Below, in pieces: positions 1 to 64,000 of a stretch of 64,000 bases of DNA. The stretch lies in contig NZ_MTBG01000004.1 of NCBI RefSeq assembly GCF_002119405.1, positions 62,001 through 126,000 on the forward strand. Reading direction: 5' to 3'. How positions within the stretch are numbered: position 1 is the stretch's first letter; the number at the start of each line of letters is the position of its first letter. Made by a program: the position numbers and the translations under genes. Origin of the DNA: Pseudoruegeria sp. SK021. GTDB taxonomy: Bacteria; Pseudomonadota; Alphaproteobacteria; Rhodobacterales; Rhodobacteraceae. The notes beneath the pieces are model-generated. The model had not been told where the DNA came from. It searched no databases and saw nothing but the letters and a program-made list of their open reading frames with translations.

Positions 1-291
1 TTCGCCTTTTCGACCATGATCTCGTGGTCTTATTACGGCATAAAAGCGTGGACCTATCTCTTCGGTGAAGGGGCGACGCAGGAACTGATCTTCAAGTTGA
101 TCTTTTGCTTCTTCGTGATTGTCGGTGCGTCGGCCAGTCTTGGTCCGGTTATCGACTTCTCGGATGCCGCGATCTTCGCTATGGCAGTGGTCAACATCGT
201 TGCCCTTTATGTGCTGATGCCGGTGGTCAAGCGTGAGGTCAATTCCTACTTGAGACGCCTGAAATCCGGCGAAATCAAGAAGTACAGATAA
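1..291 (+). CDS. Sodium:alanine symporter (AGCS family), C-terminal end, partial
   Basis: The reading frame is open from base 1, so the gene starts outside the window; 96 C-terminal residues are visible. The visible part begins FAFSTMISWSYYG, the last conserved block of AGCS Na+/alanine-glycine symporters. Two hydrophobic membrane segments follow, then a short basic cytoplasmic tail ending KSGEIKKYR. An inner-membrane cation-coupled amino acid importer is the expected role. A strong terminator follows directly, so this is the last gene of its transcript. The ATG at base 16 is only an internal methionine. Family assignment rests on the conserved block and topology. Confidence 0.85.
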   Translation, partial: FAFSTMISWSYYGIKAWTYLFGEGATQELIFKLIFCFFVIVGASASLGPVIDFSDAAIFAMAVVNIVALYVLMPVVKREVNSYLRRLKSGEIKKYR

Positions 292-314
292 ATCCGGCCT
301 TCGGGTCTCACCAT

Positions 315-344
315 AACCGGGCGGTCATCCGCCCGGTTTTTTTT
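315..344 (+). terminator. Rho-independent terminator after the symporter gene
   Basis: An 8-bp GC-rich stem (CCGGGCGG at 317-324 and CCGCCCGG at 329-336) with a TCAT loop is followed by eight T residues (337-344). This is a textbook intrinsic terminator for the left-edge gene. Confidence 0.93.
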
Positions 345-380
345 ATGCGCGACCGGTGCGGTAGGCGCCGCATCAACAGA

Positions 381-413
381 CAGAAATTTGCATCCCCACG
401 CGATGCAAATCTG
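381..413. repeat. Inverted repeat upstream of the amidase
   Basis: Perfect 9-bp arms ATTTGCATC (386-394) and GATGCAAAT (402-410) flank a 7-nt spacer; CAG/CTG extends the pairing outside a two-base bulge. There is no T run after it, so an operator or RNA leader structure is more likely than a terminator. Function unknown. Confidence 0.6.
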
Positions 414-548
414 TGGCGCAATTTGGTCTCATCCGCTTAAAAGCGCTCAGAACACATGGATATGGCATTGAAACTGTCCCATAATCTTGCATGATGACGT
501 AAGAACGGCCGCTGGTTTACAGATCGGATAGATGTTGTCCGTCGTAAG

Positions 549-574
549 AGCGATATCTCAAGACGGATATCGCT
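549..574. repeat. Second inverted repeat upstream of the amidase
   Basis: Perfect 9-bp arms AGCGATATC (549-557) and GATATCGCT (566-574) are separated by 8 nt, about 50 bp before the amidase start. It could be a regulator site or a leader hairpin. No protein has been linked to it. Confidence 0.6.
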
Positions 575-626
575 TGGTCTACATAACGGTCGAAGAAGCT
601 TTATGATCGCCCCGGAGTGACGCGGA

Positions 627-2027
627 ATGAAACTTTCCCAATTCGATGCTACAGGCCTAGCGGCGCTGTTTTCTCAAGGCACCGCGACCCCGACCGAAGC
701 GTTGGAGCAAGTTGAACAAGACATTGCGCGTCTGGACCCCAAGCTTGGCTGCTATAGTGCGAGAAATCCCATGGCGAAGGCCGAGGCGGCTGCGGCGACC
801 GAACGCTGGCGCAACGGCGTAACACGCGGCCCGCTGGACGGGGTGCCGATTATTTTAAAGGATAATCTGGTGGCTGCGGGGATGCCTGCCGCGTGGGGAA
901 ATCGGACATTAGCGTCGCGCCGGTGTCACGTGGATGAAGGTCCTGTGGGCCGGCTGCGCGCAGCAGGTCTGGTGGTATTGGGCAAAGGAAATACGCCGGA
1001 ATTTGCGGTCGAAGGCTATACGGACAATCTGACATTCGGGCCTACCCGGAACCCATTTGATGCTCGTTTGACACCGGGCGGGTCGTCGGGCGGAGTGGTG
1101 GCTGCGGTCGCCTCGGGGCTGGCTTGGGCCGGTCTGGGGACCGACGGCGGCGGGTCGATTCGGCGCCCTGCGGGCTATTGCGGACTGGTGGGGTTGAAGC
1201 CGGGCAAGGGGCGTGTGCCGCGCAGTGGCGGCTTGGCGCAAGTTCTGCTGGATTTTGAAGATGTCGGACCGATTGCCCGGTCTATGCGGGATGTGGCTTC
1301 GCTGGACAGCATCCTTTCTGGGCACCCCGTCCGGTCTGGGGCAGGTGGGCCGTTGCGGGTTCTGCTGGTGCCGCGGATGGGCGATGCGCCGTGCGATCCA
1401 GAGATCCTGACAGCGCTCAAGGCGGCAGCAGATGCGTTGGTCGATCTGGGTCATGACGTGACCGAAGCGGCATTTCCGCTGAACCTGACAGAGCTGAACC
1501 GTGCATGGCCGCGGATCGCCGAGATCGGCCTCGCCCGGTATTTCGCCGACGAGCCTGACGTGGCCGCCACAGCCGCCCCGAAATATCAAGAGATGGCCGC
1601 GCGTGGGGCGTCGGCACCGGCGACCGAGCTTTATCGCATTCTTGACCAGATCGCAGAACTGAGGGCCGCGGCCCCGCATCTGTTTGCAACTTGTGACGTC
1701 ATCATGACCCCCACCGCCGCAGCCATGCCTTGGAATGCGACTGAAAGCTATCCCAGACAGATCAATGGTCTGGCTGTCGGTCCCCGCGGCTCGGCGGTTT
1801 ATACCGGTTGGGTGAATGCGGCCGGGCTGCCGGCGCTGGCCATCCCTGCGCCCAGTGACGGCCTGCCGATCGGCGTGCAATTGGTGGGTCCGATGGACAG
1901 TGAAGCGCGGCTGATGACCTTGGGGGCCTCGCTGGAACGGCGCTTTGGCGGCTTTCGCTGGCCGGACCTGACCGGTGCCGACGCGCCGTTGGCATTGTCA
2001 TCCGCATCGCAATGCGTAGGGTCTTAG
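627..2027 (+). CDS. Amidase signature family enzyme
   Basis: A 466-residue member of the amidase signature (GatA-like) family, hydrolysing a carboxamide or similar C-N bond in the cytoplasm. The Ser-Ser-Lys catalytic set is visible: Lys78 in the LKDN motif, Ser153/154 in GGSSGG, and Ser177 in DGGGSIR, 24 residues later as in fatty acid amide hydrolase. No signal peptide. The start has the short hydrophilic leader typical of the family and no better upstream start. GatB/GatC partners are absent, so it is probably a stand-alone catabolic amidase rather than the tRNA amidotransferase subunit. aroQ follows after 51 bp and may be co-transcribed. Substrate unknown. Confidence 0.9.
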   Translation: MKLSQFDATGLAALFSQGTATPTEALEQVEQDIARLDPKLGCYSARNPMAKAEAAAATERWRNGVTRGPLDGVPIILKDNLVAAGMPAAWGNRTLASRRCHVDEGPVGRLRAAGLVVLGKGNTPEFAVEGYTDNLTFGPTRNPFDARLTPGGSSGGVVAAVASGLAWAGLGTDGGGSIRRPAGYCGLVGLKPGKGRVPRSGGLAQVLLDFEDVGPIARSMRDVASLDSILSGHPVRSGAGGPLRVLLVPRMGDAPCDPEILTALKAAADALVDLGHDVTEAAFPLNLTELNRAWPRIAEIGLARYFADEPDVAATAAPKYQEMAARGASAPATELYRILDQIAELRAAAPHLFATCDVIMTPTAAAMPWNATESYPRQINGLAVGPRGSAVYTGWVNAAGLPALAIPAPSDGLPIGVQLVGPMDSEARLMTLGASLERRFGGFRWPDLTGADAPLALSSASQCVGS

Positions 2028-2078
2028 AGCCCGGTGCCACCGGTCCTCGACCCTGACTTGTAACGGAACCCCGTCGCC

Positions 2079-2519
2079 ATGACTAAGCTGATCACCATAT
2101 TGAACGGACCCAATCTCAACTTGTTGGGGCAACGCCAGCCCGAGGTCTATGGCCACGCCACCCTCGACGATGTCGCCACAACCTGCGCTGCGGTCGCGGC
2201 AGAGGTCGGATTGACCTCACAGCTGCTGCAATCGAACCATGAAGGTCAAATCATCGATTGGATTCATGAGGCGCGTCTTAAGGCGGCTGGGATCATCATC
2301 AATCCGGCGGCGTTCACCCATACCTCGGTGGCGATCTTGGATGCCCTGAATGCCTATGATGGCCCCGTGCTTGAGGTCCACATCTCAAACGTCCACAAGC
2401 GGGAGGCTTTTCGCCATAAATCCTACGTATCGCTGCGGGCTGACGGGGTGATTGCCGGATTTGGGGTGGACGGCTATGCGCTGGCCATGCGCCGCATGGG
2501 CAGTTTGCTGGCCGACTAA
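2079..2519 (+). CDS. aroQ: Type II 3-dehydroquinate dehydratase
   Basis: The 146 residues match the full length of the dodecameric type II dehydroquinases, which convert 3-dehydroquinate to 3-dehydroshikimate in the shikimate pathway (or in reverse during quinate use). The family blocks are all present: [19 protein letters not shown] with the catalytic Tyr, [28 protein letters not shown], and [17 protein letters not shown] with the catalytic His and substrate-binding Arg. It lies after the amidase gene rather than beside accB/accC, a common arrangement elsewhere. Two convergent hairpins follow it. Confidence 0.97.
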
Positions 2520-2583
2520 ACGCACAAAGGGCCATGCTGCCGCCTGATCATCCGGGGGCTGGCACCGCCGCTAAGACAAACAA

Positions 2584-2618
2584 AAACGGCGACGCAGGGG
2601 GACCTGTCGTCGCCGTTT
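2584..2618. terminator. Stem-loop between aroQ and dctM
   Basis: A perfect 11-bp stem, AAACGGCGACG (2584-2594) with CGTCGCCGTTT (2608-2618). The A/T ends give a short T run on either strand, as expected for a bidirectional terminator between the convergent aroQ and dctM genes. Confidence 0.75.
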
Positions 2619-2626
2619 CGTCGTAT

Positions 2627-2664
2627 CAGTCCGTCCCGATGTGAGGGAGTATCGGGACGGACTG
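2627..2664. terminator. Long perfect hairpin after the dctPQM operon
   Basis: A perfect 14-bp stem (CAGTCCGTCCCGAT at 2627-2640, complement at 2651-2664) with a 10-nt loop lies 7 bp past the dctM stop codon on the minus strand. It has no clear T tract, so it may act as an mRNA 3'-end stabiliser or factor-assisted terminator for the TRAP operon. Confidence 0.65.
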
Positions 2665-2671
2665 TACTGCG

Positions 2672-4048
2672 CTATCTGATGATCGTTTCCGGGCCCATGA
2701 AGGTCGTCGGCAACCATGTGGAGATGATCGGCACATAGGTGACGATGATCAGGAACAGGAACAGGATGCCGAGCCAAGGCAGGGCGGCGCGGACCACATG
2801 CATCATCGGCATGTTGGCCACGCTGGAGGTCACGAACAAGTTCAGACCGACCGGGGGCGTGATCATCCCGATCTCCATGTTCACGACCATGACGATGCCC
2901 AGATGGATCGGATCGATCCCCAGTTCGATGGCAATCGGAAAGACCAGCGGTGCCACGATGACCACAAGGCCCGAAGGTTCCATGAACTGACCGCCGATCA
3001 GCAGGATCACATTGACGATGATCAAGAACATGATGGGGCCGAAGCCCGCATCCAGCAGGGCGTTGGTGATCATCTGCGGGATCTGCTCATCCGTCAGCAC
3101 GTGCTTCAGGATCAAGGCGTTGGCGATGATGAACATCAGCATCACCGTTACTTTGCCGGATTCGAACAGGGCCTTGCGGACGTCAGGATGCACGAATGCG
3201 GTCAGCAGGGCCCAAGGGCGGCGGTAGAGGGCGTGGTTTGGCTGCCCGTCAACCGTCGCCAGCGGCCCCATATCCCGATAGACGAAGTTGGCAATCAGGA
3301 AGGCATAGATCGCGGCCACGGCTGCGGCTTCGGTCGGGGTGAAAATCCCGCCATAGATTCCGCCCAGAATGATCACGATCAGGAACAGGCCCCAACCGGC
3401 ATCCCGTGCCGAAGCGAACACCTCGCCCCAACCGGCCCAAGGTTGTGCAGGCAGATTTTTCCACCGGGCGGCGATATAGATCCCGATCATCAGCATCAGC
3501 CCGGCCAGAAGGCCCGGGATCACGCCCGCCAGGAACATCCGGCCAACCGACACATCGACCGAGGCCGCGTAGACCACCATGACGATGGAGGGCGGGATCA
3601 GGATGCCCAAGGTGCCGGCGTTACAGATCACACCTGCGGCAAAGTCTTTGGTATAGCCGACTTTGACCATGCCGGTGATGCAAATCGACCCGATGGCGAC
3701 CACGGTTGCGGGCGAGGACCCGGACAGCGCCGCGAACAACATGCAGGCAAACACCGCCGCCATCGCCAGACCGCCGCGGAAATGCCCGACCATCGCCACG
3801 GCAAACCGGATGATCCGCGTCGCGACGCCGCCCGTCGACATAAAGGTCGAGGCCAGAATGAAGAACGGGATCGCAAGCAGGGTGTAATGGCCGGAAAACG
3901 CGTTGAACATCTGCTGGGCAACCGAGCCCAGTGACGTGTCGGAAAAGGCCAGCAGAAAGACGATAGAGGACAGCCCAAGGCTGACTGCAATCGGCACACC
4001 GATCAGCATCAGGCCAATGACCATCGCGAACAGAAGAACGACATCCAT
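2672..4048 (-). CDS. dctM: TRAP transporter large permease (DctM type)
   Basis: 458 residues, very hydrophobic, with the repeated helices and conserved AGTLGILIPPSI and GMITPPVGLNLF blocks of the DctM/4TM-12TM subunit. It forms the Na+-driven transmembrane channel of a tripartite TRAP importer in the inner membrane. The upstream dctQ gene ends 3 nt before its ATG, so translation is probably coupled. Order on the minus strand is dctP-dctQ-dctM, the usual TRAP operon. Dicarboxylate specificity is only suggested by the adjoining DctB/DctD-like genes. Confidence 0.95.
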   Translation of the reverse strand: MDVVLLFAMVIGLMLIGVPIAVSLGLSSIVFLLAFSDTSLGSVAQQMFNAFSGHYTLLAIPFFILASTFMSTGGVATRIIRFAVAMVGHFRGGLAMAAVFACMLFAALSGSSPATVVAIGSICITGMVKVGYTKDFAAGVICNAGTLGILIPPSIVMVVYAASVDVSVGRMFLAGVIPGLLAGLMLMIGIYIAARWKNLPAQPWAGWGEVFASARDAGWGLFLIVIILGGIYGGIFTPTEAAAVAAIYAFLIANFVYRDMGPLATVDGQPNHALYRRPWALLTAFVHPDVRKALFESGKVTVMLMFIIANALILKHVLTDEQIPQMITNALLDAGFGPIMFLIIVNVILLIGGQFMEPSGLVVIVAPLVFPIAIELGIDPIHLGIVMVVNMEIGMITPPVGLNLFVTSSVANMPMMHVVRAALPWLGILFLFLIIVTYVPIISTWLPTTFMGPETIIR

Positions 4049-4051
4049 GAC

Positions 4052-4675
4052 TTAGACCTCTTTCGCTTTGGCGGCCGCGTCTTCGACCAGATCTTCGGCT
4101 TCATGGCTGGCGATCAGCAATTCGGCGCGTCCGGTCCAGACATTCCAGCCCGCTTCGATAAAGCGGAAGGTCAGAAGGGCCATGCCGATGGGCAGAGCGG
4201 CGTAGGGGATGAACCGGGGCAGTTTTTCGTAGGCTTCGCCTTCGTTCATGATCGGCTCAATGAAGCGGAGCCAATCAAACATCAGAATATCGTTGACCTC
4301 GTACCACGCCTGTTTGCCGACGAACGGCGACCAATATTGCCACGACCCGATCAGCATCAGCCCCGCATAAATGATGCAGAATGCTGCGGCCACCAGCGTC
4401 ACCCAACGGCGGGGGCCGGCCGGCAGAAGATTGACCACCGCATCGACACCCAACTGCCCGGTGATTTTCACCAGATACGAGGCCCCCAGCAAGACCAGCC
4501 AAGCAAACAGGAACACGGTGGCTTCCAAGGCCCAGAGGATGTTGGAGTTAAAGACGTAGCGGGCGATCACATTGGCGAAGGTGATGATGGTCATCATCCC
4601 GAGGATGACCGCGATCAGCGTTTCCTCAATGGTGTTGATGACCCGCCCCAGCGCCGTTTGCGGCGTGGCAGACAT
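4052..4675 (-). CDS. dctQ: TRAP transporter small permease (DctQ type)
   Basis: 207 residues with four predicted membrane helices, the usual DctQ topology, including the conserved NVIARYVFN motif and WALEATVFLFAWLVLLGAS segment. It bridges the substrate-binding protein and DctM. The ATG at 4675 is chosen because a GGAGG ribosome site lies just upstream; a start at 4738 would add 21 hydrophilic residues not seen in the family. It has a longer C-terminal acidic tail than minimal DctQ proteins. Confidence 0.93.
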   Translation of the reverse strand: MSATPQTALGRVINTIEETLIAVILGMMTIITFANVIARYVFNSNILWALEATVFLFAWLVLLGASYLVKITGQLGVDAVVNLLPAGPRRWVTLVAAAFCIIYAGLMLIGSWQYWSPFVGKQAWYEVNDILMFDWLRFIEPIMNEGEAYEKLPRFIPYAALPIGMALLTFRFIEAGWNVWTGRAELLIASHEAEDLVEDAAAKAKEV

Positions 4676-4790
4676 GGTAGGCTCCTCCCGGAAAAAACGG
4701 TGATGAGCTGCCCCTCGGGACTCCGGTGGCGGCTTCATGGGTCGATGGACTATCGGTTTTGGTTTAAATCAGGCGTTTACGCCCAAAGCG

Positions 4791-4821
4791 GGATGCGGGG
4801 GCTGTAACCGCCCCCGCATCC
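4791..4821 (-). terminator. Intercistronic hairpin between dctP and dctQ
   Basis: A perfect 12-bp stem (GGATGCGGGGGC at 4791-4802, complement at 4810-4821) with a 7-nt loop starts 5 bp after the dctP stop. Such hairpins stabilise the binding-protein mRNA and attenuate transcription into the permease genes; that role here is inferred. The second TRAP operon has an equivalent hairpin at 30893-30921. Confidence 0.7.
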
Positions 4822-4826
4822 GCATT

Positions 4827-5834
4827 TTAGTTGGTCAGCTCGTTATAGGACACGGCGTTGTCGATCACGTCCTGACCAATGTCGCCGGCGAACTGCGCCC
4901 AGACCGGCTGCATCGCCTCGACCCACAGCGCGCGCTGTTCTGGGGTCAATTCGCGGACTTCCGCACCGGTGGCGATGATCGCCTGCTTGGAGGCCTCTTC
5001 CACCTCGGTGACAGCCGCATTCCGCTCAACCGTGACTTCCATCATGATAGTCGCCAGTTGATCGCGGACATCGTCGGGCAGACCATCCCACCATTCGGCG
5101 CCAACAACGACGAGGTAATCAAGAACCCCGTGATCGGTATTGGTGATGCCGTCCTGAACTTCGAAGTATTTCTGGCCATAGGTGTTGGACCATGTGTTCT
5201 CTTGGCCATCCACAACCCCGGTTTGCAGGGCGCCGTACACTTCCGAGAACGCCATCTTTTGCGGGTTCGCGCCGATGGCTTCGAACTGCGCCTGCAGCAC
5301 GTCAGAGGCTTGGATGCGGAATTTCAGGCCTTCAGCATCGGCTGGGACCAAAAGCGGCGTGTTGGCGGACATCTGCTTCATGCCGGAATGCCAATAGGCC
5401 AACCCCTGAAGGCCTTTGCGCTGCATCGAGTCCAGCAGCGCCTGGCCATCGTCGGACATCTGATACGCGTCGACAACATTGATGTCACGGAACACGAAGG
5501 GTAGGTCGTACAGGCGGAATTTTTTGGTGAACGTCTCGAACTTGGACAAGGACGGCGCGGCCATCTGAACGTCGCCCAGCAGCATTGCTTCTAGAACCTT
5601 GTCGTCGTCGTAAAGGGTCGAGTTCGGAAAGACTTCGACGCAGGCCACGCCGTTCATTTCTTCGTTGACCCGGTCTGCGAACAGTTGCGCCGCGATCCCT
5701 TTGGGGTGCTTGTCGGTGTTGGTGACATGCGCAAATTTGATCAGGATCTCGCCATCTTCGCAGGCGGCGAACAGCGGTGCGGAAGTCAGGGCCAGCACAC
5801 TTGCAGCGGCGGCCAGAGTGGTGCGAAACGTCAT
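4827..5834 (-). CDS. dctP: TRAP transporter substrate-binding protein (DctP type)
   Basis: 335 residues. A Sec signal peptide (MTFRTTLAAAASVLALTSA, cleavage near PLFA-AC) is followed by a DctP fold; the conserved block around TGVVDGQENTWSNTYGQKYFEVQ is the family signature and holds the carboxylate-binding region. It captures a carboxylate in the periplasm and hands it to DctQM. The ATG at 5834 has a GGAGG site at the right distance. It leads the operon and is followed by a strong hairpin. The adjoining DctB/DctD-like pair suggests inducible expression by a C4-dicarboxylate or related acid. Confidence 0.95.
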   Translation of the reverse strand: MTFRTTLAAAASVLALTSAPLFAACEDGEILIKFAHVTNTDKHPKGIAAQLFADRVNEEMNGVACVEVFPNSTLYDDDKVLEAMLLGDVQMAAPSLSKFETFTKKFRLYDLPFVFRDINVVDAYQMSDDGQALLDSMQRKGLQGLAYWHSGMKQMSANTPLLVPADAEGLKFRIQASDVLQAQFEAIGANPQKMAFSEVYGALQTGVVDGQENTWSNTYGQKYFEVQDGITNTDHGVLDYLVVVGAEWWDGLPDDVRDQLATIMMEVTVERNAAVTEVEEASKQAIIATGAEVRELTPEQRALWVEAMQPVWAQFAGDIGQDVIDNAVSYNELTN

Positions 5835-6055
5835 AAATTCCTCCAAAAGCAGTTTGTTGTCCAGACTCTTCGATCTGGTGTACGGCCTTTAAAAACGACC
5901 ATGCACAACAAAGTCCCATCCCGTGCTCACTTGCAAGCAGTGCAGGGCAGTTATGCGAAAATTAGGGGGGCAGCCAAGGCCGGGTGTGTCAGCTTGCACC
6001 CAAAACCGGACAACAGATGGGTGAAGTTCGGATCATTCGGTGCCGCTGCCGGGGA

Positions 6056-7387
6056 TTAGTCCCCAAAATCGTCCCGGCGCAGGCCGTGCTTTTGCATTTT
6101 TTCGTACAGCGTCTTGCGCGACAGACCGAGAGATTCGTAGGTCGCTTTCAAATTCCCGTCATTGGCCGACAGCGAAGCACATAGGACCTGTTTTTCAAAC
6201 CGGTCGATTTGATCAGCAAGGCTCTGCCCGATTGTGTCGCTGCCGGGAAGGTCACTGTCGATGCCCAACACGTGGCGGTCGGCCGCGCTTTTCAACTCGC
6301 GCAGATTGCCGGGCCAATCCAGCCCAGACACTTGCATCAACCGCTCGGGCGCGACGGTGATCGGGTCACGGCGATAGCGTCGCGCCGCCAGCGAGACGAA
6401 ATGCTGGAACAGCCGCGGCACGTCTTCGGGCCGTTCCCGCAAGGCCGGCAGGCGCAGTGTCACCGGGTTCAGACGATATAACAGATCGTCGCGGAATTGG
6501 CCGGTTTGGACCAGCCCTTCCAAAGCATCACGGGTTGACGCGATGAAGCGCACATTCAGATCGACCCGGTCACTGCTGCCCAAAGGTTCAATGGCGCGGT
6601 CTTTCAGGGTGCGCAACAGCTTGACCTGAACGGATAGGGGGGTCGATCCGATCTCATCCAGATACACCGTACCGCCACGCGCATGTTCCAGCCGACCGGT
6701 TCGGGCGCGGATTGCACCGGGAAAGGCCCCGGCGGTGTGGCCGAACAGTTCGGCCTCAAGGCTTGCGGCGGGCAGGGCGGCCAGATTGATGGCGACAAAC
6801 GGTTTGTCACGGCGATCTGACAGGCCATGAATGGACCGCGCCACCAATTCCTTGCCTGTGCCGGTCTGGCCGACGATCAGCACATCAAGGTCAGTCTCTG
6901 CAGTGGCCCGCACCTTGCGGCGCAATTCTACAACTGCCGGAGCGCGCCCCAGCAGTTGACCATCCAGCGGATCGTCCGGCGGGCTGTCCGAGGTCATTGC
7001 CCGCAATTCTAGGGTCATCCGCCGCTTTTCGGCCGCGCGCAGGATCGACTGCCCGAGATGATCCATAGAGAAGGGCTTTTCGATGAAATCATAGGCCCCC
7101 TTGTTCAAGGCCTCGACTGCAAGCGGCACGTCGCCATGCCCGGTGATCAAGATTACCGGCTGGTCCGGATCAAGGGCAAGGGCGGCCTCTAAAAATTGCA
7201 GCCCGTCCATGCGCGGCATGCGAATGTCGCTGACGACCACACCGGGAAACTGCGGGCCGAGCCGGTCCAGCGCCCGATCCGCCCGGGCAAAGGCGGTGAC
7301 CGTGTGGCCGCGCAGTTCCAGCGCCTGTTGCGCCGAAAGCCGGATATCTTCGTCGTCGTCGATCAGCAGAATAGGGCAGGCGGTCAT
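6056..7387 (-). CDS. dctD: NtrC-family response regulator (DctD-like), GAFPGA variant
   Basis: 443 residues in the order receiver (1-120, phosphorylatable Asp54 in VVVSDIRMPRMDG), AAA+ sigma-54 activation domain (about 140-370, Walker A GQTGTGKE, Walker B GGTVYLDEIG, arginine-rich sensor region) and a Fis-type HTH at the C-terminus (LKATYESLGLSRKTLYEKM). It should activate the adjacent TRAP operon when phosphorylated by the overlapping histidine kinase. The sigma-54-contacting GAFTGA loop reads GAFPGA here (bases 6713-6730), a Thr-to-Pro change at the most critical position. It may use a non-standard contact with RNA polymerase. It shares an ATGA overlap with the kinase gene. Confidence 0.92.
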   Translation of the reverse strand: MTACPILLIDDDEDIRLSAQQALELRGHTVTAFARADRALDRLGPQFPGVVVSDIRMPRMDGLQFLEAALALDPDQPVILITGHGDVPLAVEALNKGAYDFIEKPFSMDHLGQSILRAAEKRRMTLELRAMTSDSPPDDPLDGQLLGRAPAVVELRRKVRATAETDLDVLIVGQTGTGKELVARSIHGLSDRRDKPFVAINLAALPAASLEAELFGHTAGAFPGAIRARTGRLEHARGGTVYLDEIGSTPLSVQVKLLRTLKDRAIEPLGSSDRVDLNVRFIASTRDALEGLVQTGQFRDDLLYRLNPVTLRLPALRERPEDVPRLFQHFVSLAARRYRRDPITVAPERLMQVSGLDWPGNLRELKSAADRHVLGIDSDLPGSDTIGQSLADQIDRFEKQVLCASLSANDGNLKATYESLGLSRKTLYEKMQKHGLRRDDFGD

Positions 7388-9264
7388 TCGGCGGCGTCCT
7401 GTGTCAGGGCAGGGGCGGTCTGCAATGAGACCGTGAAGCGGGCACCGCCCTCGGGTCGGTTCTCGGCCCGCAATGCACCCTCAAAATCCTTAACGATGTT
7501 AAAACTGATCGACAGTCCCAAACCCAACCCCTTGCCAACGTCCTTGGTGGTGAAAAAGGGATCGAATATCCGCGGCAACACCTCGGGGGCAATCCCGTCG
7601 CCGTTGTCCTGAACCACAAGCATGATTTGATCGCGATCTTGCGTGATGTCGATGTCGATTTCAGGGCGACGCCCCTCTGGTACGGCGTCGAGGGCATTGC
7701 CCACCAAATTCATCATCACGTGCTGCAATCGGACCTGCCCCCCCAGAACCCAGAGGTCCTGATTGCCGGTGATCGTCACTTTGGCATCGGCCCGTTCCAG
7801 CCGCCCTTGTAGCAAGGCCAGCGTTTCGTTCAGGGTGTCCCGCAACGACACCCGTTCGACGGTGTCCTGAGACCGTCGGGCAAAGCGAGTCAGGTGCCGC
7901 GACAGCTGCGCCATCCGTTCGGTCAGCCGCTGGATGCGGGTCAGATTTTCGCGGGCTTTTTCTGTGGCCCCGGCATCGACAAAGGCCGCGGCGTTTTCGG
8001 CATAAGTGCGGATCGCCGTCAGCGGTTGATTGAATTCATGGGTCAGTGCCGCCGACATCTGCCCCAGAGCCGCCAGTTTCCCGGCTTGGATCAGTTCGGA
8101 TTGCGATTGACGCAAACTGGCTTCGGCCGCGCGCCGCTCGCCCACTTCTGAGCGCAGTTTTTGATTGACGGCGCTCAGGTCGTGGGTGCGTTCAAGGACC
8201 CGTTGTTCCAGCACTGCTTGCATCCGCTCGCGCACGCGCAAATGCTCTAGCAACCGCTGCCGCCTCTGCCAGATCACGGTTGCCGTGGCGCAAATCGCCA
8301 AACCGCATGCCAGAAGCAGCAGTACCATGTACCACAGGCGATGATGCACCTCTGTCGTGTCCATCAACAGATGCAGCGTCCAACCTTCGGCCATCATCGG
8401 TTCGGTCAGATGGAGGAAAGCGCCGGTTTGCACTTCCGAGCGATCGGTCGGGGCGCGAACGACGGGCAGTTGATTGTCCAGCCAGCTTCCGATCTGGGTA
8501 ATCGGCGCAGGTGTGATGACAGACAGGTCAAACTGCCGGGCCGTGGCAATTCGCAGTGCATCCTCCGGGTCGATCGGGGCCAGCGTGGTGAGGCGAAAGA
8601 TCGGATTGCCCGACAGGATCACGACGCCGGACCCGTCGGACAGAAAGACCTGATAGGGGCTGAGGCGCAGGTCGCGTTCCAGCGCGTCGACCTCAATCTT
8701 GACCGTCATGACCCCAAGGGTGCGGTCGCCATCACGCACCGGGGCCGCGAAATAATAACCCCGTTGCCGGGTGCGCGTGCCCAGCCCGAAAAACCGTCCA
8801 AGTCGGCCTTCGGCGGCCTCGCGGAAATAGGGCCGAAAGCCGTAATTCATGCCTTTGAAACTGTCGCTGTCGGATTCGTTTGACGCGGCGACGGTCATCC
8901 CCGTCATATTCATCAGATAGGTCACCGAGGTTCCCGACGCGACATTCCAGATTTCCATCTCGGCTTGCAGGTCATCACGGGCCGCAGCATCCGACGGATC
9001 GCGCAACACCGCAAGAACCCGGGGGTCTCGGGCATAGATCGGGGCAAGCATGCGATATCGGTTCAGCCAGCCCCGGGTCATTTCGCCGTATAGATCAAGC
9101 GCCTCATAGCCATCTCGGGCCAATTCCAGGTGAAATGTCCGGGCCATCGCGCGGTACCCGACGACCGAGGACGCGGCCAGAAGCGCCGCCAAAAGGCCGA
9201 TGACAAGCGCTGTGCGCGGCAGCGCTCTGGCGGTTACGCTGTCGGTTTTGGCAGTTTTGGGCAT
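7384..9264 (-). CDS. dctB: DctB-like membrane sensor histidine kinase
   Basis: 626 residues. An N-terminal transmembrane helix, a periplasmic sensing region of about 270 residues of the double-PAS (dCache-like) DctB type, a second helix, a coiled-coil linker, then the kinase core: H-box ALTHEFNQPLTAIRTYAENA, N-box NLVGNALDAV, G1 DNGDGIAP, F-box PFFTTK, G2 GKGLGLGLSI. It probably senses the TRAP substrate and phosphorylates the downstream DctD-like protein, whose ATG overlaps this stop (ATGA). The ATG at 9264 is chosen because it is followed immediately by the first membrane helix; the frame stays open far upstream but is antisense to the next gene. Confidence 0.93.
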   Translation of the reverse strand: MPKTAKTDSVTARALPRTALVIGLLAALLAASSVVGYRAMARTFHLELARDGYEALDLYGEMTRGWLNRYRMLAPIYARDPRVLAVLRDPSDAAARDDLQAEMEIWNVASGTSVTYLMNMTGMTVAASNESDSDSFKGMNYGFRPYFREAAEGRLGRFFGLGTRTRQRGYYFAAPVRDGDRTLGVMTVKIEVDALERDLRLSPYQVFLSDGSGVVILSGNPIFRLTTLAPIDPEDALRIATARQFDLSVITPAPITQIGSWLDNQLPVVRAPTDRSEVQTGAFLHLTEPMMAEGWTLHLLMDTTEVHHRLWYMVLLLLACGLAICATATVIWQRRQRLLEHLRVRERMQAVLEQRVLERTHDLSAVNQKLRSEVGERRAAEASLRQSQSELIQAGKLAALGQMSAALTHEFNQPLTAIRTYAENAAAFVDAGATEKARENLTRIQRLTERMAQLSRHLTRFARRSQDTVERVSLRDTLNETLALLQGRLERADAKVTITGNQDLWVLGGQVRLQHVMMNLVGNALDAVPEGRRPEIDIDITQDRDQIMLVVQDNGDGIAPEVLPRIFDPFFTTKDVGKGLGLGLSISFNIVKDFEGALRAENRPEGGARFTVSLQTAPALTQDAAE

Positions 9265-9582
9265 GTGAGGCGCCTTTCCGCCCCTATCTGACAGCGCCGG
9301 GCTGGTGCTGTCAAAGACCGGTATCGGGGTGGCGCAACTTTCACGCAAGAAAACCGCTTGCTTCCTGATCGCGTGCGGCTTGTTCTGTCCCGAGGGCCCC
9401 GATCTGCGGCTACACCGCCCTTCGATGCCCCGGCTGTGATGCCCGCGTTGTTCAGGACAGTCTTGCGATGGACGCCCGCGATAGGCCGCTGATTTTGTTA
9501 GGCGTTTTTGTGACTGTGGGTATACTTGGGACGCAAACCCGCCACAGACGCCTCGTCTCAAACCGAAAGTCGATTGCCTCAA
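9265..9582. other. 318-bp divergent intergenic region
   Basis: It separates the dctB-like gene (minus) from the FAD-linked dehydrogenase (plus) and must contain both promoters. No clear palindrome, promoter consensus or small gene was recognised. The TTG at 9526 would extend the dehydrogenase by 19 residues that do not resemble the family. Confidence 0.5.
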
Positions 9583-11007
9583 ATGACCGCTCTTGATGAC
9601 CTTTCGCGCATTCTGGGCGCGGCCCATGTTCTGTCCGACCCTAAGGATGTCGCGCCCTATCTCACCGATTGGACGGGCGATTATCGGTCTGAGAGTTGCC
9701 TCGTTCTGCGACCCGGTTCGACAGACGAGGTCGCCGCAGTCATGGTATATTGCCACCGGGCGGGCCTGCAGGTCATCCCGCAAGGCGGCAATACCGGGTT
9801 GGTGGGCGGGGCTGTGGCCAGCGATGCGGTCCGCTGCGTGATCCTCAACCTTGGCAGGATGACCCGGATCCGGCAGATCGATGCGGCCAACCATACGTTG
9901 GCGGCAGATGCCGGGTGCATTGTGCAAACCCTCTGTGATGCCGCCGCCGCGCAGGACCGGCTGTTTCCGCTGTCGTTCGGGGCCATGGGGTCGGCGCAGA
10001 TCGGGGGCGCGGTCTCGACCAATGCGGGTGGGCTGAACGTGCTGCGCTTTGGCATGGTGCGGGATTTGGTGCTGGGGTTGGAAGTGGTGCTGGTGGATGG
10101 CCAAGTGCTGAATCTGATGTCGGGTTTGCGCAAAGACAATCGCGGCATCGACCTGAAGCAAATGTTTATCGCGGCAGAAGGAACCTTGGGCATCATCACC
10201 GGGGTGACGGTGAAGCTGTTCCCCCAGCATACCTCCGAAGAGACGGCCTTTGTGGCCCTGCGGGATCTGGACGCCGCGATCGCCTTGTTCGGGCAGGCGC
10301 GTGCCCATTGCGCCGATCTGTTGACCGCGTTCGAACTGATCCCGCAGGCCTGTATTGATCTTGGACTGGCTTATCAGTCCGATCTCCGCGCGCCTCTGGC
10401 CGAACGTCATGACTATTATGTCTTGTTGAAACTCAGCTGTTCCGGACCGATCGATCTGCGCGAGCTGACTGAACAGTTCATCGCCTCTGCCATGGAGGAG
10501 GGGCTTGTCGTCGACGGCACCCTTGCCAGCAACGGCCAGCAATCTGCCGCGATGTGGGCCATCCGCGAGGCGTTGGTGCTGGCGCAGGCCCCGGTGGAAC
10601 GGCATCTGCGCACCGATGTCTCGGTCCGGGTGGCCGACATCCCGGCCTTCATTCGCGCCGCGGATGCGGCAATGGCAGACGCGGCGCCAGAATGGAAACG
10701 ACTGGCCTATGGCCACATCGGCGACGGCAATGTGCACTACAATATGTTGCCGCCAGAGACGCTGGCGATTGACGGCCGATGCAGGATGATTCCGGTGTTG
10801 CTGAACCGGCTTTACGACGTGCTTGACGGGTTCGATGGCAGCTTGAGCGCCGAGCATGGGATTGGCAGAACGCGGCGCCAAGCCTATAGAGACCATGCCG
10901 ATCCTGCGGTCCTTGCGCTTTCGGCGGCGATCAAGGCGCTGATGGATCCGGACGGCACCCTGAACCCCGGTTCCCTGTTTTTATCGGCCCAAGATGCGCC
11001 CCGGTGA
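9583..11007 (+). CDS. FAD-linked D-2-hydroxyacid dehydrogenase (D-2-hydroxyglutarate/D-lactate type)
   Basis: 474 residues: FAD-binding PCMH domain (about 35-215; pyrophosphate loop PQGGNTGLVGG) and a C-terminal FAD-oxidase domain with metal-binding motifs GHIGDGNVHYN and SAEHGIGRTRR. The family oxidises D-2-hydroxy acids (D-2-hydroxyglutarate, D-lactate, glycolate) and passes electrons to ETF or quinone. The N-terminal pattern YLTDWTGDYR is typical of the D-2-hydroxyglutarate dehydrogenase branch. It differs clearly from the GlcD at 53.7 kb. Start 9583 is the only ATG near the conserved N-terminus, although its ribosome site is weak. Exact substrate unproven. Confidence 0.9.
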   Translation: MTALDDLSRILGAAHVLSDPKDVAPYLTDWTGDYRSESCLVLRPGSTDEVAAVMVYCHRAGLQVIPQGGNTGLVGGAVASDAVRCVILNLGRMTRIRQIDAANHTLAADAGCIVQTLCDAAAAQDRLFPLSFGAMGSAQIGGAVSTNAGGLNVLRFGMVRDLVLGLEVVLVDGQVLNLMSGLRKDNRGIDLKQMFIAAEGTLGIITGVTVKLFPQHTSEETAFVALRDLDAAIALFGQARAHCADLLTAFELIPQACIDLGLAYQSDLRAPLAERHDYYVLLKLSCSGPIDLRELTEQFIASAMEEGLVVDGTLASNGQQSAAMWAIREALVLAQAPVERHLRTDVSVRVADIPAFIRAADAAMADAAPEWKRLAYGHIGDGNVHYNMLPPETLAIDGRCRMIPVLLNRLYDVLDGFDGSLSAEHGIGRTRRQAYRDHADPAVLALSAAIKALMDPDGTLNPGSLFLSAQDAPR

Positions 11008-11028
11008 TTAAGAGGCTGAAGGCAATGT

Positions 11029-11052
11029 CACGAGACGCTTGCAAATCTCGTG
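11029..11052. repeat. Small inverted repeat after the dehydrogenase gene
   Basis: CACGAGA (11029-11035) pairs with TCTCGTG (11046-11052) across a 10-nt loop, 22 bp after the stop codon. It lacks a T run, so a terminator role is uncertain. Confidence 0.35.
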
Positions 11053-11193
11053 CTGGCGCTTTATAGACGTCGAGTGGAGTTGTCTTTCACCGAATCTTCC
11101 GACGCTTCGTGCAGGTAGAATGTTTCAGAATTAGACCGCACTGCAAGACGTTCACAGGCATATTGCCTGTGTCAATTATTCGGAGATACACGG

Positions 11194-11400
11194 ATGGCCA
11201 ACGGCACCGTAAAATGGTTCAACTCTACTAAAGGCTTCGGCTTTATCGCACCCGACAATGGCGGCAACGATGTGTTTGTACACATTTCCGCAGTTGAGCG
11301 CGCTGGTCTGACCGGCCTCAAGGACAACCAAAAGGTGTCCTATGAGCTGGAAACCGGTCGTGACGGCAAGCAGTCGGCTGGCGATCTGGCCCTCCTCTGA
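11194..11400 (+). CDS. Cold-shock domain protein (CspA family)
   Basis: 68 residues forming a single cold-shock OB-fold with both RNA-binding motifs, RNP1 (KGFGFI) and RNP2 (VFVHIS). Such proteins bind single-stranded RNA/DNA and melt mRNA secondary structure. The 186-bp stretch before it is long for so small a gene, which fits the long 5' leader commonly seen in csp mRNAs, though I cannot show cold regulation. It is monocistronic: its own terminator follows and the next gene is on the other strand. Confidence 0.97.
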   Translation: MANGTVKWFNSTKGFGFIAPDNGGNDVFVHISAVERAGLTGLKDNQKVSYELETGRDGKQSAGDLALL

Positions 11401-11439
11401 GGACATCTGACGGTTTTCCGTCAGAAGAATGAATTTGGG

Positions 11440-11472
11440 AATGGCGGCCGGATCACCGAGCCGCCATTTTTG
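11440..11472 (+). terminator. Terminator of the cold-shock gene
   Basis: AATGGCGG (11440-11447) pairs with CCGCCATT (11461-11468) and the descending arm runs into TTTTTG. A smaller CTGACGG/CCGTCAG hairpin (11407-11424) precedes it. Confidence 0.8.
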
Positions 11473-11488
11473 TTATGTCAGGCCAAGA

Positions 11489-12388
11489 TTATGGCCACTG
11501 CACGCCTCTGCGATTCAGCGCGACCGCGTAAAGGCTGGTGGTGCCGGTAATGAAAAGCTGGTGCTTGCCCCGTCCGCCGAAACACACATTCGAGACGATT
11601 TCTGGAGTCAAGATTTTGCCCATCAGGTGACCGTCTGGGGCGATGCAGTGCACGCCATCCCCAGCCGAGGTCCAGATGTTTCCGTCGGTATCCACCCGGA
11701 ACCCGTCCGACGCGCCGGTGTCGACCACATGAAACACCGCGCCGCCACTTAAATCGCCATCATCCGAGCAATCGAAGACCCGCATGTGTTTGGGATCGTC
11801 GGTGAACATCCGGCCAGTATCGGCGACGTAAAGCTTGGCCTCGTCCGGCGAAAAGGCAAGGCCGTTGGGACAGTTCGCGTCATCCACCTTGACCTCGATC
11901 GCCCCTGTTGCGGGATCCACACGATAGAGGTTGCAGGGCAATTCTTGTTCGGATTTATGGCCTTCGTAATCAGAGCCGATGCCATAATGTGGGTCTGTAA
12001 ACCAGATCGACCCGTCGGATTTCACCACCACATCATTGGGCGAATTCAGGCGCTTGCCTTGGAAACTATCGGCGATCACCGTGATGGAGCCGTCAAGTTC
12101 TGTCCGGGTAACCCGGCGTGTGCCATGCTCGCAGGAAATGAGACGGCCCTGACGGTCGCGGGTGTGGCCATTGGTGAAATTAGATGGCTCGCGGTAGGTG
12201 CTAAGCCCCGAGCCGGGTGTCCAGCGCAGGATCCGGTTGTTGGGGATGTCGGAAAATAACAGGCAATTTGCGTCTCCGAACCAAACCGGGCCTTCGGTCC
12301 AGTCGAACCCGGTCGCCAGTTGCTTGACCGGTGCATTGAACAGCACATAGGATTGAAAAATGGGGTCAATAATCTGGAAAAATGACAT
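11489..12388 (-). CDS. SMP-30/gluconolactonase/LRE family lactonase
   Basis: 299 residues forming a six-bladed beta-propeller lactonase. The divalent-metal ligands are recognisable: Glu32 in DWTEGPVW, Asn118 in SPNDV, Asn175 in CPNGLAFS and Asp190 in VADTG. The family opens sugar lactones such as glucono-1,5-lactone. It has no signal peptide, and GGGAGA precedes the ATG. It is divergent from a gluconate 5-dehydrogenase gene, so a lactone to gluconate to 5-ketogluconate route is plausible. Other sugar lactones are equally possible. Confidence 0.9.
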   Translation of the reverse strand: MSFFQIIDPIFQSYVLFNAPVKQLATGFDWTEGPVWFGDANCLLFSDIPNNRILRWTPGSGLSTYREPSNFTNGHTRDRQGRLISCEHGTRRVTRTELDGSITVIADSFQGKRLNSPNDVVVKSDGSIWFTDPHYGIGSDYEGHKSEQELPCNLYRVDPATGAIEVKVDDANCPNGLAFSPDEAKLYVADTGRMFTDDPKHMRVFDCSDDGDLSGGAVFHVVDTGASDGFRVDTDGNIWTSAGDGVHCIAPDGHLMGKILTPEIVSNVCFGGRGKHQLFITGTTSLYAVALNRRGVQWP

Positions 12389-12491
12389 AAACGTCTCCCT
12401 TGTCGCTGACCTGCCGGTCTATGGTGGGTCACAGGTGGCGCCGGCTTCGATCGCGGGCAATCTCGGCGTTGTGTTCGTTGGCGTCAACCGT

Positions 12492-12540
12492 CTTGATCGG
12501 GCGCAGCAGGGGGCCTGCTGGATCAAGGAATGATCCTTGA
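12492..12540. repeat. Nested inverted repeats between lactonase and gluconate 5-dehydrogenase genes
   Basis: A two-part hairpin has CTTGATC (12492-12498) pairing with GATCAAG (12521-12527) and, inside it, CAGCAGG (12504-12510) pairing with CCTGCTG (12514-12520). The right arm overlaps two further palindromes, GGATCA/TGATCC (12520-12536) and TCAAGG/CCTTGA (12523-12540). It could be a regulator site or alternative RNA structures. Confidence 0.55.
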
Positions 12541-12546
12541 CGCCGA

Positions 12547-12562
12547 ATGATACCGATAACAT
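12547..12562. promoter_or_regulatory. GntR/IdnR-type (LacI-family) operator candidate
   Basis: ATGATACCGATAACAT matches the ATGTTA-N4-TAACAT operator of the Escherichia coli gluconate repressors GntR/IdnR at 11 of 12 defined positions and has the central CG typical of LacI-family sites. It lies 50 bp before the gluconate 5-dehydrogenase start and could serve both divergent genes. The cognate regulator is not adjacent; the LacI-family gene at 42.6 kb is a candidate. Confidence 0.6.
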
Positions 12563-12611
12563 AACGACCGGAAGCCGGAATTGCCGGGCGACGCAAACGG
12601 GAGGACACAAC

Positions 12612-13385
12612 ATGGCTGAGTCTCAGGAATTGTTCAATCTGACCGGACGGCGGGCTCTGATCACGGGGTCGTCGCAAGGGATCGGCTTCGCGCTTGCCCG
12701 TGGGTTGATGCAGGCCGGGGCCGAGATTGTCCTGAATGGCCGCGATTCCGACAAGCTGTCGACCGCAGCTGCCACGCTGCGATCCGAAGGCGGTGTGATC
12801 CATGAGTTGCCGTTCGACGCCACCGATCATGCCGCTGTGCGGGCTGCCGTCGACGGTTTCGAAGCGGCCTCCGGCGCCATCGATATTCTGGTGAACAATG
12901 CCGGAATGCAGCACCGGGCCGAATTGCAGGATTTTCCACCCGAGGCGTTCGAGAAACTGCTTCAGACCAACATTGCGTCGGTCTTTCACGTCGGGCAGGC
13001 GGTGTCGCGCCACATGATTGCCCGGGGCGCGGGTAAGATCATCAATATCGCATCGGTGCAAACTGCACTCGCGCGGCCCGGGATCGCGCCCTATACCGCC
13101 ACCAAAGGCGCGGTCGGCAATCTGACCAAAGGCATGGCGACCGATTGGGCGAAATATGGACTTCAGTGCAATGCCATTGCGCCGGGCTATTTTGACACGC
13201 CACTCAACGCTGCGCTGGTTGCCGATCCGACCTTCAGTGCTTGGCTGGAAAAACGCACCCCTGCGGGTCGTTGGGGCAATGTCGATGAATTGGTCGGTGC
13301 GTGTGTGTTCCTGAGCGCGCCAGCCTCAAGCTTTGTGAACGGTCATATCTTGTATGTCGACGGTGGCATCACGGCCTCGCTTTAG
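12612..13385 (+). CDS. gno: Gluconate 5-dehydrogenase (SDR family)
   Basis: 257 residues, classical short-chain dehydrogenase: cofactor loop TGSSQGIG, NNAG motif, and catalytic Ser-Tyr-x-x-x-Lys (ASVQTAL...YTATK). The N-terminal sequence LFNLTGRRALITGSSQGIG and VLNGRD are characteristic of gluconate 5-dehydrogenases (IdnO/Gno), which interconvert D-gluconate and 5-keto-D-gluconate with NADP(H). The ATG at 12612 has an upstream GGGAGGAC site; the longer frame from 12537 would cover the putative operator region. Context (lactonase opposite, gluconate-type operator) supports the assignment. Confidence 0.88.
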   Translation: MAESQELFNLTGRRALITGSSQGIGFALARGLMQAGAEIVLNGRDSDKLSTAAATLRSEGGVIHELPFDATDHAAVRAAVDGFEAASGAIDILVNNAGMQHRAELQDFPPEAFEKLLQTNIASVFHVGQAVSRHMIARGAGKIINIASVQTALARPGIAPYTATKGAVGNLTKGMATDWAKYGLQCNAIAPGYFDTPLNAALVADPTFSAWLEKRTPAGRWGNVDELVGACVFLSAPASSFVNGHILYVDGGITASL

Positions 13386-13392
13386 GCAGTTC

Positions 13393-13800
13393 CTAGGCTG
13401 GGCCGGTCGATTGGGCGAGATCGCGTAGGATTTCCAGTGCCTCGTCCTGACGTCCATCCGGCACGAATAGGTGGTCATGGAAATAACCTGAGACCGGGTT
13501 CACGCCGATGCCGCCTTGCGCCAGCGCCTGTGTGATCCGGGCCAGAAATCCAACGGCGGCAAGCGAGGAATGCACCTGCAAGGTGATCATCCGGCAAGGA
13601 AAGTCCCAGGTCATCCCCTGCGCCTCTGCGGTGTCTTTCGGGACAATGACCGTGGTTCCCTCGGCCTCTCGGCAGGTCATCACAGGGTCCAGACCCGCAG
13701 GAACGATCCCGTCCGCTACGGTCGCAAAAACAAAGAGACCGCCCACCAAGTCGGCGGACATGGTACGCAACAATTTGGTGAGGTCTGTTTCTCCGGTCAT
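13393..13800 (-). CDS. ACT-domain protein (COG3602 type)
   Basis: 135 residues. The N-terminal half resembles the small domain of COG3602 proteins (LLRTMSADLVGGLFVFAT), and the C-terminal half is an ACT domain with an LAAVGFLARITQALAQGGIGVNPVSGYFHDHLFVP core. ACT domains bind amino acids or other small ligands; no enzyme domain is attached, so a ligand sensor or modulator role is inferred. Its ATG overlaps the stop of the truncated kinase gene upstream (ATGA), giving it translational coupling to a broken gene. The gluconate 5-dehydrogenase gene converges 7 bp away. Confidence 0.85.
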   Translation of the reverse strand: MTGETDLTKLLRTMSADLVGGLFVFATVADGIVPAGLDPVMTCREAEGTTVIVPKDTAEAQGMTWDFPCRMITLQVHSSLAAVGFLARITQALAQGGIGVNPVSGYFHDHLFVPDGRQDEALEILRDLAQSTGPA

Positions 13801-14147
13801 GGCCGTCCTTCCATCAGGGCAAATGTTTTATCGAAACATACTAGTGTTCCGAAATTGCCAGCACGCGTCGAATCGAAGGTCGAGCAATACTTGAATTCGA
13901 TCTGGCGGCAACCTTGCGCCAACAACCAGTCCAAGGCCGCACAAGCATCGTCTATGGCTTGTTGCCCCGCGACCGAACGACCTTTCAGCGAAACTCCACC
14001 CGCGTCTATTTCTGAAGGCGCGTCGGTTCTCGGAACCTCCGGACATTGCGCCGTCCGCAGCCCGCCGTCAGGCGTTACGCCCCTGACCAGCATGTTGGCG
14101 TTGTCGCGCGATTTTATATAGTCGTCCGCACTCACACCCATCAGCAT
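13797..14147 (-). pseudogene. Truncated four-carbon acid sugar kinase (OtnK/DUF1537) remnant
   Basis: The 116-residue product aligns by eye with only the N-terminal domain of DUF1537 kinases (OtnK, about 420 residues). The hallmark IEFKYCSTFDST is intact near residues 89-100, but the normally invariant substrate motif DDFTGA(T/S)D is degraded to DDYIKSRD, and the sequence stops soon after a corrupted NIGP block (NFGT). The nucleotide-binding C-terminal domain is gone, replaced by the ACT gene. A GGAGG site still precedes the ATG. OtnK enzymes phosphorylate 3-oxo-tetronates; this one cannot be an active kinase in that form. It could still be translated to feed the coupled ACT gene. Confidence 0.8.
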
Positions 14148-14350
14148 CTCAGACCTCCGCGAACGATCCCGCGTCACTGGCCGCCACCGCTGCGCTGCTT
14201 TCTCTGGTCAAGATAGGGTAGTCGGGACAGAGGCCGCGATCAAGGCATCGCGCCGATGTCGATTCTGATCGCGCCAAAGACATGACTAATCGATATTATG
14301 ACAAATAACTGCGCTTTTATGCTGGTCCCAAGCCGTCGCCCGGGTCTGGT

Positions 14351-16150
14351 TTAACCTGCCATGGTTGTGCTGTCCGTGCGATAAAGCGGTCCCAGTTTTG
14401 GGCCCGAACGTTTCCGGCCTCGCACGATCTTGGCGGCCTGTTTGTCGGCCCGGCGCAGACAGGTCACGAAGGTGTCCGGGCTCCAGCCTGCGGTTGGGGC
14501 CGCGTCATCGGCAAAGGCATTGCGTTCAAGCACGGCCCAAGATTTGGCAAGGTCGGGATACCGAGCTTGCAAATCGTTGCTCTGTCCGGTTGCTGTGGTG
14601 CCTTCGGCCATCAGCCAAGCTTGTGCCGCCGCATAAAGCGCCTGCACGTTGCCCGATCTCGCGGCCATGTCGGCTTGGCGCAAGGCTTGGGCGCGGCGCT
14701 CTGGATTGCTTGGGCGGCGGTCACTTGACGGTGCCTGCCGTGCCCGCAACGCCTTGATCCCAAACAGTGCCCCGATTGCCGCCGCAAGGACCCCGGCGGC
14801 AATCAGCCGCTTGTGCAGCAGTGACATGGCTGGCGGAAGCGTCTCAACCGTGGTGGGTTCCACCGCCGTCATCTCGGGCGTCGGCGCAAGTGGTGCAGCG
14901 GGACCAAGAACTTCAATGCGTTGGGCGGGCAGTACTGCGGTTTGTTGGGTTTCCGTGTCCGTATTGAACCAATTCAACCGAATTTCTGGCAGGGTAACGC
15001 TGCCGCCTTGGGTCGGGACGACGGAATAGCGGAACTCTCGAATTGCGGCATTGCTGTCGCCAGCGCGGACAGTCCGGGCATCGCTGTCGTCCAGATAGAT
15101 GCGCACCCCGTCGACGGCACCGATGTCCAGATCAGGAAGCTGCACACCGGTGGCCCCGATGGCAAGAACCTGAATGACCCGTGTGACGGCTTCGCCTGCC
15201 GTGAAGGTCGGCGATTGCGGCTCCCACTGCGCGCTGATCTGGACGGCTTTGGCCGGCAGAAACCAGCCCGGCTCTGTCGAGGGATCGGCTTTGATCTTCA
15301 GCGTCAATGGCTCCGAGCGGACCGTCACCTCGGTGCCGCGCCCCATGATTGCGGCAAGCGGGTCGGCCATCATCCCGGCAAACGGCGAATTTGCAAACGG
15401 GGAACCGCCCGGCATCGCTTGGAACGGGCCGCCCGTGAACCGCCCGCGCCCAGCCGGATCGTCAATAACCGCATTCAAACGGATGGGCGGCAGGGTCAAG
15501 GTGCCGCTGGTTTGCGCCCGCAACAGGTAGTCACGCTCCACAGTAACAATGGGCGCGCCATTTTCGCTGCCATGCTCGATCCGATCTGGGCCGTTGGGAC
15601 TGAGCAGGAAGTCACGGCTGTCCGGCACGACAATTTCGGCGCTCTGCAAGCTGGTCTTGCTGGTGACCCGCAAGGTGATCGGAATTTCCTGCTGGACATA
15701 GTAGTTCCCCGGTGCAGCCGTGACCGAGATCTCGGGCGCTCCAGCTACAACGCTTTCCGGCATGTCGGCAGGATCGCGCACGTCGATCTCAATAGCAGCA
15801 CTGCTGGCGGACCCGGCATAGAGTTCCGGGATGGTCAGGGTGCCGCGCGATTTGGGCCGCAGGGTGATCAGCCAGACCAAGCGCTCTGAGCGGTCGCCAT
15901 TGACGATCCGGGTCTGCCGGGATTGCCCGGTCGCCACCACCTCGAAGTCCGCACGCAAGGGTGCCAGATCAGGTGCGGCGGTCAATTCAGCCGCATCACC
16001 GCCCAGCATCAACTGAAGGGTGTCGCCGTCTGCAACCTGCTGCGTCGTGACGCTGGCGTCGAGACCGGCAGCCCCGACCAGACCGGGCGCCGCCAAGGCG
16101 ACCGCGAAGACAAGGCCGATCAGGCCAGACGCTGGCATCCATCGGGTCAT
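14351..16150 (-). CDS. batD: BatD-like membrane protein
   Basis: 599 residues: N-terminal signal or anchor helix, long beta-rich periplasmic region with the BatD features (EIDVRDP, YYVQQEIPITLRV, and a later LPDLDIG / FRYSVVPTQGGSVTLPEIRLNWFN segment), one transmembrane helix near residue 445, and a cytoplasmic tail with an alpha-helical region. BatD belongs to the Bacteroides aerotolerance set and probably scaffolds the VWA proteins. The ATG at 16150 has an AGGAG site; a GTG at 16163-16165 would overlap the upstream stop by 4 nt and is the alternative start. Last gene of the moxR-bat operon. Confidence 0.85.
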   Translation of the reverse strand: MTRWMPASGLIGLVFAVALAAPGLVGAAGLDASVTTQQVADGDTLQLMLGGDAAELTAAPDLAPLRADFEVVATGQSRQTRIVNGDRSERLVWLITLRPKSRGTLTIPELYAGSASSAAIEIDVRDPADMPESVVAGAPEISVTAAPGNYYVQQEIPITLRVTSKTSLQSAEIVVPDSRDFLLSPNGPDRIEHGSENGAPIVTVERDYLLRAQTSGTLTLPPIRLNAVIDDPAGRGRFTGGPFQAMPGGSPFANSPFAGMMADPLAAIMGRGTEVTVRSEPLTLKIKADPSTEPGWFLPAKAVQISAQWEPQSPTFTAGEAVTRVIQVLAIGATGVQLPDLDIGAVDGVRIYLDDSDARTVRAGDSNAAIREFRYSVVPTQGGSVTLPEIRLNWFNTDTETQQTAVLPAQRIEVLGPAAPLAPTPEMTAVEPTTVETLPPAMSLLHKRLIAAGVLAAAIGALFGIKALRARQAPSSDRRPSNPERRAQALRQADMAARSGNVQALYAAAQAWLMAEGTTATGQSNDLQARYPDLAKSWAVLERNAFADDAAPTAGWSPDTFVTCLRRADKQAAKIVRGRKRSGPKLGPLYRTDSTTMAG

Positions 16151-16161
16151 TTGTACGCTCC

Positions 16162-18054
16162 TCACTGGCGTGTCCCGCGCAGGCGGGAGTAGTGGTCCCG
16201 GATACGGGCGCGCAGCAATCCGCTCGGATCGTCCGGCACCCGGCGCAACTGTTGTTCTGCGGCCTGATCAAGAACAGCCGCGCCGGACGTGTTCCCTTGC
16301 GATGCTTCGGCGGGATTTGCGGGGTCGCCGACGTCAAGCTGCGCGTCCATCTGGTCTGAAAAGGTGTCTTCCATCGGTTGCTCGTCCCCGGCCTCGTCGG
16401 TGTCTGTCTCTTCGGGTTGGCCGGGCGGATCAGCAGGCTCGGACTCGGCGCCGTCTTGATCTGGCTCGGCGTCGGGGTCTTGTTGGTCGCCATCGTCGTT
16501 GTCGTCTTGTTCGGATGCCGGTTGCCCGTCCGCGTCCTGAGGCTGACCTTCTGATGGCTCGCCGCCGCCGCTGTTTTCGTCACTGGGTTGGCCATCCTGA
16601 CCCTGCTGCGGATCCTGTTTGCCGTCGTTTTGCTGCGATGGATCGTCTTGGTCCGATTGCTGCTGGTCTTGTTGCTGCTGCTGTTGCTCCAACAGCGCCG
16701 CCACGATGTCGCGATTGAACTGGGCATCGGCATCGTCGGGCGCCGCAGCAAGATAAGCGTCATAGGCTGCCAGCGCGTCTTCCAAGGCCCCCGATTTGGC
16801 AAGGGCCGTGGCCTGATTATAGCTCTCTGCGGCAAAGGCTTCGGCTGCCGGGCCAAATTGACCGGCCCGATAATAGGCACCGCCCGCCCGCTCTGGGGAT
16901 GTAAACAGGTCCACCGCCGCGTCGAAGTCTCCGTGGTCGAAGGCCTGTTGGGCCTGTTGATCGCGGGTCTGCCAAAAATCGGCCCAGATCCCGGCCTGCG
17001 CCCCTGTGGGCTGCAACCCGGCCCACAGGCCGCCCGCTAACAGCACCATCAGCAGCCCGCGCCGAAACGCCAGCGGCGCAAGCAGCACCGGAATAAGCAG
17101 CCCCAAGAACCCAAGATCAAGCCACGTGTCACTGGTCCGATCGGACCGGTCCCCGGCGGTGTTCATGCGGTCGCCAAGATCTGGAAAGACGGTGTCCAGA
17201 TCGCGATCTGTGGCCGAGATCGGAGCATAGGTGCCGCCACCGGCCTCAGCCAGCGCGACCAAGGCGTCGGTGTCCAACTCGACCCGGACGTCCTGCCCGG
17301 TCTCGGTCTGAATCGCCCGACCTTCGGCGGTTTGCAGCCGCGCACCGGCCTCTGTTCCCACGCCCAACACATTGACGGAATATCCCGCCGCGCGCGCCCG
17401 GCGGACGGCAGCAAGACTGGCGCCCTCGTCTTGTCCGGCATCGTCAGCCAGCACCACGATCCGGCCCGACGGCGCCCCGGCACGCTGCAACAGCGCGGTG
17501 GCCTCGTCGATCGCCAGATCAAGACGATTGCCCAGCACGGGCATCAAGCTGGTCGATAGCTCTGGCAGCATCTGATGGATCACCGCGCTGTCATCGGTCA
17601 GCGGCGCCGCGACGAAGGGCCGGTCGGAATAAATGACCAATCCAGTATCGTCGCCATGGCTGCGGTCCAAGATGTCGCGCAGCTTGTGACCGGCGCGGCT
17701 CAGGCGGCTGGGCACCAAATCGGTGCCGTTCATCGATTGCGCCAAACTGAGCACGATCACAGAGGGTGTGCCGCCTTGCCAGGTGGGGGTCGGCACCTTC
17801 AGCCATGTTGGTCCGGCCATGCCCAGAACCGCAGATAGCAGACCGACCGCAAAGGCCCGGCTCATCCACCGCGCGCGCTGTGCGCCCTGCCCCGAAATCG
17901 CCAGAGACGACAGCAGATGGGCGTCGACCAATCCGGCCCATTCCGAGCGGCCGCTCTGCTGGGTGCGCCGGAACGCGGCCGCGATCAGCACCGCCGCAGG
18001 GATCAACGCCAACAGCCATTCCGGCCGCAAGAAGTGAAAAGACCCCATGATCAT
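16162..18054 (-). CDS. BatB/BatC fusion: VWA domain plus TPR and acidic Gln-rich tail
   Basis: 630 residues. Two N-terminal membrane helices, a VWA domain (about 95-290), a further membrane pair (about 310-345), TPR-like helices (about 360-450) and a low-complexity tail rich in Gln, Asp and Glu. This combines BatB and BatC in one chain. The MIDAS DxSxS motif is degraded: VLSLAQSM stands where VLDLSRSM is expected, so Asp and the first Ser are lost (residues 103 and 105), while the neighbouring BatA is intact. The poly-Gln stretch is encoded by CAG/CAA-type repeats near 16660-16690. The start overlaps the BatA stop (ATGA). Confidence 0.88.
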   Translation of the reverse strand: MIMGSFHFLRPEWLLALIPAAVLIAAAFRRTQQSGRSEWAGLVDAHLLSSLAISGQGAQRARWMSRAFAVGLLSAVLGMAGPTWLKVPTPTWQGGTPSVIVLSLAQSMNGTDLVPSRLSRAGHKLRDILDRSHGDDTGLVIYSDRPFVAAPLTDDSAVIHQMLPELSTSLMPVLGNRLDLAIDEATALLQRAGAPSGRIVVLADDAGQDEGASLAAVRRARAAGYSVNVLGVGTEAGARLQTAEGRAIQTETGQDVRVELDTDALVALAEAGGGTYAPISATDRDLDTVFPDLGDRMNTAGDRSDRTSDTWLDLGFLGLLIPVLLAPLAFRRGLLMVLLAGGLWAGLQPTGAQAGIWADFWQTRDQQAQQAFDHGDFDAAVDLFTSPERAGGAYYRAGQFGPAAEAFAAESYNQATALAKSGALEDALAAYDAYLAAAPDDADAQFNRDIVAALLEQQQQQQDQQQSDQDDPSQQNDGKQDPQQGQDGQPSDENSGGGEPSEGQPQDADGQPASEQDDNDDGDQQDPDAEPDQDGAESEPADPPGQPEETDTDEAGDEQPMEDTFSDQMDAQLDVGDPANPAEASQGNTSGAAVLDQAAEQQLRRVPDDPSGLLRARIRDHYSRLRGTRQ

Positions 18055-19064
18055 GAGATGGTCTCCGGTTTGCGGGCCAACCGGACGAGGCCCAGTTGTG
18101 CAACCGCCATCAGCGCGGTCAAACCAAGCGCCAGTCCCAATGGCCAGTGAAACAGCGACACCGCTGGCCGGGTGAATTGCGGCAGGTCGGCCACCGGTTC
18201 GATCTGATCGATCTGGCGATAAATGCTGGCCAGTCCGCGAACATCCGTGGCGCGGAAATACTGCCCCCCGGTCTGCTCGGCGATCCCGGTCAGCGTCTCT
18301 TCATCCAAGCCCTGTGACGGGTTGACGATTTGGCGGCCAAAGCGGCCATTGACCTGCATGTGCTCGGCCCCGACCCCGATGGTATAAATTCGCACCCCCA
18401 GATTGCTGGCCAAGGTCGCCGCTTCAAGCGGCTGCATCACGCCCGCATTGTTTGCGCCATCGGTCAACAGGATCAGCACCCGGTCCTCAGAGGGCCGATC
18501 CTTGAGACGCTTGATCGCAATGGCAATCGCGTCCCCAATGGCGGTTTCGGTGCCGGTCAAACCGACCTGAGCGTCATCCAGCAGATCGCGCACCACGTCG
18601 CGGTCCGGGGTGAGCGGCGCCTGAACATAGGCGCGGTCGCTGAACAGGATCAGACCGATGCGGTCACCGACGCGGCGCGAGATAAAGTCGTCGGCGGCCT
18701 CTTTCACCACATCCAGACGATTGGCGATCCGACCATTCGAGGCAAAATCCTCGCGCCCCATACTGCCGGACAGGTCGATCGCAATCATGATATCACGGCC
18801 TTCGGCAGGCAGCGCCACTTGTGGGCCGACCAGCGCTGGCCGGGCAAGGGCCGCGACCAGCAGCACCCAGATAACTGTGGCGGTCGCCAGCCGCAGCCAA
18901 CTTGCGGCGCTGCGCGTTGCCAAACGCTGGCGATCGCCGGAAAGCTGCGCGAAAAACGGCACCCGAAGCGCCCCGTCCGGGGTCGGTGCCAGCGGTTTCG
19001 TGCCAAAGCGCACCAGCAGTGGCAGAAGTAGCGCGGCAAAGGCCCAAGGCCAAAGAAAGGTCAT
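18051..19064 (-). CDS. batA: BatA-like VWA-domain membrane protein
   Basis: 337 residues. Two N-terminal helices (FLWPWAFAALLLPLL and a second near 55-75), a VWA domain with an intact MIDAS motif (IAIDLSGSM, TGTETAIGDAI, LLTDGANNAG) and a C-terminal helix, which is the standard BatA layout. The VWA faces either side of the inner membrane to bind a partner in a metal-dependent manner; MoxR ATPases are thought to remodel such VWA proteins. The ATG at 19064 has an AAGGA site and overlaps the DUF4381 stop (ATGA). Confidence 0.92.
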   Translation of the reverse strand: MTFLWPWAFAALLLPLLVRFGTKPLAPTPDGALRVPFFAQLSGDRQRLATRSAASWLRLATATVIWVLLVAALARPALVGPQVALPAEGRDIMIAIDLSGSMGREDFASNGRIANRLDVVKEAADDFISRRVGDRIGLILFSDRAYVQAPLTPDRDVVRDLLDDAQVGLTGTETAIGDAIAIAIKRLKDRPSEDRVLILLTDGANNAGVMQPLEAATLASNLGVRIYTIGVGAEHMQVNGRFGRQIVNPSQGLDEETLTGIAEQTGGQYFRATDVRGLASIYRQIDQIEPVADLPQFTRPAVSLFHWPLGLALGLTALMAVAQLGLVRLARKPETIS

Positions 19065-19552
19065 CGGCTGTTCCTTCGGATCCAGCGGGCGCTGTCGGAT
19101 AGCGCCGTGTTCAAAAGCGCGGCGTCTGCCGGGGTGCGGTCCGCGGTTTCGGGGGCATAAGGGGCCTGCGCCAGAAATTCTGCGACCTCTTCCGGCAACC
19201 CGGCCTCGCCGCGGGTCAATTCGCGGGCCCAAGCTTCACTGGTCAATCCGGGGACGGCGGACCTGCGGGTGGTATGAAGCCCGACGCGGCGCAGCAGCAC
19301 GGCCAGATCGATGGCAATGCCATGGGCCGGTGCGCCAGCGGCCAGTCGGCGTTTTAGGTCGGCCAATTCAATCAGCGCAAGCCGGCGAAGACTGCGGCGA
19401 TACTGCCAATAGGCATAGATCAGCCCGCCCATTGCCAAGACACCTAGAGCCAACACAACCCACCAGCCGATGGCAAGCGGCCACCACCCCACCGGATCGG
19501 GCAGCCGGATGTCGCGAAGCTTGTCCAGTTCTGCGATCATGTCCGGGGTCAT
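19061..19552 (-). CDS. DUF4381 membrane protein of the bat operon
   Basis: 163 residues with one central transmembrane helix (WWVVLALGVLAMGGLIYAYW) after the conserved LRDIRLPDPVGWWPLA motif, and a basic cytoplasmic helical domain. These features define DUF4381 proteins, found between DUF58 and batA in proteobacterial MoxR operons. No biochemical role is known; a membrane adaptor is inferred. It overlaps both neighbours by 4 nt, so expression is tightly coupled. Confidence 0.85.
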   Translation of the reverse strand: MTPDMIAELDKLRDIRLPDPVGWWPLAIGWWVVLALGVLAMGGLIYAYWQYRRSLRRLALIELADLKRRLAAGAPAHGIAIDLAVLLRRVGLHTTRRSAVPGLTSEAWARELTRGEAGLPEEVAEFLAQAPYAPETADRTPADAALLNTALSDSARWIRRNSR

Positions 19553-20508
19553 GCCGCGCCTCGTGCCTGACTGTGGCCCGGTCTTGCCGTGCCACGGGGG
19601 CGCAGGATGGAGGTCGGCTCATCCAAGGTCGACACCGGCACAAAGGCCAGACCGCGTTTGCGGGTCAGCGTCTCGAGCATCTCGCGCCGGGCTTGAAACG
19701 CAGCGGTGTGGCCCATCCGACCCGCTTTCCCGATCCGGTCCACAGCCAAAAGGCGGCTGCCGTCGCTCAGGCGCCCGCCCTTGTCCGGCAACCGGGTTTC
19801 CATTGGATCGCTGACAAACAGCAAGGTCACATGCGCCCGCCGCGCCAACCGTTGAATTTCGGTCTGCATCTGGGCCTCGCGGTCCGAAAAGTCACTGATG
19901 ACAAAGGCCAGTGTGCCGGGGCGGCAGACATGGCGCATCTTGCGCAGGGCCAGATGTAGCGCCGGTTCGTCCGTCGTCGGCGCGTCTTCGGGACCGGGCA
20001 TCCGGCTGGCATCGCTGATCGCATGCAGAAAGGTCAGCAGCGCGGTGCGGGTCCGCGCCGCCGGGAACTCGGTCACGCCGGAGGCGGTCAGAACAAAGCC
20101 GCCCACCCGGTCGCCGCCATCATGGCCAACCCAAGCCAGCAGCGCGGCCAGTTCTCCGGCCAAACAGGACTTGAACCGCTTGCGGGTGCCGAACCGCATC
20201 ATGGTGCGCAGGTCGAGCAGGATAAAGACCGGGCGTTCCCGCTCTTCATGGAACATCTTGGTATGCACATCGGTTGACCGCGCCGTCAGCCGCCAGTCGA
20301 TGGTCTTTAGATCGTCACCCGGTTGATAGGTCCGGCTTTCGGCATATTCCATCCCGCGCCCGAAAAACACCGACCGGTTCGCGCCCCACAAATGCGTGCG
20401 CACCCGGCCACCGGGGGCAAAGCCGGTAACCGCGCGGTCGGGCCGCAGACGGATCAAGGCGGACGGGCTCAGTTCGATCCCGGGCAAGAAGTCGGAAGCG
20501 TGCGTCAT
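19549..20508 (-). CDS. DUF58 protein of the MoxR/bat operon
   Basis: 319 residues with the DUF58 hallmark GxGxEYxxxRxYQPGDDxRxIDW seen as GRGMEYAESRTYQPGDDLKTIDW and the following VKxxxEERxRxVxxxxDxxxxM pattern (FHEERERPVFILLDLRTMM). The fold is VWA-like. Always associated with MoxR ATPases, it probably works as a substrate or adaptor with the Bat proteins. No signal peptide or membrane segment. Its stop overlaps the DUF4381 start. Confidence 0.92.
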   Translation of the reverse strand: MTHASDFLPGIELSPSALIRLRPDRAVTGFAPGGRVRTHLWGANRSVFFGRGMEYAESRTYQPGDDLKTIDWRLTARSTDVHTKMFHEERERPVFILLDLRTMMRFGTRKRFKSCLAGELAALLAWVGHDGGDRVGGFVLTASGVTEFPAARTRTALLTFLHAISDASRMPGPEDAPTTDEPALHLALRKMRHVCRPGTLAFVISDFSDREAQMQTEIQRLARRAHVTLLFVSDPMETRLPDKGGRLSDGSRLLAVDRIGKAGRMGHTAAFQARREMLETLTRKRGLAFVPVSTLDEPTSILRPRGTARPGHSQARGAA

Positions 20509-20534
20509 CTGGGGTCTTTCTCGGATGGATTGGA

Positions 20535-21518
20535 TCAGCTGACCGGCACGCGTTGCAGCAATTCGGTGATCAAGCTGTCCTTGGTGATGCCGTCGGCTTC
20601 GGCCTCGAAGGTCAGGATCAACCGGTGCCGCAGAACGTCATGCACGACCGCCTGCACATCCATCGGCGTGGCAAAGGTCGCCCCCCGCATCCAGGCATGG
20701 ACCCGGGTACAGCGATCCAGCGCGATGGTGCCACGCGGGCTGGCCCCAAAGGCAATCATCTCGGCCAGATCCTCGCCATATTGCGCCGGGGCGCGGGTGG
20801 CGAAAATCAAATGCAGCATGTAGCTTTCCAAGGCTTCCGAGACATGAACATTCAATGCTTCGCGCCGTGCTGCAAAAATCATCTCGGGCGTGACCGGGTT
20901 ATGCGCCACTTTCGGCTGGCCAAGGGCTTCGCCGCGCACAATCGCCAGAATCTCGCGTTCGGCGGCCATATCGGGATAGCCGATTTTGACATGCAGCAAG
21001 AACCGGTCAAGCTGCGCTTCGGGCAGCGGATAGGTCCCCTCTTGTTCGATCGGGTTTTGGGTTGCCATCACCATGAACAGCTCTGGCAGCGGATAGGTTG
21101 TGCCGCCAACGGTGATCTGACGCTCGGCCATCGCCTCCAGAAGCGCTGATTGCACTTTCGCCGGGGCGCGGTTGATTTCATCCGCGAGGATCAGGTGATG
21201 AAACAACGGGCCGGGCTGAAATGAGAAGGTGCCATGTTCGGGACGGTAGACCTCGGTGCCAGTCAAATCGCCCGGCAACAGATCCGGGGTGAACTGGATC
21301 CGCTTTTCGTCACATTCGATGGCCTGCGACAGGGTCACAATCGCCTTGGTCTTGGCCAGACCCGGCGCGCCCTCGACCAGAATATGGCCGTCGGCAAACA
21401 GCGCCAGCAACAGGCGGTCCACAAAGCCGGGTTGCCCCACGATCGCGTCGTTGATCTGGGCCCGCAGGCTGTCGGCAATGGCATGGGCCGCAAAAGCGGC
21501 GGGCTTATTTTCTAGCAT
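20535..21518 (-). CDS. MoxR-family AAA+ ATPase
   Basis: 327 residues from ATG 21518, a typical MoxR. Walker A is GAPGLAKT, Walker B is LILADEINRAPAKVQSALLEAM, and sensor 1 is MVMATQNPIEQEGTYPLPEAQLDRF. MoxR ATPases act as chaperones that activate or assemble VWA-domain partners, which are encoded directly downstream. The 21518 start has GAGG at a sensible distance; an ATG at 21554 adding 12 residues is possible. It leads the moxR-DUF58-DUF4381-batA-batBC-batD operon, 27 bp before DUF58. Confidence 0.94.
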   Translation of the reverse strand: MLENKPAAFAAHAIADSLRAQINDAIVGQPGFVDRLLLALFADGHILVEGAPGLAKTKAIVTLSQAIECDEKRIQFTPDLLPGDLTGTEVYRPEHGTFSFQPGPLFHHLILADEINRAPAKVQSALLEAMAERQITVGGTTYPLPELFMVMATQNPIEQEGTYPLPEAQLDRFLLHVKIGYPDMAAEREILAIVRGEALGQPKVAHNPVTPEMIFAARREALNVHVSEALESYMLHLIFATRAPAQYGEDLAEMIAFGASPRGTIALDRCTRVHAWMRGATFATPMDVQAVVHDVLRHRLILTFEAEADGITKDSLITELLQRVPVS

Positions 21519-21596
21519 CAGAACGGCCTCGTCAGGATGGAATGGCAGCATCATGGGGTTTACATAGGGTGAGTTTACCCAGACCTGCGATCAAGG

Positions 21597-23015
21597 TTAC
21601 AAATCTTCAATTTTTGCGGAAATCGGCGCGGACGCGGTTGGGACACTGGCAGGGTCCGGCTGAACCTCTGCGAAGGTGATCTCGACCCGCAGGCCTGGCC
21701 CGTTGTCCAGCAGTACCGCTTTGGTCTGGTGCAGGGCCGCGATACTGGCCACAAGGCTCAGCCCCAAGCCATTGCCCGGCGTGGTGCGACTGCGATCCAA
21801 ACGATAGAGCCGCCGCAGAACCCGGTCCCGTTCAACCGCGGGGATGCCCGGGCCGTCATCGGCCACCCAAAGGCAAATGCTCTGGCCGTGGTGGCGCAAG
21901 CCGACCTCAATCCGCGCCCCGGCATCGGTATGGCGCAGGGCGTTTTCGATCAGATTGGCCAGCACCTGTCCTAGTAGATTGCGATCACCCCAAACCCGCA
22001 ATGACGGGGCGTCGGGCGCTATGAACACCAGATGCTGGCCCTTGTCGCTGGCCGAGGGCTCATAGATCTCGCAAAAGGTTCGGGCTAATTCCACCAGATC
22101 GACGGCGCGAAACTGATTGCGCGGCGATCCGGTCTCAATCTGGGCGATCTGCAACAGCGAATGGAACACGGACACGACCCCGTCCAACTGGTCGGTCGCC
22201 TTTTCAAGAAGCACGACGGCTCGGTCCGGCAAATCGTCTTGCCGCAACAGATCATCCAGATGCACCGCCACCCGCTGGATCGGGGTTTTCAGATCATGGG
22301 CAATATCCGACGACACTTGCCGGATCGCCGCAACCGAGGTTTCCTGCGCCTCGGCCATCTGGTCCAGCTTCTCGCCGATCCGCGCCAGATCATCCGACCA
22401 GCCCCGGGTGGGCCCGACCCGGGCCGCAAGATTGCCGCTGGTCAACTGGTCCAGCGTCTTGCCGATGATCCGAACCTGCCGTGCACTGCGCCGCGCCAGA
22501 TACAGCCCCCCCGACAGCGCGATCAGGATGGTGGGGACCAAGCTGAGTGCCAAAATATTGAGAAACACATCGCGCAGCGCATCAATTTCGCCGCGGCTGC
22601 GCGCCACCGTCAACTGTCCGCCCCATAGCGACGCGGTTAGCGACAAGAACCGGCCATCGATCTCGGCATTGCCTTGGGTGACCGAGACAATACGATACCC
22701 GTCATCATCGCGGGCAATCATGGCATTGCCAAAATGCCCAAGGCCCGGCGCACTATAACTCAGCACCATGCGGGCGGGGTCGGTTTCGCGGGCTTCGGCT
22801 TCGACCAGCGCGGCAAGGGCGGCCGCCGTCGGGGCGGCGCGAAACCCGGCCATGTCCTGCATCAGATCGGCGCGCATCGCCTGATCAAACGACCGCTGGG
22901 TGACCACATAACTGGCCGCCAGACTGATCAGACTGACCACCGAAAACAGCGCCACCAACCCCATCGCAAGGCGGAATGGCATGGAGCGCAGCAACGCCAT
23001 CAACCGATCACTCAC
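21597..23015 (-). CDS. Sensor histidine kinase of an OmpR-type two-component system
   Basis: 472 residues: two transmembrane helices (about 15-37 and 155-175) around a periplasmic domain, HAMP linker (about 178-230), H-box SSDIAHDLKTPIQRV, N-box NLIENALRHT, G1 DDGPGIP and G2 GNGLGLSL. The conserved His lies in the HDLKTP motif. It phosphorylates the regulator encoded just upstream, with which it shares an ATGA overlap. The moxR-bat operon starts downstream on the same strand and may be part of the same transcript. Signal unknown; envelope stress is a reasonable guess because a YfdX-family gene is divergent. Confidence 0.93.
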   Translation of the reverse strand: MSDRLMALLRSMPFRLAMGLVALFSVVSLISLAASYVVTQRSFDQAMRADLMQDMAGFRAAPTAAALAALVEAEARETDPARMVLSYSAPGLGHFGNAMIARDDDGYRIVSVTQGNAEIDGRFLSLTASLWGGQLTVARSRGEIDALRDVFLNILALSLVPTILIALSGGLYLARRSARQVRIIGKTLDQLTSGNLAARVGPTRGWSDDLARIGEKLDQMAEAQETSVAAIRQVSSDIAHDLKTPIQRVAVHLDDLLRQDDLPDRAVVLLEKATDQLDGVVSVFHSLLQIAQIETGSPRNQFRAVDLVELARTFCEIYEPSASDKGQHLVFIAPDAPSLRVWGDRNLLGQVLANLIENALRHTDAGARIEVGLRHHGQSICLWVADDGPGIPAVERDRVLRRLYRLDRSRTTPGNGLGLSLVASIAALHQTKAVLLDNGPGLRVEITFAEVQPDPASVPTASAPISAKIEDL

Positions 23016-23683
23016 GCATCAATGCGGTATCCCGCCCCCCGGATGGTGCGGATCAGTTCCGTGTCGAACGGCTTGTCGATCTTGGCCCGCAAGCGGCTGA
23101 TATGGGTTTCCACCACATTGGTCATCGGATCAAAGCTGATGTCCCAGATCGCTTCCAGCAGCATGGTGCGGGTCTGCACCCGGCCTTTGCGGCGCAGCAG
23201 ATGTTCCAGCAAGGCAAATTCCCGGGGCAGCAGATCGATCTTCTGCCCTGCCCGTGTCACCTCGCGGGCGATCAGATCCATGGACAGATCACCGGCGCTG
23301 AGGATCGTCTCTTGCTCCAACGCCTGCGGGCGCCGGGCCAGTGCGGCCACCCGGGCCGACAGTTCCCCGAACGCAAATGGCTTGACCAGATAATCGTCGC
23401 CACCCGAATTTAAGCCCAGAATGCGGTCCTCGACACTGCCGAGCGAGGTCAGGAACAGCACCGGTGTCTTGTTGCCCGCGCCGCGCAGGGTCTTCACCAA
23501 GGTGATCCCGTCAATCTCCGGCAGCATCCGGTCCACAACCATCACGTCATAGGTTGTCGACGTCGCTTGGATCAGCGCGTCCCGTCCACTTGTGACCAGA
23601 TCAACGGTCTGTCCTTCTTCACGCAAGCCCCGCGCGATGTAGGATCCGGTTGTCTCGTCGTCTTCCACCACTAAAAGCTTCAT
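23012..23683 (-). CDS. OmpR/PhoB-family response regulator
   Basis: 223 residues: receiver domain (1-115, acidic pocket EDDE, phospho-acceptor Asp in VMVVDRMLPEIDG, Lys in VKPFAFGEL) and a winged-helix transcription domain (about 125-220, LLPREFALLEHLLRRKG...TNVVETHISRLRAKI). The ATG at 23683 starts directly with the receiver strand MKLLVVEDD and has a GAGGACAC site; the frame upstream of it is not family-like. The divergent yfdX gene is the likely target. Confidence 0.95.
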   Translation of the reverse strand: MKLLVVEDDETTGSYIARGLREEGQTVDLVTSGRDALIQATSTTYDVMVVDRMLPEIDGITLVKTLRGAGNKTPVLFLTSLGSVEDRILGLNSGGDDYLVKPFAFGELSARVAALARRPQALEQETILSAGDLSMDLIAREVTRAGQKIDLLPREFALLEHLLRRKGRVQTRTMLLEAIWDISFDPMTNVVETHISRLRAKIDKPFDTELIRTIRGAGYRIDA

Positions 23684-23737
23684 GTGTCCTCGGTCTATGT
23701 CGGTCCGAACCCGATGGGCCAGTCCAACGCCATGCAG

Positions 23738-23766
23738 ATTACAGAGTATCCTCTGGAACATTACAG
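23738..23766. promoter_or_regulatory. Paired ATTACAG direct repeats in the regulator/yfdX intergenic region
   Basis: ATTACAG occurs at 23738-23744 and 23760-23766, 22 bp apart (two helical turns), in the 242-bp region between the OmpR-type regulator and yfdX. OmpR-family regulators bind direct repeats on one face of DNA, so this is a candidate site. Only two copies are seen. Confidence 0.35.
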
Positions 23767-23925
23767 TTCTGCAAGCTGGGCGTCGACGTGGTGTTCCGCC
23801 CCGCAGGCACCCGAAAAGCGGGCCCCATTTTGCGGCTAACAAATATGTAATCCGACCGACAGGCATGCGTCAGGCTGGCCCCTCAAATGGTTGATTGTGA
23901 TTTACCAGACCCAAGGAGCTGACCC

Positions 23926-24582
23926 ATGAAGCCGATTTCGACCCTGCGCCGCGTGGCCTTTGCAACCCTGATCGCCTCGTCCGCCGCTGCGCCCATGGCC
24001 CTGTTTGCCGCCGAGCCGGCCACGACCCAAGCTGCGGCCAGCACCTATTCGACCCAGACCGGAATGTTGAAAACCGCCGAAGAGGCGCTTGTTGCTATCT
24101 CCAGCATCCATTCTGCCCGTCTGGCCCTGTTTAACAATGAACTGGACACCGCCAAGACTGACCTGAGCGCTGCGAAGACCGCCCTTGAGGCCGCCAAAGC
24201 AGATGCCGCTGATAAAATGATGCGCGACTTTCAGGCTGCGGATAACACCGGCTTCTACCTGCCGTTCGATCTGAATATGGCCCTGTCGGAAACCTTCGTG
24301 CCAACGCCTGACGATCAGGTGGCCCTGCAAAAGGCAGCGGAACTGTTCCAGACCGAAGCGGCAGATGAAGCCATTGAGGTCCTGCGCGTGGCCTCCATCG
24401 ATCTGCAGGTTTCGGCGGCGCTGCTGCCCTATGACAGCACCGTGCAAAACCTCGAGGCCGCCATCGGCAACATTGAGGCCGGAAAGTATTTCGAGGCCAA
24501 CATCGATCTCAAAGCGGTCGAGGACTCGGTGATCGTGCGCGACTTCTCCATCGACGCCGTCCCGGCCCAAGGCAACACCTGA
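23926..24582 (+). CDS. YfdX-family secreted protein
   Basis: 218 residues with a clear Sec signal peptide (cleavage near LFAAEPA) and the helical YfdX domain: alternating Ala-rich helices (TDLSAAKTALEAAKAD), the block ISSIHSARLALFNNELDTA, and the end NIEAGKYFEANIDLKAVEDSVIV. YfdX proteins are periplasmic and linked to acid or multidrug stress regulated by two-component systems in enterobacteria; biochemical function is unsettled. A strong AAGGAG site precedes the ATG. Divergence from a two-component system supports regulation by it. Confidence 0.85.
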   Translation: MKPISTLRRVAFATLIASSAAAPMALFAAEPATTQAAASTYSTQTGMLKTAEEALVAISSIHSARLALFNNELDTAKTDLSAAKTALEAAKADAADKMMRDFQAADNTGFYLPFDLNMALSETFVPTPDDQVALQKAAELFQTEAADEAIEVLRVASIDLQVSAALLPYDSTVQNLEAAIGNIEAGKYFEANIDLKAVEDSVIVRDFSIDAVPAQGNT

Positions 24583-24660
24583 TCCATCTGAGGGTGCGGC
24601 GGACGTCCGGCTGCCGCAGTGTCTGGACCCGCGCCTTGCGCCCGGGTCCGTAGGTCACCC

Positions 24661-24726
24661 GGATCAGTGCCGCGGCGGGGCTGATCCGGCGCAAGAGTGG
24701 GGCCCAGAACCGGGCGCCACTCTTGC
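24661..24726. terminator. Hairpins between convergent yfdX and phnM
   Basis: GGATCAG/CTGATCC (24661-24687) is followed by a strong stem, GCAAGAGTGG (24691-24700) with CCACTCTTGC (24717-24726), extended by four inner G-C pairs. No T run is present, so this is a likely but not classic bidirectional terminator. Confidence 0.55.
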
Positions 24727-24737
24727 TGTATTGATCG

Positions 24738-25883
24738 TCAGGCCACCTGACGTCCGTCGCACCACACGCCGCGCAAGGCCGGGGTGGTTCCGCTGGTCCG
24801 AAAGCGGATCAGATCCGCCCGCAGCCCCGGGGCCAGACGTCCGCGATCGGTCAGCCCGACCCGGTCTGCCGGGGTTGCGGTGACCGTGGCGATCCCCCGC
24901 GCCATGTTGCCCCAAATGGCACCAAGGATCACCCCGCCCATCAGCAACGACGCGGGGACATAATCTGACGACAGAATATCCACCAACCCCTGCTCGGCCA
25001 ACGACTTGGCCGCGATATTGCCAGAATGCGATCCGCCCCGAACAAGGTTGGGACCGCCCATGATGACGGCAATGCCCGCCGCGCGGCACGCCTCGGCCGC
25101 CTCTTGCGTGGTTGGGAATTCTGCCACCCTGACCCCGTGGACCTTTGATGTTGCAACCTGCGCCGCCGTCGTGTCGTCATGACTGGCCAACGTGGCGCCA
25201 AACCGGGATGCAGCCGCCACGGCAGCCGCTTCATGGCGCGCCCCCAGCCGCTGCTGCAACCCTTCCAGATAGCGCACGTACTCTTCAAATTTGGCTTGGG
25301 TCATGCCATTCTTGCCAAGGACATAGGCGGCGAACTTCGACACATCCCGGTATTGGCGCTGGCCCGGTGTATGATCCATCAAACTGACGATCCCGACCCG
25401 GTCGCTTGGGCCGAACTCATCCAGTTCCTCAATCAGGGTTTCCGAGCAAATCTCGGCCCGCAGATGCAAATGATGGCGGATTTTTAAGATGCCGGTCTCG
25501 CGGATCGCCAAAATCTCATCGGCAATGCCCCGGGCATATTTGCCATAGCCGGCCGACGGGTTCGACAGGACCGATCCGACCCGGATCGCATCGAAGACGG
25601 TGGTGATGCCGGTGCTGGCCAATTCGGCATCATGGGCGACAATCGCGGCCTGATGCGGCCAGTCCACACCCGGACGCGGCGCGATATGGCGTTCCAGATT
25701 GTCGGTATGCAACTCAATCAGCCCCGGCGCCAGAAAGTCGCCGTCGCAATCTACCGCGCCGCGCGGCACCGTCGTCCCGGTGGTGATGTCGTGAATTGCC
25801 CCGTCCCGGACCAGCACTTGGCCGCGCAAGGTTTCATCGCCAAGAACCAGCGTCGCATTGGCGAGAAGCAGATCCTGTGTCAT
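24738..25883 (-). CDS. phnM: PhnM: alpha-D-ribose 1-methylphosphonate 5-triphosphate diphosphatase
   Basis: 381 residues of the amidohydrolase superfamily. The PhnM block GLIELHTDNLERHIAPRPGVDWP (His and Asp ligands), the SLMDHTPGQRQY stretch, SHDDTT and SSDYVPASLL are all present. PhnM removes pyrophosphate from ribose-1-phosphonate triphosphate in the carbon-phosphorus lyase pathway. The ATG at 25883 begins the family N-terminus. The rest of the C-P lyase set (phnGHIJKL) is not in the window; only the divergent DUF1045 gene accompanies it. The core may lie elsewhere in the genome. Confidence 0.93.
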   Translation of the reverse strand: MTQDLLLANATLVLGDETLRGQVLVRDGAIHDITTGTTVPRGAVDCDGDFLAPGLIELHTDNLERHIAPRPGVDWPHQAAIVAHDAELASTGITTVFDAIRVGSVLSNPSAGYGKYARGIADEILAIRETGILKIRHHLHLRAEICSETLIEELDEFGPSDRVGIVSLMDHTPGQRQYRDVSKFAAYVLGKNGMTQAKFEEYVRYLEGLQQRLGARHEAAAVAAASRFGATLASHDDTTAAQVATSKVHGVRVAEFPTTQEAAEACRAAGIAVIMGGPNLVRGGSHSGNIAAKSLAEQGLVDILSSDYVPASLLMGGVILGAIWGNMARGIATVTATPADRVGLTDRGRLAPGLRADLIRFRTSGTTPALRGVWCDGRQVA

Positions 25884-25935
25884 GTCAGGCGTACCTTGTT
25901 CCAAAGCTTTGTGTCTGTCGCCGGAGACTTCCAAC

Positions 25936-26619
25936 ATGTTCAGCCGATATGCAATCTATGTCACGCCTCCACCGGGGATTTTTGCCGATTTGGGGGCGCA
26001 ATGGCTGGGCTGGGATGCGGCAACGGCCCAGACCTGCCCGCATCCCGAAATGCCCGGCGCATTGGACCAGATCACCGCGCAGCCGCGCCGTTACGGACTG
26101 CATGGCACGATGAAACCGCCGTTTCGGCTGGCGCCGGGGTTTGACCTTGCCGATCTGATCCGCGCCACGGATGCGTTTTGCGCCAGCCAGTCGGCACTGA
26201 CCCTTGGCCCGCTGGTGCCGCGCGAGATCGGCCAGTTTCTGGCGTTGGTCCCGAGCGGCGATACCGCGGCGCTGGACGCGCTTGCTGCGGCGACGGTGGC
26301 CGCGCTGGACCCGTTCCGCGCCCCGGCCACCGCGGCGGATCTGGCCCGCCGCCGCGCCAACGCGACCCTGACCCCGGCGCAGGATCAATTGCTGATCCAA
26401 TGGGGCTATCCCTATGTGATGGAGGAATTCCGCTTCCACCTTACCCTAACCGGGTCATGCGATGCCGCAAAACGCGCCGCGCTGGTGCCGCAGATTCATC
26501 ACCATTTTGCCCCGGTCCTTGACGTGCCGTTCCGGGTTGGCGACCTGACGATCCTTGGCGAGGATGCCGAGGGCCGGTTCCGTCATCTGCATCGCGCGGT
26601 GCTGGCTGGTCCGGCGTGA
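25936..26619 (+). CDS. DUF1045 phosphonate-associated protein (2H phosphoesterase-like)
   Basis: 227 residues. Two H-x-T motifs, YGLHGTMKPPF near residue 58 and FRFHLTLTG near 170, are the catalytic signature of 2H phosphoesterases. The family regularly sits in C-P lyase gene sets of alphaproteobacteria, where it may act on the cyclic ribose phosphate intermediate, a step otherwise done by PhnP; that role is inferred. A GGAGA site precedes the ATG. It is divergent from phnM with a 52-bp gap, so the two promoters must overlap. Confidence 0.85.
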   Translation: MFSRYAIYVTPPPGIFADLGAQWLGWDAATAQTCPHPEMPGALDQITAQPRRYGLHGTMKPPFRLAPGFDLADLIRATDAFCASQSALTLGPLVPREIGQFLALVPSGDTAALDALAAATVAALDPFRAPATAADLARRRANATLTPAQDQLLIQWGYPYVMEEFRFHLTLTGSCDAAKRAALVPQIHHHFAPVLDVPFRVGDLTILGEDAEGRFRHLHRAVLAGPA

Positions 26620-26623
26620 CGCG

Positions 26624-26642
26624 CCCCTCGTAGAACGAGGGG
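26624..26642. repeat. Short perfect hairpin after DUF1045
   Basis: CCCCTCGT (26624-26631) pairs with ACGAGGGG (26635-26642) across a 3-nt AGA loop, 4 bp past the stop codon. No T tract; it may protect the 3' end or help termination before corA. Confidence 0.5.
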
Positions 26643-26706
26643 TGGACCCCAGATGCAAGCGGTATAGACAGCCGCAAGTCTAGTTGTTTCCCGGGGGCCG
26701 AACATT

Positions 26707-27666
26707 ATGCTCTATTCCTATCTCACTGTGGACGGTCACCTAGAGGTTCAACCGCCGGAGGCACCGCTTGCGGACGCGATCTGGATTGATCTTCTGTCGC
26801 CCCTGCCGCAACAGGTTGCGCGCGTCGATGCCTTGGGGGTCGATGTGCCCTCCCGGCAAGAGATGGAAGAGATCGAACTGTCCAATCGGCTCTATCATGA
26901 CGACAATGCCATCTACATGACCGTGATGCTGCCCGGCATGTCCCATGACAAAAAGCCGACCTCTGGCCCGGTGACGCTGATTCTGACCGCCCAGACCCTT
27001 GTGACGGTGCGCCATCATTCCCCGACACCGTTTGACACCTTCGCGCAGCATTCGGGGCGGTCGGCGGCGGGATGCACCACATCCGGCCGGGTATTGCTGG
27101 GATTAACCGAAGAAATCATTGGCCGCCTCGCCGATTTGATGGAAGGCATCGGCAAGACCCTTGATGATGTCGGTCATCACACTTTCGATCTGGATGTCAC
27201 CCAGCGCCCGGATGATCTGCGCGCCTGCCTGACCGATATCGGACGGCAGGGCGAACGCTTGAACAACGTCCGCCTTGGCCTGCTGACCATGGAACGCGCC
27301 CTCAGCCATTTCAGCCAGTTGCCCCATGTGAAGGCCGAGGGCAAATCCCTGCCCAAGCTGGTGGCCGCCCAATTGCGCGATATTGAGGCGCTGGGGGTCC
27401 ATGCCGATTTCCTGTCCCAGCGGATCGGTTTATCCACTGACACCACCCTCGGGATGATCAATCTTGCACAGAACAGCACCGCACGGATCCTCTCGGTCGT
27501 GGCGACGCTGTTCATGCCGCCGACGTTGCTATCGTCGATCTATGGGATGAATTTCGTCAACATGCCGGAGCTGCAATCAGAATGGGGCTACCCGGTGATG
27601 CTGTTGACCATGCTGATCTCGGCGCTTGGAACGTACCGATTTTTCAAGTGGAAAGGCTGGCTCTGA
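26707..27666 (+). CDS. corA: CorA-family divalent cation transporter
   Basis: 319 residues: a large N-terminal cytoplasmic domain (1-255) and two C-terminal transmembrane helices separated by the invariant pore motif YGMNF (LLSSIYGMNFVNMP). CorA pentamers import Mg2+ (also Co2+ or Ni2+), and ZntB relatives move Zn2+; which applies cannot be decided here. The tail ends in the basic FFKWKGWL. No riboswitch was recognised in the short upstream gap. Confidence 0.92.
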   Translation: MLYSYLTVDGHLEVQPPEAPLADAIWIDLLSPLPQQVARVDALGVDVPSRQEMEEIELSNRLYHDDNAIYMTVMLPGMSHDKKPTSGPVTLILTAQTLVTVRHHSPTPFDTFAQHSGRSAAGCTTSGRVLLGLTEEIIGRLADLMEGIGKTLDDVGHHTFDLDVTQRPDDLRACLTDIGRQGERLNNVRLGLLTMERALSHFSQLPHVKAEGKSLPKLVAAQLRDIEALGVHADFLSQRIGLSTDTTLGMINLAQNSTARILSVVATLFMPPTLLSSIYGMNFVNMPELQSEWGYPVMLLTMLISALGTYRFFKWKGWL

Positions 27667-27779
27667 CGCCGGACCAGCCGCGCTCCACGCGGTGCCGCGC
27701 CGATTGTCGCCTTGACCTTGCCGCCTCTGCACCGCCATGACAGGCACAGGAACAGATATTGCCGGGAGGGCAAAAGACC

Positions 27780-28943
27780 ATGGTGCGACTGGCACAAAAC
27801 CTTGACCGTCTGGGAACAGAATCCGCCTTCGAGGTTCTGGCCCGGGCGCAGAAGCTGGCCGCCTCAGGCCGCGACATCATCAATCTCGGGATTGGCCAGC
27901 CGGATTTCCGCACCCCTGAGCATATTGTCGAGGCCGGGATCAAAGCGCTGCGCGACGGCCATCACGGCTATACCCCTGCCAACGGCCTGCCGGTTCTGCG
28001 CGAAGCCGTTGCCGCCGATTTGGAACGGCGCCACGGTGCGGCCGTCAATCCCGACAATGTGGTGGTGGTGCCGGGCGGCAAACCCACCATGTTCTTCGCG
28101 ATCCTGATGCTGGGCGAGCCCGGTGCCGAGATCATGTATCCCAATCCGGGCTTTCCGATCTATGAATCGGTCATTCGCTACAGCGGCGCGACCCCGGTGC
28201 CGATCCGGCTGTCCGAGGATCGCGGCTTTGCCTTTAATGCGGATGAGGTGCTGGCTCAGATCACCCCGGCCACCCGCCTGATCATCATCAACAGCCCGGC
28301 CAACCCGACCGGCGGCGTCACCCCCAAGGCTGAAATCGACAAGCTGGTGGCGGGGCTGATGGATCATCCCGACGTCGTGCTAATGTCGGACGAGATTTAT
28401 AGCCAGATGCTCTATGGGGATCGGGTCCATACCAGCCTGTTGCAATACCCCGAAATCCGCGATCGCCTGATCCTGCTGGATGGCTGGTCCAAGACCTATG
28501 CCATGACCGGCTGGCGCCTTGGCTATGCGGTTTGGCCTGATGCGATGGTGGCGCATGTCACCCGTCTGTGTATCAACGACCACTCCTGCGTCAACGCGGC
28601 GGCGCAATATGCTGGTCTGGCCGCCTTGACCGGGCCGCAAGACGAAGCCCGCGCCATGGTCGCCGAGTTTGACATCCGCCGCAGCGCCATCGTCTCTGCC
28701 CTGAATGACCTGCCGGGGGTGCGCTGTGCGGATGCGGCGGGGGCCTTCTATGCGTTTCCGAATATCGAAGGCACCGGCATGACCTCGCGTGAGGCGCAAG
28801 ACCGCTTCTTGAATGAGGTCGGGGTTGCCACCGTCGCGGGCACCAGCTTTGGTGCCTATGGTGAAGGCTATCTGCGGTTTTCCTATGCCAACAGCCTAGA
28901 GAACATCCAGACCGCCATCGCGCGGATCAAGACCTGTCTGTAA
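27780..28943 (+). CDS. Class I/II PLP-dependent aminotransferase
   Basis: 387 residues, fold type I aminotransferase of the aspartate aminotransferase superfamily. Visible motifs: INLGIGQPDF, the PNPGFPIYES active-site region, INSPANPTGG, SDEIYSQM and the PLP lysine in DGWSKTYAMTGWRLGY. It transfers an amino group between an amino acid and a 2-oxo acid; the substrate cannot be read from sequence. The ATG at 27780 follows GGGAGGG. Its last 17 bp overlap the convergent gntR gene. Confidence 0.92.
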   Translation: MVRLAQNLDRLGTESAFEVLARAQKLAASGRDIINLGIGQPDFRTPEHIVEAGIKALRDGHHGYTPANGLPVLREAVAADLERRHGAAVNPDNVVVVPGGKPTMFFAILMLGEPGAEIMYPNPGFPIYESVIRYSGATPVPIRLSEDRGFAFNADEVLAQITPATRLIIINSPANPTGGVTPKAEIDKLVAGLMDHPDVVLMSDEIYSQMLYGDRVHTSLLQYPEIRDRLILLDGWSKTYAMTGWRLGYAVWPDAMVAHVTRLCINDHSCVNAAAQYAGLAALTGPQDEARAMVAEFDIRRSAIVSALNDLPGVRCADAAGAFYAFPNIEGTGMTSREAQDRFLNEVGVATVAGTSFGAYGEGYLRFSYANSLENIQTAIARIKTCL

Positions 28944-29670
28944 CCGGACGGGCCAGGGCGGCGGGCTGTTTGACCGCCGCCATATCGTCTCGGAGGGAAT
29001 AGAACTCTCGGGTCTTTGGCATCAGATTTTCAAGGTGGACCCGAATGGCGGTGCCTGTCGCCTCGGGGTGCCGGGCCAGCAACCCATCCAGAATGGCGCC
29101 ATGTTGCAAGATCACCCGCTGGCGATTGCGCCGCCGTCGACCGTTCAGAAACCGAGTGCGCCACAACCGGCCCAGATAGGCCGCGTGGGTCCGCGCCAGC
29201 GCAGGATTATGGGCTGCAAGGGCAATGGCCCGGTGAAAATCCATGTCGATCTCGAACAGAACCAACGGGTCCGCCTGATCATAGGCCGCAACCAAGCGCT
29301 TGTTGATCGCCACCAGCGCCGCCAGATCCGCGTCCGAGGCATTGCGACACGCCAATTCGCCCGACAGCACTTCCAGCGCGATGATCACCTCCAGATCGTC
29401 CGAGGTTTCCTGAAGCGACGGATTGGCGATGATCGGGCTGCGCGATGGCCGCAGAATGATCAGCCCCTCTTGGGCAAGAATGCGGATCGCTTCCCGCATC
29501 GGGGTGCGGCTAACCCCCATCTCTTCGGCATTGTCCCGTTCCTTGACAGCGGAACCCGGTTCCAAAACCCCTAGCAGGATGTTGCGGCGCAGGTCGTTCG
29601 CAATCTTCCGCGCCAACGTACCCGCCGGCGGGTCAGTGGAGGTCAGACCAGTGTCAAGATCATGGGCCAT
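28927..29670 (-). CDS. GntR-family (FCD) transcriptional regulator of the sugar-acid island
   Basis: 247 residues: N-terminal winged helix-turn-helix (about 18-85; ERDNAEEMGVSRTPMREAIRILAQEGLI) and C-terminal FCD ligand-binding domain (about 95-225) with metal-ligand pattern D...H...H (FEIDMDFHRAIALAAHN, QHGAILDGL, AIRVHLENL). FCD regulators sense carboxylates and usually repress. It is divergent from a TRAP operon for acid uptake, with a perfect 14-bp palindrome between them and the same core at two other island promoters. Start 29670 gives the family N-terminus; the upstream frame is unrelated sequence. Confidence 0.93.
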   Translation of the reverse strand: MAHDLDTGLTSTDPPAGTLARKIANDLRRNILLGVLEPGSAVKERDNAEEMGVSRTPMREAIRILAQEGLIILRPSRSPIIANPSLQETSDDLEVIIALEVLSGELACRNASDADLAALVAINKRLVAAYDQADPLVLFEIDMDFHRAIALAAHNPALARTHAAYLGRLWRTRFLNGRRRRNRQRVILQHGAILDGLLARHPEATGTAIRVHLENLMPKTREFYSLRDDMAAVKQPAALARPVTDRS

Positions 29671-29717
29671 GCGCGCCGGTGCGCCTCTAAAGTTTCTGTG
29701 CCTTTGAAGTTTCGGGA

Positions 29718-29731
29718 TTTGGTATACCAAA
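29718..29731. promoter_or_regulatory. GntR operator candidate, site 1 (gntR/TRAP divergent promoter)
   Basis: A perfect 14-bp palindrome, TTTGGTATACCAAA, lies between gntR (minus) and the TRAP binding-protein gene (plus). It resembles UxuR/ExuR-type sites of FCD regulators. Two further GGTATACC copies occur at 39505-39518 and 41480-41493. Confidence 0.8.
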
Positions 29732-29854
29732 ACTGTTTGCTTGTCGATACAGAGTTGGTTAGCGTCCCAACACGAGCGGGAGGAAGCTGCTCTAAAAACA
29801 GCGCGAACCGCGCCATGATAAAACGACGTTTCGGCGTCGATAGGGAGGAAATAA

Positions 29855-30877
29855 ATGCAACTCACTCGCGTGATGACGTCGGTGGCCGCCTTGGCGACAA
29901 CCGCATTTTTGGGGTCTGCGGCACTGGCGCAGGAATTCACCCTGCGCTTGCAATCCCATTATGCACCGGAAACCACCTCGGGCAAATTGGCCCAGCAATT
30001 CATCGACGACGTTCAGGTAATGTCGCAAGACCGCGTGAAGATCGAAATGTTCTGGTCGTCCTCGGTTGTGAAATCGGTCGAAGGCTTTGATGCCGCCGCC
30101 TCGGGCATTTTGGACGGCGAAATGCATGGCGGCGCCTATCAGACTGGCAAAAATCCGGCCTTTCAGTTCGTCGGCGACATCATGGGCGGCTATGACACGC
30201 CGTGGCAGCAATATGCTTGGCTCTATAATGGCGGCAAAGAAGTCGCGAACGAGCTGTACAATCAATACGGCATGGAGCTGATCGGTTGGTGGATCTACGG
30301 TCAGGAATCACTGGCCTCGACCAAGCCGCTTGCAGGCCCGGAAGACCTGAAAGATTGGAAGTTCCGCTCGCCCCCCGGTCTTGAGACCGAGATTTTTGCA
30401 AATCTGGGCGCCAAGCCGATCGTGATGGATTTCACCGAAATCTTTACGGCGCTGGAAACCGGCATTATCGACGGGGCCGATGCCTCGGGTCTGGCCAACA
30501 ATGTGGGTCTGGGTCTGTATGACATCGCCACCGCGGCGACCTATCCCGGCTTCCACTCGATGCCGTCCGACCACCTGACCATCAACAAGAACGTCTGGGA
30601 CGGCCTGCCGGAAGACATTCAGCGCATCATCGATGTGGCGATGCAAAAGCTGGCCTTCCAGACCGCTTTGACCTTTGAGGTTGCCAATAACGAAGCCGCC
30701 GCCATGCTGCGCGAACAGGGCGTCACCCTGTACGAATGGTCGGCCGAAGACCGCGCCATCTTCCGCAAGGCCGCACAGGATTCCTGGCAGGTTTGGGCTG
30801 ACAAAACACCCGAAGCCCGGGCCTTGGTGGACAGCCACGTGGCCTTCCTCAACAAGCTTGGCCTGATCTCTAATTGA
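29855..30877 (+). CDS. dctP: TRAP transporter substrate-binding protein of the sugar-acid island
   Basis: 340 residues. A signal peptide (cleavage near ALAQEF) precedes a DctP-fold protein; the conserved Arg-containing helix is FRSPPGLETEIFANLGAKPI and the ligand-loop Asp/Glu stretch is FTALETGIIDGADASG. It binds an organic acid in the periplasm. It is the first gene of an operon that runs through dctQ, dctM, a UxaA-type dehydratase, a beta-hydroxyacid dehydrogenase and a permease, so the ligand is probably a sugar acid. It differs from the DctP at 5 kb in sequence. An AGGGAGGAA ribosome site precedes the ATG. Confidence 0.95.
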   Translation: MQLTRVMTSVAALATTAFLGSAALAQEFTLRLQSHYAPETTSGKLAQQFIDDVQVMSQDRVKIEMFWSSSVVKSVEGFDAAASGILDGEMHGGAYQTGKNPAFQFVGDIMGGYDTPWQQYAWLYNGGKEVANELYNQYGMELIGWWIYGQESLASTKPLAGPEDLKDWKFRSPPGLETEIFANLGAKPIVMDFTEIFTALETGIIDGADASGLANNVGLGLYDIATAATYPGFHSMPSDHLTINKNVWDGLPEDIQRIIDVAMQKLAFQTALTFEVANNEAAAMLREQGVTLYEWSAEDRAIFRKAAQDSWQVWADKTPEARALVDSHVAFLNKLGLISN

Positions 30878-30892
30878 TCACCAGCACGTCGT

Positions 30893-30921
30893 GGGCCGGC
30901 ATCCAGACCGGGTGCCGGCCC
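30893..30921 (+). terminator. Intercistronic hairpin between dctP and dctQ (second TRAP operon)
   Basis: GGGCCGGCA (30893-30901) pairs perfectly with TGCCGGCCC (30913-30921), followed by CTTTCCTC. It is placed like the hairpin of the first TRAP operon and probably gives excess binding-protein mRNA by partial termination or 3' protection. Confidence 0.7.
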
Positions 30922-30950
30922 CTTTCCTCAGCTCGGACGAGGCTTCTGTC

Positions 30951-31730
30951 ATGCAAAGCTCCAGCAGACCCGATGGTATTCTCTGGCCATTGGCCTTCAT
31001 TCTGTGTCTCGGCTACACAGTCTGGTACTTTCCAAGGCTGATCATCGTCGCGGGACTGGCCAACGATAATCTTACCTCGCAATACACCGCCGCCGGACCC
31101 ATCGACTATCTGGTCTTGGCCGGTGTGCTGATCGCGCTGTTTTTCGGGGTCAAGACCGCCCATGCCACATCCGGCGAACTGGAGGCTGTCAATCTGGTCG
31201 ACCGGATCAGCCTGTTTCTGGGCCGGGTCACCATGGTGCTGATCGTCATTCTGGTGTCGATCATGTTCTACGAGGTGATGTTGCGCTATGTCTTCGAAGA
31301 GCCGACGCTCTGGGCGAACGAGCTGTCGCTCTGGCTGGCCGGGTTCATCTTTCTGCTGTCGGGCCTCTATGCCATGCAGCAACGCAACCATATCCGCATT
31401 TACCTGCTCTATGATGTCCTGCCCCGGTCGCTGCAACGGGTCTGTGACACGGTTTCCACCCTGTTGATCGCCATCTTCGCCATCTGTCTGATCTGGGGCG
31501 GCTACAACGAAGCGCTGGCCAAATTCCTGCGCTGGGAGACCTTCGGCACCGCCTTCGACCCACCCATCCCGGCAACCATGAAACCAATGATCCTGATCGG
31601 AATGCTGATCGTCGCGCTTCAGGCGATCGCCAATCTGATTGCGGACTGGTCCAAGGAAGCTGTCGTTCACGCCGTTGTCGATGAAGATGAAATCGACGAC
31701 ATCATCCACTCTGTCGGGGGGGAAAAGTAG
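30951..31730 (+). CDS. dctQ: TRAP transporter small permease (DctQ type), sugar-acid island
   Basis: 259 residues, longer than usual. It has an extra N-terminal pair of hydrophobic segments (WPLAFILCLGYTVWY and DYLVLAGVLIALFF) ahead of the four canonical DctQ helices with VMLRYVFEEPTLWANELSLWLAGFIFLLSG. The C-terminus is acidic. It couples the binding protein to DctM. ATG 30951 has ACGAGG upstream. The next gene begins 4 bp after its stop. Confidence 0.92.
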   Translation: MQSSSRPDGILWPLAFILCLGYTVWYFPRLIIVAGLANDNLTSQYTAAGPIDYLVLAGVLIALFFGVKTAHATSGELEAVNLVDRISLFLGRVTMVLIVILVSIMFYEVMLRYVFEEPTLWANELSLWLAGFIFLLSGLYAMQQRNHIRIYLLYDVLPRSLQRVCDTVSTLLIAIFAICLIWGGYNEALAKFLRWETFGTAFDPPIPATMKPMILIGMLIVALQAIANLIADWSKEAVVHAVVDEDEIDDIIHSVGGEK

Positions 31731-31734
31731 ACCC

Positions 31735-33330
31735 ATGTTCGATACCGGAACAATCTCTCTCGTTCTTTTGCTGGGCATGCTGTTGCTGCTCGCCATCGGG
31801 ATGCCCCTTGCCTTCGCTTCCGCCGCCCTCGCGGTTGGCGTGTTGTTCATGAAATTCGGCCCGGACTTCCTGTTCGGCAATTTCGGCACCGGCCCCCTCA
31901 ACATCCTCGCGCAGCGGGTCTATGGCCTGATGACCGACTACGTGTTGATCTCAATCCCGTTATTTATCTTCATGGCTAATTTACTCGAACGATCGGGCAT
32001 CGCCAAAGAGATGTACAACTCGCTGAACATCTGGCTCAGCGGCACCCGTGGCGGCATCGCCATCGTCACCTCGATCATGGCCGTGATCATGGCGGCCATG
32101 TCTGGGATCATCGGCGGCGAGGTGGTCCTGCTGGGGCTGATCGCCCTGCCCCAGATGTTGCGGCTTGGCTATAACCAAAACCTCGCCATCGGGACGATCT
32201 GCGCCTCAGGCTCGCTTGGCACCATGATCCCGCCCTCCATCGTGCTGATCATCTATGGCCTGATCACCGAAACCTCGATCAAGGCCCTGTTCACCGCCAG
32301 CTTCCTGCCCGGCTTCATCCTCGCCAGCTTCTTCATCATCTATATCGTGGTGCGGACCCAGCTGAACCCCTCACTCGCGCCACTGCCCGAGCCGATCCCG
32401 GGCGAACCGCGCGGTGGTCAGAAAGGCATCCTGTTTGCCGCCTTCATGACCGTCATCGCCAGCGGCTTCTGTGCAGCCCTGTTCCTGCGGGCGCTGTTCT
32501 TCACCGTCACCGGCCAAAACGCCGAGGCCGTCGGCGTCGACCGCATCGCCCTTGGCACCCCCGACGACGCGATGACCTTCGGCATCGCCTTGGCGGTGAT
32601 GATCGCGGCGCTGTTGTTCCTCTTCGGACGGGCCCGTACCGCAAAAGCCTGGAGCATGGGGAAAGGCCTCGTGGCCCCCATGGTCGTGATCGGCGTTGTG
32701 CTTGGCTCAATCTATGGCGGCATTACCGGCATCACCGAAGCGGCCGGCATGGGCGTGATCGCGGTGGCTGTGATCGCCCTGATGCGCGGGGAAATGTCCG
32801 TCACCCTGATGTGGGACAGCCTGAAACGGACCCTGAAATCCACCGGCACGATCATCTGGGTCACCATTGGCGCCACCGCGCTGGCCGGAGCCTATACCAT
32901 TGCTGGCGGTCCAACCTATATCGCCAACCTGATCATCGGGGCTGAATTGCCGACCATGGGCATCATCCTGATCATGATGCTGATCTTCCTGTTCATGGGC
33001 GCGCTGATGGATTGGGTCGGCATCGTCCTGTTGATCATGCCGGTGTTCCTGCCGATCGTGCTGCGCCTGCCGGTGGAAGAACTAGGCCTGTTCGGTACGT
33101 TGGAAAAATCGCATGTGGCGATTTGGTTCGGCGTGGTGTTCTGTATGAACATGCAAGTCAGCTTCCTATCACCGCCATTCGGGCCCGCCGCCTTCTATTT
33201 GAAATCCGTGGCCCCGGCGCATATCTCTCTGACAGACATCTTCAAAGGCTTCCTGCCCTTCATCGGCATTCAGCTTTTGGCCCTGTCGCTTCTGCTGATT
33301 TGGCCGCCACTGATCGCTGTCTTCCTGTAA
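31735..33330 (+). CDS. dctM: TRAP transporter large permease (DctM type), sugar-acid island
   Basis: 531 residues with 12 or more membrane helices. The conserved DctM blocks ICASGSLGTMIPPSIVLIIYG and, near the end, FCMNMQVSFLSPPFGPAAFYL are present. It is about 75 residues longer than the DctM at 2.7 kb because of a hydrophilic loop and extra helices in the middle (about 220-300). It uses a sodium gradient to import the acid delivered by the binding protein. GGGGGGGAA lies upstream of the ATG. Confidence 0.95.
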   Translation: MFDTGTISLVLLLGMLLLLAIGMPLAFASAALAVGVLFMKFGPDFLFGNFGTGPLNILAQRVYGLMTDYVLISIPLFIFMANLLERSGIAKEMYNSLNIWLSGTRGGIAIVTSIMAVIMAAMSGIIGGEVVLLGLIALPQMLRLGYNQNLAIGTICASGSLGTMIPPSIVLIIYGLITETSIKALFTASFLPGFILASFFIIYIVVRTQLNPSLAPLPEPIPGEPRGGQKGILFAAFMTVIASGFCAALFLRALFFTVTGQNAEAVGVDRIALGTPDDAMTFGIALAVMIAALLFLFGRARTAKAWSMGKGLVAPMVVIGVVLGSIYGGITGITEAAGMGVIAVAVIALMRGEMSVTLMWDSLKRTLKSTGTIIWVTIGATALAGAYTIAGGPTYIANLIIGAELPTMGIILIMMLIFLFMGALMDWVGIVLLIMPVFLPIVLRLPVEELGLFGTLEKSHVAIWFGVVFCMNMQVSFLSPPFGPAAFYLKSVAPAHISLTDIFKGFLPFIGIQLLALSLLLIWPPLIAVFL

Positions 33331-33354
33331 CCTGTCCTAAACTTAGAACCGAGA

Positions 33355-34851
33355 ATGCCCATGACTACGCTTCGCCTGTCCCCGGATGACAATGTCGTCA
33401 CAGCCATCCGCCCTTTGGAGGTCGGTGACGGCGGAGCGCTGGCCCTGATCCCCCGCGGCCATAAGATGGCGGCAGAGGCCATCGCCAAAGGCGCACCGGT
33501 GGTCAAATATGCGCAGGTGATCGGCTATGCCGCCGCCGACATCGCCGCGGGTGAGCATGTGCATTCGCATAATCTTGAGTTTAGGAACGTCACGCAATCC
33601 TATGATTTTTCAACAAATCTTAGACCTGCCGCGGTGCCTGCGACCCAAGACACGTTCCAAGGCTACCGCCGGGCGGATGGCCGCATCGGCACCCGGAATA
33701 CCATCGCGGTTCTGACCAGCGTCAACTGCTCGGCCACCGCGGCGCGGATGATCGCGGCGCATTTCACCGCCGAACGGTTGGCCGACTATCCCAATGTGGA
33801 CGGGGTCACTGCCTTCGTTCACGGCACCGGCTGCGGCATGGCCGATGATGGCGACGGGTTCGCGGCGCTGCAACGCACCATGTGGGGCTATGCCCGTAAT
33901 CCCAATGTCGGCGGCGTGTTGATGGCCGGTCTTGGCTGCGAGGTGAACCAGATCGACTGGCTGGTCGAGGCCTATGGCCTGACCCCGGGGCCGCTGTTTC
34001 AATCCATGAACATTCAGGATGTGGGCGGTCTGGCCAAGACCGTTGCCCTTGGCATCAAAAAGATCGAGGCCATGCTGCCCCTCGTCAACGCCACAACCCG
34101 CAGCACCTGTCCGGCCTCGGCCCTGATGGTCGGCCTGCAATGCGGCGGCTCGGACGCCATGTCCGGGATCACCGCCAATCCGGCGCTTGGCTATGCCTGC
34201 GATCTTCTGGTGGCTCAAGGCGGCACCGGGGTTTTGGCTGAAACCCCGGAAATCTATGGTGCCGAACATCTGCTGACCCGCCGCGCCGTGTCGCCGGAAG
34301 TGGGGGAAAAACTGGTCGCGCTGATCCGATGGTGGGAAGATTACACCAAGCGCAACAAAGGCTCGATGGACAACAACCCAAGCCCCGGCAACAAAAAAGG
34401 CGGGCTGACCACCATCTTGGAAAAGTCGCTCGGGGCCGCAGCCAAAGGCGGCACCACGCCGTTGACCGGTGTCTACAAATATGCCGAACCGGTCACCACC
34501 CCCGGCTTCGTGTTCATGGACAGCCCCGGCTACGATCCGGCCTCTGTGACCGGTCAGATCGCTTCGGGGTGCAACCTGATCGCCTTCACCACCGGTCGCG
34601 GTTCGGCCTTCGGCGCAAAGCCTGCGCCGTCGCTGAAGATCGCGACCAACACGGACATGTATACGCGGATGACCGACGACATGGACATCAACGCGGGCCG
34701 CATCCTGACCGACGGTGCCACCGTCGAAGAGGTCGGGCGCGAGATCTATCAGACGCTGCTGCGGGTGGCCTCGGGCGAGCAGACAAAATCCGAAGCCCAA
34801 GGTCTGGGCGACTACGAATTCGTCCCTTGGCAGATCGGCGCCGTAATGTGA
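33355..34851 (+). CDS. UxaA-family sugar-acid dehydratase (altronate/galactarate dehydratase type)
   Basis: 498 residues: N-terminal SAF domain (about 1-100) and the long C-terminal altronate/galactarate dehydratase domain, with GYRRADGRIGTRN, HGTGCGM, AGLGCEVNQ and TTGRGSAFGAKPAPS motifs. The family removes water from aldonic or aldaric acids to give 2-keto-3-deoxy acids, using an Fe2+ centre. The whole enzyme is one chain, unlike split SuyA/SuyB sulfolyases. It is transcribed with the TRAP genes, so it probably acts on the imported acid. A second ATG at 33361 is an equally possible start. Substrate not determined. Confidence 0.88.
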   Translation: MPMTTLRLSPDDNVVTAIRPLEVGDGGALALIPRGHKMAAEAIAKGAPVVKYAQVIGYAAADIAAGEHVHSHNLEFRNVTQSYDFSTNLRPAAVPATQDTFQGYRRADGRIGTRNTIAVLTSVNCSATAARMIAAHFTAERLADYPNVDGVTAFVHGTGCGMADDGDGFAALQRTMWGYARNPNVGGVLMAGLGCEVNQIDWLVEAYGLTPGPLFQSMNIQDVGGLAKTVALGIKKIEAMLPLVNATTRSTCPASALMVGLQCGGSDAMSGITANPALGYACDLLVAQGGTGVLAETPEIYGAEHLLTRRAVSPEVGEKLVALIRWWEDYTKRNKGSMDNNPSPGNKKGGLTTILEKSLGAAAKGGTTPLTGVYKYAEPVTTPGFVFMDSPGYDPASVTGQIASGCNLIAFTTGRGSAFGAKPAPSLKIATNTDMYTRMTDDMDINAGRILTDGATVEEVGREIYQTLLRVASGEQTKSEAQGLGDYEFVPWQIGAVM

Positions 34852-34932
34852 CACTGGCCAAGACCTATGGGCCGAGGCTAGATAGGCTTTGGCCCGTGCC
34901 CACCGCACACGAGTAATTTTTGAGGTACACCT

Positions 34933-35820
34933 ATGACGAAACCTACCATTGGCTTCATTGGCCTCGGCCTGATGGGCGCGGCTATGGTCGGGCGACTTCA
35001 GGACAAGGGCTATTCCCTGACCGTCCTTGGCAACCGGTCGCGCACGGCCGTAGATGCCGCCGTGGCGCGGGGCGCGGGCGAAGCCCAGACCGCAGCCGCA
35101 CTGGCCGCTGTGTCGGACATTGTGATGATCTGTGTCGACACCACGGCCAGCGTCGAATCCCGCATCTATGGCAAAGACGGCGTTTTGGATGGCCTGAAGC
35201 CAGACACAATCGTGATCGACTTTGGCACCTCGCTGCCCGCGTCAAGCCTTAAGATCGGCGAAGAAGTCGCTAAGAAACAAGGGTTTTTCCTGGACGCTCC
35301 GCTGGGCCGCACGCCGTCCCACGCCAAAGACGGCAAGCTGAACATCATGTGCGGCGGCGCGCCGGAAGCCTATGAGCGGATCAAGCCGGTCCTGGATGAT
35401 CTGGGCGAGAATATCTTTCACGTCGGTCCGCTTGGCTCTGGTCACAAGCTGAAGCTGATCAACAACTTCTTCGCCATGACCACAGCCTGCGCCATGTCCG
35501 AGGCCTTCGCTATGGCCGACAAGGCGGGTCTGCCGCGTCAAGGGCTCTATGACGTGATGTCCGCTGGCCCGCTACGGTCCGGCATGATGGATTTCGTCAA
35601 GAACTATGCCACGGACGGTCAGATTGACTTGGCCTTCTCGGTGCGCAACGCCAACAAAGATGTGGGCTATTACCGCCAGATGGCCGAGGAATTGGGCGTG
35701 ATGTCCCGGATGGCGGGCAGCGCCAGCGCCACCCTCGCCGAGGCTGTCGATCAGGATTTCGGCGATCACATGGTGCCGGAAATGGTTGATTTCCTGTCGC
35801 GGAAGTTCTCGGACGCATGA
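34933..35820 (+). CDS. Beta-hydroxyacid dehydrogenase (GarR/YihU-like), first copy
   Basis: 295 residues of the 3-hydroxyisobutyrate dehydrogenase superfamily: Rossmann N-terminus GFIGLGLMGAAMV, helical C-terminal domain and catalytic Lys174 in KLINNF. The substrate motif, usually DAPVSGG, reads DAPLGRTP here (residues 121-128), as in the sulfolactaldehyde reductase YihU (VPVGRT). Reduces a semialdehyde or oxidises a hydroxyacid with NAD(P)H. It is in the TRAP-dehydratase operon; a paralogue with the same motif lies at 40.5 kb. Substrate open. Confidence 0.9.
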   Translation: MTKPTIGFIGLGLMGAAMVGRLQDKGYSLTVLGNRSRTAVDAAVARGAGEAQTAAALAAVSDIVMICVDTTASVESRIYGKDGVLDGLKPDTIVIDFGTSLPASSLKIGEEVAKKQGFFLDAPLGRTPSHAKDGKLNIMCGGAPEAYERIKPVLDDLGENIFHVGPLGSGHKLKLINNFFAMTTACAMSEAFAMADKAGLPRQGLYDVMSAGPLRSGMMDFVKNYATDGQIDLAFSVRNANKDVGYYRQMAEELGVMSRMAGSASATLAEAVDQDFGDHMVPEMVDFLSRKFSDA

Positions 35821-35854
35821 CCACTCGACCTCTGTCTGGCCTGCGGCGTCACTG

Positions 35855-36769
35855 ATGCGCAGCGCACGTCCGCGCGAAGATCGCCTAACCCTTGGTGTGC
35901 TGATGATGGTCGGTGCAGCCCTGTGCTTCACCGCCATCGACACATCGGCCAAGTGGTTGATATTGGCAGGCTTGCCCGCGCTGCAAGTGGCCTTCGCCCG
36001 TTATGCGGGGCACTTTCTGATCTCTTTGGTGGTGTTCTTGCCGAACGAAGGCTTGCGGGCCTTCCATTCGAACCGGCCAGTCCTGCAATTTCTGCGCGGG
36101 CTGTTTCTGCTGTTCAGCACCCTGCTGAATTTCGTGGCGCTGACCTATCTGCCGATCACCTTGACGACGACCATCATGTTCGCCGTGCCTTTGGTGGTGT
36201 CGCTGCTATCCGTGCCGATGTTGGGCGAAAAAGTCGGGCCACGGCGGCTGTCTGCCGTGGGGATCGGGTTTGTCGGCGTCATCGTGGCAGTACAGCCTTG
36301 GGGGGCCGAATTTCACCCCGCCATGATCTTCTCCCTCGGCGCGTTGTGCTGTGCAGCGCTGTATTTCCTGCTGACCCGTATGTTGGCCGGGATCGAAAGC
36401 AACGATACCAGCCAATTATGGACCAGCGGCATTGCGACCCTCGCCCTGTTTCCGTTTGTCATTCTGCACTGGGAATGGCCCGACACCTTGACCGGCTATG
36501 TCGTGATGACGGTGATTGGCCTGTTTGGCATCGTTGGCCATTCCGTGGCCAATATCGCGCATCGCTTTGCCGATGCCTCGATCCTGTCACCGGTGGTATA
36601 TGTGCAACTGGTCTATGCAACGCTGGCCGGTCTGCTGATCTTTGGCACGCCGCCAACGATGTGGACCGTGGTCGGTGCGCTGATCATCGTCGGTTCAGGC
36701 ATCTATATCTGGATGCGGGAACGGACCTTGGCCCGCGATAGGACCGCCGCCAATATATCGACGGATTAA
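35855..36769 (+). CDS. DMT-superfamily permease (EamA domains)
   Basis: 304 residues with ten predicted membrane helices arranged as two EamA repeats (first about 18-145, second about 160-290), the standard drug/metabolite exporter layout. The motif RYAGHFLISLVVF near helix 2 and PLVVSLLSVPMLGEKVGPRRL at the end of repeat one are typical. It probably exports or exchanges a metabolite linked to the sugar-acid pathway, being the last gene of the TRAP operon. ATG 35855 has only a weak ribosome site, so translation may depend on the preceding gene 34 bp away. Confidence 0.88.
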   Translation: MRSARPREDRLTLGVLMMVGAALCFTAIDTSAKWLILAGLPALQVAFARYAGHFLISLVVFLPNEGLRAFHSNRPVLQFLRGLFLLFSTLLNFVALTYLPITLTTTIMFAVPLVVSLLSVPMLGEKVGPRRLSAVGIGFVGVIVAVQPWGAEFHPAMIFSLGALCCAALYFLLTRMLAGIESNDTSQLWTSGIATLALFPFVILHWEWPDTLTGYVVMTVIGLFGIVGHSVANIAHRFADASILSPVVYVQLVYATLAGLLIFGTPPTMWTVVGALIIVGSGIYIWMRERTLARDRTAANISTD

Positions 36770-36772
36770 CGT

Positions 36773-36798
36773 GAAGAGCGGCGCTTAAGCCGCTCTTC
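36773..36798. terminator. Bidirectional terminator between DMT permease and SDR
   Basis: A perfect 10-bp stem, GAAGAGCGGC (36773-36782) and GCCGCTCTTC (36789-36798), with a 6-nt loop lies between convergent genes. The T content after it is modest on the plus strand. Confidence 0.75.
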
Positions 36799-36813
36799 CG
36801 TCTCTATTATGTA

Positions 36814-37560
36814 TCAGCCACGTCCCATCAACGGCATTGCCGACGCCATGACGGTCATGAATTGCACATTCGCGTCCAGCGGCAATTCTGCCATATGCAG
36901 CACGGAATGGGCCACATGGGCCACATCCATCACCGGCTCAATCTTATTGCTGCCATCGGCCTGCGGCACACCCTTGGTCATGGCCACCGCCATGTCGGTC
37001 AGGGCGTTGCCGATATCGATTTGTCCGCAGGCAATGTTGAAGGGGCGGCCGTCCAGCGACAGGGTTTTGGTCAACCCGCTCACCGCGTGTTTCGACATCG
37101 TATAGGGCACTGAACCGGGGCGCGGCACCGAAGCCGAGATTGAGCCGTTGTTAATGATCCGTCCGCCCATCGGGTCTTGGCGGCGCATCATCGCAAAGGC
37201 AGCCCGGGCCGTCAGGAACATGCCGGTGATGTTGACGCTCGACACCTTGTGCCAATCGGCAACCGAGATTTCGTCAATCAGGGTGCTGGGCAGGCCAGCG
37301 CCGGCATTATTGAACAGCACATCCAAGTGCCCCCAGTCTTTTCCCAACGTGACGAAAGCATTCATCACTTGTGTCTCGTCAGTCACGTCACATGGCAGGA
37401 TCAGCGCATCGTTATGGCCGTCTGCGGTCTCTTCCAATGCGCTGGCGCGGCGTCCCACCAATGCCACCCGATAGCCCGCATCAAGGAAGCGTCGGGCGGT
37501 TGCCCGGCCAATTCCGCTGCCGGCACCGGTGATCAAGATGGTTTTCTGCGTGTCAGTCAT
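36814..37560 (-). CDS. Short-chain dehydrogenase (SDR), first copy in the island
   Basis: 248 residues, classical SDR: TGAGSGIGRATA cofactor loop, DVTD acidic pocket, NNAGAG, and catalytic Ser with YTMSK. Likely oxidises a sugar or sugar-acid hydroxyl, consistent with the dehydratase gene upstream on the same strand. The ATG at 37560 has an AGAGGA site. Four phased GTCCGA direct repeats lie 44-83 bp before the start, so it may have its own promoter besides read-through from the dehydratase gene. Exact substrate unknown. Confidence 0.88.
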   Translation of the reverse strand: MTDTQKTILITGAGSGIGRATARRFLDAGYRVALVGRRASALEETADGHNDALILPCDVTDETQVMNAFVTLGKDWGHLDVLFNNAGAGLPSTLIDEISVADWHKVSSVNITGMFLTARAAFAMMRRQDPMGGRIINNGSISASVPRPGSVPYTMSKHAVSGLTKTLSLDGRPFNIACGQIDIGNALTDMAVAMTKGVPQADGSNKIEPVMDVAHVAHSVLHMAELPLDANVQFMTVMASAMPLMGRG

Positions 37561-37603
37561 GAACAATTCCTCTTAGGGGCACTAACGTCGAACCGCTGTG
37601 ACG

Positions 37604-37643
37604 GTCCGATAAAAGTCCGACAAAAGTCCGACGTCAGTCCGAT
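37604..37643. repeat. Four 11-bp-phased GTCCGA(C/T) direct repeats
   Basis: GTCCGAY occurs at 37604, 37615, 37626 and 37637, each exactly 11 bp apart, in the 110-bp gap between the dehydratase stop and the SDR start. The inner copies share the spacer AAAA. Helical phasing suggests cooperative binding by an unknown regulator; replication slippage is the alternative. Confidence 0.8.
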
Positions 37644-37670
37644 GCTGTATTTTGGTCCAAGCTCAAAGGC

Positions 37671-39452
37671 TTAGTGGTTGTCGCGCGGTAAATCCTTGGC
37701 GGTCTTCTGATAGGCCGTGGCCAGTTCCAGACAGCCACCTTCGGACAATTGCCCCACATGGCTGCGATAGATTTCTTCCCACGGGGTTTGGTTGACAATG
37801 GTCGGCGGCGTCCAAGCGGCTTTGCGCGCCGCCCATTCCTCGTCCGGCACCAAGGCATTCAACGTGCTGGCATTCAGATCCAGCAGCACCCGGTCGCCGG
37901 TTTTCAAATAGGCAAGGCCACCGCCCACCACCGATTCCGGCGAAGCATTCAGGATCGACGGGCTTTCCGATGTGCCCGACTGGCGGCCATCCCCAACGGT
38001 TGGGAGATGGTTAATGCCTTGTTTTACAACGGAATCTGGCGGCAGCATATTGACCACTTCAGCCGAACCCGGATAGCCGACGCAGCCGACGCCCCGAATG
38101 AACAGGATGGTGTCGGCGTCGATCCCGAGGTTCGGATCGTTGATCCGGTCATGGTAATCCTCGGGGCCTTCAAACACCACGGCGCGGGCTTCGTGGATGT
38201 TTTCCTTGCCCGGGCGCGACAGGAACCGCTTCTGGAAATCTTCAGAGATGACGGAGGTTTTCATCAAGGCGCTGTCGAACAGATTGCCCGAAATCACCAA
38301 AAAACCAGCGTTTTTGCGCAATGGCGCATCGTAGGTTTTGATCACATCGGTATCGCGGCTTTCCCATTTGCCAAGCGCCTCGCCCATGGATTTACCACTG
38401 ACCGTCACCACATCCTCGTGCAAGCGGCCCGCCTTGCGCAATTCGCCCATCACCGCCGGAACACCGCCCGCGCGATAGAAGCTTTCGCCAAGGTATTTTC
38501 CCGCAGGTTGCATGTTGACCAACAGCGGCACGTCAAACCCGATCTTCTGCCAATCCGTGACATGCAAATCGACACCAATATGGCGGGCAATCGCCTGAAG
38601 GTGCGGCGGCGCGTTGGTCGATCCACCAATCGCCGAGTTTGTTACGATCGCATTTTCAAAGGCTTGCCGGGTCATGATGTCCGACGGCTTCAGGTCTTCA
38701 TGCACCATGCCAACCGCACGGCGACCGGTCTGATAGGCCATCGCCATCCGTTCGCGGAACGGGGCCGGAATGGCCGAACAGCCGGTCAGGCTCATGCCCA
38801 ATGCCTCGGCCAGCGCGTTCATCGTACTGGCGGTGCCCATGGTGTTGCAGTGGCCCAAACTGGGGGCAGAGGCACAGACCCGGCTGATGAATTCGTCATA
38901 TTCGATCTCACCTTCGGCCAAAAGGCGGCGGCTTTCCCAGACGATGGTTCCCGATCCGGCCAAATTACCGTTCCACCACCCGTCCAACATCGGTCCGCCA
39001 CTTAGCACGATGGCCGGAAGGTCCACCGTTGCGGCCCCCATCAGCATGGCCGGCGTTGTCTTATCGCAGCCGGTGGTCAAAACCACCCCGTCGATCGGAT
39101 AGCCGTGCAGCACTTCCACAAGGCTCAGATAGGCCAGATTGCGGTCCAGTGCGGCGGTTGGTCGTTTGCCGGTCTCTTGAATCGGATGGACGGGAAATTC
39201 CATGGGAATTCCGCCCGCATCGCGGATGCCTGCCTTGACCCGATCCATCAAAAAGACGTGGATCTTGTTGCAGGGCGCGATGTCAGACCCGGTCTGGGCG
39301 ATGCCAATCACCGGCCGTTCGCCCTGCAATTCTTCGCGGGTGTATTCTTGGTTGAGATAGCGTTCCAGATAGAGGGCAGTCATCCCGGGATTGTTGGGAT
39401 TGTCGAACCACTCCTGCGAGCGGAATTTCTTGTGGGCGCGGGTGTCGCTCAT
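37671..39452 (-). CDS. IlvD/Edd-family pentonate dehydratase (xylonate/arabonate type)
   Basis: 593 residues. Fe-S cluster cysteines in [21 protein letters not shown] and [10 protein letters not shown]; the N-terminal [10 protein letters not shown] and [10 protein letters not shown] and the C-terminal PRDNH closely resemble Caulobacter D-xylonate dehydratase XylD and L-arabonate dehydratases. It converts a pentonate or related aldonate to the 2-keto-3-deoxy acid, a substrate for the KDG-type kinase or an aldolase. ATG 39452 gives the family N-terminus; a GTG at 39473 is possible. A GGTATACC operator lies 53-66 bp upstream. XylD-type identity is stronger than the precise sugar. Confidence 0.92.
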
Positions 39453-39504
39453 GAGTGGATCCAATCTGGTCACAGCGGGTCAGGTTTTGCCGGCATCTTC
39501 CCGG

Positions 39505-39518
39505 TCTGGTATACCAAA
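39505..39518. promoter_or_regulatory. GntR operator candidate, site 2 (dehydratase promoter)
   Basis: TCTGGTATACCAAA has the same GGTATACC core and right arm as site 1 (12 of 14 positions) and sits upstream of the IlvD/Edd dehydratase gene, after the stop of the next SDR. Confidence 0.75.
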
Positions 39519-39566
39519 TGCAAGGGCTATGATTAGGCGAAGACCCGGCAAAGGTTGGGAAATGCC

Positions 39567-40313
39567 CTAAAGCCCGCCGGTGACCGGCAGGATCGCACCC
39601 GTCGCAAAGCTGGCCTTGTCAGAGGCCAACCACAGGATCGCCTCAGCAATGTCCTCAGGCGTTGCAGCCCGGCGCAACGGCGCGTTGCGGGCGACCATTC
39701 CCGGACGGTCCGGGTTGCCTGCATGGGCATGAATGTCGGTCAACGTGGTCCCGGCGCGAACCGCATTGACCCGGATGCCTTGCGGCCCGACTTCTTTGGC
39801 AAGACCAATCGTCAGGGTTTCGATCGCGCCCTTTGTGGCGGCATAGTGGACGTATTCACCGGGACTGCCCTGCACCGCTGCCACCGAAGACAGGTTGATG
39901 ATGACACCGCCGCGCCCGCCGAACTCCGTCGACATGCAGCGCACCGCGGCTTGGGAGCAATAGATGCTGCCAAAGACGTTGGTGGCAAAGGTGGCTTGCA
40001 GCGTCTCGGGCGCCAGATTGACCAGACGCGTGGCCCCGCCGATGACCCCGGCATTGTTGACCAGCAAGGTCGGGGCGCCCAATGTCGCTGCGCAATGGGC
40101 GAACAGGGCGTCGACCTGCACCGGGTCGCTGACATTGGCCTGAAACAGGGTGCCAACCGCGCCTTGTGCAAGACAAGCGTCCAGACTGCTTTGGGCTGCC
40201 AGATGATCGCGGCGATAGGCAATGCAAACATCATAACCGGCCTGCGCCGCAAGCCGGGCTGTCGCCCGTCCGATCCCACGCCCGCCGCCGGTGATGAGGG
40301 CCACTCGGCGCAT
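39567..40313 (-). CDS. Short-chain dehydrogenase (SDR), second copy in the island
   Basis: 248 residues with TGGGRGIGRATARL, NNAGVIG and YAATK motifs and the C-terminal ATGAILPVTGGL. The region resembles the SDRs commonly annotated as glucose or sugar dehydrogenases. It probably oxidises a sugar or aldonate. The ATG at 40313 gives the family N-terminus; the longer frame from 40379 adds unrelated residues. It lies between a beta-hydroxyacid dehydrogenase gene (upstream) and the dehydratase (downstream) on the same strand. Confidence 0.88.
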   Translation of the reverse strand: MRRVALITGGGRGIGRATARLAAQAGYDVCIAYRRDHLAAQSSLDACLAQGAVGTLFQANVSDPVQVDALFAHCAATLGAPTLLVNNAGVIGGATRLVNLAPETLQATFATNVFGSIYCSQAAVRCMSTEFGGRGGVIINLSSVAAVQGSPGEYVHYAATKGAIETLTIGLAKEVGPQGIRVNAVRAGTTLTDIHAHAGNPDRPGMVARNAPLRRAATPEDIAEAILWLASDKASFATGAILPVTGGL

Positions 40314-40461
40314 CAGCCGTCCACCCAGCGTATCATGGCCGCGCTTGATGCCGCCGAACGATCCGCAGGCAGGAGGCATCCGGTCTGTTCAAAGGCGATC
40401 ACGTGGTTCTTCATCAGCATCTGTCCCTCCCCGGCCAGTTACGTCTGGAATCCGTCCGCAG

Positions 40462-41406
40462 TCATTCGTCGTCAGCGCGTGCGCCCTTCTTGACCGCCTC
40501 GGCCAGATCGACGCCACTGAGCCGGGCAATGTGATCCGACATGGTCGGCAGATAGGCCGCGCCGTGACCGGTTGCCTCAGCATGAGTGAAGTACTGCTTC
40601 ATCGCCGCGCCCATCAAGTTTACCACATCGCCGTCGCTGGCCATGTTCGCGGCATAGCGCACATCTTTGGAGGCGTTTTGAATGCTGAACTTATGCGCAT
40701 CCGGGTCGCGGTCTACCGCATAGCGCATGAAGGTCTCGAAAAACCCGTTCGACATCCGGCTGCTTCCAATCACATTGCGCACGATCTGTGGCGACAGGCC
40801 GGATTTCACCCCCAAGGTCAAAGCCTCGCTGAACAAAGACGCATAGCCCAGCGAAATGAAGTTCATGATCAATTTCATGGTATGGGCCGAACCGACCGGA
40901 CCGGTATGGGTGACATTGCCAGCCCAGCAGTCGATGATGGGGCGCAGACGATCAAACATCTCAGGCGCGGCACCGACCATGGCATCCAGCGTGCCGGCCT
41001 CGGCCTCGACTGGTGTGCGACCCAGCGGAGCATCCACCAGGGTCATGCCTGCTGCGGACAATTCCGTCGCCAACCCCCGTGTGGATCCGGGATCAGAGGT
41101 GGTGGAATCGACCACGATCAGGCCGCGCTTGCCCGAGGCCAGAATGCCATCCGGCCCGCGCATGACCGCGTCGACCTGTTGCGAATTGCTCAGGCAAAGG
41201 TGGATGATCGCGCATGCCGATGCCAATGCGCGCGGGCTGTCTGCCTCTTGCGCGCCCTTGCCCAAAAGATCATCGACCGGCGCCCGGTTGCGGTGGCCCA
41301 CGACCCATAATGGATAGCCGCTTTTCAGGATATTTGCGGCCATGCCATGACCCATCAATCCGACGCCGATAAACCCGATGACCGGCTTGTGTTGCGTGCT
41401 CGTCAT
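40462..41406 (-). CDS. Beta-hydroxyacid dehydrogenase (GarR/YihU-like), second copy
   Basis: 314 residues: GFIGVGLMGHGMAAN cofactor loop, DAPLGRTP substrate motif (residues 125-132) as in the first copy, and catalytic Lys in MKLIMNF. The second Asn of the usual KLINN is shifted to a Met-Asn pair. It should interconvert a hydroxyacid and semialdehyde or keto acid with NAD(P). A near-perfect AAGGAGGG ribosome site precedes ATG 41406, so it is probably well translated. It is divergent from the KDG-type kinase with an operator between them. Confidence 0.9.
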   Translation of the reverse strand: MTSTQHKPVIGFIGVGLMGHGMAANILKSGYPLWVVGHRNRAPVDDLLGKGAQEADSPRALASACAIIHLCLSNSQQVDAVMRGPDGILASGKRGLIVVDSTTSDPGSTRGLATELSAAGMTLVDAPLGRTPVEAEAGTLDAMVGAAPEMFDRLRPIIDCWAGNVTHTGPVGSAHTMKLIMNFISLGYASLFSEALTLGVKSGLSPQIVRNVIGSSRMSNGFFETFMRYAVDRDPDAHKFSIQNASKDVRYAANMASDGDVVNLMGAAMKQYFTHAEATGHGAAYLPTMSDHIARLSGVDLAEAVKKGARADDE

Positions 41407-41479
41407 TTGCCCTCCTTGGGACGGATCGGGGCGATCTAAAGTCTCGTGGCCCATTTCCCCACTTTCGTCCGCTCGGGAT

Positions 41480-41493
41480 GTGGGTATACCATT
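41480..41493. promoter_or_regulatory. GntR operator candidate, site 3 (kinase / beta-HAD divergent promoter)
   Basis: GTGGGTATACCATT has the 8-bp GGTATACC core of sites 1 and 2 but weaker flanks. It lies between the divergent second beta-hydroxyacid dehydrogenase and the KDG-type kinase. Confidence 0.6.
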
Positions 41494-41563
41494 CCCGGAT
41501 AATGGCAAAGGGTTCGTGGCGCAGCCACAGCCCATGCCACAGGACACCCACGGCGAGGTCGTT

Positions 41564-42472
41564 ATGAAAGTTGCAAGAAAATCCCTTTTGACCCTAGGGG
41601 AGTGCATGGTCGAACTGGCGCCGCAACAGGACGGGGCCTTTCGCATGGGCTTTGCCGGCGACACGTTCAACACGGCATGGTACGCTCGCCGGCAGTTGGG
41701 CGCCGATTGGGCCGTAGCATTTGGCACCTGCGTCGGCACCGACCCGCTGTCGGATCAGTTGGTGGCCTATGTCGACGCACAGGGCATTGATAGCCAGTAC
41801 ATCCAACGGGTCTCTGACCGGACCTTGGGTCTTTATATGATCCAACTTGACCGGGGGGAACGCAGCTTTTCCTATTGGCGCGGGCAATCCGCCGCCAAGT
41901 TGTTGGCCGACGATCCGGCCCGGCTAGAGACAATGCTGACATCAGCGGGCTTGGTTCTGTTGTCGGGGATTACGGTGGCAATCCTTGCGCCAGACGCCCG
42001 GAACCGGTTGATTTCGGCCTTGGCAGCCGCCCGGAAAGCCGGAACCGTGGTGGCGTTTGACACCAATTTGCGCCAACGCCTTTGGACCAGCAACGAAGAA
42101 ATGTGCGCCAGCATCATGGATGTTGCAGCAGTTTCTGACATCATGTTTCCCTCGTTCGACGAAGAGACCGCAGCCTTCGGGGACCGGTCGCCCGAAAAGA
42201 CCGCCAAACGCTATGAAGACGCCGGGGCAAGCTTGGTGGTGGTTAAGAACGGTATTGATCCCCTCACCATTTGGTCAAAAGACGATGGGCTGAACTATTT
42301 CAAACCGACCCCGGCCCCGGCGGTGATCGACACCACCGCAGCAGGCGACAGCTTTAACGCCGGTTTCTTGTCCGCTTGGCTGCAAGGGGGCACGTTGGCT
42401 GACGCCGCCGAAGCCGGAATGGCCCTGTCTGCAAAAGTGGTGCAGGGACAAGGCGCATTGGTTGACGTTTGA
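41564..42472 (+). CDS. kdgK: PfkB-family sugar kinase, 2-keto-3-deoxygluconate kinase type
   Basis: 302 residues of the ribokinase/PfkB family. The N-terminus GECMVELAP and GFAGDTFNTAWYARR matches KdgK of Escherichia coli, and the C-terminal PfkB signature DTTAAGDSFNAGFL with the catalytic Asp is intact. It phosphorylates a 2-keto-3-deoxy sugar acid, the expected product of the two dehydratases in this island. ATG 41564 follows a GAGG site; a GntR operator candidate lies about 75 bp upstream. No KDPG aldolase gene was found nearby. Confidence 0.9.
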   Translation: MKVARKSLLTLGECMVELAPQQDGAFRMGFAGDTFNTAWYARRQLGADWAVAFGTCVGTDPLSDQLVAYVDAQGIDSQYIQRVSDRTLGLYMIQLDRGERSFSYWRGQSAAKLLADDPARLETMLTSAGLVLLSGITVAILAPDARNRLISALAAARKAGTVVAFDTNLRQRLWTSNEEMCASIMDVAAVSDIMFPSFDEETAAFGDRSPEKTAKRYEDAGASLVVVKNGIDPLTIWSKDDGLNYFKPTPAPAVIDTTAAGDSFNAGFLSAWLQGGTLADAAEAGMALSAKVVQGQGALVDV

Positions 42473-42596
42473 CCGATAGCGCTTGGTCAGACCATAACAC
42501 AATCTAAGACAGGTGCGCACCCGAGCGATTGGGCGCGGCCTGCCCGCAGAAGGGACCACTTGCCGATTGAGTAACGGGCACCGGGAATAGGACATC

Positions 42597-43637
42597 ATGG
42601 CCAAAGCTCCGAGAATGATCGACGTGGCGCAGGCGGCCGGGGTCTCTCCCATGACTGTGTCCCGGGCATTTCGCCGGGACGCGTCGGTCAATGAGACGAC
42701 GCGGCAACGCATTCTCGCAGCGGCGGACGCGTTGGGCTATGTCTTCGACACCACGGCGTCCAACCTCAGATCACAACGCACCGGTTTTGTCGCCGTCACC
42801 ATCCCGTCTCTCAACAACGCCAACTTTGCCGATACCGTCCGGGCGCTGTCCACGGGCCTTGCCCAGCACGATTTGCAAATCCTGTTGGGCTATACCAATT
42901 ACGACATGCTGGAAGAAGAGCATCTGATCGGCCAGTTTCTGCGCCGCCGCCCCGAAGCCATCGTGGTCAGTGGCGGCAAGCACACCGACCAGACCCGGCG
43001 CATGCTGGCCAATGCCCGGGTGCCCGTGGTCGAAATCTGGGATCTGCCCGACAATCCCATCGGCCATGTGGTCGGGTTTTCCAACGCAGCCGCGATGGCC
43101 CCACTGGTCGCCCATCTGTTCAACCAAGGCTATCGCCGCATCGGCTTTATCGGCGGCGATGAAGACCGGGACACCCGCGGCCTTGATCGGCGACGCGGGT
43201 ATGTCAACGCCATGACCGCACAGGGGCTGGATCCCCGGCGTCTGGTTGCCAGCGGCCCGCCGCCGATTTCGATGCGCGAAGGTGCCCGCGCAATGAGCAC
43301 GCTGCTAGCCCGGTATCCGGATATTCAGGCGGTGATCTGCGTGTCCGATCTGTCGGCCTTCGGGGCGCTGACCGAATGCCAACGGCGCGGGATCTCTGTG
43401 CCCAACGACATCGCGATCGCCGGTTTCGGTGACTATGAGATTGCCGATATTGCCGTGCCGCCCCTGACCACCATCGACGCCCATGCCAGCGAGATCGGAC
43501 AACAGACCGCCGCCATGATCGTCGACCTTTTGCAAAATAAGGCATCGCCGTCCGAGCCACGGTTCCTCGACATCACGCCAACGCTTTTGGTGCGTGAATC
43601 CACGTCTGGGTCGGGTCAGGTCTTCGAGCCCGGCTGA
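42597..43637 (+). CDS. LacI-family transcriptional regulator (GntR/IdnR-like)
   Basis: 346 residues: N-terminal LacI helix-turn-helix (IDVAQAAGVSPMTVSRAFRRD, hinge helix LGYVFDTTASNLRSQRTG) and a periplasmic-binding-protein-like effector domain (about 60-335). The TASNLRS hinge and LTE...DIAIAGFGDYE sequence resemble gluconate-type repressors. It may control the gluconate genes at 11.5-13.4 kb, which have an ATGATACCGATAACAT site, or the neighbouring kinase. No clear full palindrome is seen directly in front of it. Its last 22 bp overlap the convergent mocA-like gene. Confidence 0.9.
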   Translation: MAKAPRMIDVAQAAGVSPMTVSRAFRRDASVNETTRQRILAAADALGYVFDTTASNLRSQRTGFVAVTIPSLNNANFADTVRALSTGLAQHDLQILLGYTNYDMLEEEHLIGQFLRRRPEAIVVSGGKHTDQTRRMLANARVPVVEIWDLPDNPIGHVVGFSNAAAMAPLVAHLFNQGYRRIGFIGGDEDRDTRGLDRRRGYVNAMTAQGLDPRRLVASGPPPISMREGARAMSTLLARYPDIQAVICVSDLSAFGALTECQRRGISVPNDIAIAGFGDYEIADIAVPPLTTIDAHASEIGQQTAAMIVDLLQNKASPSEPRFLDITPTLLVRESTSGSGQVFEPG

Positions 43638-44194
43638 TCCAGCCCCGCCAGATCTGCCGGGGTATCCACATCGCGCAGTCGGTCCGGCGGCACCAGCACC
43701 TGCGCCGCCACCGGTATATCCCGTAATAGCGCCCCGGCACCCCGGTCGCCCTTCAGCGTCATCAAATCAGACAACATGGCTGTGGGAAAACAGGCTGGCG
43801 GCATGGGGCCAGCGACACCCCGCGCACAAGACGCGGTCGTGTCTGTGCACCCTGTCAGGATTTGCGTCAGGGTCCCCGCATCCACCAGCGGCATATCTGC
43901 CAACCCGATCAGCAACCGCTCCGCCCCTCGGTGAACCGCGTGCCGCACCCCGTGGCGCAGACTGCGCGACTGTTCACTGGTGCCGTCGTCAAGGTGAACC
44001 ACATCAAACCCATCGAACAGCGCGGCCACCTGCGGATCTGACACGACCACAATCCGATGGTCCAACGGCACCGCCCGAAAGGTGTCAGCCACATGATCTG
44101 CAAGCGGCAAGCCATTATAAAGTTGTAAGAGTTTATTCTCTGAACCAAAGCGCCACGACTGCCCTGCCGCCAGAACCAACCCGACCCGGATCAC
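43616..44194 (-). CDS. MobA/MocA-like nucleotidyltransferase
   Basis: 192 residues with the NTP-transferase start VGLVLAAGQSWRFGSENKLL and the metal-binding DMP in LLIGLADMPLVD. This fits molybdenum cofactor cytidylyl- or guanylyltransferases (MocA type), which tailor Moco for xanthine-dehydrogenase-family enzymes. Start is a GTG at 44194 overlapping the xdhC-like stop (GTGA) with GAGGGG before it; no ATG fits. Pairing with an XdhC protein supports a Moco maturation role. Confidence 0.85.
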   Translation of the reverse strand: MIRVGLVLAAGQSWRFGSENKLLQLYNGLPLADHVADTFRAVPLDHRIVVVSDPQVAALFDGFDVVHLDDGTSEQSRSLRHGVRHAVHRGAERLLIGLADMPLVDAGTLTQILTGCTDTTASCARGVAGPMPPACFPTAMLSDLMTLKGDRGAGALLRDIPVAAQVLVPPDRLRDVDTPADLAGLDQPGSKT

Positions 44195-45108
44195 AGCCCC
44201 TCTGCCATTGCGACGGCCAAAACCTCGGCCAAGACCGAGACGGCCAAAGTTCGTGCATCCCGCGCTGATGGCACCAACCCAATCGGACCGCGCAGGCGGG
44301 TCAGCTCTGCCGGAGTTGCGCCCTCGGCCTGCAACATCAGGTTTCGCGCGTCTCGGGCCCGCTGACTTCCCTGCGCGCCGATATAGAACGCAGGACTGCT
44401 CAGCGCGGCGGTTAGGATCGGCGGCTCCCATTCATGATCATGGAAGAACAACACAATCGCGGTCCACGGGTCGACCGCCAGATCGCCGGGAAAGACCGCC
44501 TGAACCAGATGGCGCGTCGCACAGTCCGCTTGCGCACCATGCGCGAGGGTCTCCGTATCCGGGGATAACAGCAGTGCGGGAAAACCAGACACATGAACAA
44601 GCGACGCAAAGCTGTTGGATTCCGGACCTTTTCCAAAAATGAGAAACCTCAGCTCCGGACAGAACTGCAGCCGGAACCCGTGCTCATCCCAGCCGGTCGG
44701 CCCATCCTCACAGAGGCTCAGTCCCCCGGTCTTTGGATCAATGCGCAGGCTGGCCACATGTCGCGCTGCCTGTGCTGCACTCAGCTTAGACAGGATCGCA
44801 CGGTCAGGATTTGGCAGCAGAAGAATGTCCAGGCCTCCGCCACACGGAAGGCTGATGTCCCGATAGACCGACCCGCGACCATAGCGAATTTGCATAGGCG
44901 TGCCTTCCTCAAGGCAGCGGGCGGCGTGAAGCGCGATATCCGCCTCAATACATCCAGAGCTTAAGGTGCCACTGCGATCGCCGTTTGGGAACACCGCCAT
45001 CATGGCCCCAACCGGGCGATAGGACGGGCCTTCGACCCCGACGATCACCGCCAATACGCCCGGGCCGTCATGTTGGATCAAGGATGCGATCGGGGAATCC
45101 GGGATCAT
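44191..45108 (-). CDS. XdhC-family molybdenum cofactor maturation factor
   Basis: 305 residues: XdhC/CoxI N-terminal domain (SYRPVGAMM..., SSGCIEADIALHAARCLEEG) and a C-terminal Rossmann domain (FYIGAQGSQRARDARNLML, LRGPIGLVPSARDA). XdhC binds Moco, helps its sulfuration and inserts it into xanthine dehydrogenase or related enzymes. The enzyme subunits are not in this window. ATG 45108 has a GAGG site; ATG 45150 is a weaker option. It is divergent from the deaminase/ABC cluster. Confidence 0.9.
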   Translation of the reverse strand: MIPDSPIASLIQHDGPGVLAVIVGVEGPSYRPVGAMMAVFPNGDRSGTLSSGCIEADIALHAARCLEEGTPMQIRYGRGSVYRDISLPCGGGLDILLLPNPDRAILSKLSAAQAARHVASLRIDPKTGGLSLCEDGPTGWDEHGFRLQFCPELRFLIFGKGPESNSFASLVHVSGFPALLLSPDTETLAHGAQADCATRHLVQAVFPGDLAVDPWTAIVLFFHDHEWEPPILTAALSSPAFYIGAQGSQRARDARNLMLQAEGATPAELTRLRGPIGLVPSARDARTLAVSVLAEVLAVAMAEGL

Positions 45109-45322
45109 GGCCTGCCTCTGCGATGCTATTGCAGTGGTAGGACGGGCCATTTGAGGCGTCAAGGCCACCACATACCCGACGCTCTGCCCTTTTTTTGCGC
45201 GTCTGGCGCAGAAATTCCGGGCGACAATTCCCGATCCGCGGCGATTTCGCTTGTCCCTGCCGCAGTTTACCGGTGAAATACGCAAGATAACTGTCGTGTG
45301 AACAAGAGCGGGGACCTGTGAC

Positions 45323-46612
45323 GTGTTCGATTTGATCGTGTCTGGCGCCACTCTGACGGATGGGCGGCGCGGCATGGATATTGCCGTTCTGGATGGCAAG
45401 ATTGCCGCCGTAGAGCCCGGCATCACCGCCCCAGCAACCCGCCGCATCGATGCGGCTGGTCATCTTGTCAGCCCGCCCTTTGTGGATTGTCACTTCCATA
45501 TGGATGCAACGCTGTCTCTGGGCATGCCGCGCATGAACCAGTCCGGCACCCTGCTGGAAGGCATCGCGCTTTGGGGCGAGTTGAAGCCGCAATTGACCCA
45601 TGATGGTCTGGTCGAGCGCGCCCTGCGCTATTGCGACCTTGCGGTCAGTCAAGGGTTGTTGGCGATCCGCAGCCATGTCGATATCAGCGACCCCCGACTT
45701 TTGACCGTAGAAGCCATGCTGGACGTGCGCGAACGGGTCAAACCCTATCTCGACCTGCAACTGGTGGCGTTTCCGCAAGACGGCTATTTCCGCAGTGACG
45801 GCGCGATTGCGGCCCTGACCCGGGCGCTGGACATGGGCGTCGACGTGGTTGGCGGCATCCCCCATTTCGAACGGACCATGGCGGATGGAGCCGCCTCTGT
45901 CGCGGCGCTGTGCCGGATCGCGGCAGAACGCGGACTGCCGGTAGACATGCATTGCGACGAAAGTGACGATCCGCTGTCGCGCCATGTGGAAACACTGGCC
46001 GCCGAGACGGTGCGCCACGGGCTGCAGGGCCGGGTCGCGGGCTCGCACCTGACCTCCATGCATTCGATGGACACCTACTATGTCTCGAAACTGATCCCCT
46101 TGATGCACGAAGCCGATCTACAGGTGATCGCCAACCCCTTGATCAACATCACGCTTCAGGGACGCCACGACGGTTATCCCAAGCGCCGTGGCCAGACCCG
46201 GGTGCCGGAACTGATGGCTGCGGGCCTGAACGTGGCCTTCGGCCATGATTGCGTGATGGACCCGTGGTATTCACTGGGCTCGGGTGACATGCTTGAGGTG
46301 GCCAGCATGGGCTTGCATGTGGGTCAAATGACCTCACGCGACGGGATCCGGGCGTGTTTTGATGCGGTGACGGTCAATGCTGCCCGCGCCATGGGCCTGA
46401 CTGAGTACGGCATCGCGCCGGGCCATCGCGCCGATATGGTGATCCTGCAAGCCACTGACCCAATCGAGGCGATCCGCCTGCGTGCCACCCGATTGGCCGT
46501 GGTTCGGGGCGGAACGGTGATCTCTGAAACCCCCGCGCGGCGCAGTGCCCTATCCTTACCCGGCCGTCCGGCCACCGTTGACCCCGCAGAATATGCTCCG
46601 AAATCCGACTGA
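45323..46612 (+). CDS. codA: Cytosine deaminase-like amidohydrolase
   Basis: 429 residues, closely following Escherichia coli CodA in motif order: metal-binding VDCHFHMDA, AFPQDG, catalytic MHCDESDD, GSHLTSMHSMD, NPLINITLQGR and FGHDCVMDPWYSLG. Deaminates an amino-pyrimidine or related base. The residue equal to CodA Asp314 is Cys here (codon 46250-46252), so the base preference may differ (isoguanine and other bases are known for relatives). The start is a GTG at 45323. A BMP-type nucleoside/nucleobase ABC transporter follows, consistent with salvage of an imported base. Confidence 0.85.
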   Translation: MFDLIVSGATLTDGRRGMDIAVLDGKIAAVEPGITAPATRRIDAAGHLVSPPFVDCHFHMDATLSLGMPRMNQSGTLLEGIALWGELKPQLTHDGLVERALRYCDLAVSQGLLAIRSHVDISDPRLLTVEAMLDVRERVKPYLDLQLVAFPQDGYFRSDGAIAALTRALDMGVDVVGGIPHFERTMADGAASVAALCRIAAERGLPVDMHCDESDDPLSRHVETLAAETVRHGLQGRVAGSHLTSMHSMDTYYVSKLIPLMHEADLQVIANPLINITLQGRHDGYPKRRGQTRVPELMAAGLNVAFGHDCVMDPWYSLGSGDMLEVASMGLHVGQMTSRDGIRACFDAVTVNAARAMGLTEYGIAPGHRADMVILQATDPIEAIRLRATRLAVVRGGTVISETPARRSALSLPGRPATVDPAEYAPKSD

Positions 46613-46631
46613 CTTCGCAAAGGAACGCCCT

Positions 46632-47618
46632 ATGACCTCACGCCTTACCCTGCCGCGCCGTACGCTGTTGAAAGGGGCCGCCGCTGTGGGCCTGACCCTC
46701 AGCGCCCCGCGCCTGATGGCGCAAGAGAAGATCACCGTTGCCGGTCTGCATTCCTCGCCAGTTGAGAACGCTTGGAATTCGCGCATGCACGAAGCTTTGG
46801 TCGCGGCCGACAAGGCCGGTGCGATCAATTACGTGTTCTCCGAAGGTGTCAGCGCCACGGATTACGGCCGGGCGGCTCGGGAATATGCGCTGCAAGGCGT
46901 GCAGTTGATCGTCGGCGAAGCCTATGCCGTTGAAGCCGAAATGCGTGAGATCGCGGCGCAATACCCCCAGACCATGTTCTTGATGGGATCCTCTGGCGGG
47001 CCACAGTCCCCGAATTTTGGCACCTTCGGCACTTGGACTCACGAGGCGGCCTATCTGTGCGGCATGCTGTCGGCCAGCATCAGCCAGACCAATGTCTATG
47101 GGGCAGTCGGCGCCATTCCGATCCCAGAAGTTAACATGCTGATCAATGGCTTCCGCGAAGGTGTGAATGCAGTCGATCCCAACGCAACCCACTTGGTCGG
47201 GTTCATCGGCACCTTCTTTGATCCGCCCAAGGCCCGCGAAGCCGGCTTGGCGCAGATCGATGCCGGCGCGGATATCCTGTTCGGGGAACGGATCGGCACC
47301 GCCGATGCCGCGAAAGAGCGTGGGGTCAAAGCCATCGGATCTCTGATCGATTACACGCCGCGTTACCCTGAGACCGTGTTCTCGAATGCCATGTGGTACT
47401 TCACGCCGATGCTGATGGCGGCTGTTGCCGACACCGAAAGCGGCAATGGAACCGGACGGAACTACACCGAGTACTGCCTGATGAAAGACGGCGGCAACGA
47501 CATCCTGTTCGTGCCTGAAATGGTTCCAGCCGAAGCCATTGGCCCGATGGAGGAAGTCCGCGCGGCGATCAAGGCCGGTACATTCGAAGTGCCGATCGAT
47601 CTGTCCGAGCCGTCCTGA
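46632..47618 (+). CDS. BMP-family ABC transporter substrate-binding protein
   Basis: 328 residues. N-terminal twin-arginine signal (LPRRTLLKGAAAVGLTLSAP, cleavage after RLMAQ), so export by Tat is likely. The body is a BMP (PnrA/basic membrane lipoprotein) fold that binds nucleosides or purines: ADILFGERIGTADAAKERG and YFTPMLMAAV are recognisable. It feeds the downstream ATPase and two permeases. No lipobox cysteine is seen, so it is probably soluble. An AAAGGAA site precedes the ATG. Confidence 0.9.
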   Translation: MTSRLTLPRRTLLKGAAAVGLTLSAPRLMAQEKITVAGLHSSPVENAWNSRMHEALVAADKAGAINYVFSEGVSATDYGRAAREYALQGVQLIVGEAYAVEAEMREIAAQYPQTMFLMGSSGGPQSPNFGTFGTWTHEAAYLCGMLSASISQTNVYGAVGAIPIPEVNMLINGFREGVNAVDPNATHLVGFIGTFFDPPKAREAGLAQIDAGADILFGERIGTADAAKERGVKAIGSLIDYTPRYPETVFSNAMWYFTPMLMAAVADTESGNGTGRNYTEYCLMKDGGNDILFVPEMVPAEAIGPMEEVRAAIKAGTFEVPIDLSEPS

Positions 47619-47639
47619 TCCACGCGGTAGCGGCGCACC

Positions 47640-49160
47640 ATGTCCTCTGACCCAATCCTCCGTCTCGACGGCATCACCAAGCGGTTTGGCGCGATTGTGG
47701 CGAATGAGGACGTGACCATTCAGTTGGGCCGGGGTGAAATCCTGGCCCTGCTTGGCGAAAACGGGGCTGGCAAGACCACCTTGATGAACATCCTGTTTGG
47801 CCATTACCTTCCCGACGCAGGTCGGGTGGCGGTGGACGGGCGGGAGTTGACACTTGGCAAGCCGCGCGATGCGATTGCCGCCGGGGTCGGCATGGTTCAC
47901 CAGCATTTCACTTTGGCACCCAATCTGACGGTGCTGGAAAATGTCATGACCGGGACCGAACGCCTGTGGCATCCGGCCTCGGCAACCACGGCGGCACGGG
48001 CGAAACTGGCGGATTTGGCCGACCGGTTTGGGCTGGCCATTGATCCCGACGCGCGGGTGCATGATCTGTCGGTCGGCGAGCAGCAGCGTGTCGAAATCCT
48101 GAAGGCACTCTACAATCAGGCGCGCATCCTGATCCTTGATGAGCCAACGGCTGTTTTGACCCGCCCCGAGGCGGACCGGCTCTTTCAAACCCTGCGGGTG
48201 ATGGCGAAGGACGGCTTGTCGATCATTTTCATCTCGCACAAACTTTACGAGGTAATGACTGCCGACCGGGTGGTGGTCTTGCGTGCCGGGCGGGTGACGG
48301 CCGAGCGGCGCACCGAGGCCACCAGTCGCGAAGAGCTGGCCGAGCTGATGGTGGGACGCCGGGTGACCCGTCCGGTGCGCGACGCCACGGCCCCAGGCCC
48401 GGTTCTGATCAAGGCCAGCGGGCTGTGCGCAACGGCCGGGCGGACGGCGCTGCGTGACATCGACTTCACCTTGCACAAGGGCGAAATTCTGGGGATCATC
48501 GGCGTTTCCGGCAATGGTCAAACCTTGCTGGCGCAGATCTTAAGTGGGCTGGCCCGGCCGCACTCCGGGGATCTGCAACTGAACGGGGCAGACATCACAG
48601 GTCTCACCGCGCCCGAGTTGCTGCGCCGGGGTGTTGCCCGCATCCCCGAGGATCGCAATCGTGAAGGGGTGGTCGCCCGCTTTCCCCTGTGGCAAAACAC
48701 GGTGCTGGAGCGTTTGGGAGATCCGCGATTTGCGTCGTGGGGGCTGGTCAAACGCAGCGCCGCCCGGGCCTTTTGTCGTGATGTGATTTCCCGGTTTGAC
48801 GTCCGCGGTGGTGGTCCGGAAACCGAGACAGCAACGCTGTCCGGCGGCAATATTCAGAAATTGATTTTTGGACGGAACATGATTGATGGCCCTGCAGTCC
48901 TGATTGCGGCGCAACCGACCCGAGGCTTGGACGAAGGCGCGATTTCAGCCGTTCACAAGGAAATTCTGAACGCAAGATCAGATGGTTGTGGTGTGATCTT
49001 AATCTCAGAGGATCTGGATGAGGTCTTGGCACTGGCCGACCGGGTGCAAGCCATCGTCAAGGGTCGCCTCAGTCCGGCAGTCGGAACCGACGGGTTGGAT
49101 GCACAGCAGGTCGGCCTGATGATGGCTGGTGAATGGTCGGGACACGCGCATGCGCATTGA
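47640..49160 (+). CDS. ABC transporter ATP-binding protein, tandem nucleotide-binding domains
   Basis: 506 residues, two ABC cassettes in one chain as in RbsA/YufO-type importers. Cassette 1 has Walker A GENGAGKTT, signature LSVGEQQRVEI and Walker B LILDEPTAVL. Cassette 2 has a degenerate Walker A (GVSGNGQT), signature LSGGNIQKLIFGR and a Walker B lacking Asp-Glu (VLIAAQPTRGLD). Only the first site is thus expected to hydrolyse ATP fully. It drives the BMP-type nucleoside/nucleobase importer. The next gene's start lies inside its last codons. Confidence 0.93.
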   Translation: MSSDPILRLDGITKRFGAIVANEDVTIQLGRGEILALLGENGAGKTTLMNILFGHYLPDAGRVAVDGRELTLGKPRDAIAAGVGMVHQHFTLAPNLTVLENVMTGTERLWHPASATTAARAKLADLADRFGLAIDPDARVHDLSVGEQQRVEILKALYNQARILILDEPTAVLTRPEADRLFQTLRVMAKDGLSIIFISHKLYEVMTADRVVVLRAGRVTAERRTEATSREELAELMVGRRVTRPVRDATAPGPVLIKASGLCATAGRTALRDIDFTLHKGEILGIIGVSGNGQTLLAQILSGLARPHSGDLQLNGADITGLTAPELLRRGVARIPEDRNREGVVARFPLWQNTVLERLGDPRFASWGLVKRSAARAFCRDVISRFDVRGGGPETETATLSGGNIQKLIFGRNMIDGPAVLIAAQPTRGLDEGAISAVHKEILNARSDGCGVILISEDLDEVLALADRVQAIVKGRLSPAVGTDGLDAQQVGLMMAGEWSGHAHAH

Positions 49161-50199
49161 ACGGCGCGAAACGCGGCCGGCTTGGCTGGTTATCGGGGCT
49201 CCGGTCAGCGCGGTGCTGGTCGCCCTGATGGCGGCGGGCCTTTTGGTCGGCCTCTCTGGCGCACCGGTGTTTGAGGCGTTTGGGCGAATGGCGGTGGGGG
49301 CCTTTGGCAGCAAACTGGCGATCACCGAAACCTTGACCCGGGCTGTGCCGCTAATCCTGACCGGGTTGGCCGCCGCCGTGGCCTTTCGGGCGCAGGTCTG
49401 GAACATCGGCGCCGAGGGCCAGCTTTACGCGGGCGCACTTGCGGTTGCGGCATTGGGGGCCGCGAACCCCTTTGGGGCCCCAGCCTATCTTTTGATCCCT
49501 ATGCTGCTGGTCGCGGGGGCCGTGGCAGGCATGATCCTTCTGATCGTGCCGGTGGCGCTTCGTTTGCGGTTTGGCGTCGATGAGGTGGTCACGACGCTGT
49601 TGATGAATTTCATTGTGCTGCTTTTTGTGTCCTTGGCGATTGAAGGGTTCCTGCGGGATCCCTTGGCCTTTGGCTGGCCGCAATCGGTCCCCGTTCCGCC
49701 TGAGGCTCGGCTGGAGAAATTGGTCACGCAGTCGCGTCTCCATACCGGGTTGATCGTGGCGGTCGGGGCCGCGTTGGTCGTCTTCGCCATCAACCGCTTC
49801 ACGGTGTTTGGCCTGCAATCTCGGGCGGCTGGCCTGCAAGCCGACGCCGCCCGCTTTGCCGGGGCACCGATCTCGCTGACCCTACTGAAAGTCGCGTGCC
49901 TGTCCGGCGGCTTGGCCGGGCTGGCGGGTGCGGTTGAGGTGCTTGGGGTCAAGGGCCATGTCTCAACCGCGTTGTCGCCGGGCTTTGGCTATACCGGGAT
50001 CGTGGTGGCGATGCTGGCCGCGCTCAGCCCGATCGGCGTGATTTTTGCCGGCCTCTTCGTGGCGGCCATGTTCGTTGGCGCGGATGGAATGAGCCGCGCT
50101 ATGGGGGTTCCCAGCTTTATTGCCGACGTCACCGTGTCCCTTGCGCTGTTGACCATGTTGATCGCCTTGTTCCTGACACAATTCAGGATCCGCAGATGA
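49150..50199 (+). CDS. ABC transporter permease (BMP-type importer), first
   Basis: 349 residues, about nine to ten helices of the BPD_transp_2 (RbsC/LivH) fold. The conserved NIGAEGQLYAGALAV motif marks the nucleoside/ribose permease group. It overlaps the ATPase gene by 11 bp and the second permease by 4 bp (ATGA). Together the two permeases form the heterodimeric membrane channel for a nucleoside or nucleobase. Confidence 0.92.
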   Translation: MRIERRETRPAWLVIGAPVSAVLVALMAAGLLVGLSGAPVFEAFGRMAVGAFGSKLAITETLTRAVPLILTGLAAAVAFRAQVWNIGAEGQLYAGALAVAALGAANPFGAPAYLLIPMLLVAGAVAGMILLIVPVALRLRFGVDEVVTTLLMNFIVLLFVSLAIEGFLRDPLAFGWPQSVPVPPEARLEKLVTQSRLHTGLIVAVGAALVVFAINRFTVFGLQSRAAGLQADAARFAGAPISLTLLKVACLSGGLAGLAGAVEVLGVKGHVSTALSPGFGYTGIVVAMLAALSPIGVIFAGLFVAAMFVGADGMSRAMGVPSFIADVTVSLALLTMLIALFLTQFRIRR

Positions 50200-51140
50200 G
50201 TGATCTTTGGGATATCCTGATGACCGTGGGGCTTTGGTCATCGGTGCTGCGCATTGCGACCCCGCTGATTTTTGGCACGCTGGGGGCCTTGCTGTGTGAA
50301 CGCGCCGGGGTGCTGAATTTGGGGATCGAAGGCATCATGACCTTCGGCGCCATGGCCGGTTGGCTGACCGTGTTCAACGGCGGCGATCTGTGGACTGGAA
50401 TGGCGATGGCGGCCCTGTCTGGCGCGATCTTCGGGCTGCTACACGCCGGGATGACCGTCACCCTTGGGCTGTCGCAGCATGTCACCGGGCTTGGCATCAC
50501 GCTGTTCGGTTCCTCGCTCAGTTACTATCTGTTTCGGCTGGCAGTTCCGGTGCAAGGCACGCCGCCTACCATTGAGCCGTTTGCGCCCTACCCGATCCCG
50601 TGGCTGTCAGACCTGCCGTTTCTGGGGCCCACGCTGTTTTCTCAAACGCCGCCAACCTATCTGGCAATCGGCCTGGCGCTGACGTTGGCCTATCTTCTGG
50701 CGCGGACGCCGCTGGGGTTGGCCGTACGGATGACGGGCGAGAACCCCCACGCCGCCGAGGCGCAGGGCCTCGACCCAATCCGCATTCGGATTGCGGCTGT
50801 GGTGGTCGGATCGGCGCTGATGGGCATGGGCGGCGCCTATCTGACGCTGGCCGCGTTCAACAGTTTCTTTCCGACCATGGTGCAAGGCCGGGGCTGGGTC
50901 TGCATCGCACTGGTGGTGTTCTCGGCATGGCGGCCCAGTCGGGCGCTATTGGGGGCGATCTTGTTCGCCTTGTTCGACGCCTACCAACTGCGCCTGCAAA
51001 CAATCTTCGGAAAAGCAGTGCCTTACCAGCTTTTCCTCATGTTGCCTTATGTTTTATCCATCGTGGCACTGGTGGCGATGTCACGGCGGGTTCGGGTGCC
51101 ACAGGCCTTGATGAAGCCCTACAGACGCGGCGAACGGTGA
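50196..51140 (+). CDS. ABC transporter permease (BMP-type importer), second
   Basis: 314 residues with the partner motif VLNLGIEGIMTFGAM and the cytoplasmic coupling sequence VRMTGENPHAAEAQGLDPIRIRIAA. It pairs with the preceding permease. Last gene of the codA-BMP-ABC cluster; a hairpin follows its stop. Confidence 0.92.
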   Translation: MSDLWDILMTVGLWSSVLRIATPLIFGTLGALLCERAGVLNLGIEGIMTFGAMAGWLTVFNGGDLWTGMAMAALSGAIFGLLHAGMTVTLGLSQHVTGLGITLFGSSLSYYLFRLAVPVQGTPPTIEPFAPYPIPWLSDLPFLGPTLFSQTPPTYLAIGLALTLAYLLARTPLGLAVRMTGENPHAAEAQGLDPIRIRIAAVVVGSALMGMGGAYLTLAAFNSFFPTMVQGRGWVCIALVVFSAWRPSRALLGAILFALFDAYQLRLQTIFGKAVPYQLFLMLPYVLSIVALVAMSRRVRVPQALMKPYRRGER

Positions 51141-51147
51141 CCCCCAA

Positions 51148-51168
51148 CGCCGCATGAGCAATGCGGCG
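51148..51168. terminator. Hairpin between convergent ABC permease and glcF
   Basis: CGCCGCAT (51148-51155) pairs with ATGCGGCG (51161-51168) across a 5-nt loop, followed on the plus strand by the AT-rich CAAATTATTGATTT. Likely terminator for the ABC operon and possibly for glcDEF. Confidence 0.7.
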
Positions 51169-51196
51169 CAAATTATTGATTTACGATAATAATTAA

Positions 51197-52489
51197 CTAC
51201 AGTTCATTCAAGGACCCGGGCTTCGGCCCACCCGTCGCCCAATCCAGCAACTGCACGGTGTGAACCACCGGCAAGCCAGTGCCGCTGCCGATCTGCATCA
51301 TGCATCCGATATTTCCGGCGGCGATCACATCCGGGGTGGTCGCTTCCAGTGTCGCTGTCTTGAGGGCTTTCAACTCGGACGAGATTTTGGGCTGCAACAG
51401 GTTATAGGTTCCGGCCGACCCACAACACAGGTGACTGTCCTTGGGCTCTACGACGGTGAAACCCGCCGCTTTCAACAAGGTCTTCGGGTGGCTCTTGATC
51501 TGTTGGCCGTGCTGCAACGAACAGGCCGCATGATACGCAACTTTAAGCGGCGTGGCACGGGTGGCATCACTCAGGCCGACCTCCACCATCACCTCTGAGA
51601 TGTCCCGCGCGATTGCCGAAACCCGCGCCGCATCTTCGGCCAAATCGGTATCGCGGAACATATGGCCGTAATCCTTGACCGTGGTGCCGCATCCAGAGGT
51701 GTTAATGACGATGGCATCCAGCCCGGGGCCGTCGATCTCGGCCACCCACGCCTTGATGTTCTTCGCCGCGCTGGCGTGGCTTTCGTCGGTTTTGCCCATG
51801 TGATGCGTCAACGCCCCGCAGCATCCGGCGCCGGGGCTGATCACCACCTCGCAGCCATGGCGGGCCAGCACCCGGATGGTGGCGTCGTTGATATCGGTGT
51901 TCAGGGCTTTCTGGGCACAGCCCGTCATCAGCGCCACCCGCTTCAGCTTTGGCGTTGTTGGCGCGAACACTTGCGGATCATCATTGCGGCTGACCGACGG
52001 CAGTCGTTTTGGCGCCATTTCAAGCATCGCCCGTAGCCGGGCATCCGGCACCCATTTGCGCAGCGGTCGGGCAAGACCCGCCGCCGCCAGCGCCAGACGG
52101 AACCGGGTTGGATGCGGCAACAGCCGGGCGAGCACCCAGCGCAGCGCCCGATCATCCCAAGGCCGCGTGTAATTTTTGTTAATGTAGTCGCGGGCATGGT
52201 CGACCAGATGCATGTAATGCACCCCGGACGGACAGGTGGTCATACAGGCGAGGCAGGACAGGCACCGGTCGATATGCAGCACCGTCTTGGCATCCGGCTT
52301 GCGCCCTTGCTCCAACATATCCTTGATCAGATAGATGCGGCCACGCGGGCTGTCCAACTCGTCGCCCAGCACCTGATAGGTCGGGCACGTCGCCGTACAA
52401 AAGCCACAATGCACGCAGCTGCGCAGCACTTCGTTGGATCGCGCAATCGCGGGATCTTGCAATTGTTCAGGCGTGAATGTCGTTTGCAT
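51197..52489 (-). CDS. glcF: Glycolate oxidase iron-sulfur subunit GlcF
   Basis: 430 residues. Two 4Fe-4S ferredoxin motifs, CVHCGFCTATCPTYQ and CLSCLACMTTCPSG (within the first 90 residues), then two CCG domains (SPGAGCCGALTHH and LCCGSAGTYNLLQP). It carries electrons from the flavin subunits to quinone in glycolate oxidase. Gene order on the minus strand is glcD-glcE-glcF, as in Escherichia coli. Confidence 0.95.
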   Translation of the reverse strand: MQTTFTPEQLQDPAIARSNEVLRSCVHCGFCTATCPTYQVLGDELDSPRGRIYLIKDMLEQGRKPDAKTVLHIDRCLSCLACMTTCPSGVHYMHLVDHARDYINKNYTRPWDDRALRWVLARLLPHPTRFRLALAAAGLARPLRKWVPDARLRAMLEMAPKRLPSVSRNDDPQVFAPTTPKLKRVALMTGCAQKALNTDINDATIRVLARHGCEVVISPGAGCCGALTHHMGKTDESHASAAKNIKAWVAEIDGPGLDAIVINTSGCGTTVKDYGHMFRDTDLAEDAARVSAIARDISEVMVEVGLSDATRATPLKVAYHAACSLQHGQQIKSHPKTLLKAAGFTVVEPKDSHLCCGSAGTYNLLQPKISSELKALKTATLEATTPDVIAAGNIGCMMQIGSGTGLPVVHTVQLLDWATGGPKPGSLNEL

Positions 52490-52502
52490 CGGAAAAGGCC
52501 TT

Positions 52503-53663
52503 TCAGACCGCCATCAGGCCGGGATTAAGAATATTCTGGGGATCGAACCGGGCGCGCAATCCGGCGGACAGGCCCGCAAGCGGCGCCGGTTCAGGCTGAA
52601 ACACATCGGTCTCGGCCCGCAAGTCTGCGCCCGCGCGGATAAGGGTCGCATGGCCACCAAGCGGTGCCAAGATTTGACGGATGTGCGCACCGGCTGCCGC
52701 GGGCGCGTCCTGCGGTAGCCGCGCCCAGATCAAGCCACCGCCCCAGTCGAGCACGGTCTGCGCCCCAAGGCTCTGCTGCAAGGCCGATGTGATCGCCGGC
52801 GCATCGGTTGCTTTGACCGACAGACGCCAGACCGACCCGGTGCTGTCCGCAAAAGTACGCACGTCGCGCACATCGTCCCAAAGGCGGGTATGGTCGGCCC
52901 CTTTGATCACAGTCCGGTCGGGCCGTTCCAACAACTGGGTCAGGCGGTCGATGCGGTAGCCGACCTGATCGGTCAGGCCTTCGATCCGCAACAGGGCGCG
53001 CCCATCGACAAAGGCCGCACCCGATACTTCAAACGGGGTGCCGAGCGCTTTGCAGAACAGGGCCACCGCCTGCGCGTCGGTCAACCCATCAAACACCAGC
53101 GTCGCCGCCCGTTCCGGGCGCGGCAGGGTTTTCAGCGCCACTTCAGTGACGATGCCAAGCGTTCCGTAAGCGCCACAAAGCAGTTTGCCCAAATCCAGAC
53201 CAGTGACGTTTTTCATCACCCGGCCCCCATTCTTGACCAGCCGCCCGTGCCCATCGACGAACCGCAAGCCCAGCAGAAAATCCCGGCACGCCCCCGCTCG
53301 CAAGCGGCGCGGCCCCGAGACATTGGCCGAGACAACGCCGCCAACTGTCGGCGTGCCGTTGCTGCCCAGCAGAGGCCGATGATCCATCGGCTCAAATGCC
53401 AGATACTGACGCTCGGTCGCCAAAAGCGCCTCAATCTCAGCCAACGGGGTGCCCGCTTTGGCAATCAGGGTCATCGCCCCCGGCTCGTACAGGGTGACGC
53501 CAGACAAGCCCGCCGTCGACACCGGTGTGGCCGCAGCCACCGGGCGGCCGATCCCAGACCGGGTGCCGCCCCCCACGATCCTAAGCGGCGTCGCCGCCGC
53601 AGCCGCAGCACGCACCACGTCGCACAAGGCGTCTTCACTGTCCGGCGTCAAAGGCGCGGTCAT
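52503..53663 (-). CDS. glcE: Glycolate oxidase FAD-binding subunit GlcE
   Basis: 386 residues with a single FAD-binding PCMH domain (LRIVGGGTRSGIGR near the N-terminus, LGSNGTPTVGGVVSANVSGPRRLRAGACRDFLLG in the centre). Weaker C-terminal conservation is normal for GlcE. It is the second flavin subunit of glycolate oxidase (glycolate to glyoxylate), 10 bp after glcD and 13 bp before glcF. Confidence 0.94.
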   Translation of the reverse strand: MTAPLTPDSEDALCDVVRAAAAAATPLRIVGGGTRSGIGRPVAAATPVSTAGLSGVTLYEPGAMTLIAKAGTPLAEIEALLATERQYLAFEPMDHRPLLGSNGTPTVGGVVSANVSGPRRLRAGACRDFLLGLRFVDGHGRLVKNGGRVMKNVTGLDLGKLLCGAYGTLGIVTEVALKTLPRPERAATLVFDGLTDAQAVALFCKALGTPFEVSGAAFVDGRALLRIEGLTDQVGYRIDRLTQLLERPDRTVIKGADHTRLWDDVRDVRTFADSTGSVWRLSVKATDAPAITSALQQSLGAQTVLDWGGGLIWARLPQDAPAAAGAHIRQILAPLGGHATLIRAGADLRAETDVFQPEPAPLAGLSAGLRARFDPQNILNPGLMAV

Positions 53664-53673
53664 AGCGGTCCTT

Positions 53674-55122
53674 TCAATGTTGGCGCTGTCGCCGTGCGGC
53701 GCTTGCCGCCAACGGGAACACCTTGGCAGGGTTCAAAATCCAATGGGGATCGAACACGTCCTTGACCTGCATCTGCGCCTCTAGATCATCGGGCGAAAAT
53801 TGCCGGATCATCAGATCGCGCTTTTCAATACCGACACCGTGTTCACCGGTCAAACAGCCGCCAACATCGACGCAGACCCCCAGAATGGCCGCGCCAAAGG
53901 CCTCGGCCCGCTCGAGGTCCCCGGGTTTATTGGCATCGAACAGGATCAGCGGGTGCATGTTGCCGTCGCCGGCGTGAAACACGTTGGCGACCTCCATCTG
54001 ATGTTCTATCGCCAATTCGCCAATGCGCTTTAGGGTGAATTGCAAGGCCGAGACCGGCACTGTGCCGTCAAGGCACATGTAATCGTTGATCTGGCCCATG
54101 GCCCCGAATGCCGACTTGCGACCCTTCCAGATCGCGGCGCTTTCTTCGGCTGATTTGCTGACCCGGATCTCGACCGGGCCAAGCGGTTCAGCAAGCGCAG
54201 TAATCCGGTCCAGCTGATCGGCGATTTCCGCCTCAGAGCCTTCCACCTCAACGATCAGCAGCGCCTCGCACAGGGGATAACCGGCCTTGGCATAATTCTC
54301 GACCACCCGAATGCAGGGCCGGTCCATGTATTCGATCGCCACCGGCAGGACACCGGATTTGATGATCCGCGCCACGCAATCCCCGGCCACCTCGGCATCA
54401 TCAAAGCCGATCATCACCGGGCGGGCGCCTTCGGGCTTGGGCAGGATGCGCAATGTGGCCTCGGTCACGATGGCCAGTTGCCCTTCCGAGCCACAGATGA
54501 CGCCCAGCAGATCAAGGCCCGGCGCATCCATATGGGCGCCGCCCAAGGTGACGATTTCGCCGGTGACCAGCACCATCCGCACCCCGAGCAGATTGTTGGT
54601 GGTCACCCCGTATTTCAGGCAATGCGCCCCGCCGGAGTTCATCGCGATATTCCCGGCAATGGCACAGGCCAGTTGCGACGACGGATCGGGGGCATAGAAA
54701 AACCCATCCTCTTCCACCGTGCCTGTGACCGACAGGTTCGTCACCCCAGTCTGCACCCGGATAAAGCGGTTGTCGTAATCGATCTCTAGCGTGTCGCGCA
54801 GTCGGGCGGTGCCAATGATGACACTGTCGGCAGTGGGCAATGACCCACCGGCCAAAGATGTCCCTGCCCCGCGCGGCACCACATTGACGCCCATGTCATG
54901 GCAAATCTTCAACGCGATGGCGACTTCTTCGGTGGTGCGGGGCAAGACCACGGCCAAGGGCGGACACCGATAGGCGGTCAGCGCATCGCATTCATAGGCG
55001 CGGGTTTCAAACGCATCCGAAATCACCGTCTCGGCCGGAAGCGCCGCACACAGCGCCGCCACGATTTGATCCTTGCGTTCGATGACTTCGGCATCGGGCA
55101 CCGGCATCACGATGGTCGACAT
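53674..55122 (-). CDS. glcD: Glycolate oxidase subunit GlcD
   Basis: 482 residues: PCMH FAD-binding domain with VPRGAGTSLAGGSLPTADSV, and the FAD-oxidase C-terminal domain with VFHAGDGNMHPLILFD and GGCLTGEHGVGIEKRD. This is the catalytic subunit of the membrane-associated D-lactate/glycolate dehydrogenase type enzyme that makes glyoxylate. It is the first gene of glcDEF, with bhcC-like upstream on the same strand after 172 bp. No glc-type regulator is visible in the window. Confidence 0.95.
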   Translation of the reverse strand: MSTIVMPVPDAEVIERKDQIVAALCAALPAETVISDAFETRAYECDALTAYRCPPLAVVLPRTTEEVAIALKICHDMGVNVVPRGAGTSLAGGSLPTADSVIIGTARLRDTLEIDYDNRFIRVQTGVTNLSVTGTVEEDGFFYAPDPSSQLACAIAGNIAMNSGGAHCLKYGVTTNNLLGVRMVLVTGEIVTLGGAHMDAPGLDLLGVICGSEGQLAIVTEATLRILPKPEGARPVMIGFDDAEVAGDCVARIIKSGVLPVAIEYMDRPCIRVVENYAKAGYPLCEALLIVEVEGSEAEIADQLDRITALAEPLGPVEIRVSKSAEESAAIWKGRKSAFGAMGQINDYMCLDGTVPVSALQFTLKRIGELAIEHQMEVANVFHAGDGNMHPLILFDANKPGDLERAEAFGAAILGVCVDVGGCLTGEHGVGIEKRDLMIRQFSPDDLEAQMQVKDVFDPHWILNPAKVFPLAASAARRQRQH

Positions 55123-55294
55123 GTCACGCTCCCATTTTCTGCGGCACAGCGTGTCAACACACCCCCACCCAGTACTAAACCCGGCGGATCAAAGCATTGC
55201 GCGCCCGTCACCGTCCTCTCCCTGCCGGCAATATGGATCGCAGTTTCGCCGTCGTCCAGCCCGAACCGTGCCGCGGCCTTGTGCCGGTTTGCCC

Positions 55295-56458
55295 TCAAAG
55301 CATCTTGCCGCGCGCCGTGACCGGCCACAGGGTTTCGACCTTGCCCTTGCGCACCCCGACATACCAGTCGTGCAAGTTACAGGTGGGATCGCAATGCCCC
55401 GGCACCAGCCGAAGCTTGTCGTGAACCTTCAGCACCCCCAACGGATCGGCCACAATGCCATGTTCATCGGAGGCCTCAGTATAGGTCACATCGCTGCGCC
55501 CAAAGACCTCTGGCAAGCCGCTATCCAACGACTGCACCTTCAGACCCGCATCAACAATAGCTCGATCCGGGCCGGGATGCGACATCACAGACGTCAGCAA
55601 GAACAAGGCGTTCTCCCATGTTCCTTCATCCATCCTCTGCCCGTTCTCATTCAGAACGCGGCCATAATCGGCATCCATGAACGCATAAGAGCCGCATTGC
55701 AGTTCGGTGTAGAGCCCGGACGCGGCCTCAAACCCGTAAGACCCGGTTCCCCCGCCTGTGACCGTGGCACACGCGATGTCCGCATCACTCAGCGCCGCAA
55801 GGACATCGCGCACCTTGGCAATCACCTGTGCCGATTTGACCGCACGCTCGGCATGGGTCCGCAGATGCTGCATCGCCCCTTGATAGGCCTGAATGCCGCC
55901 AAAATGCAGATTGGGTGCCGCGCCGATGGCCCGGGCAAGGTCGACCACATCCGCCGCGTGGCGCAGACCGCAGCGTCCAGAGCCGCAATCAATCTCGACC
56001 AGACATTCCAGCCGGGTGCCATGACGGACCGCCGCTGCGGACAAGTCCGGCACATTGGTCAGATCGTCCACGCATACGCCGATGCGGGCACCGCGCAGCG
56101 GCAGCCGCGCCAACCGGTCGATCTTGACCGGGTCGCGCACTTCGTTGCTGATCAGTAGGTCAGAAATACCGGCCCGCACAAATGCCTCGGCCTCGGACAC
56201 TTTTTGGCAACACAGGCCAGTGGCCCCGCCAAGGCGCATCTGCAACCGGGCCACATCGGCCGATTTGTGCATTTTTCCATGGGCGCGGAGCCGAAGCCCC
56301 TGCGCCGCCACAATGCCGCCCATCTTGACAATGTTCCGCTCCAGCGCATCCAGATCAAGAATCAGGCACGGCGTCTGAATGGCGGCTTCGTCCATGCCGA
56401 TCGCGGCCGGTATGTCATAGCCGACCTCTAAGTCGTCCAATCTGCGATCCTGCGCCAT
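55295..56458 (-). CDS. bhcC: D-threo-3-hydroxyaspartate/beta-hydroxyaspartate aldolase (BhcC-like)
   Basis: 387 residues of the alanine-racemase-fold D-threonine/hydroxyaspartate aldolase family. The PLP region HGKMHKSADVARLQ, CCQKVSEAEAFVRAGI, VEIDCGSGRCGL, VTGGGTGSYGFE, CGSYAFMDADYGR and the metal-site PGHCDPTCNLHDWYVGVR motif closely match Paracoccus BhcC/3-hydroxyaspartate aldolase. That enzyme joins glycine and glyoxylate in the beta-hydroxyaspartate cycle. Neighbouring glycolate oxidase would supply glyoxylate. BhcA, BhcB and BhcD are not in the window. Confidence 0.9.
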   Translation of the reverse strand: MAQDRRLDDLEVGYDIPAAIGMDEAAIQTPCLILDLDALERNIVKMGGIVAAQGLRLRAHGKMHKSADVARLQMRLGGATGLCCQKVSEAEAFVRAGISDLLISNEVRDPVKIDRLARLPLRGARIGVCVDDLTNVPDLSAAAVRHGTRLECLVEIDCGSGRCGLRHAADVVDLARAIGAAPNLHFGGIQAYQGAMQHLRTHAERAVKSAQVIAKVRDVLAALSDADIACATVTGGGTGSYGFEAASGLYTELQCGSYAFMDADYGRVLNENGQRMDEGTWENALFLLTSVMSHPGPDRAIVDAGLKVQSLDSGLPEVFGRSDVTYTEASDEHGIVADPLGVLKVHDKLRLVPGHCDPTCNLHDWYVGVRKGKVETLWPVTARGKML

Positions 56459-56585
56459 GCGTTCCCCCGCTTATCCCCGTCACACCCGGTCCGGCTCCCG
56501 CAGGTCTAGCAGTCCGGCGACGGGATGCCAGCCCCCATTGGCGGCGTTGAACGTGGACATAGCCGGTCAACCGGACGCCGTGCGG

Positions 56586-57683
56586 TTATTGGACAGCGGC
56601 CTGCCAGAACCGGAACCGGGACTGGCCGGTGACTTCGCGCACCAGACCGAGCCCTTCAAACCGGGTCATGTTCCGCTGAACCGCAGCGCGCGAGGATCCG
56701 GTTTCGTGCTCCAGCATCGGCGCCGAGGCCAGCGGCCATTGGGTCAGCGCCTGAACCAGATGACGCGGGGTCCGCCCGGACAGGTCCTTGATCGCCTCAC
56801 CGGCGCGGGTTTGCCAGACCTCCATCCGGTCGCATTCCATCAGCCCGCGCAGGGCGGCGTTCTCTACCCCCTGATACCACGCCTGCAAACACGTGCCCGC
56901 CGGGGCCACTGCCCGCAGCGCATCGGCCCCGCCCAAGGCCAGCGGCACAAAGCCCAGACCGGCGCGCCGCAGGGCCTGCGCCGCCATCCGCGAGGCCACA
57001 ATCGCGCCTTCAAGCTGGGCATCCTCGCCCGACATGCCCATCCGGCGCCAGCCGATCCAAGCCAGCGCAGCCCGGGTCAAGGGATGCAGCGCCTCTGCCT
57101 GTGCCAGTGAGCCCCGCCACTCCTGCGCCAGCGCCTCAAACTCGGCGCCCATGGGCCGGGTCATCAGATCCGGGTCCGTTGACGCGTCGTTGACCGGCTC
57201 CCGCCCAAGAAAACCGCTGAGATCGGCCAAATCCATGGCGGTATCACGTTCCAGCCGTCGCACCGCCCACGCTGCCCGGGCCATGGCTTGGCCGTCTTCT
57301 CCGGCCCCCGAAAGGCGCAGGACCAGAAACAAGGCCAGACGATCCACCGCCACCCGGTCCCCCAGATGCCAACTCAGATCGGCCACTTCCATACAGATCA
57401 AACGGCGTCGCCAACCGGGCGGACCTTGCCGCACGCGTTCGTCCAGCGCCCCAAGCGCCATGGCCGCCCGGGCCAGCAATTGCGCATTGGCCGCCTCGGC
57501 CTCGCCCCAGTCGCTGGTTCTGGACACAGTGGGCCGCGCCGCCACCGGCCATGGCAGGTCCACCGGTGACATGCCCTCGTCTGGGGCCGCCGGCATGAAC
57601 CACAGATCCTCTTCGCCCAGCGGATCGGGGTCATAAGGACCGCGCCCGGTCGCATCGATTAAAGGATAGGGTTTACGTGCCAT
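56586..57683 (-). CDS. Unassigned protein with C-terminal winged-helix-like region
   Basis: 365 residues, soluble, Ala/Arg/Leu-rich, no signal peptide. I do not recognise it with certainty. The C-terminal 60 residues (PLASAPMLEHETGSSRAAVQRNMTRFEGLGLVREVTGQSRFRFWQ) have the pattern of a helix-turn-helix plus wing. The pattern ARAAMALGALDERV and ALAWIGWRRMG loosely recalls RHE_PE00001/DUF1612 proteins of alphaproteobacteria, some on repABC replicons. It lies between the bhcC-glc genes and the glycoside ABC operon, all on one strand, and could regulate either. Confidence 0.6.
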   Translation of the reverse strand: MARKPYPLIDATGRGPYDPDPLGEEDLWFMPAAPDEGMSPVDLPWPVAARPTVSRTSDWGEAEAANAQLLARAAMALGALDERVRQGPPGWRRRLICMEVADLSWHLGDRVAVDRLALFLVLRLSGAGEDGQAMARAAWAVRRLERDTAMDLADLSGFLGREPVNDASTDPDLMTRPMGAEFEALAQEWRGSLAQAEALHPLTRAALAWIGWRRMGMSGEDAQLEGAIVASRMAAQALRRAGLGFVPLALGGADALRAVAPAGTCLQAWYQGVENAALRGLMECDRMEVWQTRAGEAIKDLSGRTPRHLVQALTQWPLASAPMLEHETGSSRAAVQRNMTRFEGLGLVREVTGQSRFRFWQAAVQ

Positions 57684-57753
57684 TCCCCCATACTAGACAA
57701 ATCCGACCGTCCCACAATTGCGAAACTGACGCGCCCGCAAAGGACGCGCCGGT

Positions 57754-58812
57754 TCACGATGCGGACGGCACCGCCTGCCCGTCCGCATCGAAGAAATGCA
57801 GATGCTCGGCTGCACATTGCACCCCGACCCGGTCGCCCGGACGCAGCACCGTGTCGCCGGACTCGCGGACGGTGATTTTGCCCTCGGCACCGCAATCGAC
57901 GATCACAAAGGTATCCGACCCAAGATATTCGGTCACATCCACCGTGCCGTCGATTTCGCCAGTGCCCTCAGGCCCCAACACGATATGTTCAGGACGAATG
58001 CCCAGCTTGACTGCGGCCTTGGGCCGATCATAGGCCCCGCCGCGCCCGCCGGTCAGATTGAACCGACCGTCACTGGTCGTGCAATCCAGCACGTTCATCT
58101 TGGGCGAGCCGATGAACTGCGCCACGAACAGATTGCCGGGCCGTTCATACAATTCACGCGGACTGCCGACCTGCGCGATCACACCACCCTCCAGCACCAC
58201 AATCCGGTCGGCCAGCGTCATCGCTTCGACCTGATCATGGGTGACATAAATCATCGTCGCCCCGAGGGTCTGATGCAGCTTGGCGATCTCATAGCGCATC
58301 TCGACCCGCAGACTGGCGTCGAGGTTCGACAGCGGTTCGTCAAACAAAAAGGCAGTCGGGTCCCGAACAATCGAGCGCCCGATCGCCACCCGTTGCCGCT
58401 GCCCGCCAGACAGATCCTTGGGACGGCGATCCAGCAGATGATCCAACTTCAGCACCCGGGACGCGTTGCCAACCTTGTCTTCAATCTCGGCCTTCGATGC
58501 ACCAGCGGTCTTCAGGCTGAAGCCCATATTCTCGCCCACGGTCATATGCGGATAAAGCGCATAGGACTGGAACACCATCGCCAGCCCCCGCTTTGAGGGT
58601 GGCTGATCCGTGGCCACCTTGCCATCCAGCAACAGATCCCCGCGCGAGATTTCCTCTAGCCCGGCAATCATCCGCAGCAGCGTGGACTTGCCACAGCCCG
58701 ACGGGCCGACAAAGATCACAAATTCGCCCGGTTCAATGCTCAGGTCGATCCCTTTGATGACCTGCGCATCGCCATACCATTTCTCGACGGCCTTCAGTTC
58801 AATCGCACCCAT
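57754..58812 (-). CDS. Carbohydrate ABC transporter ATP-binding protein (UgpC/MalK type)
   Basis: 352 residues: Walker [11 protein letters not shown]-loop [12 protein letters not shown], signature [33 protein letters not shown]-loop [10 protein letters not shown], and C-terminal TOBE/OB domains (about 240-352). This is the MalK/UgpC/MsmX class energising CUT1 sugar importers. It begins 1 bp after the glycosidase gene stop with its ribosome site inside that gene. Last gene of the transporter operon. Confidence 0.94.
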
Positions 58813-58813
58813 C

Positions 58814-60109
58814 TCAAGCCCCCTTCTGTGCACTGGGCGAAGCCCAGCCAAGCCAGACCGCCGCGGTCCAGGTGAATGTGCCGCCGCCCGCGGGCGTGCC
58901 GTCGAGCGGGCTGAAATATTCCGCAAAGCCATGATCCGCGATCAAAGCTGCGGTATCGTCCCGAACCTGCGTGGCAAGATCGGTCAGACCGGCATCGGCC
59001 AGCCCCATGCCGATCATGGTGTTCATCATCCCCCAGACCGGACCCCGCCAATAGCGCATGTGATCGAACAGCGGACCCTCGGGGTCATAGCTGGGCACGC
59101 CATAGGTCACCTTGGACAGGATCCGGGCAAGCCGCGCTTCGGTCTTCGGGCTGGAGACCCCGGCATACCAGCACAGGAACGACGCGTTCGACGGGCTGCC
59201 CGCCAGTTCGCCACTGCGCAGATCGCGGGCATCATAAACCCCGACATCGTCGTTCCACAGGCTTTCGACACCGGCTTCCAATTCCGCAATCCAACCATCG
59301 ATTTCAGTGGTGTCATGCCCCAAGGTGGTGCCCAGCCATTTCAGGTCGCGATGCGCCCGCAGCAGGATAAAGGTCATGGTCGGATCGGCCACCCGGAACG
59401 GGCTGTTGGCCAAAATCTCGGCCTCGTCCCAGTCACAGGCGCGGCCAAACTGAACCAGCGTGATATAGCAATCGTAATCGCGCTTGGTGGGCCGCATGTC
59501 CGGGTTCACATGGCTGGTATCGCGGCGGGTATAGGGGCCGACATTGCTGGTATCGATCCCCTTCAGCGCCCCATCCCAATCAGGCGCATTGTCCCGGCCG
59601 GATTCCCAAGGATGCGTGATGCAGCAAGCGCCGCTTTCGCAGCGATGCTGATAAAACCAGCGGTGCCATGCCAGCAGCTTGTCATAAAGCGGCGCCATGC
59701 GCGGTGCACCGGCCTGCGGGTCCCGCTCAAAGATCGCCCGCGCCATGGTCGCGGCAACCGGCGGCTGGCTGATCCCGGACGAGGGGATCGTCTCGCCCGC
59801 ACCCCAGACATCCGGCCCGGGGAAATAGCCCGCATCTTCGCGGTGAAACAGGATATGCGGCACCATACCATTGGCCCATTGGCCCGAGAACAGGGTCTCA
59901 AGCTCGACCCAAGCTCGGTCGAGATCAAAGGCGGCAAAGCCCCAAGCGGCAAAGGCGCTGTCCCAGTTCCACTGATACGGATACAGGCCCTCGGTCGGCA
60001 CGGTATAGCCGCCCCGGTCATTGCCGCGCAGAATGGCTTTGGCCCGGGCGTCCAGCTCTGCCGTGGTTGCTGCGTCGTGATTGGCTGCAAGTGTCATTGC
60101 TTGGGTCAT
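58814..60109 (-). CDS. MGH-type glycoside hydrolase (GH63-like; glucosyl/mannosylglycerate hydrolase family)
   Basis: 431 residues of the (alpha/alpha)6-barrel family that includes GH63 and mannosylglycerate/glucosylglycerate hydrolases and trehalase-like enzymes. Recognisable blocks: [56 protein letters not shown] and [29 protein letters not shown]. No signal peptide, so it acts on an imported glycoside, perhaps the compatible solute glucosylglycerate. It sits inside the ABC operon, overlapping the permease stop by 4 bp (ATGA). Confidence 0.85.
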
Positions 60110-61320
60110 CCCTTAACCGAACCGGCCGTCAGGCCGCGTGTCATAAATCGTTCAAGTCCCAGAAACAGGACCATAATCGGCACGGTCGCGATCACCGCGC
60201 CCGCCATCAGATGCTGACGCGGAATCTCTGACGAATTCAGCATCGCCACCCCGCGCGTCAGAGTGAATTTCGACGGATCATCCAGCAGCATGAACGCCAA
60301 CAGGAACTCGTTCCACGCGATCATGAAGACATAGAGACCGACACTGGCCAACGCCGGCAGCGACAGCGGCAAGGTAATCTTCCAGATCACCTGCAAGCGG
60401 TTCAGACCATCCATCAGACCGGCCTCTTCCACCTCTGCGGGCAGCCCGCGGAAATAGCCCTGCAGCATGTACAGCGCCACTGGCACCGTGGTCACAGGAT
60501 AGATCATCAGGATGCCCCAGATCGAATTGCGCAGCCCGGCCATGGAAAAGCCGATGTAAATCGGCAGCGCCAATACGATCATCGGCACCATGTAAATCAG
60601 CAGGATCGACCGGGACATCATCGCCCGCCCCTTGAAGCGCAGCCGTGCCACGGCATAGGCCCCCGGCACGCTGAACAGCAGCGTGATCGCCACCGTCATC
60701 ACCGACACAAACACGCTGACCAGCAGATAGCGGCCAAAGTTAAAGTCGCGGAACAGCTCGATATAGGACCGGAACAGATCAAGGCCACGGCTCAGGTCGA
60801 GACTGAAATCCAACGGGTTGGCCAACAGCGCCTGCTGCGATTTCAGGCTGGTCATCACCATGACGTAGAATGGGATCAGCACAATCGCGGTAAAGAAAAC
60901 ATAGCCGAACCCGGTCAGGAACCGGATCACCGCATGTTCAAATTCGTGCCGGTCCAGATCGCCCTGCGGCAGGTCTCCGATGATGCGCCGCAACGGCGGG
61001 ATCAGCGCCAGCCCCAGAGCCACGCCCGCCAAGAGACGGCTGACGACCGACACCTCGGCCCCGGCCAGAACCGGCCCGATGCCAAGCATCACCAGCGCCG
61101 TCATCAGGGCGACACCCGCCGCCCGGACCCAAGGCTGCGCCCGCCAGCGCAACAGCGCATAGCCCGCTGCCGCGCCCCAGATCAGCGCGAGGCTGGCCGA
61201 GGGTCGAAAGGCATCTCCGGTGGAAAACGACATGACCACCGCCACCAGCACCGCAACCGTCACCGCCCAAAGCGCGCCCAACAGCGGTGCCGTCACATAT
61301 CCGTACCAAAGCCGTTTCAT
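60106..61320 (-). CDS. Sugar ABC transporter permease (MalG type) with extra N-terminal membrane block
   Basis: 404 residues, about 130 longer than usual for MalG proteins. The normal permease part starts near residue 130 (FLTGFGYVFFTAIVLIPFYVMVMTSLK) and has the EAA loop EEAGLMDGLNRLQVIWKITLPLSLPALASV. The extra N-terminus holds about four hydrophobic segments (VTAPLLGALWAVTVAVLVAVVMSF, LALIWGAAAGYALL, GVALMTALVMLGIGPVLA, SRLLAGVALGLALI) followed by a charged linker. It is in one continuous frame with no alternative internal start obvious. Partner of the MalF-like permease. Confidence 0.88.
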   Translation of the reverse strand: MKRLWYGYVTAPLLGALWAVTVAVLVAVVMSFSTGDAFRPSASLALIWGAAAGYALLRWRAQPWVRAAGVALMTALVMLGIGPVLAGAEVSVVSRLLAGVALGLALIPPLRRIIGDLPQGDLDRHEFEHAVIRFLTGFGYVFFTAIVLIPFYVMVMTSLKSQQALLANPLDFSLDLSRGLDLFRSYIELFRDFNFGRYLLVSVFVSVMTVAITLLFSVPGAYAVARLRFKGRAMMSRSILLIYMVPMIVLALPIYIGFSMAGLRNSIWGILMIYPVTTVPVALYMLQGYFRGLPAEVEEAGLMDGLNRLQVIWKITLPLSLPALASVGLYVFMIAWNEFLLAFMLLDDPSKFTLTRGVAMLNSSEIPRQHLMAGAVIATVPIMVLFLGLERFMTRGLTAGSVKG

Positions 61321-61378
61321 GCCTTTGCCCCCGTCACTGATGTTGCAAGATAGGTGTCGCGTCGACGATAGGACCGGA

Positions 61379-62623
61379 TCACAACCCTTCCTCCTGACTG
61401 ATGAAGCGGAAGAAGAAGACCGAGAACAGCAGCAGGCAGGCGAAGATCACCACCGCCACAGCGGCCCCGGCCCCGATATTGCTGATCGCAAAGGCCTGTT
61501 CATAGACATTCACGGTCAGCGTCCGGGTCCCGGCATTGCCGCCCGTCAGCAGGAAAATGTCGTCGAACTTGTTGAAGGTCCAGATAAAGCGCAGCAGGAA
61601 CAACACGCTGAGGATACCCAACAGCTGCGGCAGTGACAAAGCCCGGAATTGCTGGAACGGCGACGCCCCATCCATTTCCGCCGCCTCATACATATCGGTG
61701 TCGATGCTTTGCATCCGGGCCAGAATGAACAGGAAGGACAGCGGGAAATAGCGCCAGATCTCAAAGACCGTGACCATGATCAGGGCCAGTGGCCGCTCGC
61801 CGAAGAAGTTGATCGGCGTGTCGATCGCCCCCATCTGCAACAGCAGCGCATTGGCCGAGCCGGAAAACGGATCAAACAGCGTCACCCAAGTAAAGGCCAC
61901 TGCGATCACCGGGGCGACATAAGGGAACAGGAACAGCCCCCGCATAATGCCCTGCCCTTTAAAATCGCGATCCAAGATCAGCGCCGCCATCAATCCGACC
62001 ACCAACGCGCCGATGGTGCCGACGATGGTGTAGAACAGCGTCACCCACAGAACCGAAAAGAACTCATCGGCGCTGAACACCCGGGCGAAATTTTCCAAGG
62101 TGAAGGTGCCGTTGAACAGCACCGAATTGCCGCGTCCGGTCAAAACCGCCGCCGTATCGCGCACTTCGGCTTCACTGTCGACGAAGCTTTGGCTGGCGGT
62201 GACCGGCATCCGCATCCGTTCGCTGAAGCCCGCCTCCCAATCGCCCAGATCACAGCTCAGTGCGGCGCCATCCAGCGCACAGCGCGGGTCCAGTTCGGTG
62301 ATCGTCAAGCCGTCGGGCAGCACATCTGTCAGACGGACCCCGGTCACCGGATATTCCCGGCTGGAATTCTTCAGGCGATATTCCAAGGTCGCTTCGGCAC
62401 CGGCTACATCCAGATCGCCGCGCACCCGTTCATAGGCTTCCGGGGCAGGTGGACGCAGATCGGCCAAGCCGATCGGTTTGAAACTGATCCAGAAGATAGC
62501 AATCAGCGGCAAAATGATCACGATCGCCACACTGATCAACGTCGGGGCAAGAAGCCCCCACGCCAAGCGTGCCTCTCGGGCTTGCAGGGGGCCTGTGCCT
62601 GCGGGCGGTATCGAAGAAGTCAT
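61379..62623 (-). CDS. Sugar ABC transporter permease (MalF type) with DUF11-like periplasmic insertion
   Basis: 414 residues. The first helix (about 25-48) is followed by an insertion at about 60-170 before the family block FTLENFARVF, where other permeases have 10-20 residues. The inserted stretch (EATLEYRLKNSSRE, VTGVRLTDVLPDGLTITELDPRC, SCDLGDWEAGFSERM) follows the DUF11 beta-sandwich pattern, with Cys115 and Cys124 possibly bonded. The rest is a normal permease with EAAEMDGASPFQQFRALSLPQL. The insertion should lie in the periplasm and may touch the solute-binding protein. It precedes the MalG-like gene by 58 bp. Confidence 0.88.
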   Translation of the reverse strand: MTSSIPPAGTGPLQAREARLAWGLLAPTLISVAIVIILPLIAIFWISFKPIGLADLRPPAPEAYERVRGDLDVAGAEATLEYRLKNSSREYPVTGVRLTDVLPDGLTITELDPRCALDGAALSCDLGDWEAGFSERMRMPVTASQSFVDSEAEVRDTAAVLTGRGNSVLFNGTFTLENFARVFSADEFFSVLWVTLFYTIVGTIGALVVGLMAALILDRDFKGQGIMRGLFLFPYVAPVIAVAFTWVTLFDPFSGSANALLLQMGAIDTPINFFGERPLALIMVTVFEIWRYFPLSFLFILARMQSIDTDMYEAAEMDGASPFQQFRALSLPQLLGILSVLFLLRFIWTFNKFDDIFLLTGGNAGTRTLTVNVYEQAFAISNIGAGAAVAVVIFACLLLFSVFFFRFISQEEGL

Positions 62624-62682
62624 GGGGTCAGCCTTTCTGTCGACCGGCGCCGGGGCAGATCATACCGCCCCGGCTGTGGTCG

Positions 62683-64000
62683 TTATTCGATCTTTGCGAT
62701 CTCATCGTTCAGCGCGGCAACCGTCTCGGGGCCACTGCGCGCGCCATCAACATATTCACGCACCAAGCGGTTGATGACTTGGCTGTTGATGATTTTCGAG
62801 GCCAGCGCCAGTTGGTCATCCTCAACCCCCCAGCGTTGCGCCACATCCAAACCACCGACGATCTCGTCGATCATCACTTGGTCGTACAACTCGCCCAGCG
62901 GCGCCTTGCGATCCACCCCGACCGGCAACTCGGCCCAGCCGTCGATGAACATCTGCGGCGAATCCTCGGTGCCGCGGCGGACCGGGAACTTGCCTTCCGG
63001 CGCGATCGACAGCGTGTCGAGATAGCCCTCGCCCATGCTGTATTCGACAAAGTCGATGGCTGCATCGATATCGGCATCCGAGGTGATCCCGAAATACCGC
63101 AGATCGCCCCACGCCGCCCCATCCGGGTTCGAGGGACCGGCAAAGTTGGTCACGATGCCGGTGGCGGCGGCCAACTCACGGGTGGTGGGATCGTCATTGA
63201 TGGTCGGCGGCGCGCTGTCCCGCAGGCCCGCCAGCTCATCCAGAATGAACGGCGACCAGATGATCATCGCGGCTTTGCCAGCGAAATACAGCTCGCGCGA
63301 CTGCTTCCAGAACAGCTCGCCATCGGGCGAGGCCTCGACCAGACCTTTATAGAAGTCCAGAACCTCGATGGTTTTGGCCTCGTCCAGTTCCTGCAATCCG
63401 TCCGGGCCGACCGGCGAGACGCCATTGGCGAGGAAGACATGCTCCAGCACCTGACTCATAAAGCCTTCGTCCACTTTGGTCGCGGCCACAAAGCCATAAA
63501 TCTCTGGCGGGTTGTGCAGCGCAGCAATGGCCGCGTTCACATCGGCATAGGTGGCCGGGGCCGCCAGTCCGGCAGCGTCAAACAGATCCTTGCGGTAAAT
63601 GATCATCTGGGTCCAGCCGTCCACCGGCACCGCCGCCCAGCCATCCTCAACCGCTGCCATCGCCAATGCGCCGGGCGCAAAGGTGTCCGCACCAAGGTTT
63701 TCGATCACCTCGGTTGCCGCATCCGTATCCAGAATTCCCGCCTCGGCCCATGGCAGCGCATATTGCAGCGTGTGGTAGATCACATCCGGCAGGTCGCCCG
63801 CCGCGTAGGCCGCGGTGGCGCGGGTACCGAGATCGGTTTCCGTCACCGGGATCACCTCAACCTCGGTGCCGGTTTCGGCGGTAAAGGCCTTGGCCATTTC
63901 CTGTTGCACGGCCAGTCGCTCTGGCTGTTCCTCGGTGGTCCAGAACCGGATCGAATCCGCCCCGGCAGTTCCCGCAAGCAGCGCCAGCGCCGTCGCGGCC
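62683..64000 (-). CDS. ABC solute-binding protein (family 1), 5' end missing
   Basis: The gene runs off the right edge; 438 residues to the stop are visible. Translation across the edge begins within a signal peptide (ALALLAGTAGADSIRFWTTEEQPERLA), so only the first few codons are missing. The body is an extracellular solute-binding protein family 1 (MalE type): FDAAGLAAPATYADVNAAIAAL, AAMIIWSPFILDEL and the C-terminal KIINSQVINRLVREYVDG. It leads the operon SBP-MalF-MalG-glycosidase-ATPase and should bind a glycoside in the periplasm. Confidence 0.9.
   Translation of the reverse strand, partial: AATALALLAGTAGADSIRFWTTEEQPERLAVQQEMAKAFTAETGTEVEVIPVTETDLGTRATAAYAAGDLPDVIYHTLQYALPWAEAGILDTDAATEVIENLGADTFAPGALAMAAVEDGWAAVPVDGWTQMIIYRKDLFDAAGLAAPATYADVNAAIAALHNPPEIYGFVAATKVDEGFMSQVLEHVFLANGVSPVGPDGLQELDEAKTIEVLDFYKGLVEASPDGELFWKQSRELYFAGKAAMIIWSPFILDELAGLRDSAPPTINDDPTTRELAAATGIVTNFAGPSNPDGAAWGDLRYFGITSDADIDAAIDFVEYSMGEGYLDTLSIAPEGKFPVRRGTEDSPQMFIDGWAELPVGVDRKAPLGELYDQVMIDEIVGGLDVAQRWGVEDDQLALASKIINSQVINRLVREYVDGARSGPETVAALNDEIAKIE

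Follow-up and report, generated by a model that had tools for sequence, protein, structure and literature searches.

The window, a 64,000-nucleotide stretch of contig NZ_MTBG01000004.1 of Pseudoruegeria sp. SK021, ends with a set of minus-strand genes that would encode a CUT1 sugar importer made of a periplasmic binding protein, MalF-type and MalG-type permease subunits, an MGH1-like glycoside hydrolase, and a MalK ATPase (Table 1). A candidate LacI-type regulator, identified by eye upstream in the same contig (L147, 536..1780), would belong to the same system. The reading frame located downstream from malK (56586..57683, minus strand) displayed weak kinship to proteins of the DUF1612 / RHE_PE00001 family with an HTH at the C-terminus; every match scored under the curated cut-off.

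Table 1. Position of the importer genes and of the features of the MalF-type subunit in the window.
Feature	Position	Strand	Basis
Periplasmic sugar-binding protein	62683..64000, start beyond the window	minus	SBP_bac_1, E = 4.7e-17
MalF-type (CUT1) permease, 414 aa	61379..62623	minus	Six hydrophobic helices and one inserted DUF11-type domain
DUF11-type beta-sandwich domain, residues 60-165, helix 1 / helix 2 gap	62129..62446	minus	DUF11 profile matches, domain model, 9ifr fold match
Cys115 to Cys124, predicted cross-strand hairpin pair	62252..62281	minus	Domain model and conservation
EAA motif region, cytoplasmic coupling loop (E313 A314 A315 xxx G319)	61631..61687	minus	Sequence
MalG-type permease, 404 aa	60106..61320	minus	PF00528 on residues 219-394, E = 7.3e-21; N-terminal extension of ~125 aa
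MGH1-like glycoside hydrolase	58814..60109	minus	PF22422, E = 5.5e-118
MalK/UgpC-type ATPase	57754..58812, likely start 58812; longer ORF listed	minus	PRK11650, E = 5.5e-137, match starting at residue 41 of the longer listed ORF

The MalF-type subunit displays the hallmarks of CUT1 permeases of this type, i.e. a BPD_transp_1 domain (PF00528, residues 207-408, E = 4.6e-15 in the Pfam search), six core helices, and an EAA-X(3)-G motif, which is the form given for the coupling loop in the literature (PMC3150292). The hydropathy peaks were located at residues 28-46, 199-217, 229-247, 282-300, 329-347, and 387-405. Among sequences of the PDB, the best match was SugA (4.9e-27), followed by MalF (9.4e-19). 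Since the EAA motif marks a cytoplasmic loop, counting the helices back from this motif would place the segment connecting helices 1 and 2 on the periplasmic side of the membrane.

The preliminary description of this DNA had proposed that a DUF11-like domain follows the first helix of the permease, in a stretch (62114-62446, minus strand) that corresponds exactly to residues 60-170. Pfam, profile-profile comparison, and a structural model all agreed with this proposal, confirming that a DUF11-type domain is present in a sugar permease. In the Pfam search, DUF11 (PF01345) matched residues 77-160 with an E-value of 2.9e-3 for the whole protein and of 2.6e-4 for the segment alone, the score of the latter (21.7 bits) being under the curated cut-off of 24.6 bits, as a borderline single copy. 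DUF7933 ranked second on the same permease (E = 1.4e-3). Extension of the search to 30 aligned permease domains (the window and 29 other loci) detected DUF11 at E ≤ 1 in 27 of them, with a best value of 1e-7, and the related DUF7933 in 24, with a best value of 1.2e-5. Conversely, the profile of the permease domains retrieved proteins with DUF11 repeats from further genomes of the phylum (six matches in genome G759, E = 8.5e-8 to 1.0e-6). Seven repeats from four loci recruited by this profile were aligned, and all seven were afterwards confirmed as DUF11 by Pfam; comparison of the permease domains with these seven repeats gave a profile-profile probability of 98.3 over 82 columns. Searches of solved structures returned chance rows only for the permease-domain profile (YicC, E = 0.8) and one weak row for the DUF11-repeat profile (a type IV pilin, E = 0.11). 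The structural match described below was thus reached through the fold and not through the sequence.

The preliminary description had made its proposal depend on the presence of a beta-sandwich. The AlphaFold2 model of the domain, based on 30 sequences, is a beta-sandwich comprising eight strands of at least three residues each, which cover residues 61-165, and one short helix (pLDDT of 84.4). The number of strands falls within the range of seven to nine reported for the CnaA-like/Ig-like beta-sandwich of DUF11 in a structural study (PMC12617251). The model of the full-length permease was poor in the helices (pLDDT of 57.5) and was used solely to verify that the domain remains folded, which was the case (blocks at 85 to 91 over residues 61-150). 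The best Foldseek match of the domain model was 9ifr (E = 7.6e-5), the first characterized DUF11 domain, renamed CLIPPER by its authors (PMC12617251). The same structure ranked first by VIA-align (Z of 10.2, rmsd of 2.5, 105 aligned residues). Integrin, macroglobulin, and cellulose-binding folds followed within 1 Z of 9ifr, so that the fold taken alone only indicates an Ig-like domain; the predicted fold and the sequence taken together point to DUF11.

The list of structural neighbors bears on the possibility that the domain contacts the envelope or a ligand, i.e. that it binds peptidoglycan, the outer membrane, or a sugar, and acts as a sensor or as a local sugar trap. Cellulose-binding and chitin-binding modules are present among these neighbors, and DUF11 domains are domains of surface proteins according to the structural study (PMC12617251). 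However, the carbohydrate-binding modules score within about 1 Z of integrins and macroglobulins, and the similarity therefore reveals a common fold rather than a function. We regard this explanation as distinctly improbable.

Conservation was analyzed in 111 distinct sequences, which were selected for bearing the domain and for this reason provide information on its residues but cannot reveal its loss. Arg57, Asn86, Cys115, and Cys124 were invariant, and Glu65, Arg68, Asp100, and Pro103 were each retained in 108 sequences. The two cysteines face each other in a predicted hairpin, the strands of which span positions 64-67 and 70-78 in the numbering of the domain model, and, as judged from the strand register, probably form a disulfide. 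The same pair was found in six of the seven aligned DUF11 repeats (present in L143, L144, and L145, absent from L146), indicating that it is not special to permeases.

The opposite was observed for the covalent bond that braces the solved CLIPPER domain, a Lys-Asn isopeptide bond presumably catalyzed by an Asp residue (PMC12617251). In the alignment with DUF11 repeats, the column of the Lys residue corresponds to position 65 of the permease, which is occupied by Glu in 108 of the 111 sequences, by Ala in two, and by Lys in one. The permease domains are gapped at the column of the Asn residue. Based on the spacing observed in 9ifr (58 residues after the Asp), this Asn would be expected at about residue 158; among residues 155-159, Asn was found in one of the 111 sequences at position 156 and in one at position 157, and was elsewhere outside the eight commonest residues. 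The putative catalytic residue, assigned by its position, is Asp100. Replacement of the Lys implies that the isopeptide bond cannot form in nearly all permease domains. Thus, the set of residues that defines CLIPPER in the narrow sense, a Lys and an Asn assisted by a catalytic Asp, was not found for the permease domains in the 111 sequences. Since some DUF11 domains are devoid of the bond, as stated in the same report (PMC12617251), its loss excludes the domain from the narrow CLIPPER class and not from DUF11. The permease domain would therefore have lost the Lys that braces the DUF11 stalks of adhesins and kept a probable disulfide hairpin.

Overall, the domain resembles 9ifr and the DUF11 repeats by its sequence profile, its beta-sandwich, and its hairpin cysteines. 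It differs by its context, a single copy within a polytopic permease instead of tandem copies in an adhesin, and by the replacement of the isopeptide Lys by Glu65. The preliminary description was right in considering this setting as unusual: the structural report documents DUF11 as a domain of adhesins and of surface proteins (PMC12617251).

The position of the domain in the permease was compared with that of P2 in MalF by aligning a profile of 30 permeases with the latter protein. Positions 15-45 of the profile aligned with MalF residues 62-92 (0.9 bits, a weak but collinear match), and positions 171-402 with residues 260-507 (E = 5.4e-22 for the chain). P2 consists of residues 91-271 of MalF (PMC3150292). 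Because helix 1 and the core align collinearly on both sides of this region, the alignment, although weak for helix 1, indicates that the insert and P2 occupy the same slot between helices. This is at variance with the preliminary description, in which P2 was thought to be located in a different place. For SugA, positions 12-50 aligned with residues 21-59 (4.8 bits) and positions 171-403 with residues 68-294. The gap between helix 1 and the core comprises 120 profile positions (51-170) in the permeases analyzed here versus eight residues in SugA. Thus, SugA-type CUT1 permeases (7cad and 8ja7) provide the best sequence match of the core in the PDB but contain no domain in this gap.

Occupancy of the same slot was not accompanied by sequence similarity to P2. 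The MalF_P2 profile (PF14785) gave no row for the permease of the window at E ≤ 10 in the Pfam search and no match in the genome of the strain, and hhalign comparison of the permease domain with a shallow alignment of three P2 sequences gave a probability of 0.1. The search for profile similarity between the insert and P2, which the preliminary description had envisaged, was therefore negative for these three P2 sequences, and homology to P2 was set aside at the level of sequence profiles. MalF was absent from the 50 matches listed by Foldseek and from the 50 listed by VIA-align, which is not evidence for a different fold. P2 itself was rare in our sample, with three occurrences in 150 genomes of the phylum and, among 14 control genomes, an occurrence in E. 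coli alone. The permease of the window and the P2-containing MalF of E. coli and Salmonella (PF14785) are thus both MalF-type permeases in which, as far as the alignment indicates, one and the same slot holds a periplasmic segment, but they differ by the sequence family of this segment, its size (~105 residues here versus ~180 for P2), and the clade of the permease. The independent route suggested by the preliminary description therefore looks likely, based on the separate clade described below and on a profile unlike that of the three P2 sequences.

To survey the frequency of the fusion, domain-bearing frames were searched for in 248 genomes of the family, each of another genus. Full-length, permease-length frames were found in 56 of these genomes, including that of Pseudoruegeria sp. 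SK021. This number of full-length open frames is accounted for neither by chance nor by an assembly error, and the possibility of a misassembled or pseudogenic insert, raised in the preliminary description in case the segment were absent from close orthologues, was ruled out. In a draw of 385 genomes from the class, permease-length matches were detected in 10 genomes, seven of which belong to other families. In a draw of 398 genomes from the phylum, 22 genomes contained matches, which were of permease length in 16, all 16 from the same class, and were located in other, DUF11-like frames in the remaining six. Genome G210, which encodes one of the closest DUF11 permeases, also contains a frame of 3202 residues (L049 and L050; G210:C6) that the domain profile matched twice, weakly (E = 7.4e-5 and 8.0e-4), and the translation of which reads like tandem repeats.

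A pattern scan limited to one genome per species identified 317 relatives, of which 80 were kept for analysis. As judged from their titles, all 80 were alphaproteobacterial, including members of Limimaricola, Yoonia, Salipiger, Thalassospira, and Kiloniellaceae. Scoring of 172 loci revealed that the domain was present in 137 and absent from 35. The two groups were separated by their core scores, the lowest value for a domain-bearing locus being 286 bits and no locus devoid of the domain exceeding 183 bits. A search of 240 genomes of the class with the core only (threshold E of 1e-30) did not identify a close core without the domain: the five matches with at least 54% identity were all in frames of 426 to 438 residues, and the next matches were at most 41% identical. 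A tree was constructed from the core columns, excluding the domain, from all 35 loci devoid of it and from 29 loci hand-picked for spread among the 137 that bear it. The domain-bearing permeases formed one clade (100/100). Three MalF proteins containing MalF_P2 were located outside this clade on long branches, and a long-branch warning makes the position of the plain permeases in the tree, including that of the P2-containing MalF, unsure. In the simplest reading, the domain would have been gained once, in an ancestral alphaproteobacterium, within the periplasmic loop connecting helices 1 and 2 of the MalF-type subunit.

The domain might be a chance acquisition that persists as a passive, tolerated spacer. 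In agreement with this possibility, divergence has been more rapid in the domain than in the remainder of the permease (mean pairwise p-distance of 0.436 versus 0.142). However, invariance of Arg57, Asn86, and the two cysteines, the near-invariance of the four other residues mentioned above, and the failure to detect a close core without the domain in the 240 genomes of the class all argue against a passive role, which we consider as highly improbable.

The gene neighbors of the permease are conserved. Among 80 named loci, the binding protein was present in 79, the MalG-type subunit in 78, MalK in 75, and the hydrolase in 67. For 9 of the 13 loci lacking the hydrolase, the genes encoding MalG and MalK are adjacent, leaving no room between them; the contigs of the remaining four (L085, L090, L097, and L120) end either ahead of the permease pair or immediately past it. 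Six of the nine loci with adjacent MalG and MalK genes are from strains named Salipiger or Alloyangia, and inspection of the frames surrounding the nine loci revealed nothing informative. In Thalassospira marina, the annotated gene order is LacI, binding protein, permease, permease, 'hypothetical', and ATPase, the 'hypothetical' occupying the position of the hydrolase and the permease being annotated as 'sugar ABC transporter permease'.

The hydrolase provides an indication on the substrate. It matched the sequence shared by 2z07 and 4wva of Thermus thermophilus over 406 residues (375.6 bits), and five mycobacterial hydrolase sequences with lower scores (202 to 210 bits). 4wva is a mannosylglycerate hydrolase (PMC6608630). 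The score obtained with the glucosylglycerate hydrolase equivalog NF047898 (334.6 bits) was below its cut-off of 550 bits. The enzyme of the operon is thus closer to the mannosylglycerate hydrolase of Thermus than to the glucosylglycerate hydrolase of mycobacteria. Judging from these sequence relationships, the product of 58814..60109 is probably a hexosylglycerate hydrolase, and the substrate of the importer is therefore probably a hexosylglycerate.

The MalG-type partner is also unusual, since its N-terminal extension contains three clear hydropathy peaks (residues 13-31, 70-88, and 90-108) ahead of the six core helices. Three to four extra helices are predicted, the fourth stretch being weaker and identified by reading. 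Matches to this extension were found in 11 of 61 genomes of the family (G000-G060), comprising all 10 genomes with a DUF11 permease and genome G025, for which the match is doubtful (weak, E = 8.9e-4, with an in-frame stop). In the contig of a metagenome-assembled genome (L082), two frames, each 269 residues long (stop to stop), correspond to the MalG-type gene, perhaps as the result of a frameshift.

The domain may have been acquired independently as a periplasmic module on which the cognate binding protein docks, analogous to P2, and we give this proposal an even chance. P2 of MalF contains a segment in direct contact with MalE (PMC3150292). Docking is the simplest role for a folded domain that sits in the slot of P2 with a dedicated binding protein encoded alongside, and it is plausible on these grounds. 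According to this proposal, the domain would project into the periplasm and, in a P2-like manner, hold or orient its binding protein above the pore.

Covariation of the domain with the other components of the importer was evaluated by comparing pairwise distances in 64 of the 80 operons, 16 being dropped for a missing or short partner. After removal of the contribution of the other components, the partial correlation between the domain and the binding protein was 0.37 (bootstrap 5-95% interval of 0.25 to 0.51). Values obtained in five variants of the analysis were 0.37, 0.34, 0.20, 0.26, and 0.27 for the binding protein and 0.13, 0.17, 0.36, 0.32, and 0.35 for the MalG core. The MalG core thus exceeded the binding protein in three of the five variants (rank, and both variants without five divergent loci). 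Partial correlations were 0.17 to 0.19 for MalK, -0.05 to 0.09 for the hydrolase, -0.04 to 0.13 for the MalG extension (five variants), and -0.07 to 0.02 for the core of the permease itself. A quadratic control gave 0.32 for the MalG core, 0.27 for the binding protein, 0.18 for MalK, and -0.03 to 0.07 for the rest. Scanning of the binding protein in 60-residue pieces did not identify a hot spot (0.04 to 0.18). The distances of the domain therefore follow those of the binding protein and of the MalG core more closely than those of the hydrolase, which is equally variable (mean pairwise p-distance of 0.411), an observation that is suggestive only. Since the correlation with the MalG core is of the same size, the signal lacks specificity for the binding protein.

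Similar correlations with the MalG core are a point against docking, as are the values obtained for MalK, the lack of a hot spot in the scan of the binding protein, the existence of SugA-type permeases without the domain and the lower conservation of the domain (mean identity to the window of 48%) in comparison to the binding protein (76%) and the permease core (83%). SugA and other CUT1 permeases work with a binding protein. The correlation with the MalG core (0.13 to 0.36) would also be expected if the domain packed against the periplasmic side of MalG, or against the extra helices of this subunit, and stabilized the assembled transporter. The co-occurrence of the MalG extension with the DUF11 permease in 10 of 10 genomes, and otherwise once and weakly among the 61 genomes, is in favor of such a brace. 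In contrast, the distances of the extension do not follow those of the domain, and SugA-type relatives exist without a domain of this type. We regard a role as assembly brace as unlikely. Docking of the binding protein remains our preferred reading.

We found no published description of this architecture in the open-licence literature, searched by titles and the beginning of abstracts. A broader reading, which we hold tentatively and judge a little short of evenly balanced, is that P2 was invented convergently: an Ig domain of adhesin stalks would have been recruited by alphaproteobacteria into the loop that harbors P2 in the MalF of enteric bacteria, together with extra helices in MalG, and the binding protein would be pre-docked. 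Among the periplasmic extensions of sugar importers, MalF-P2 has been studied most. Fixation of another, apparently unrelated domain in the slot of P2, seen here in 56 of the 248 family genomes, would allow the role of such extensions to be examined in a natural replicate. If the two are convergent, the need for a periplasmic docking domain in some importers could be tested with two unrelated solutions. A role in transport would be added to DUF11, which is documented in adhesins and other proteins of the cell surface (PMC12617251). The operon marks a probable route for the uptake of hexosylglycerates. Hexosylglycerates are compatible solutes of algae and cyanobacteria.
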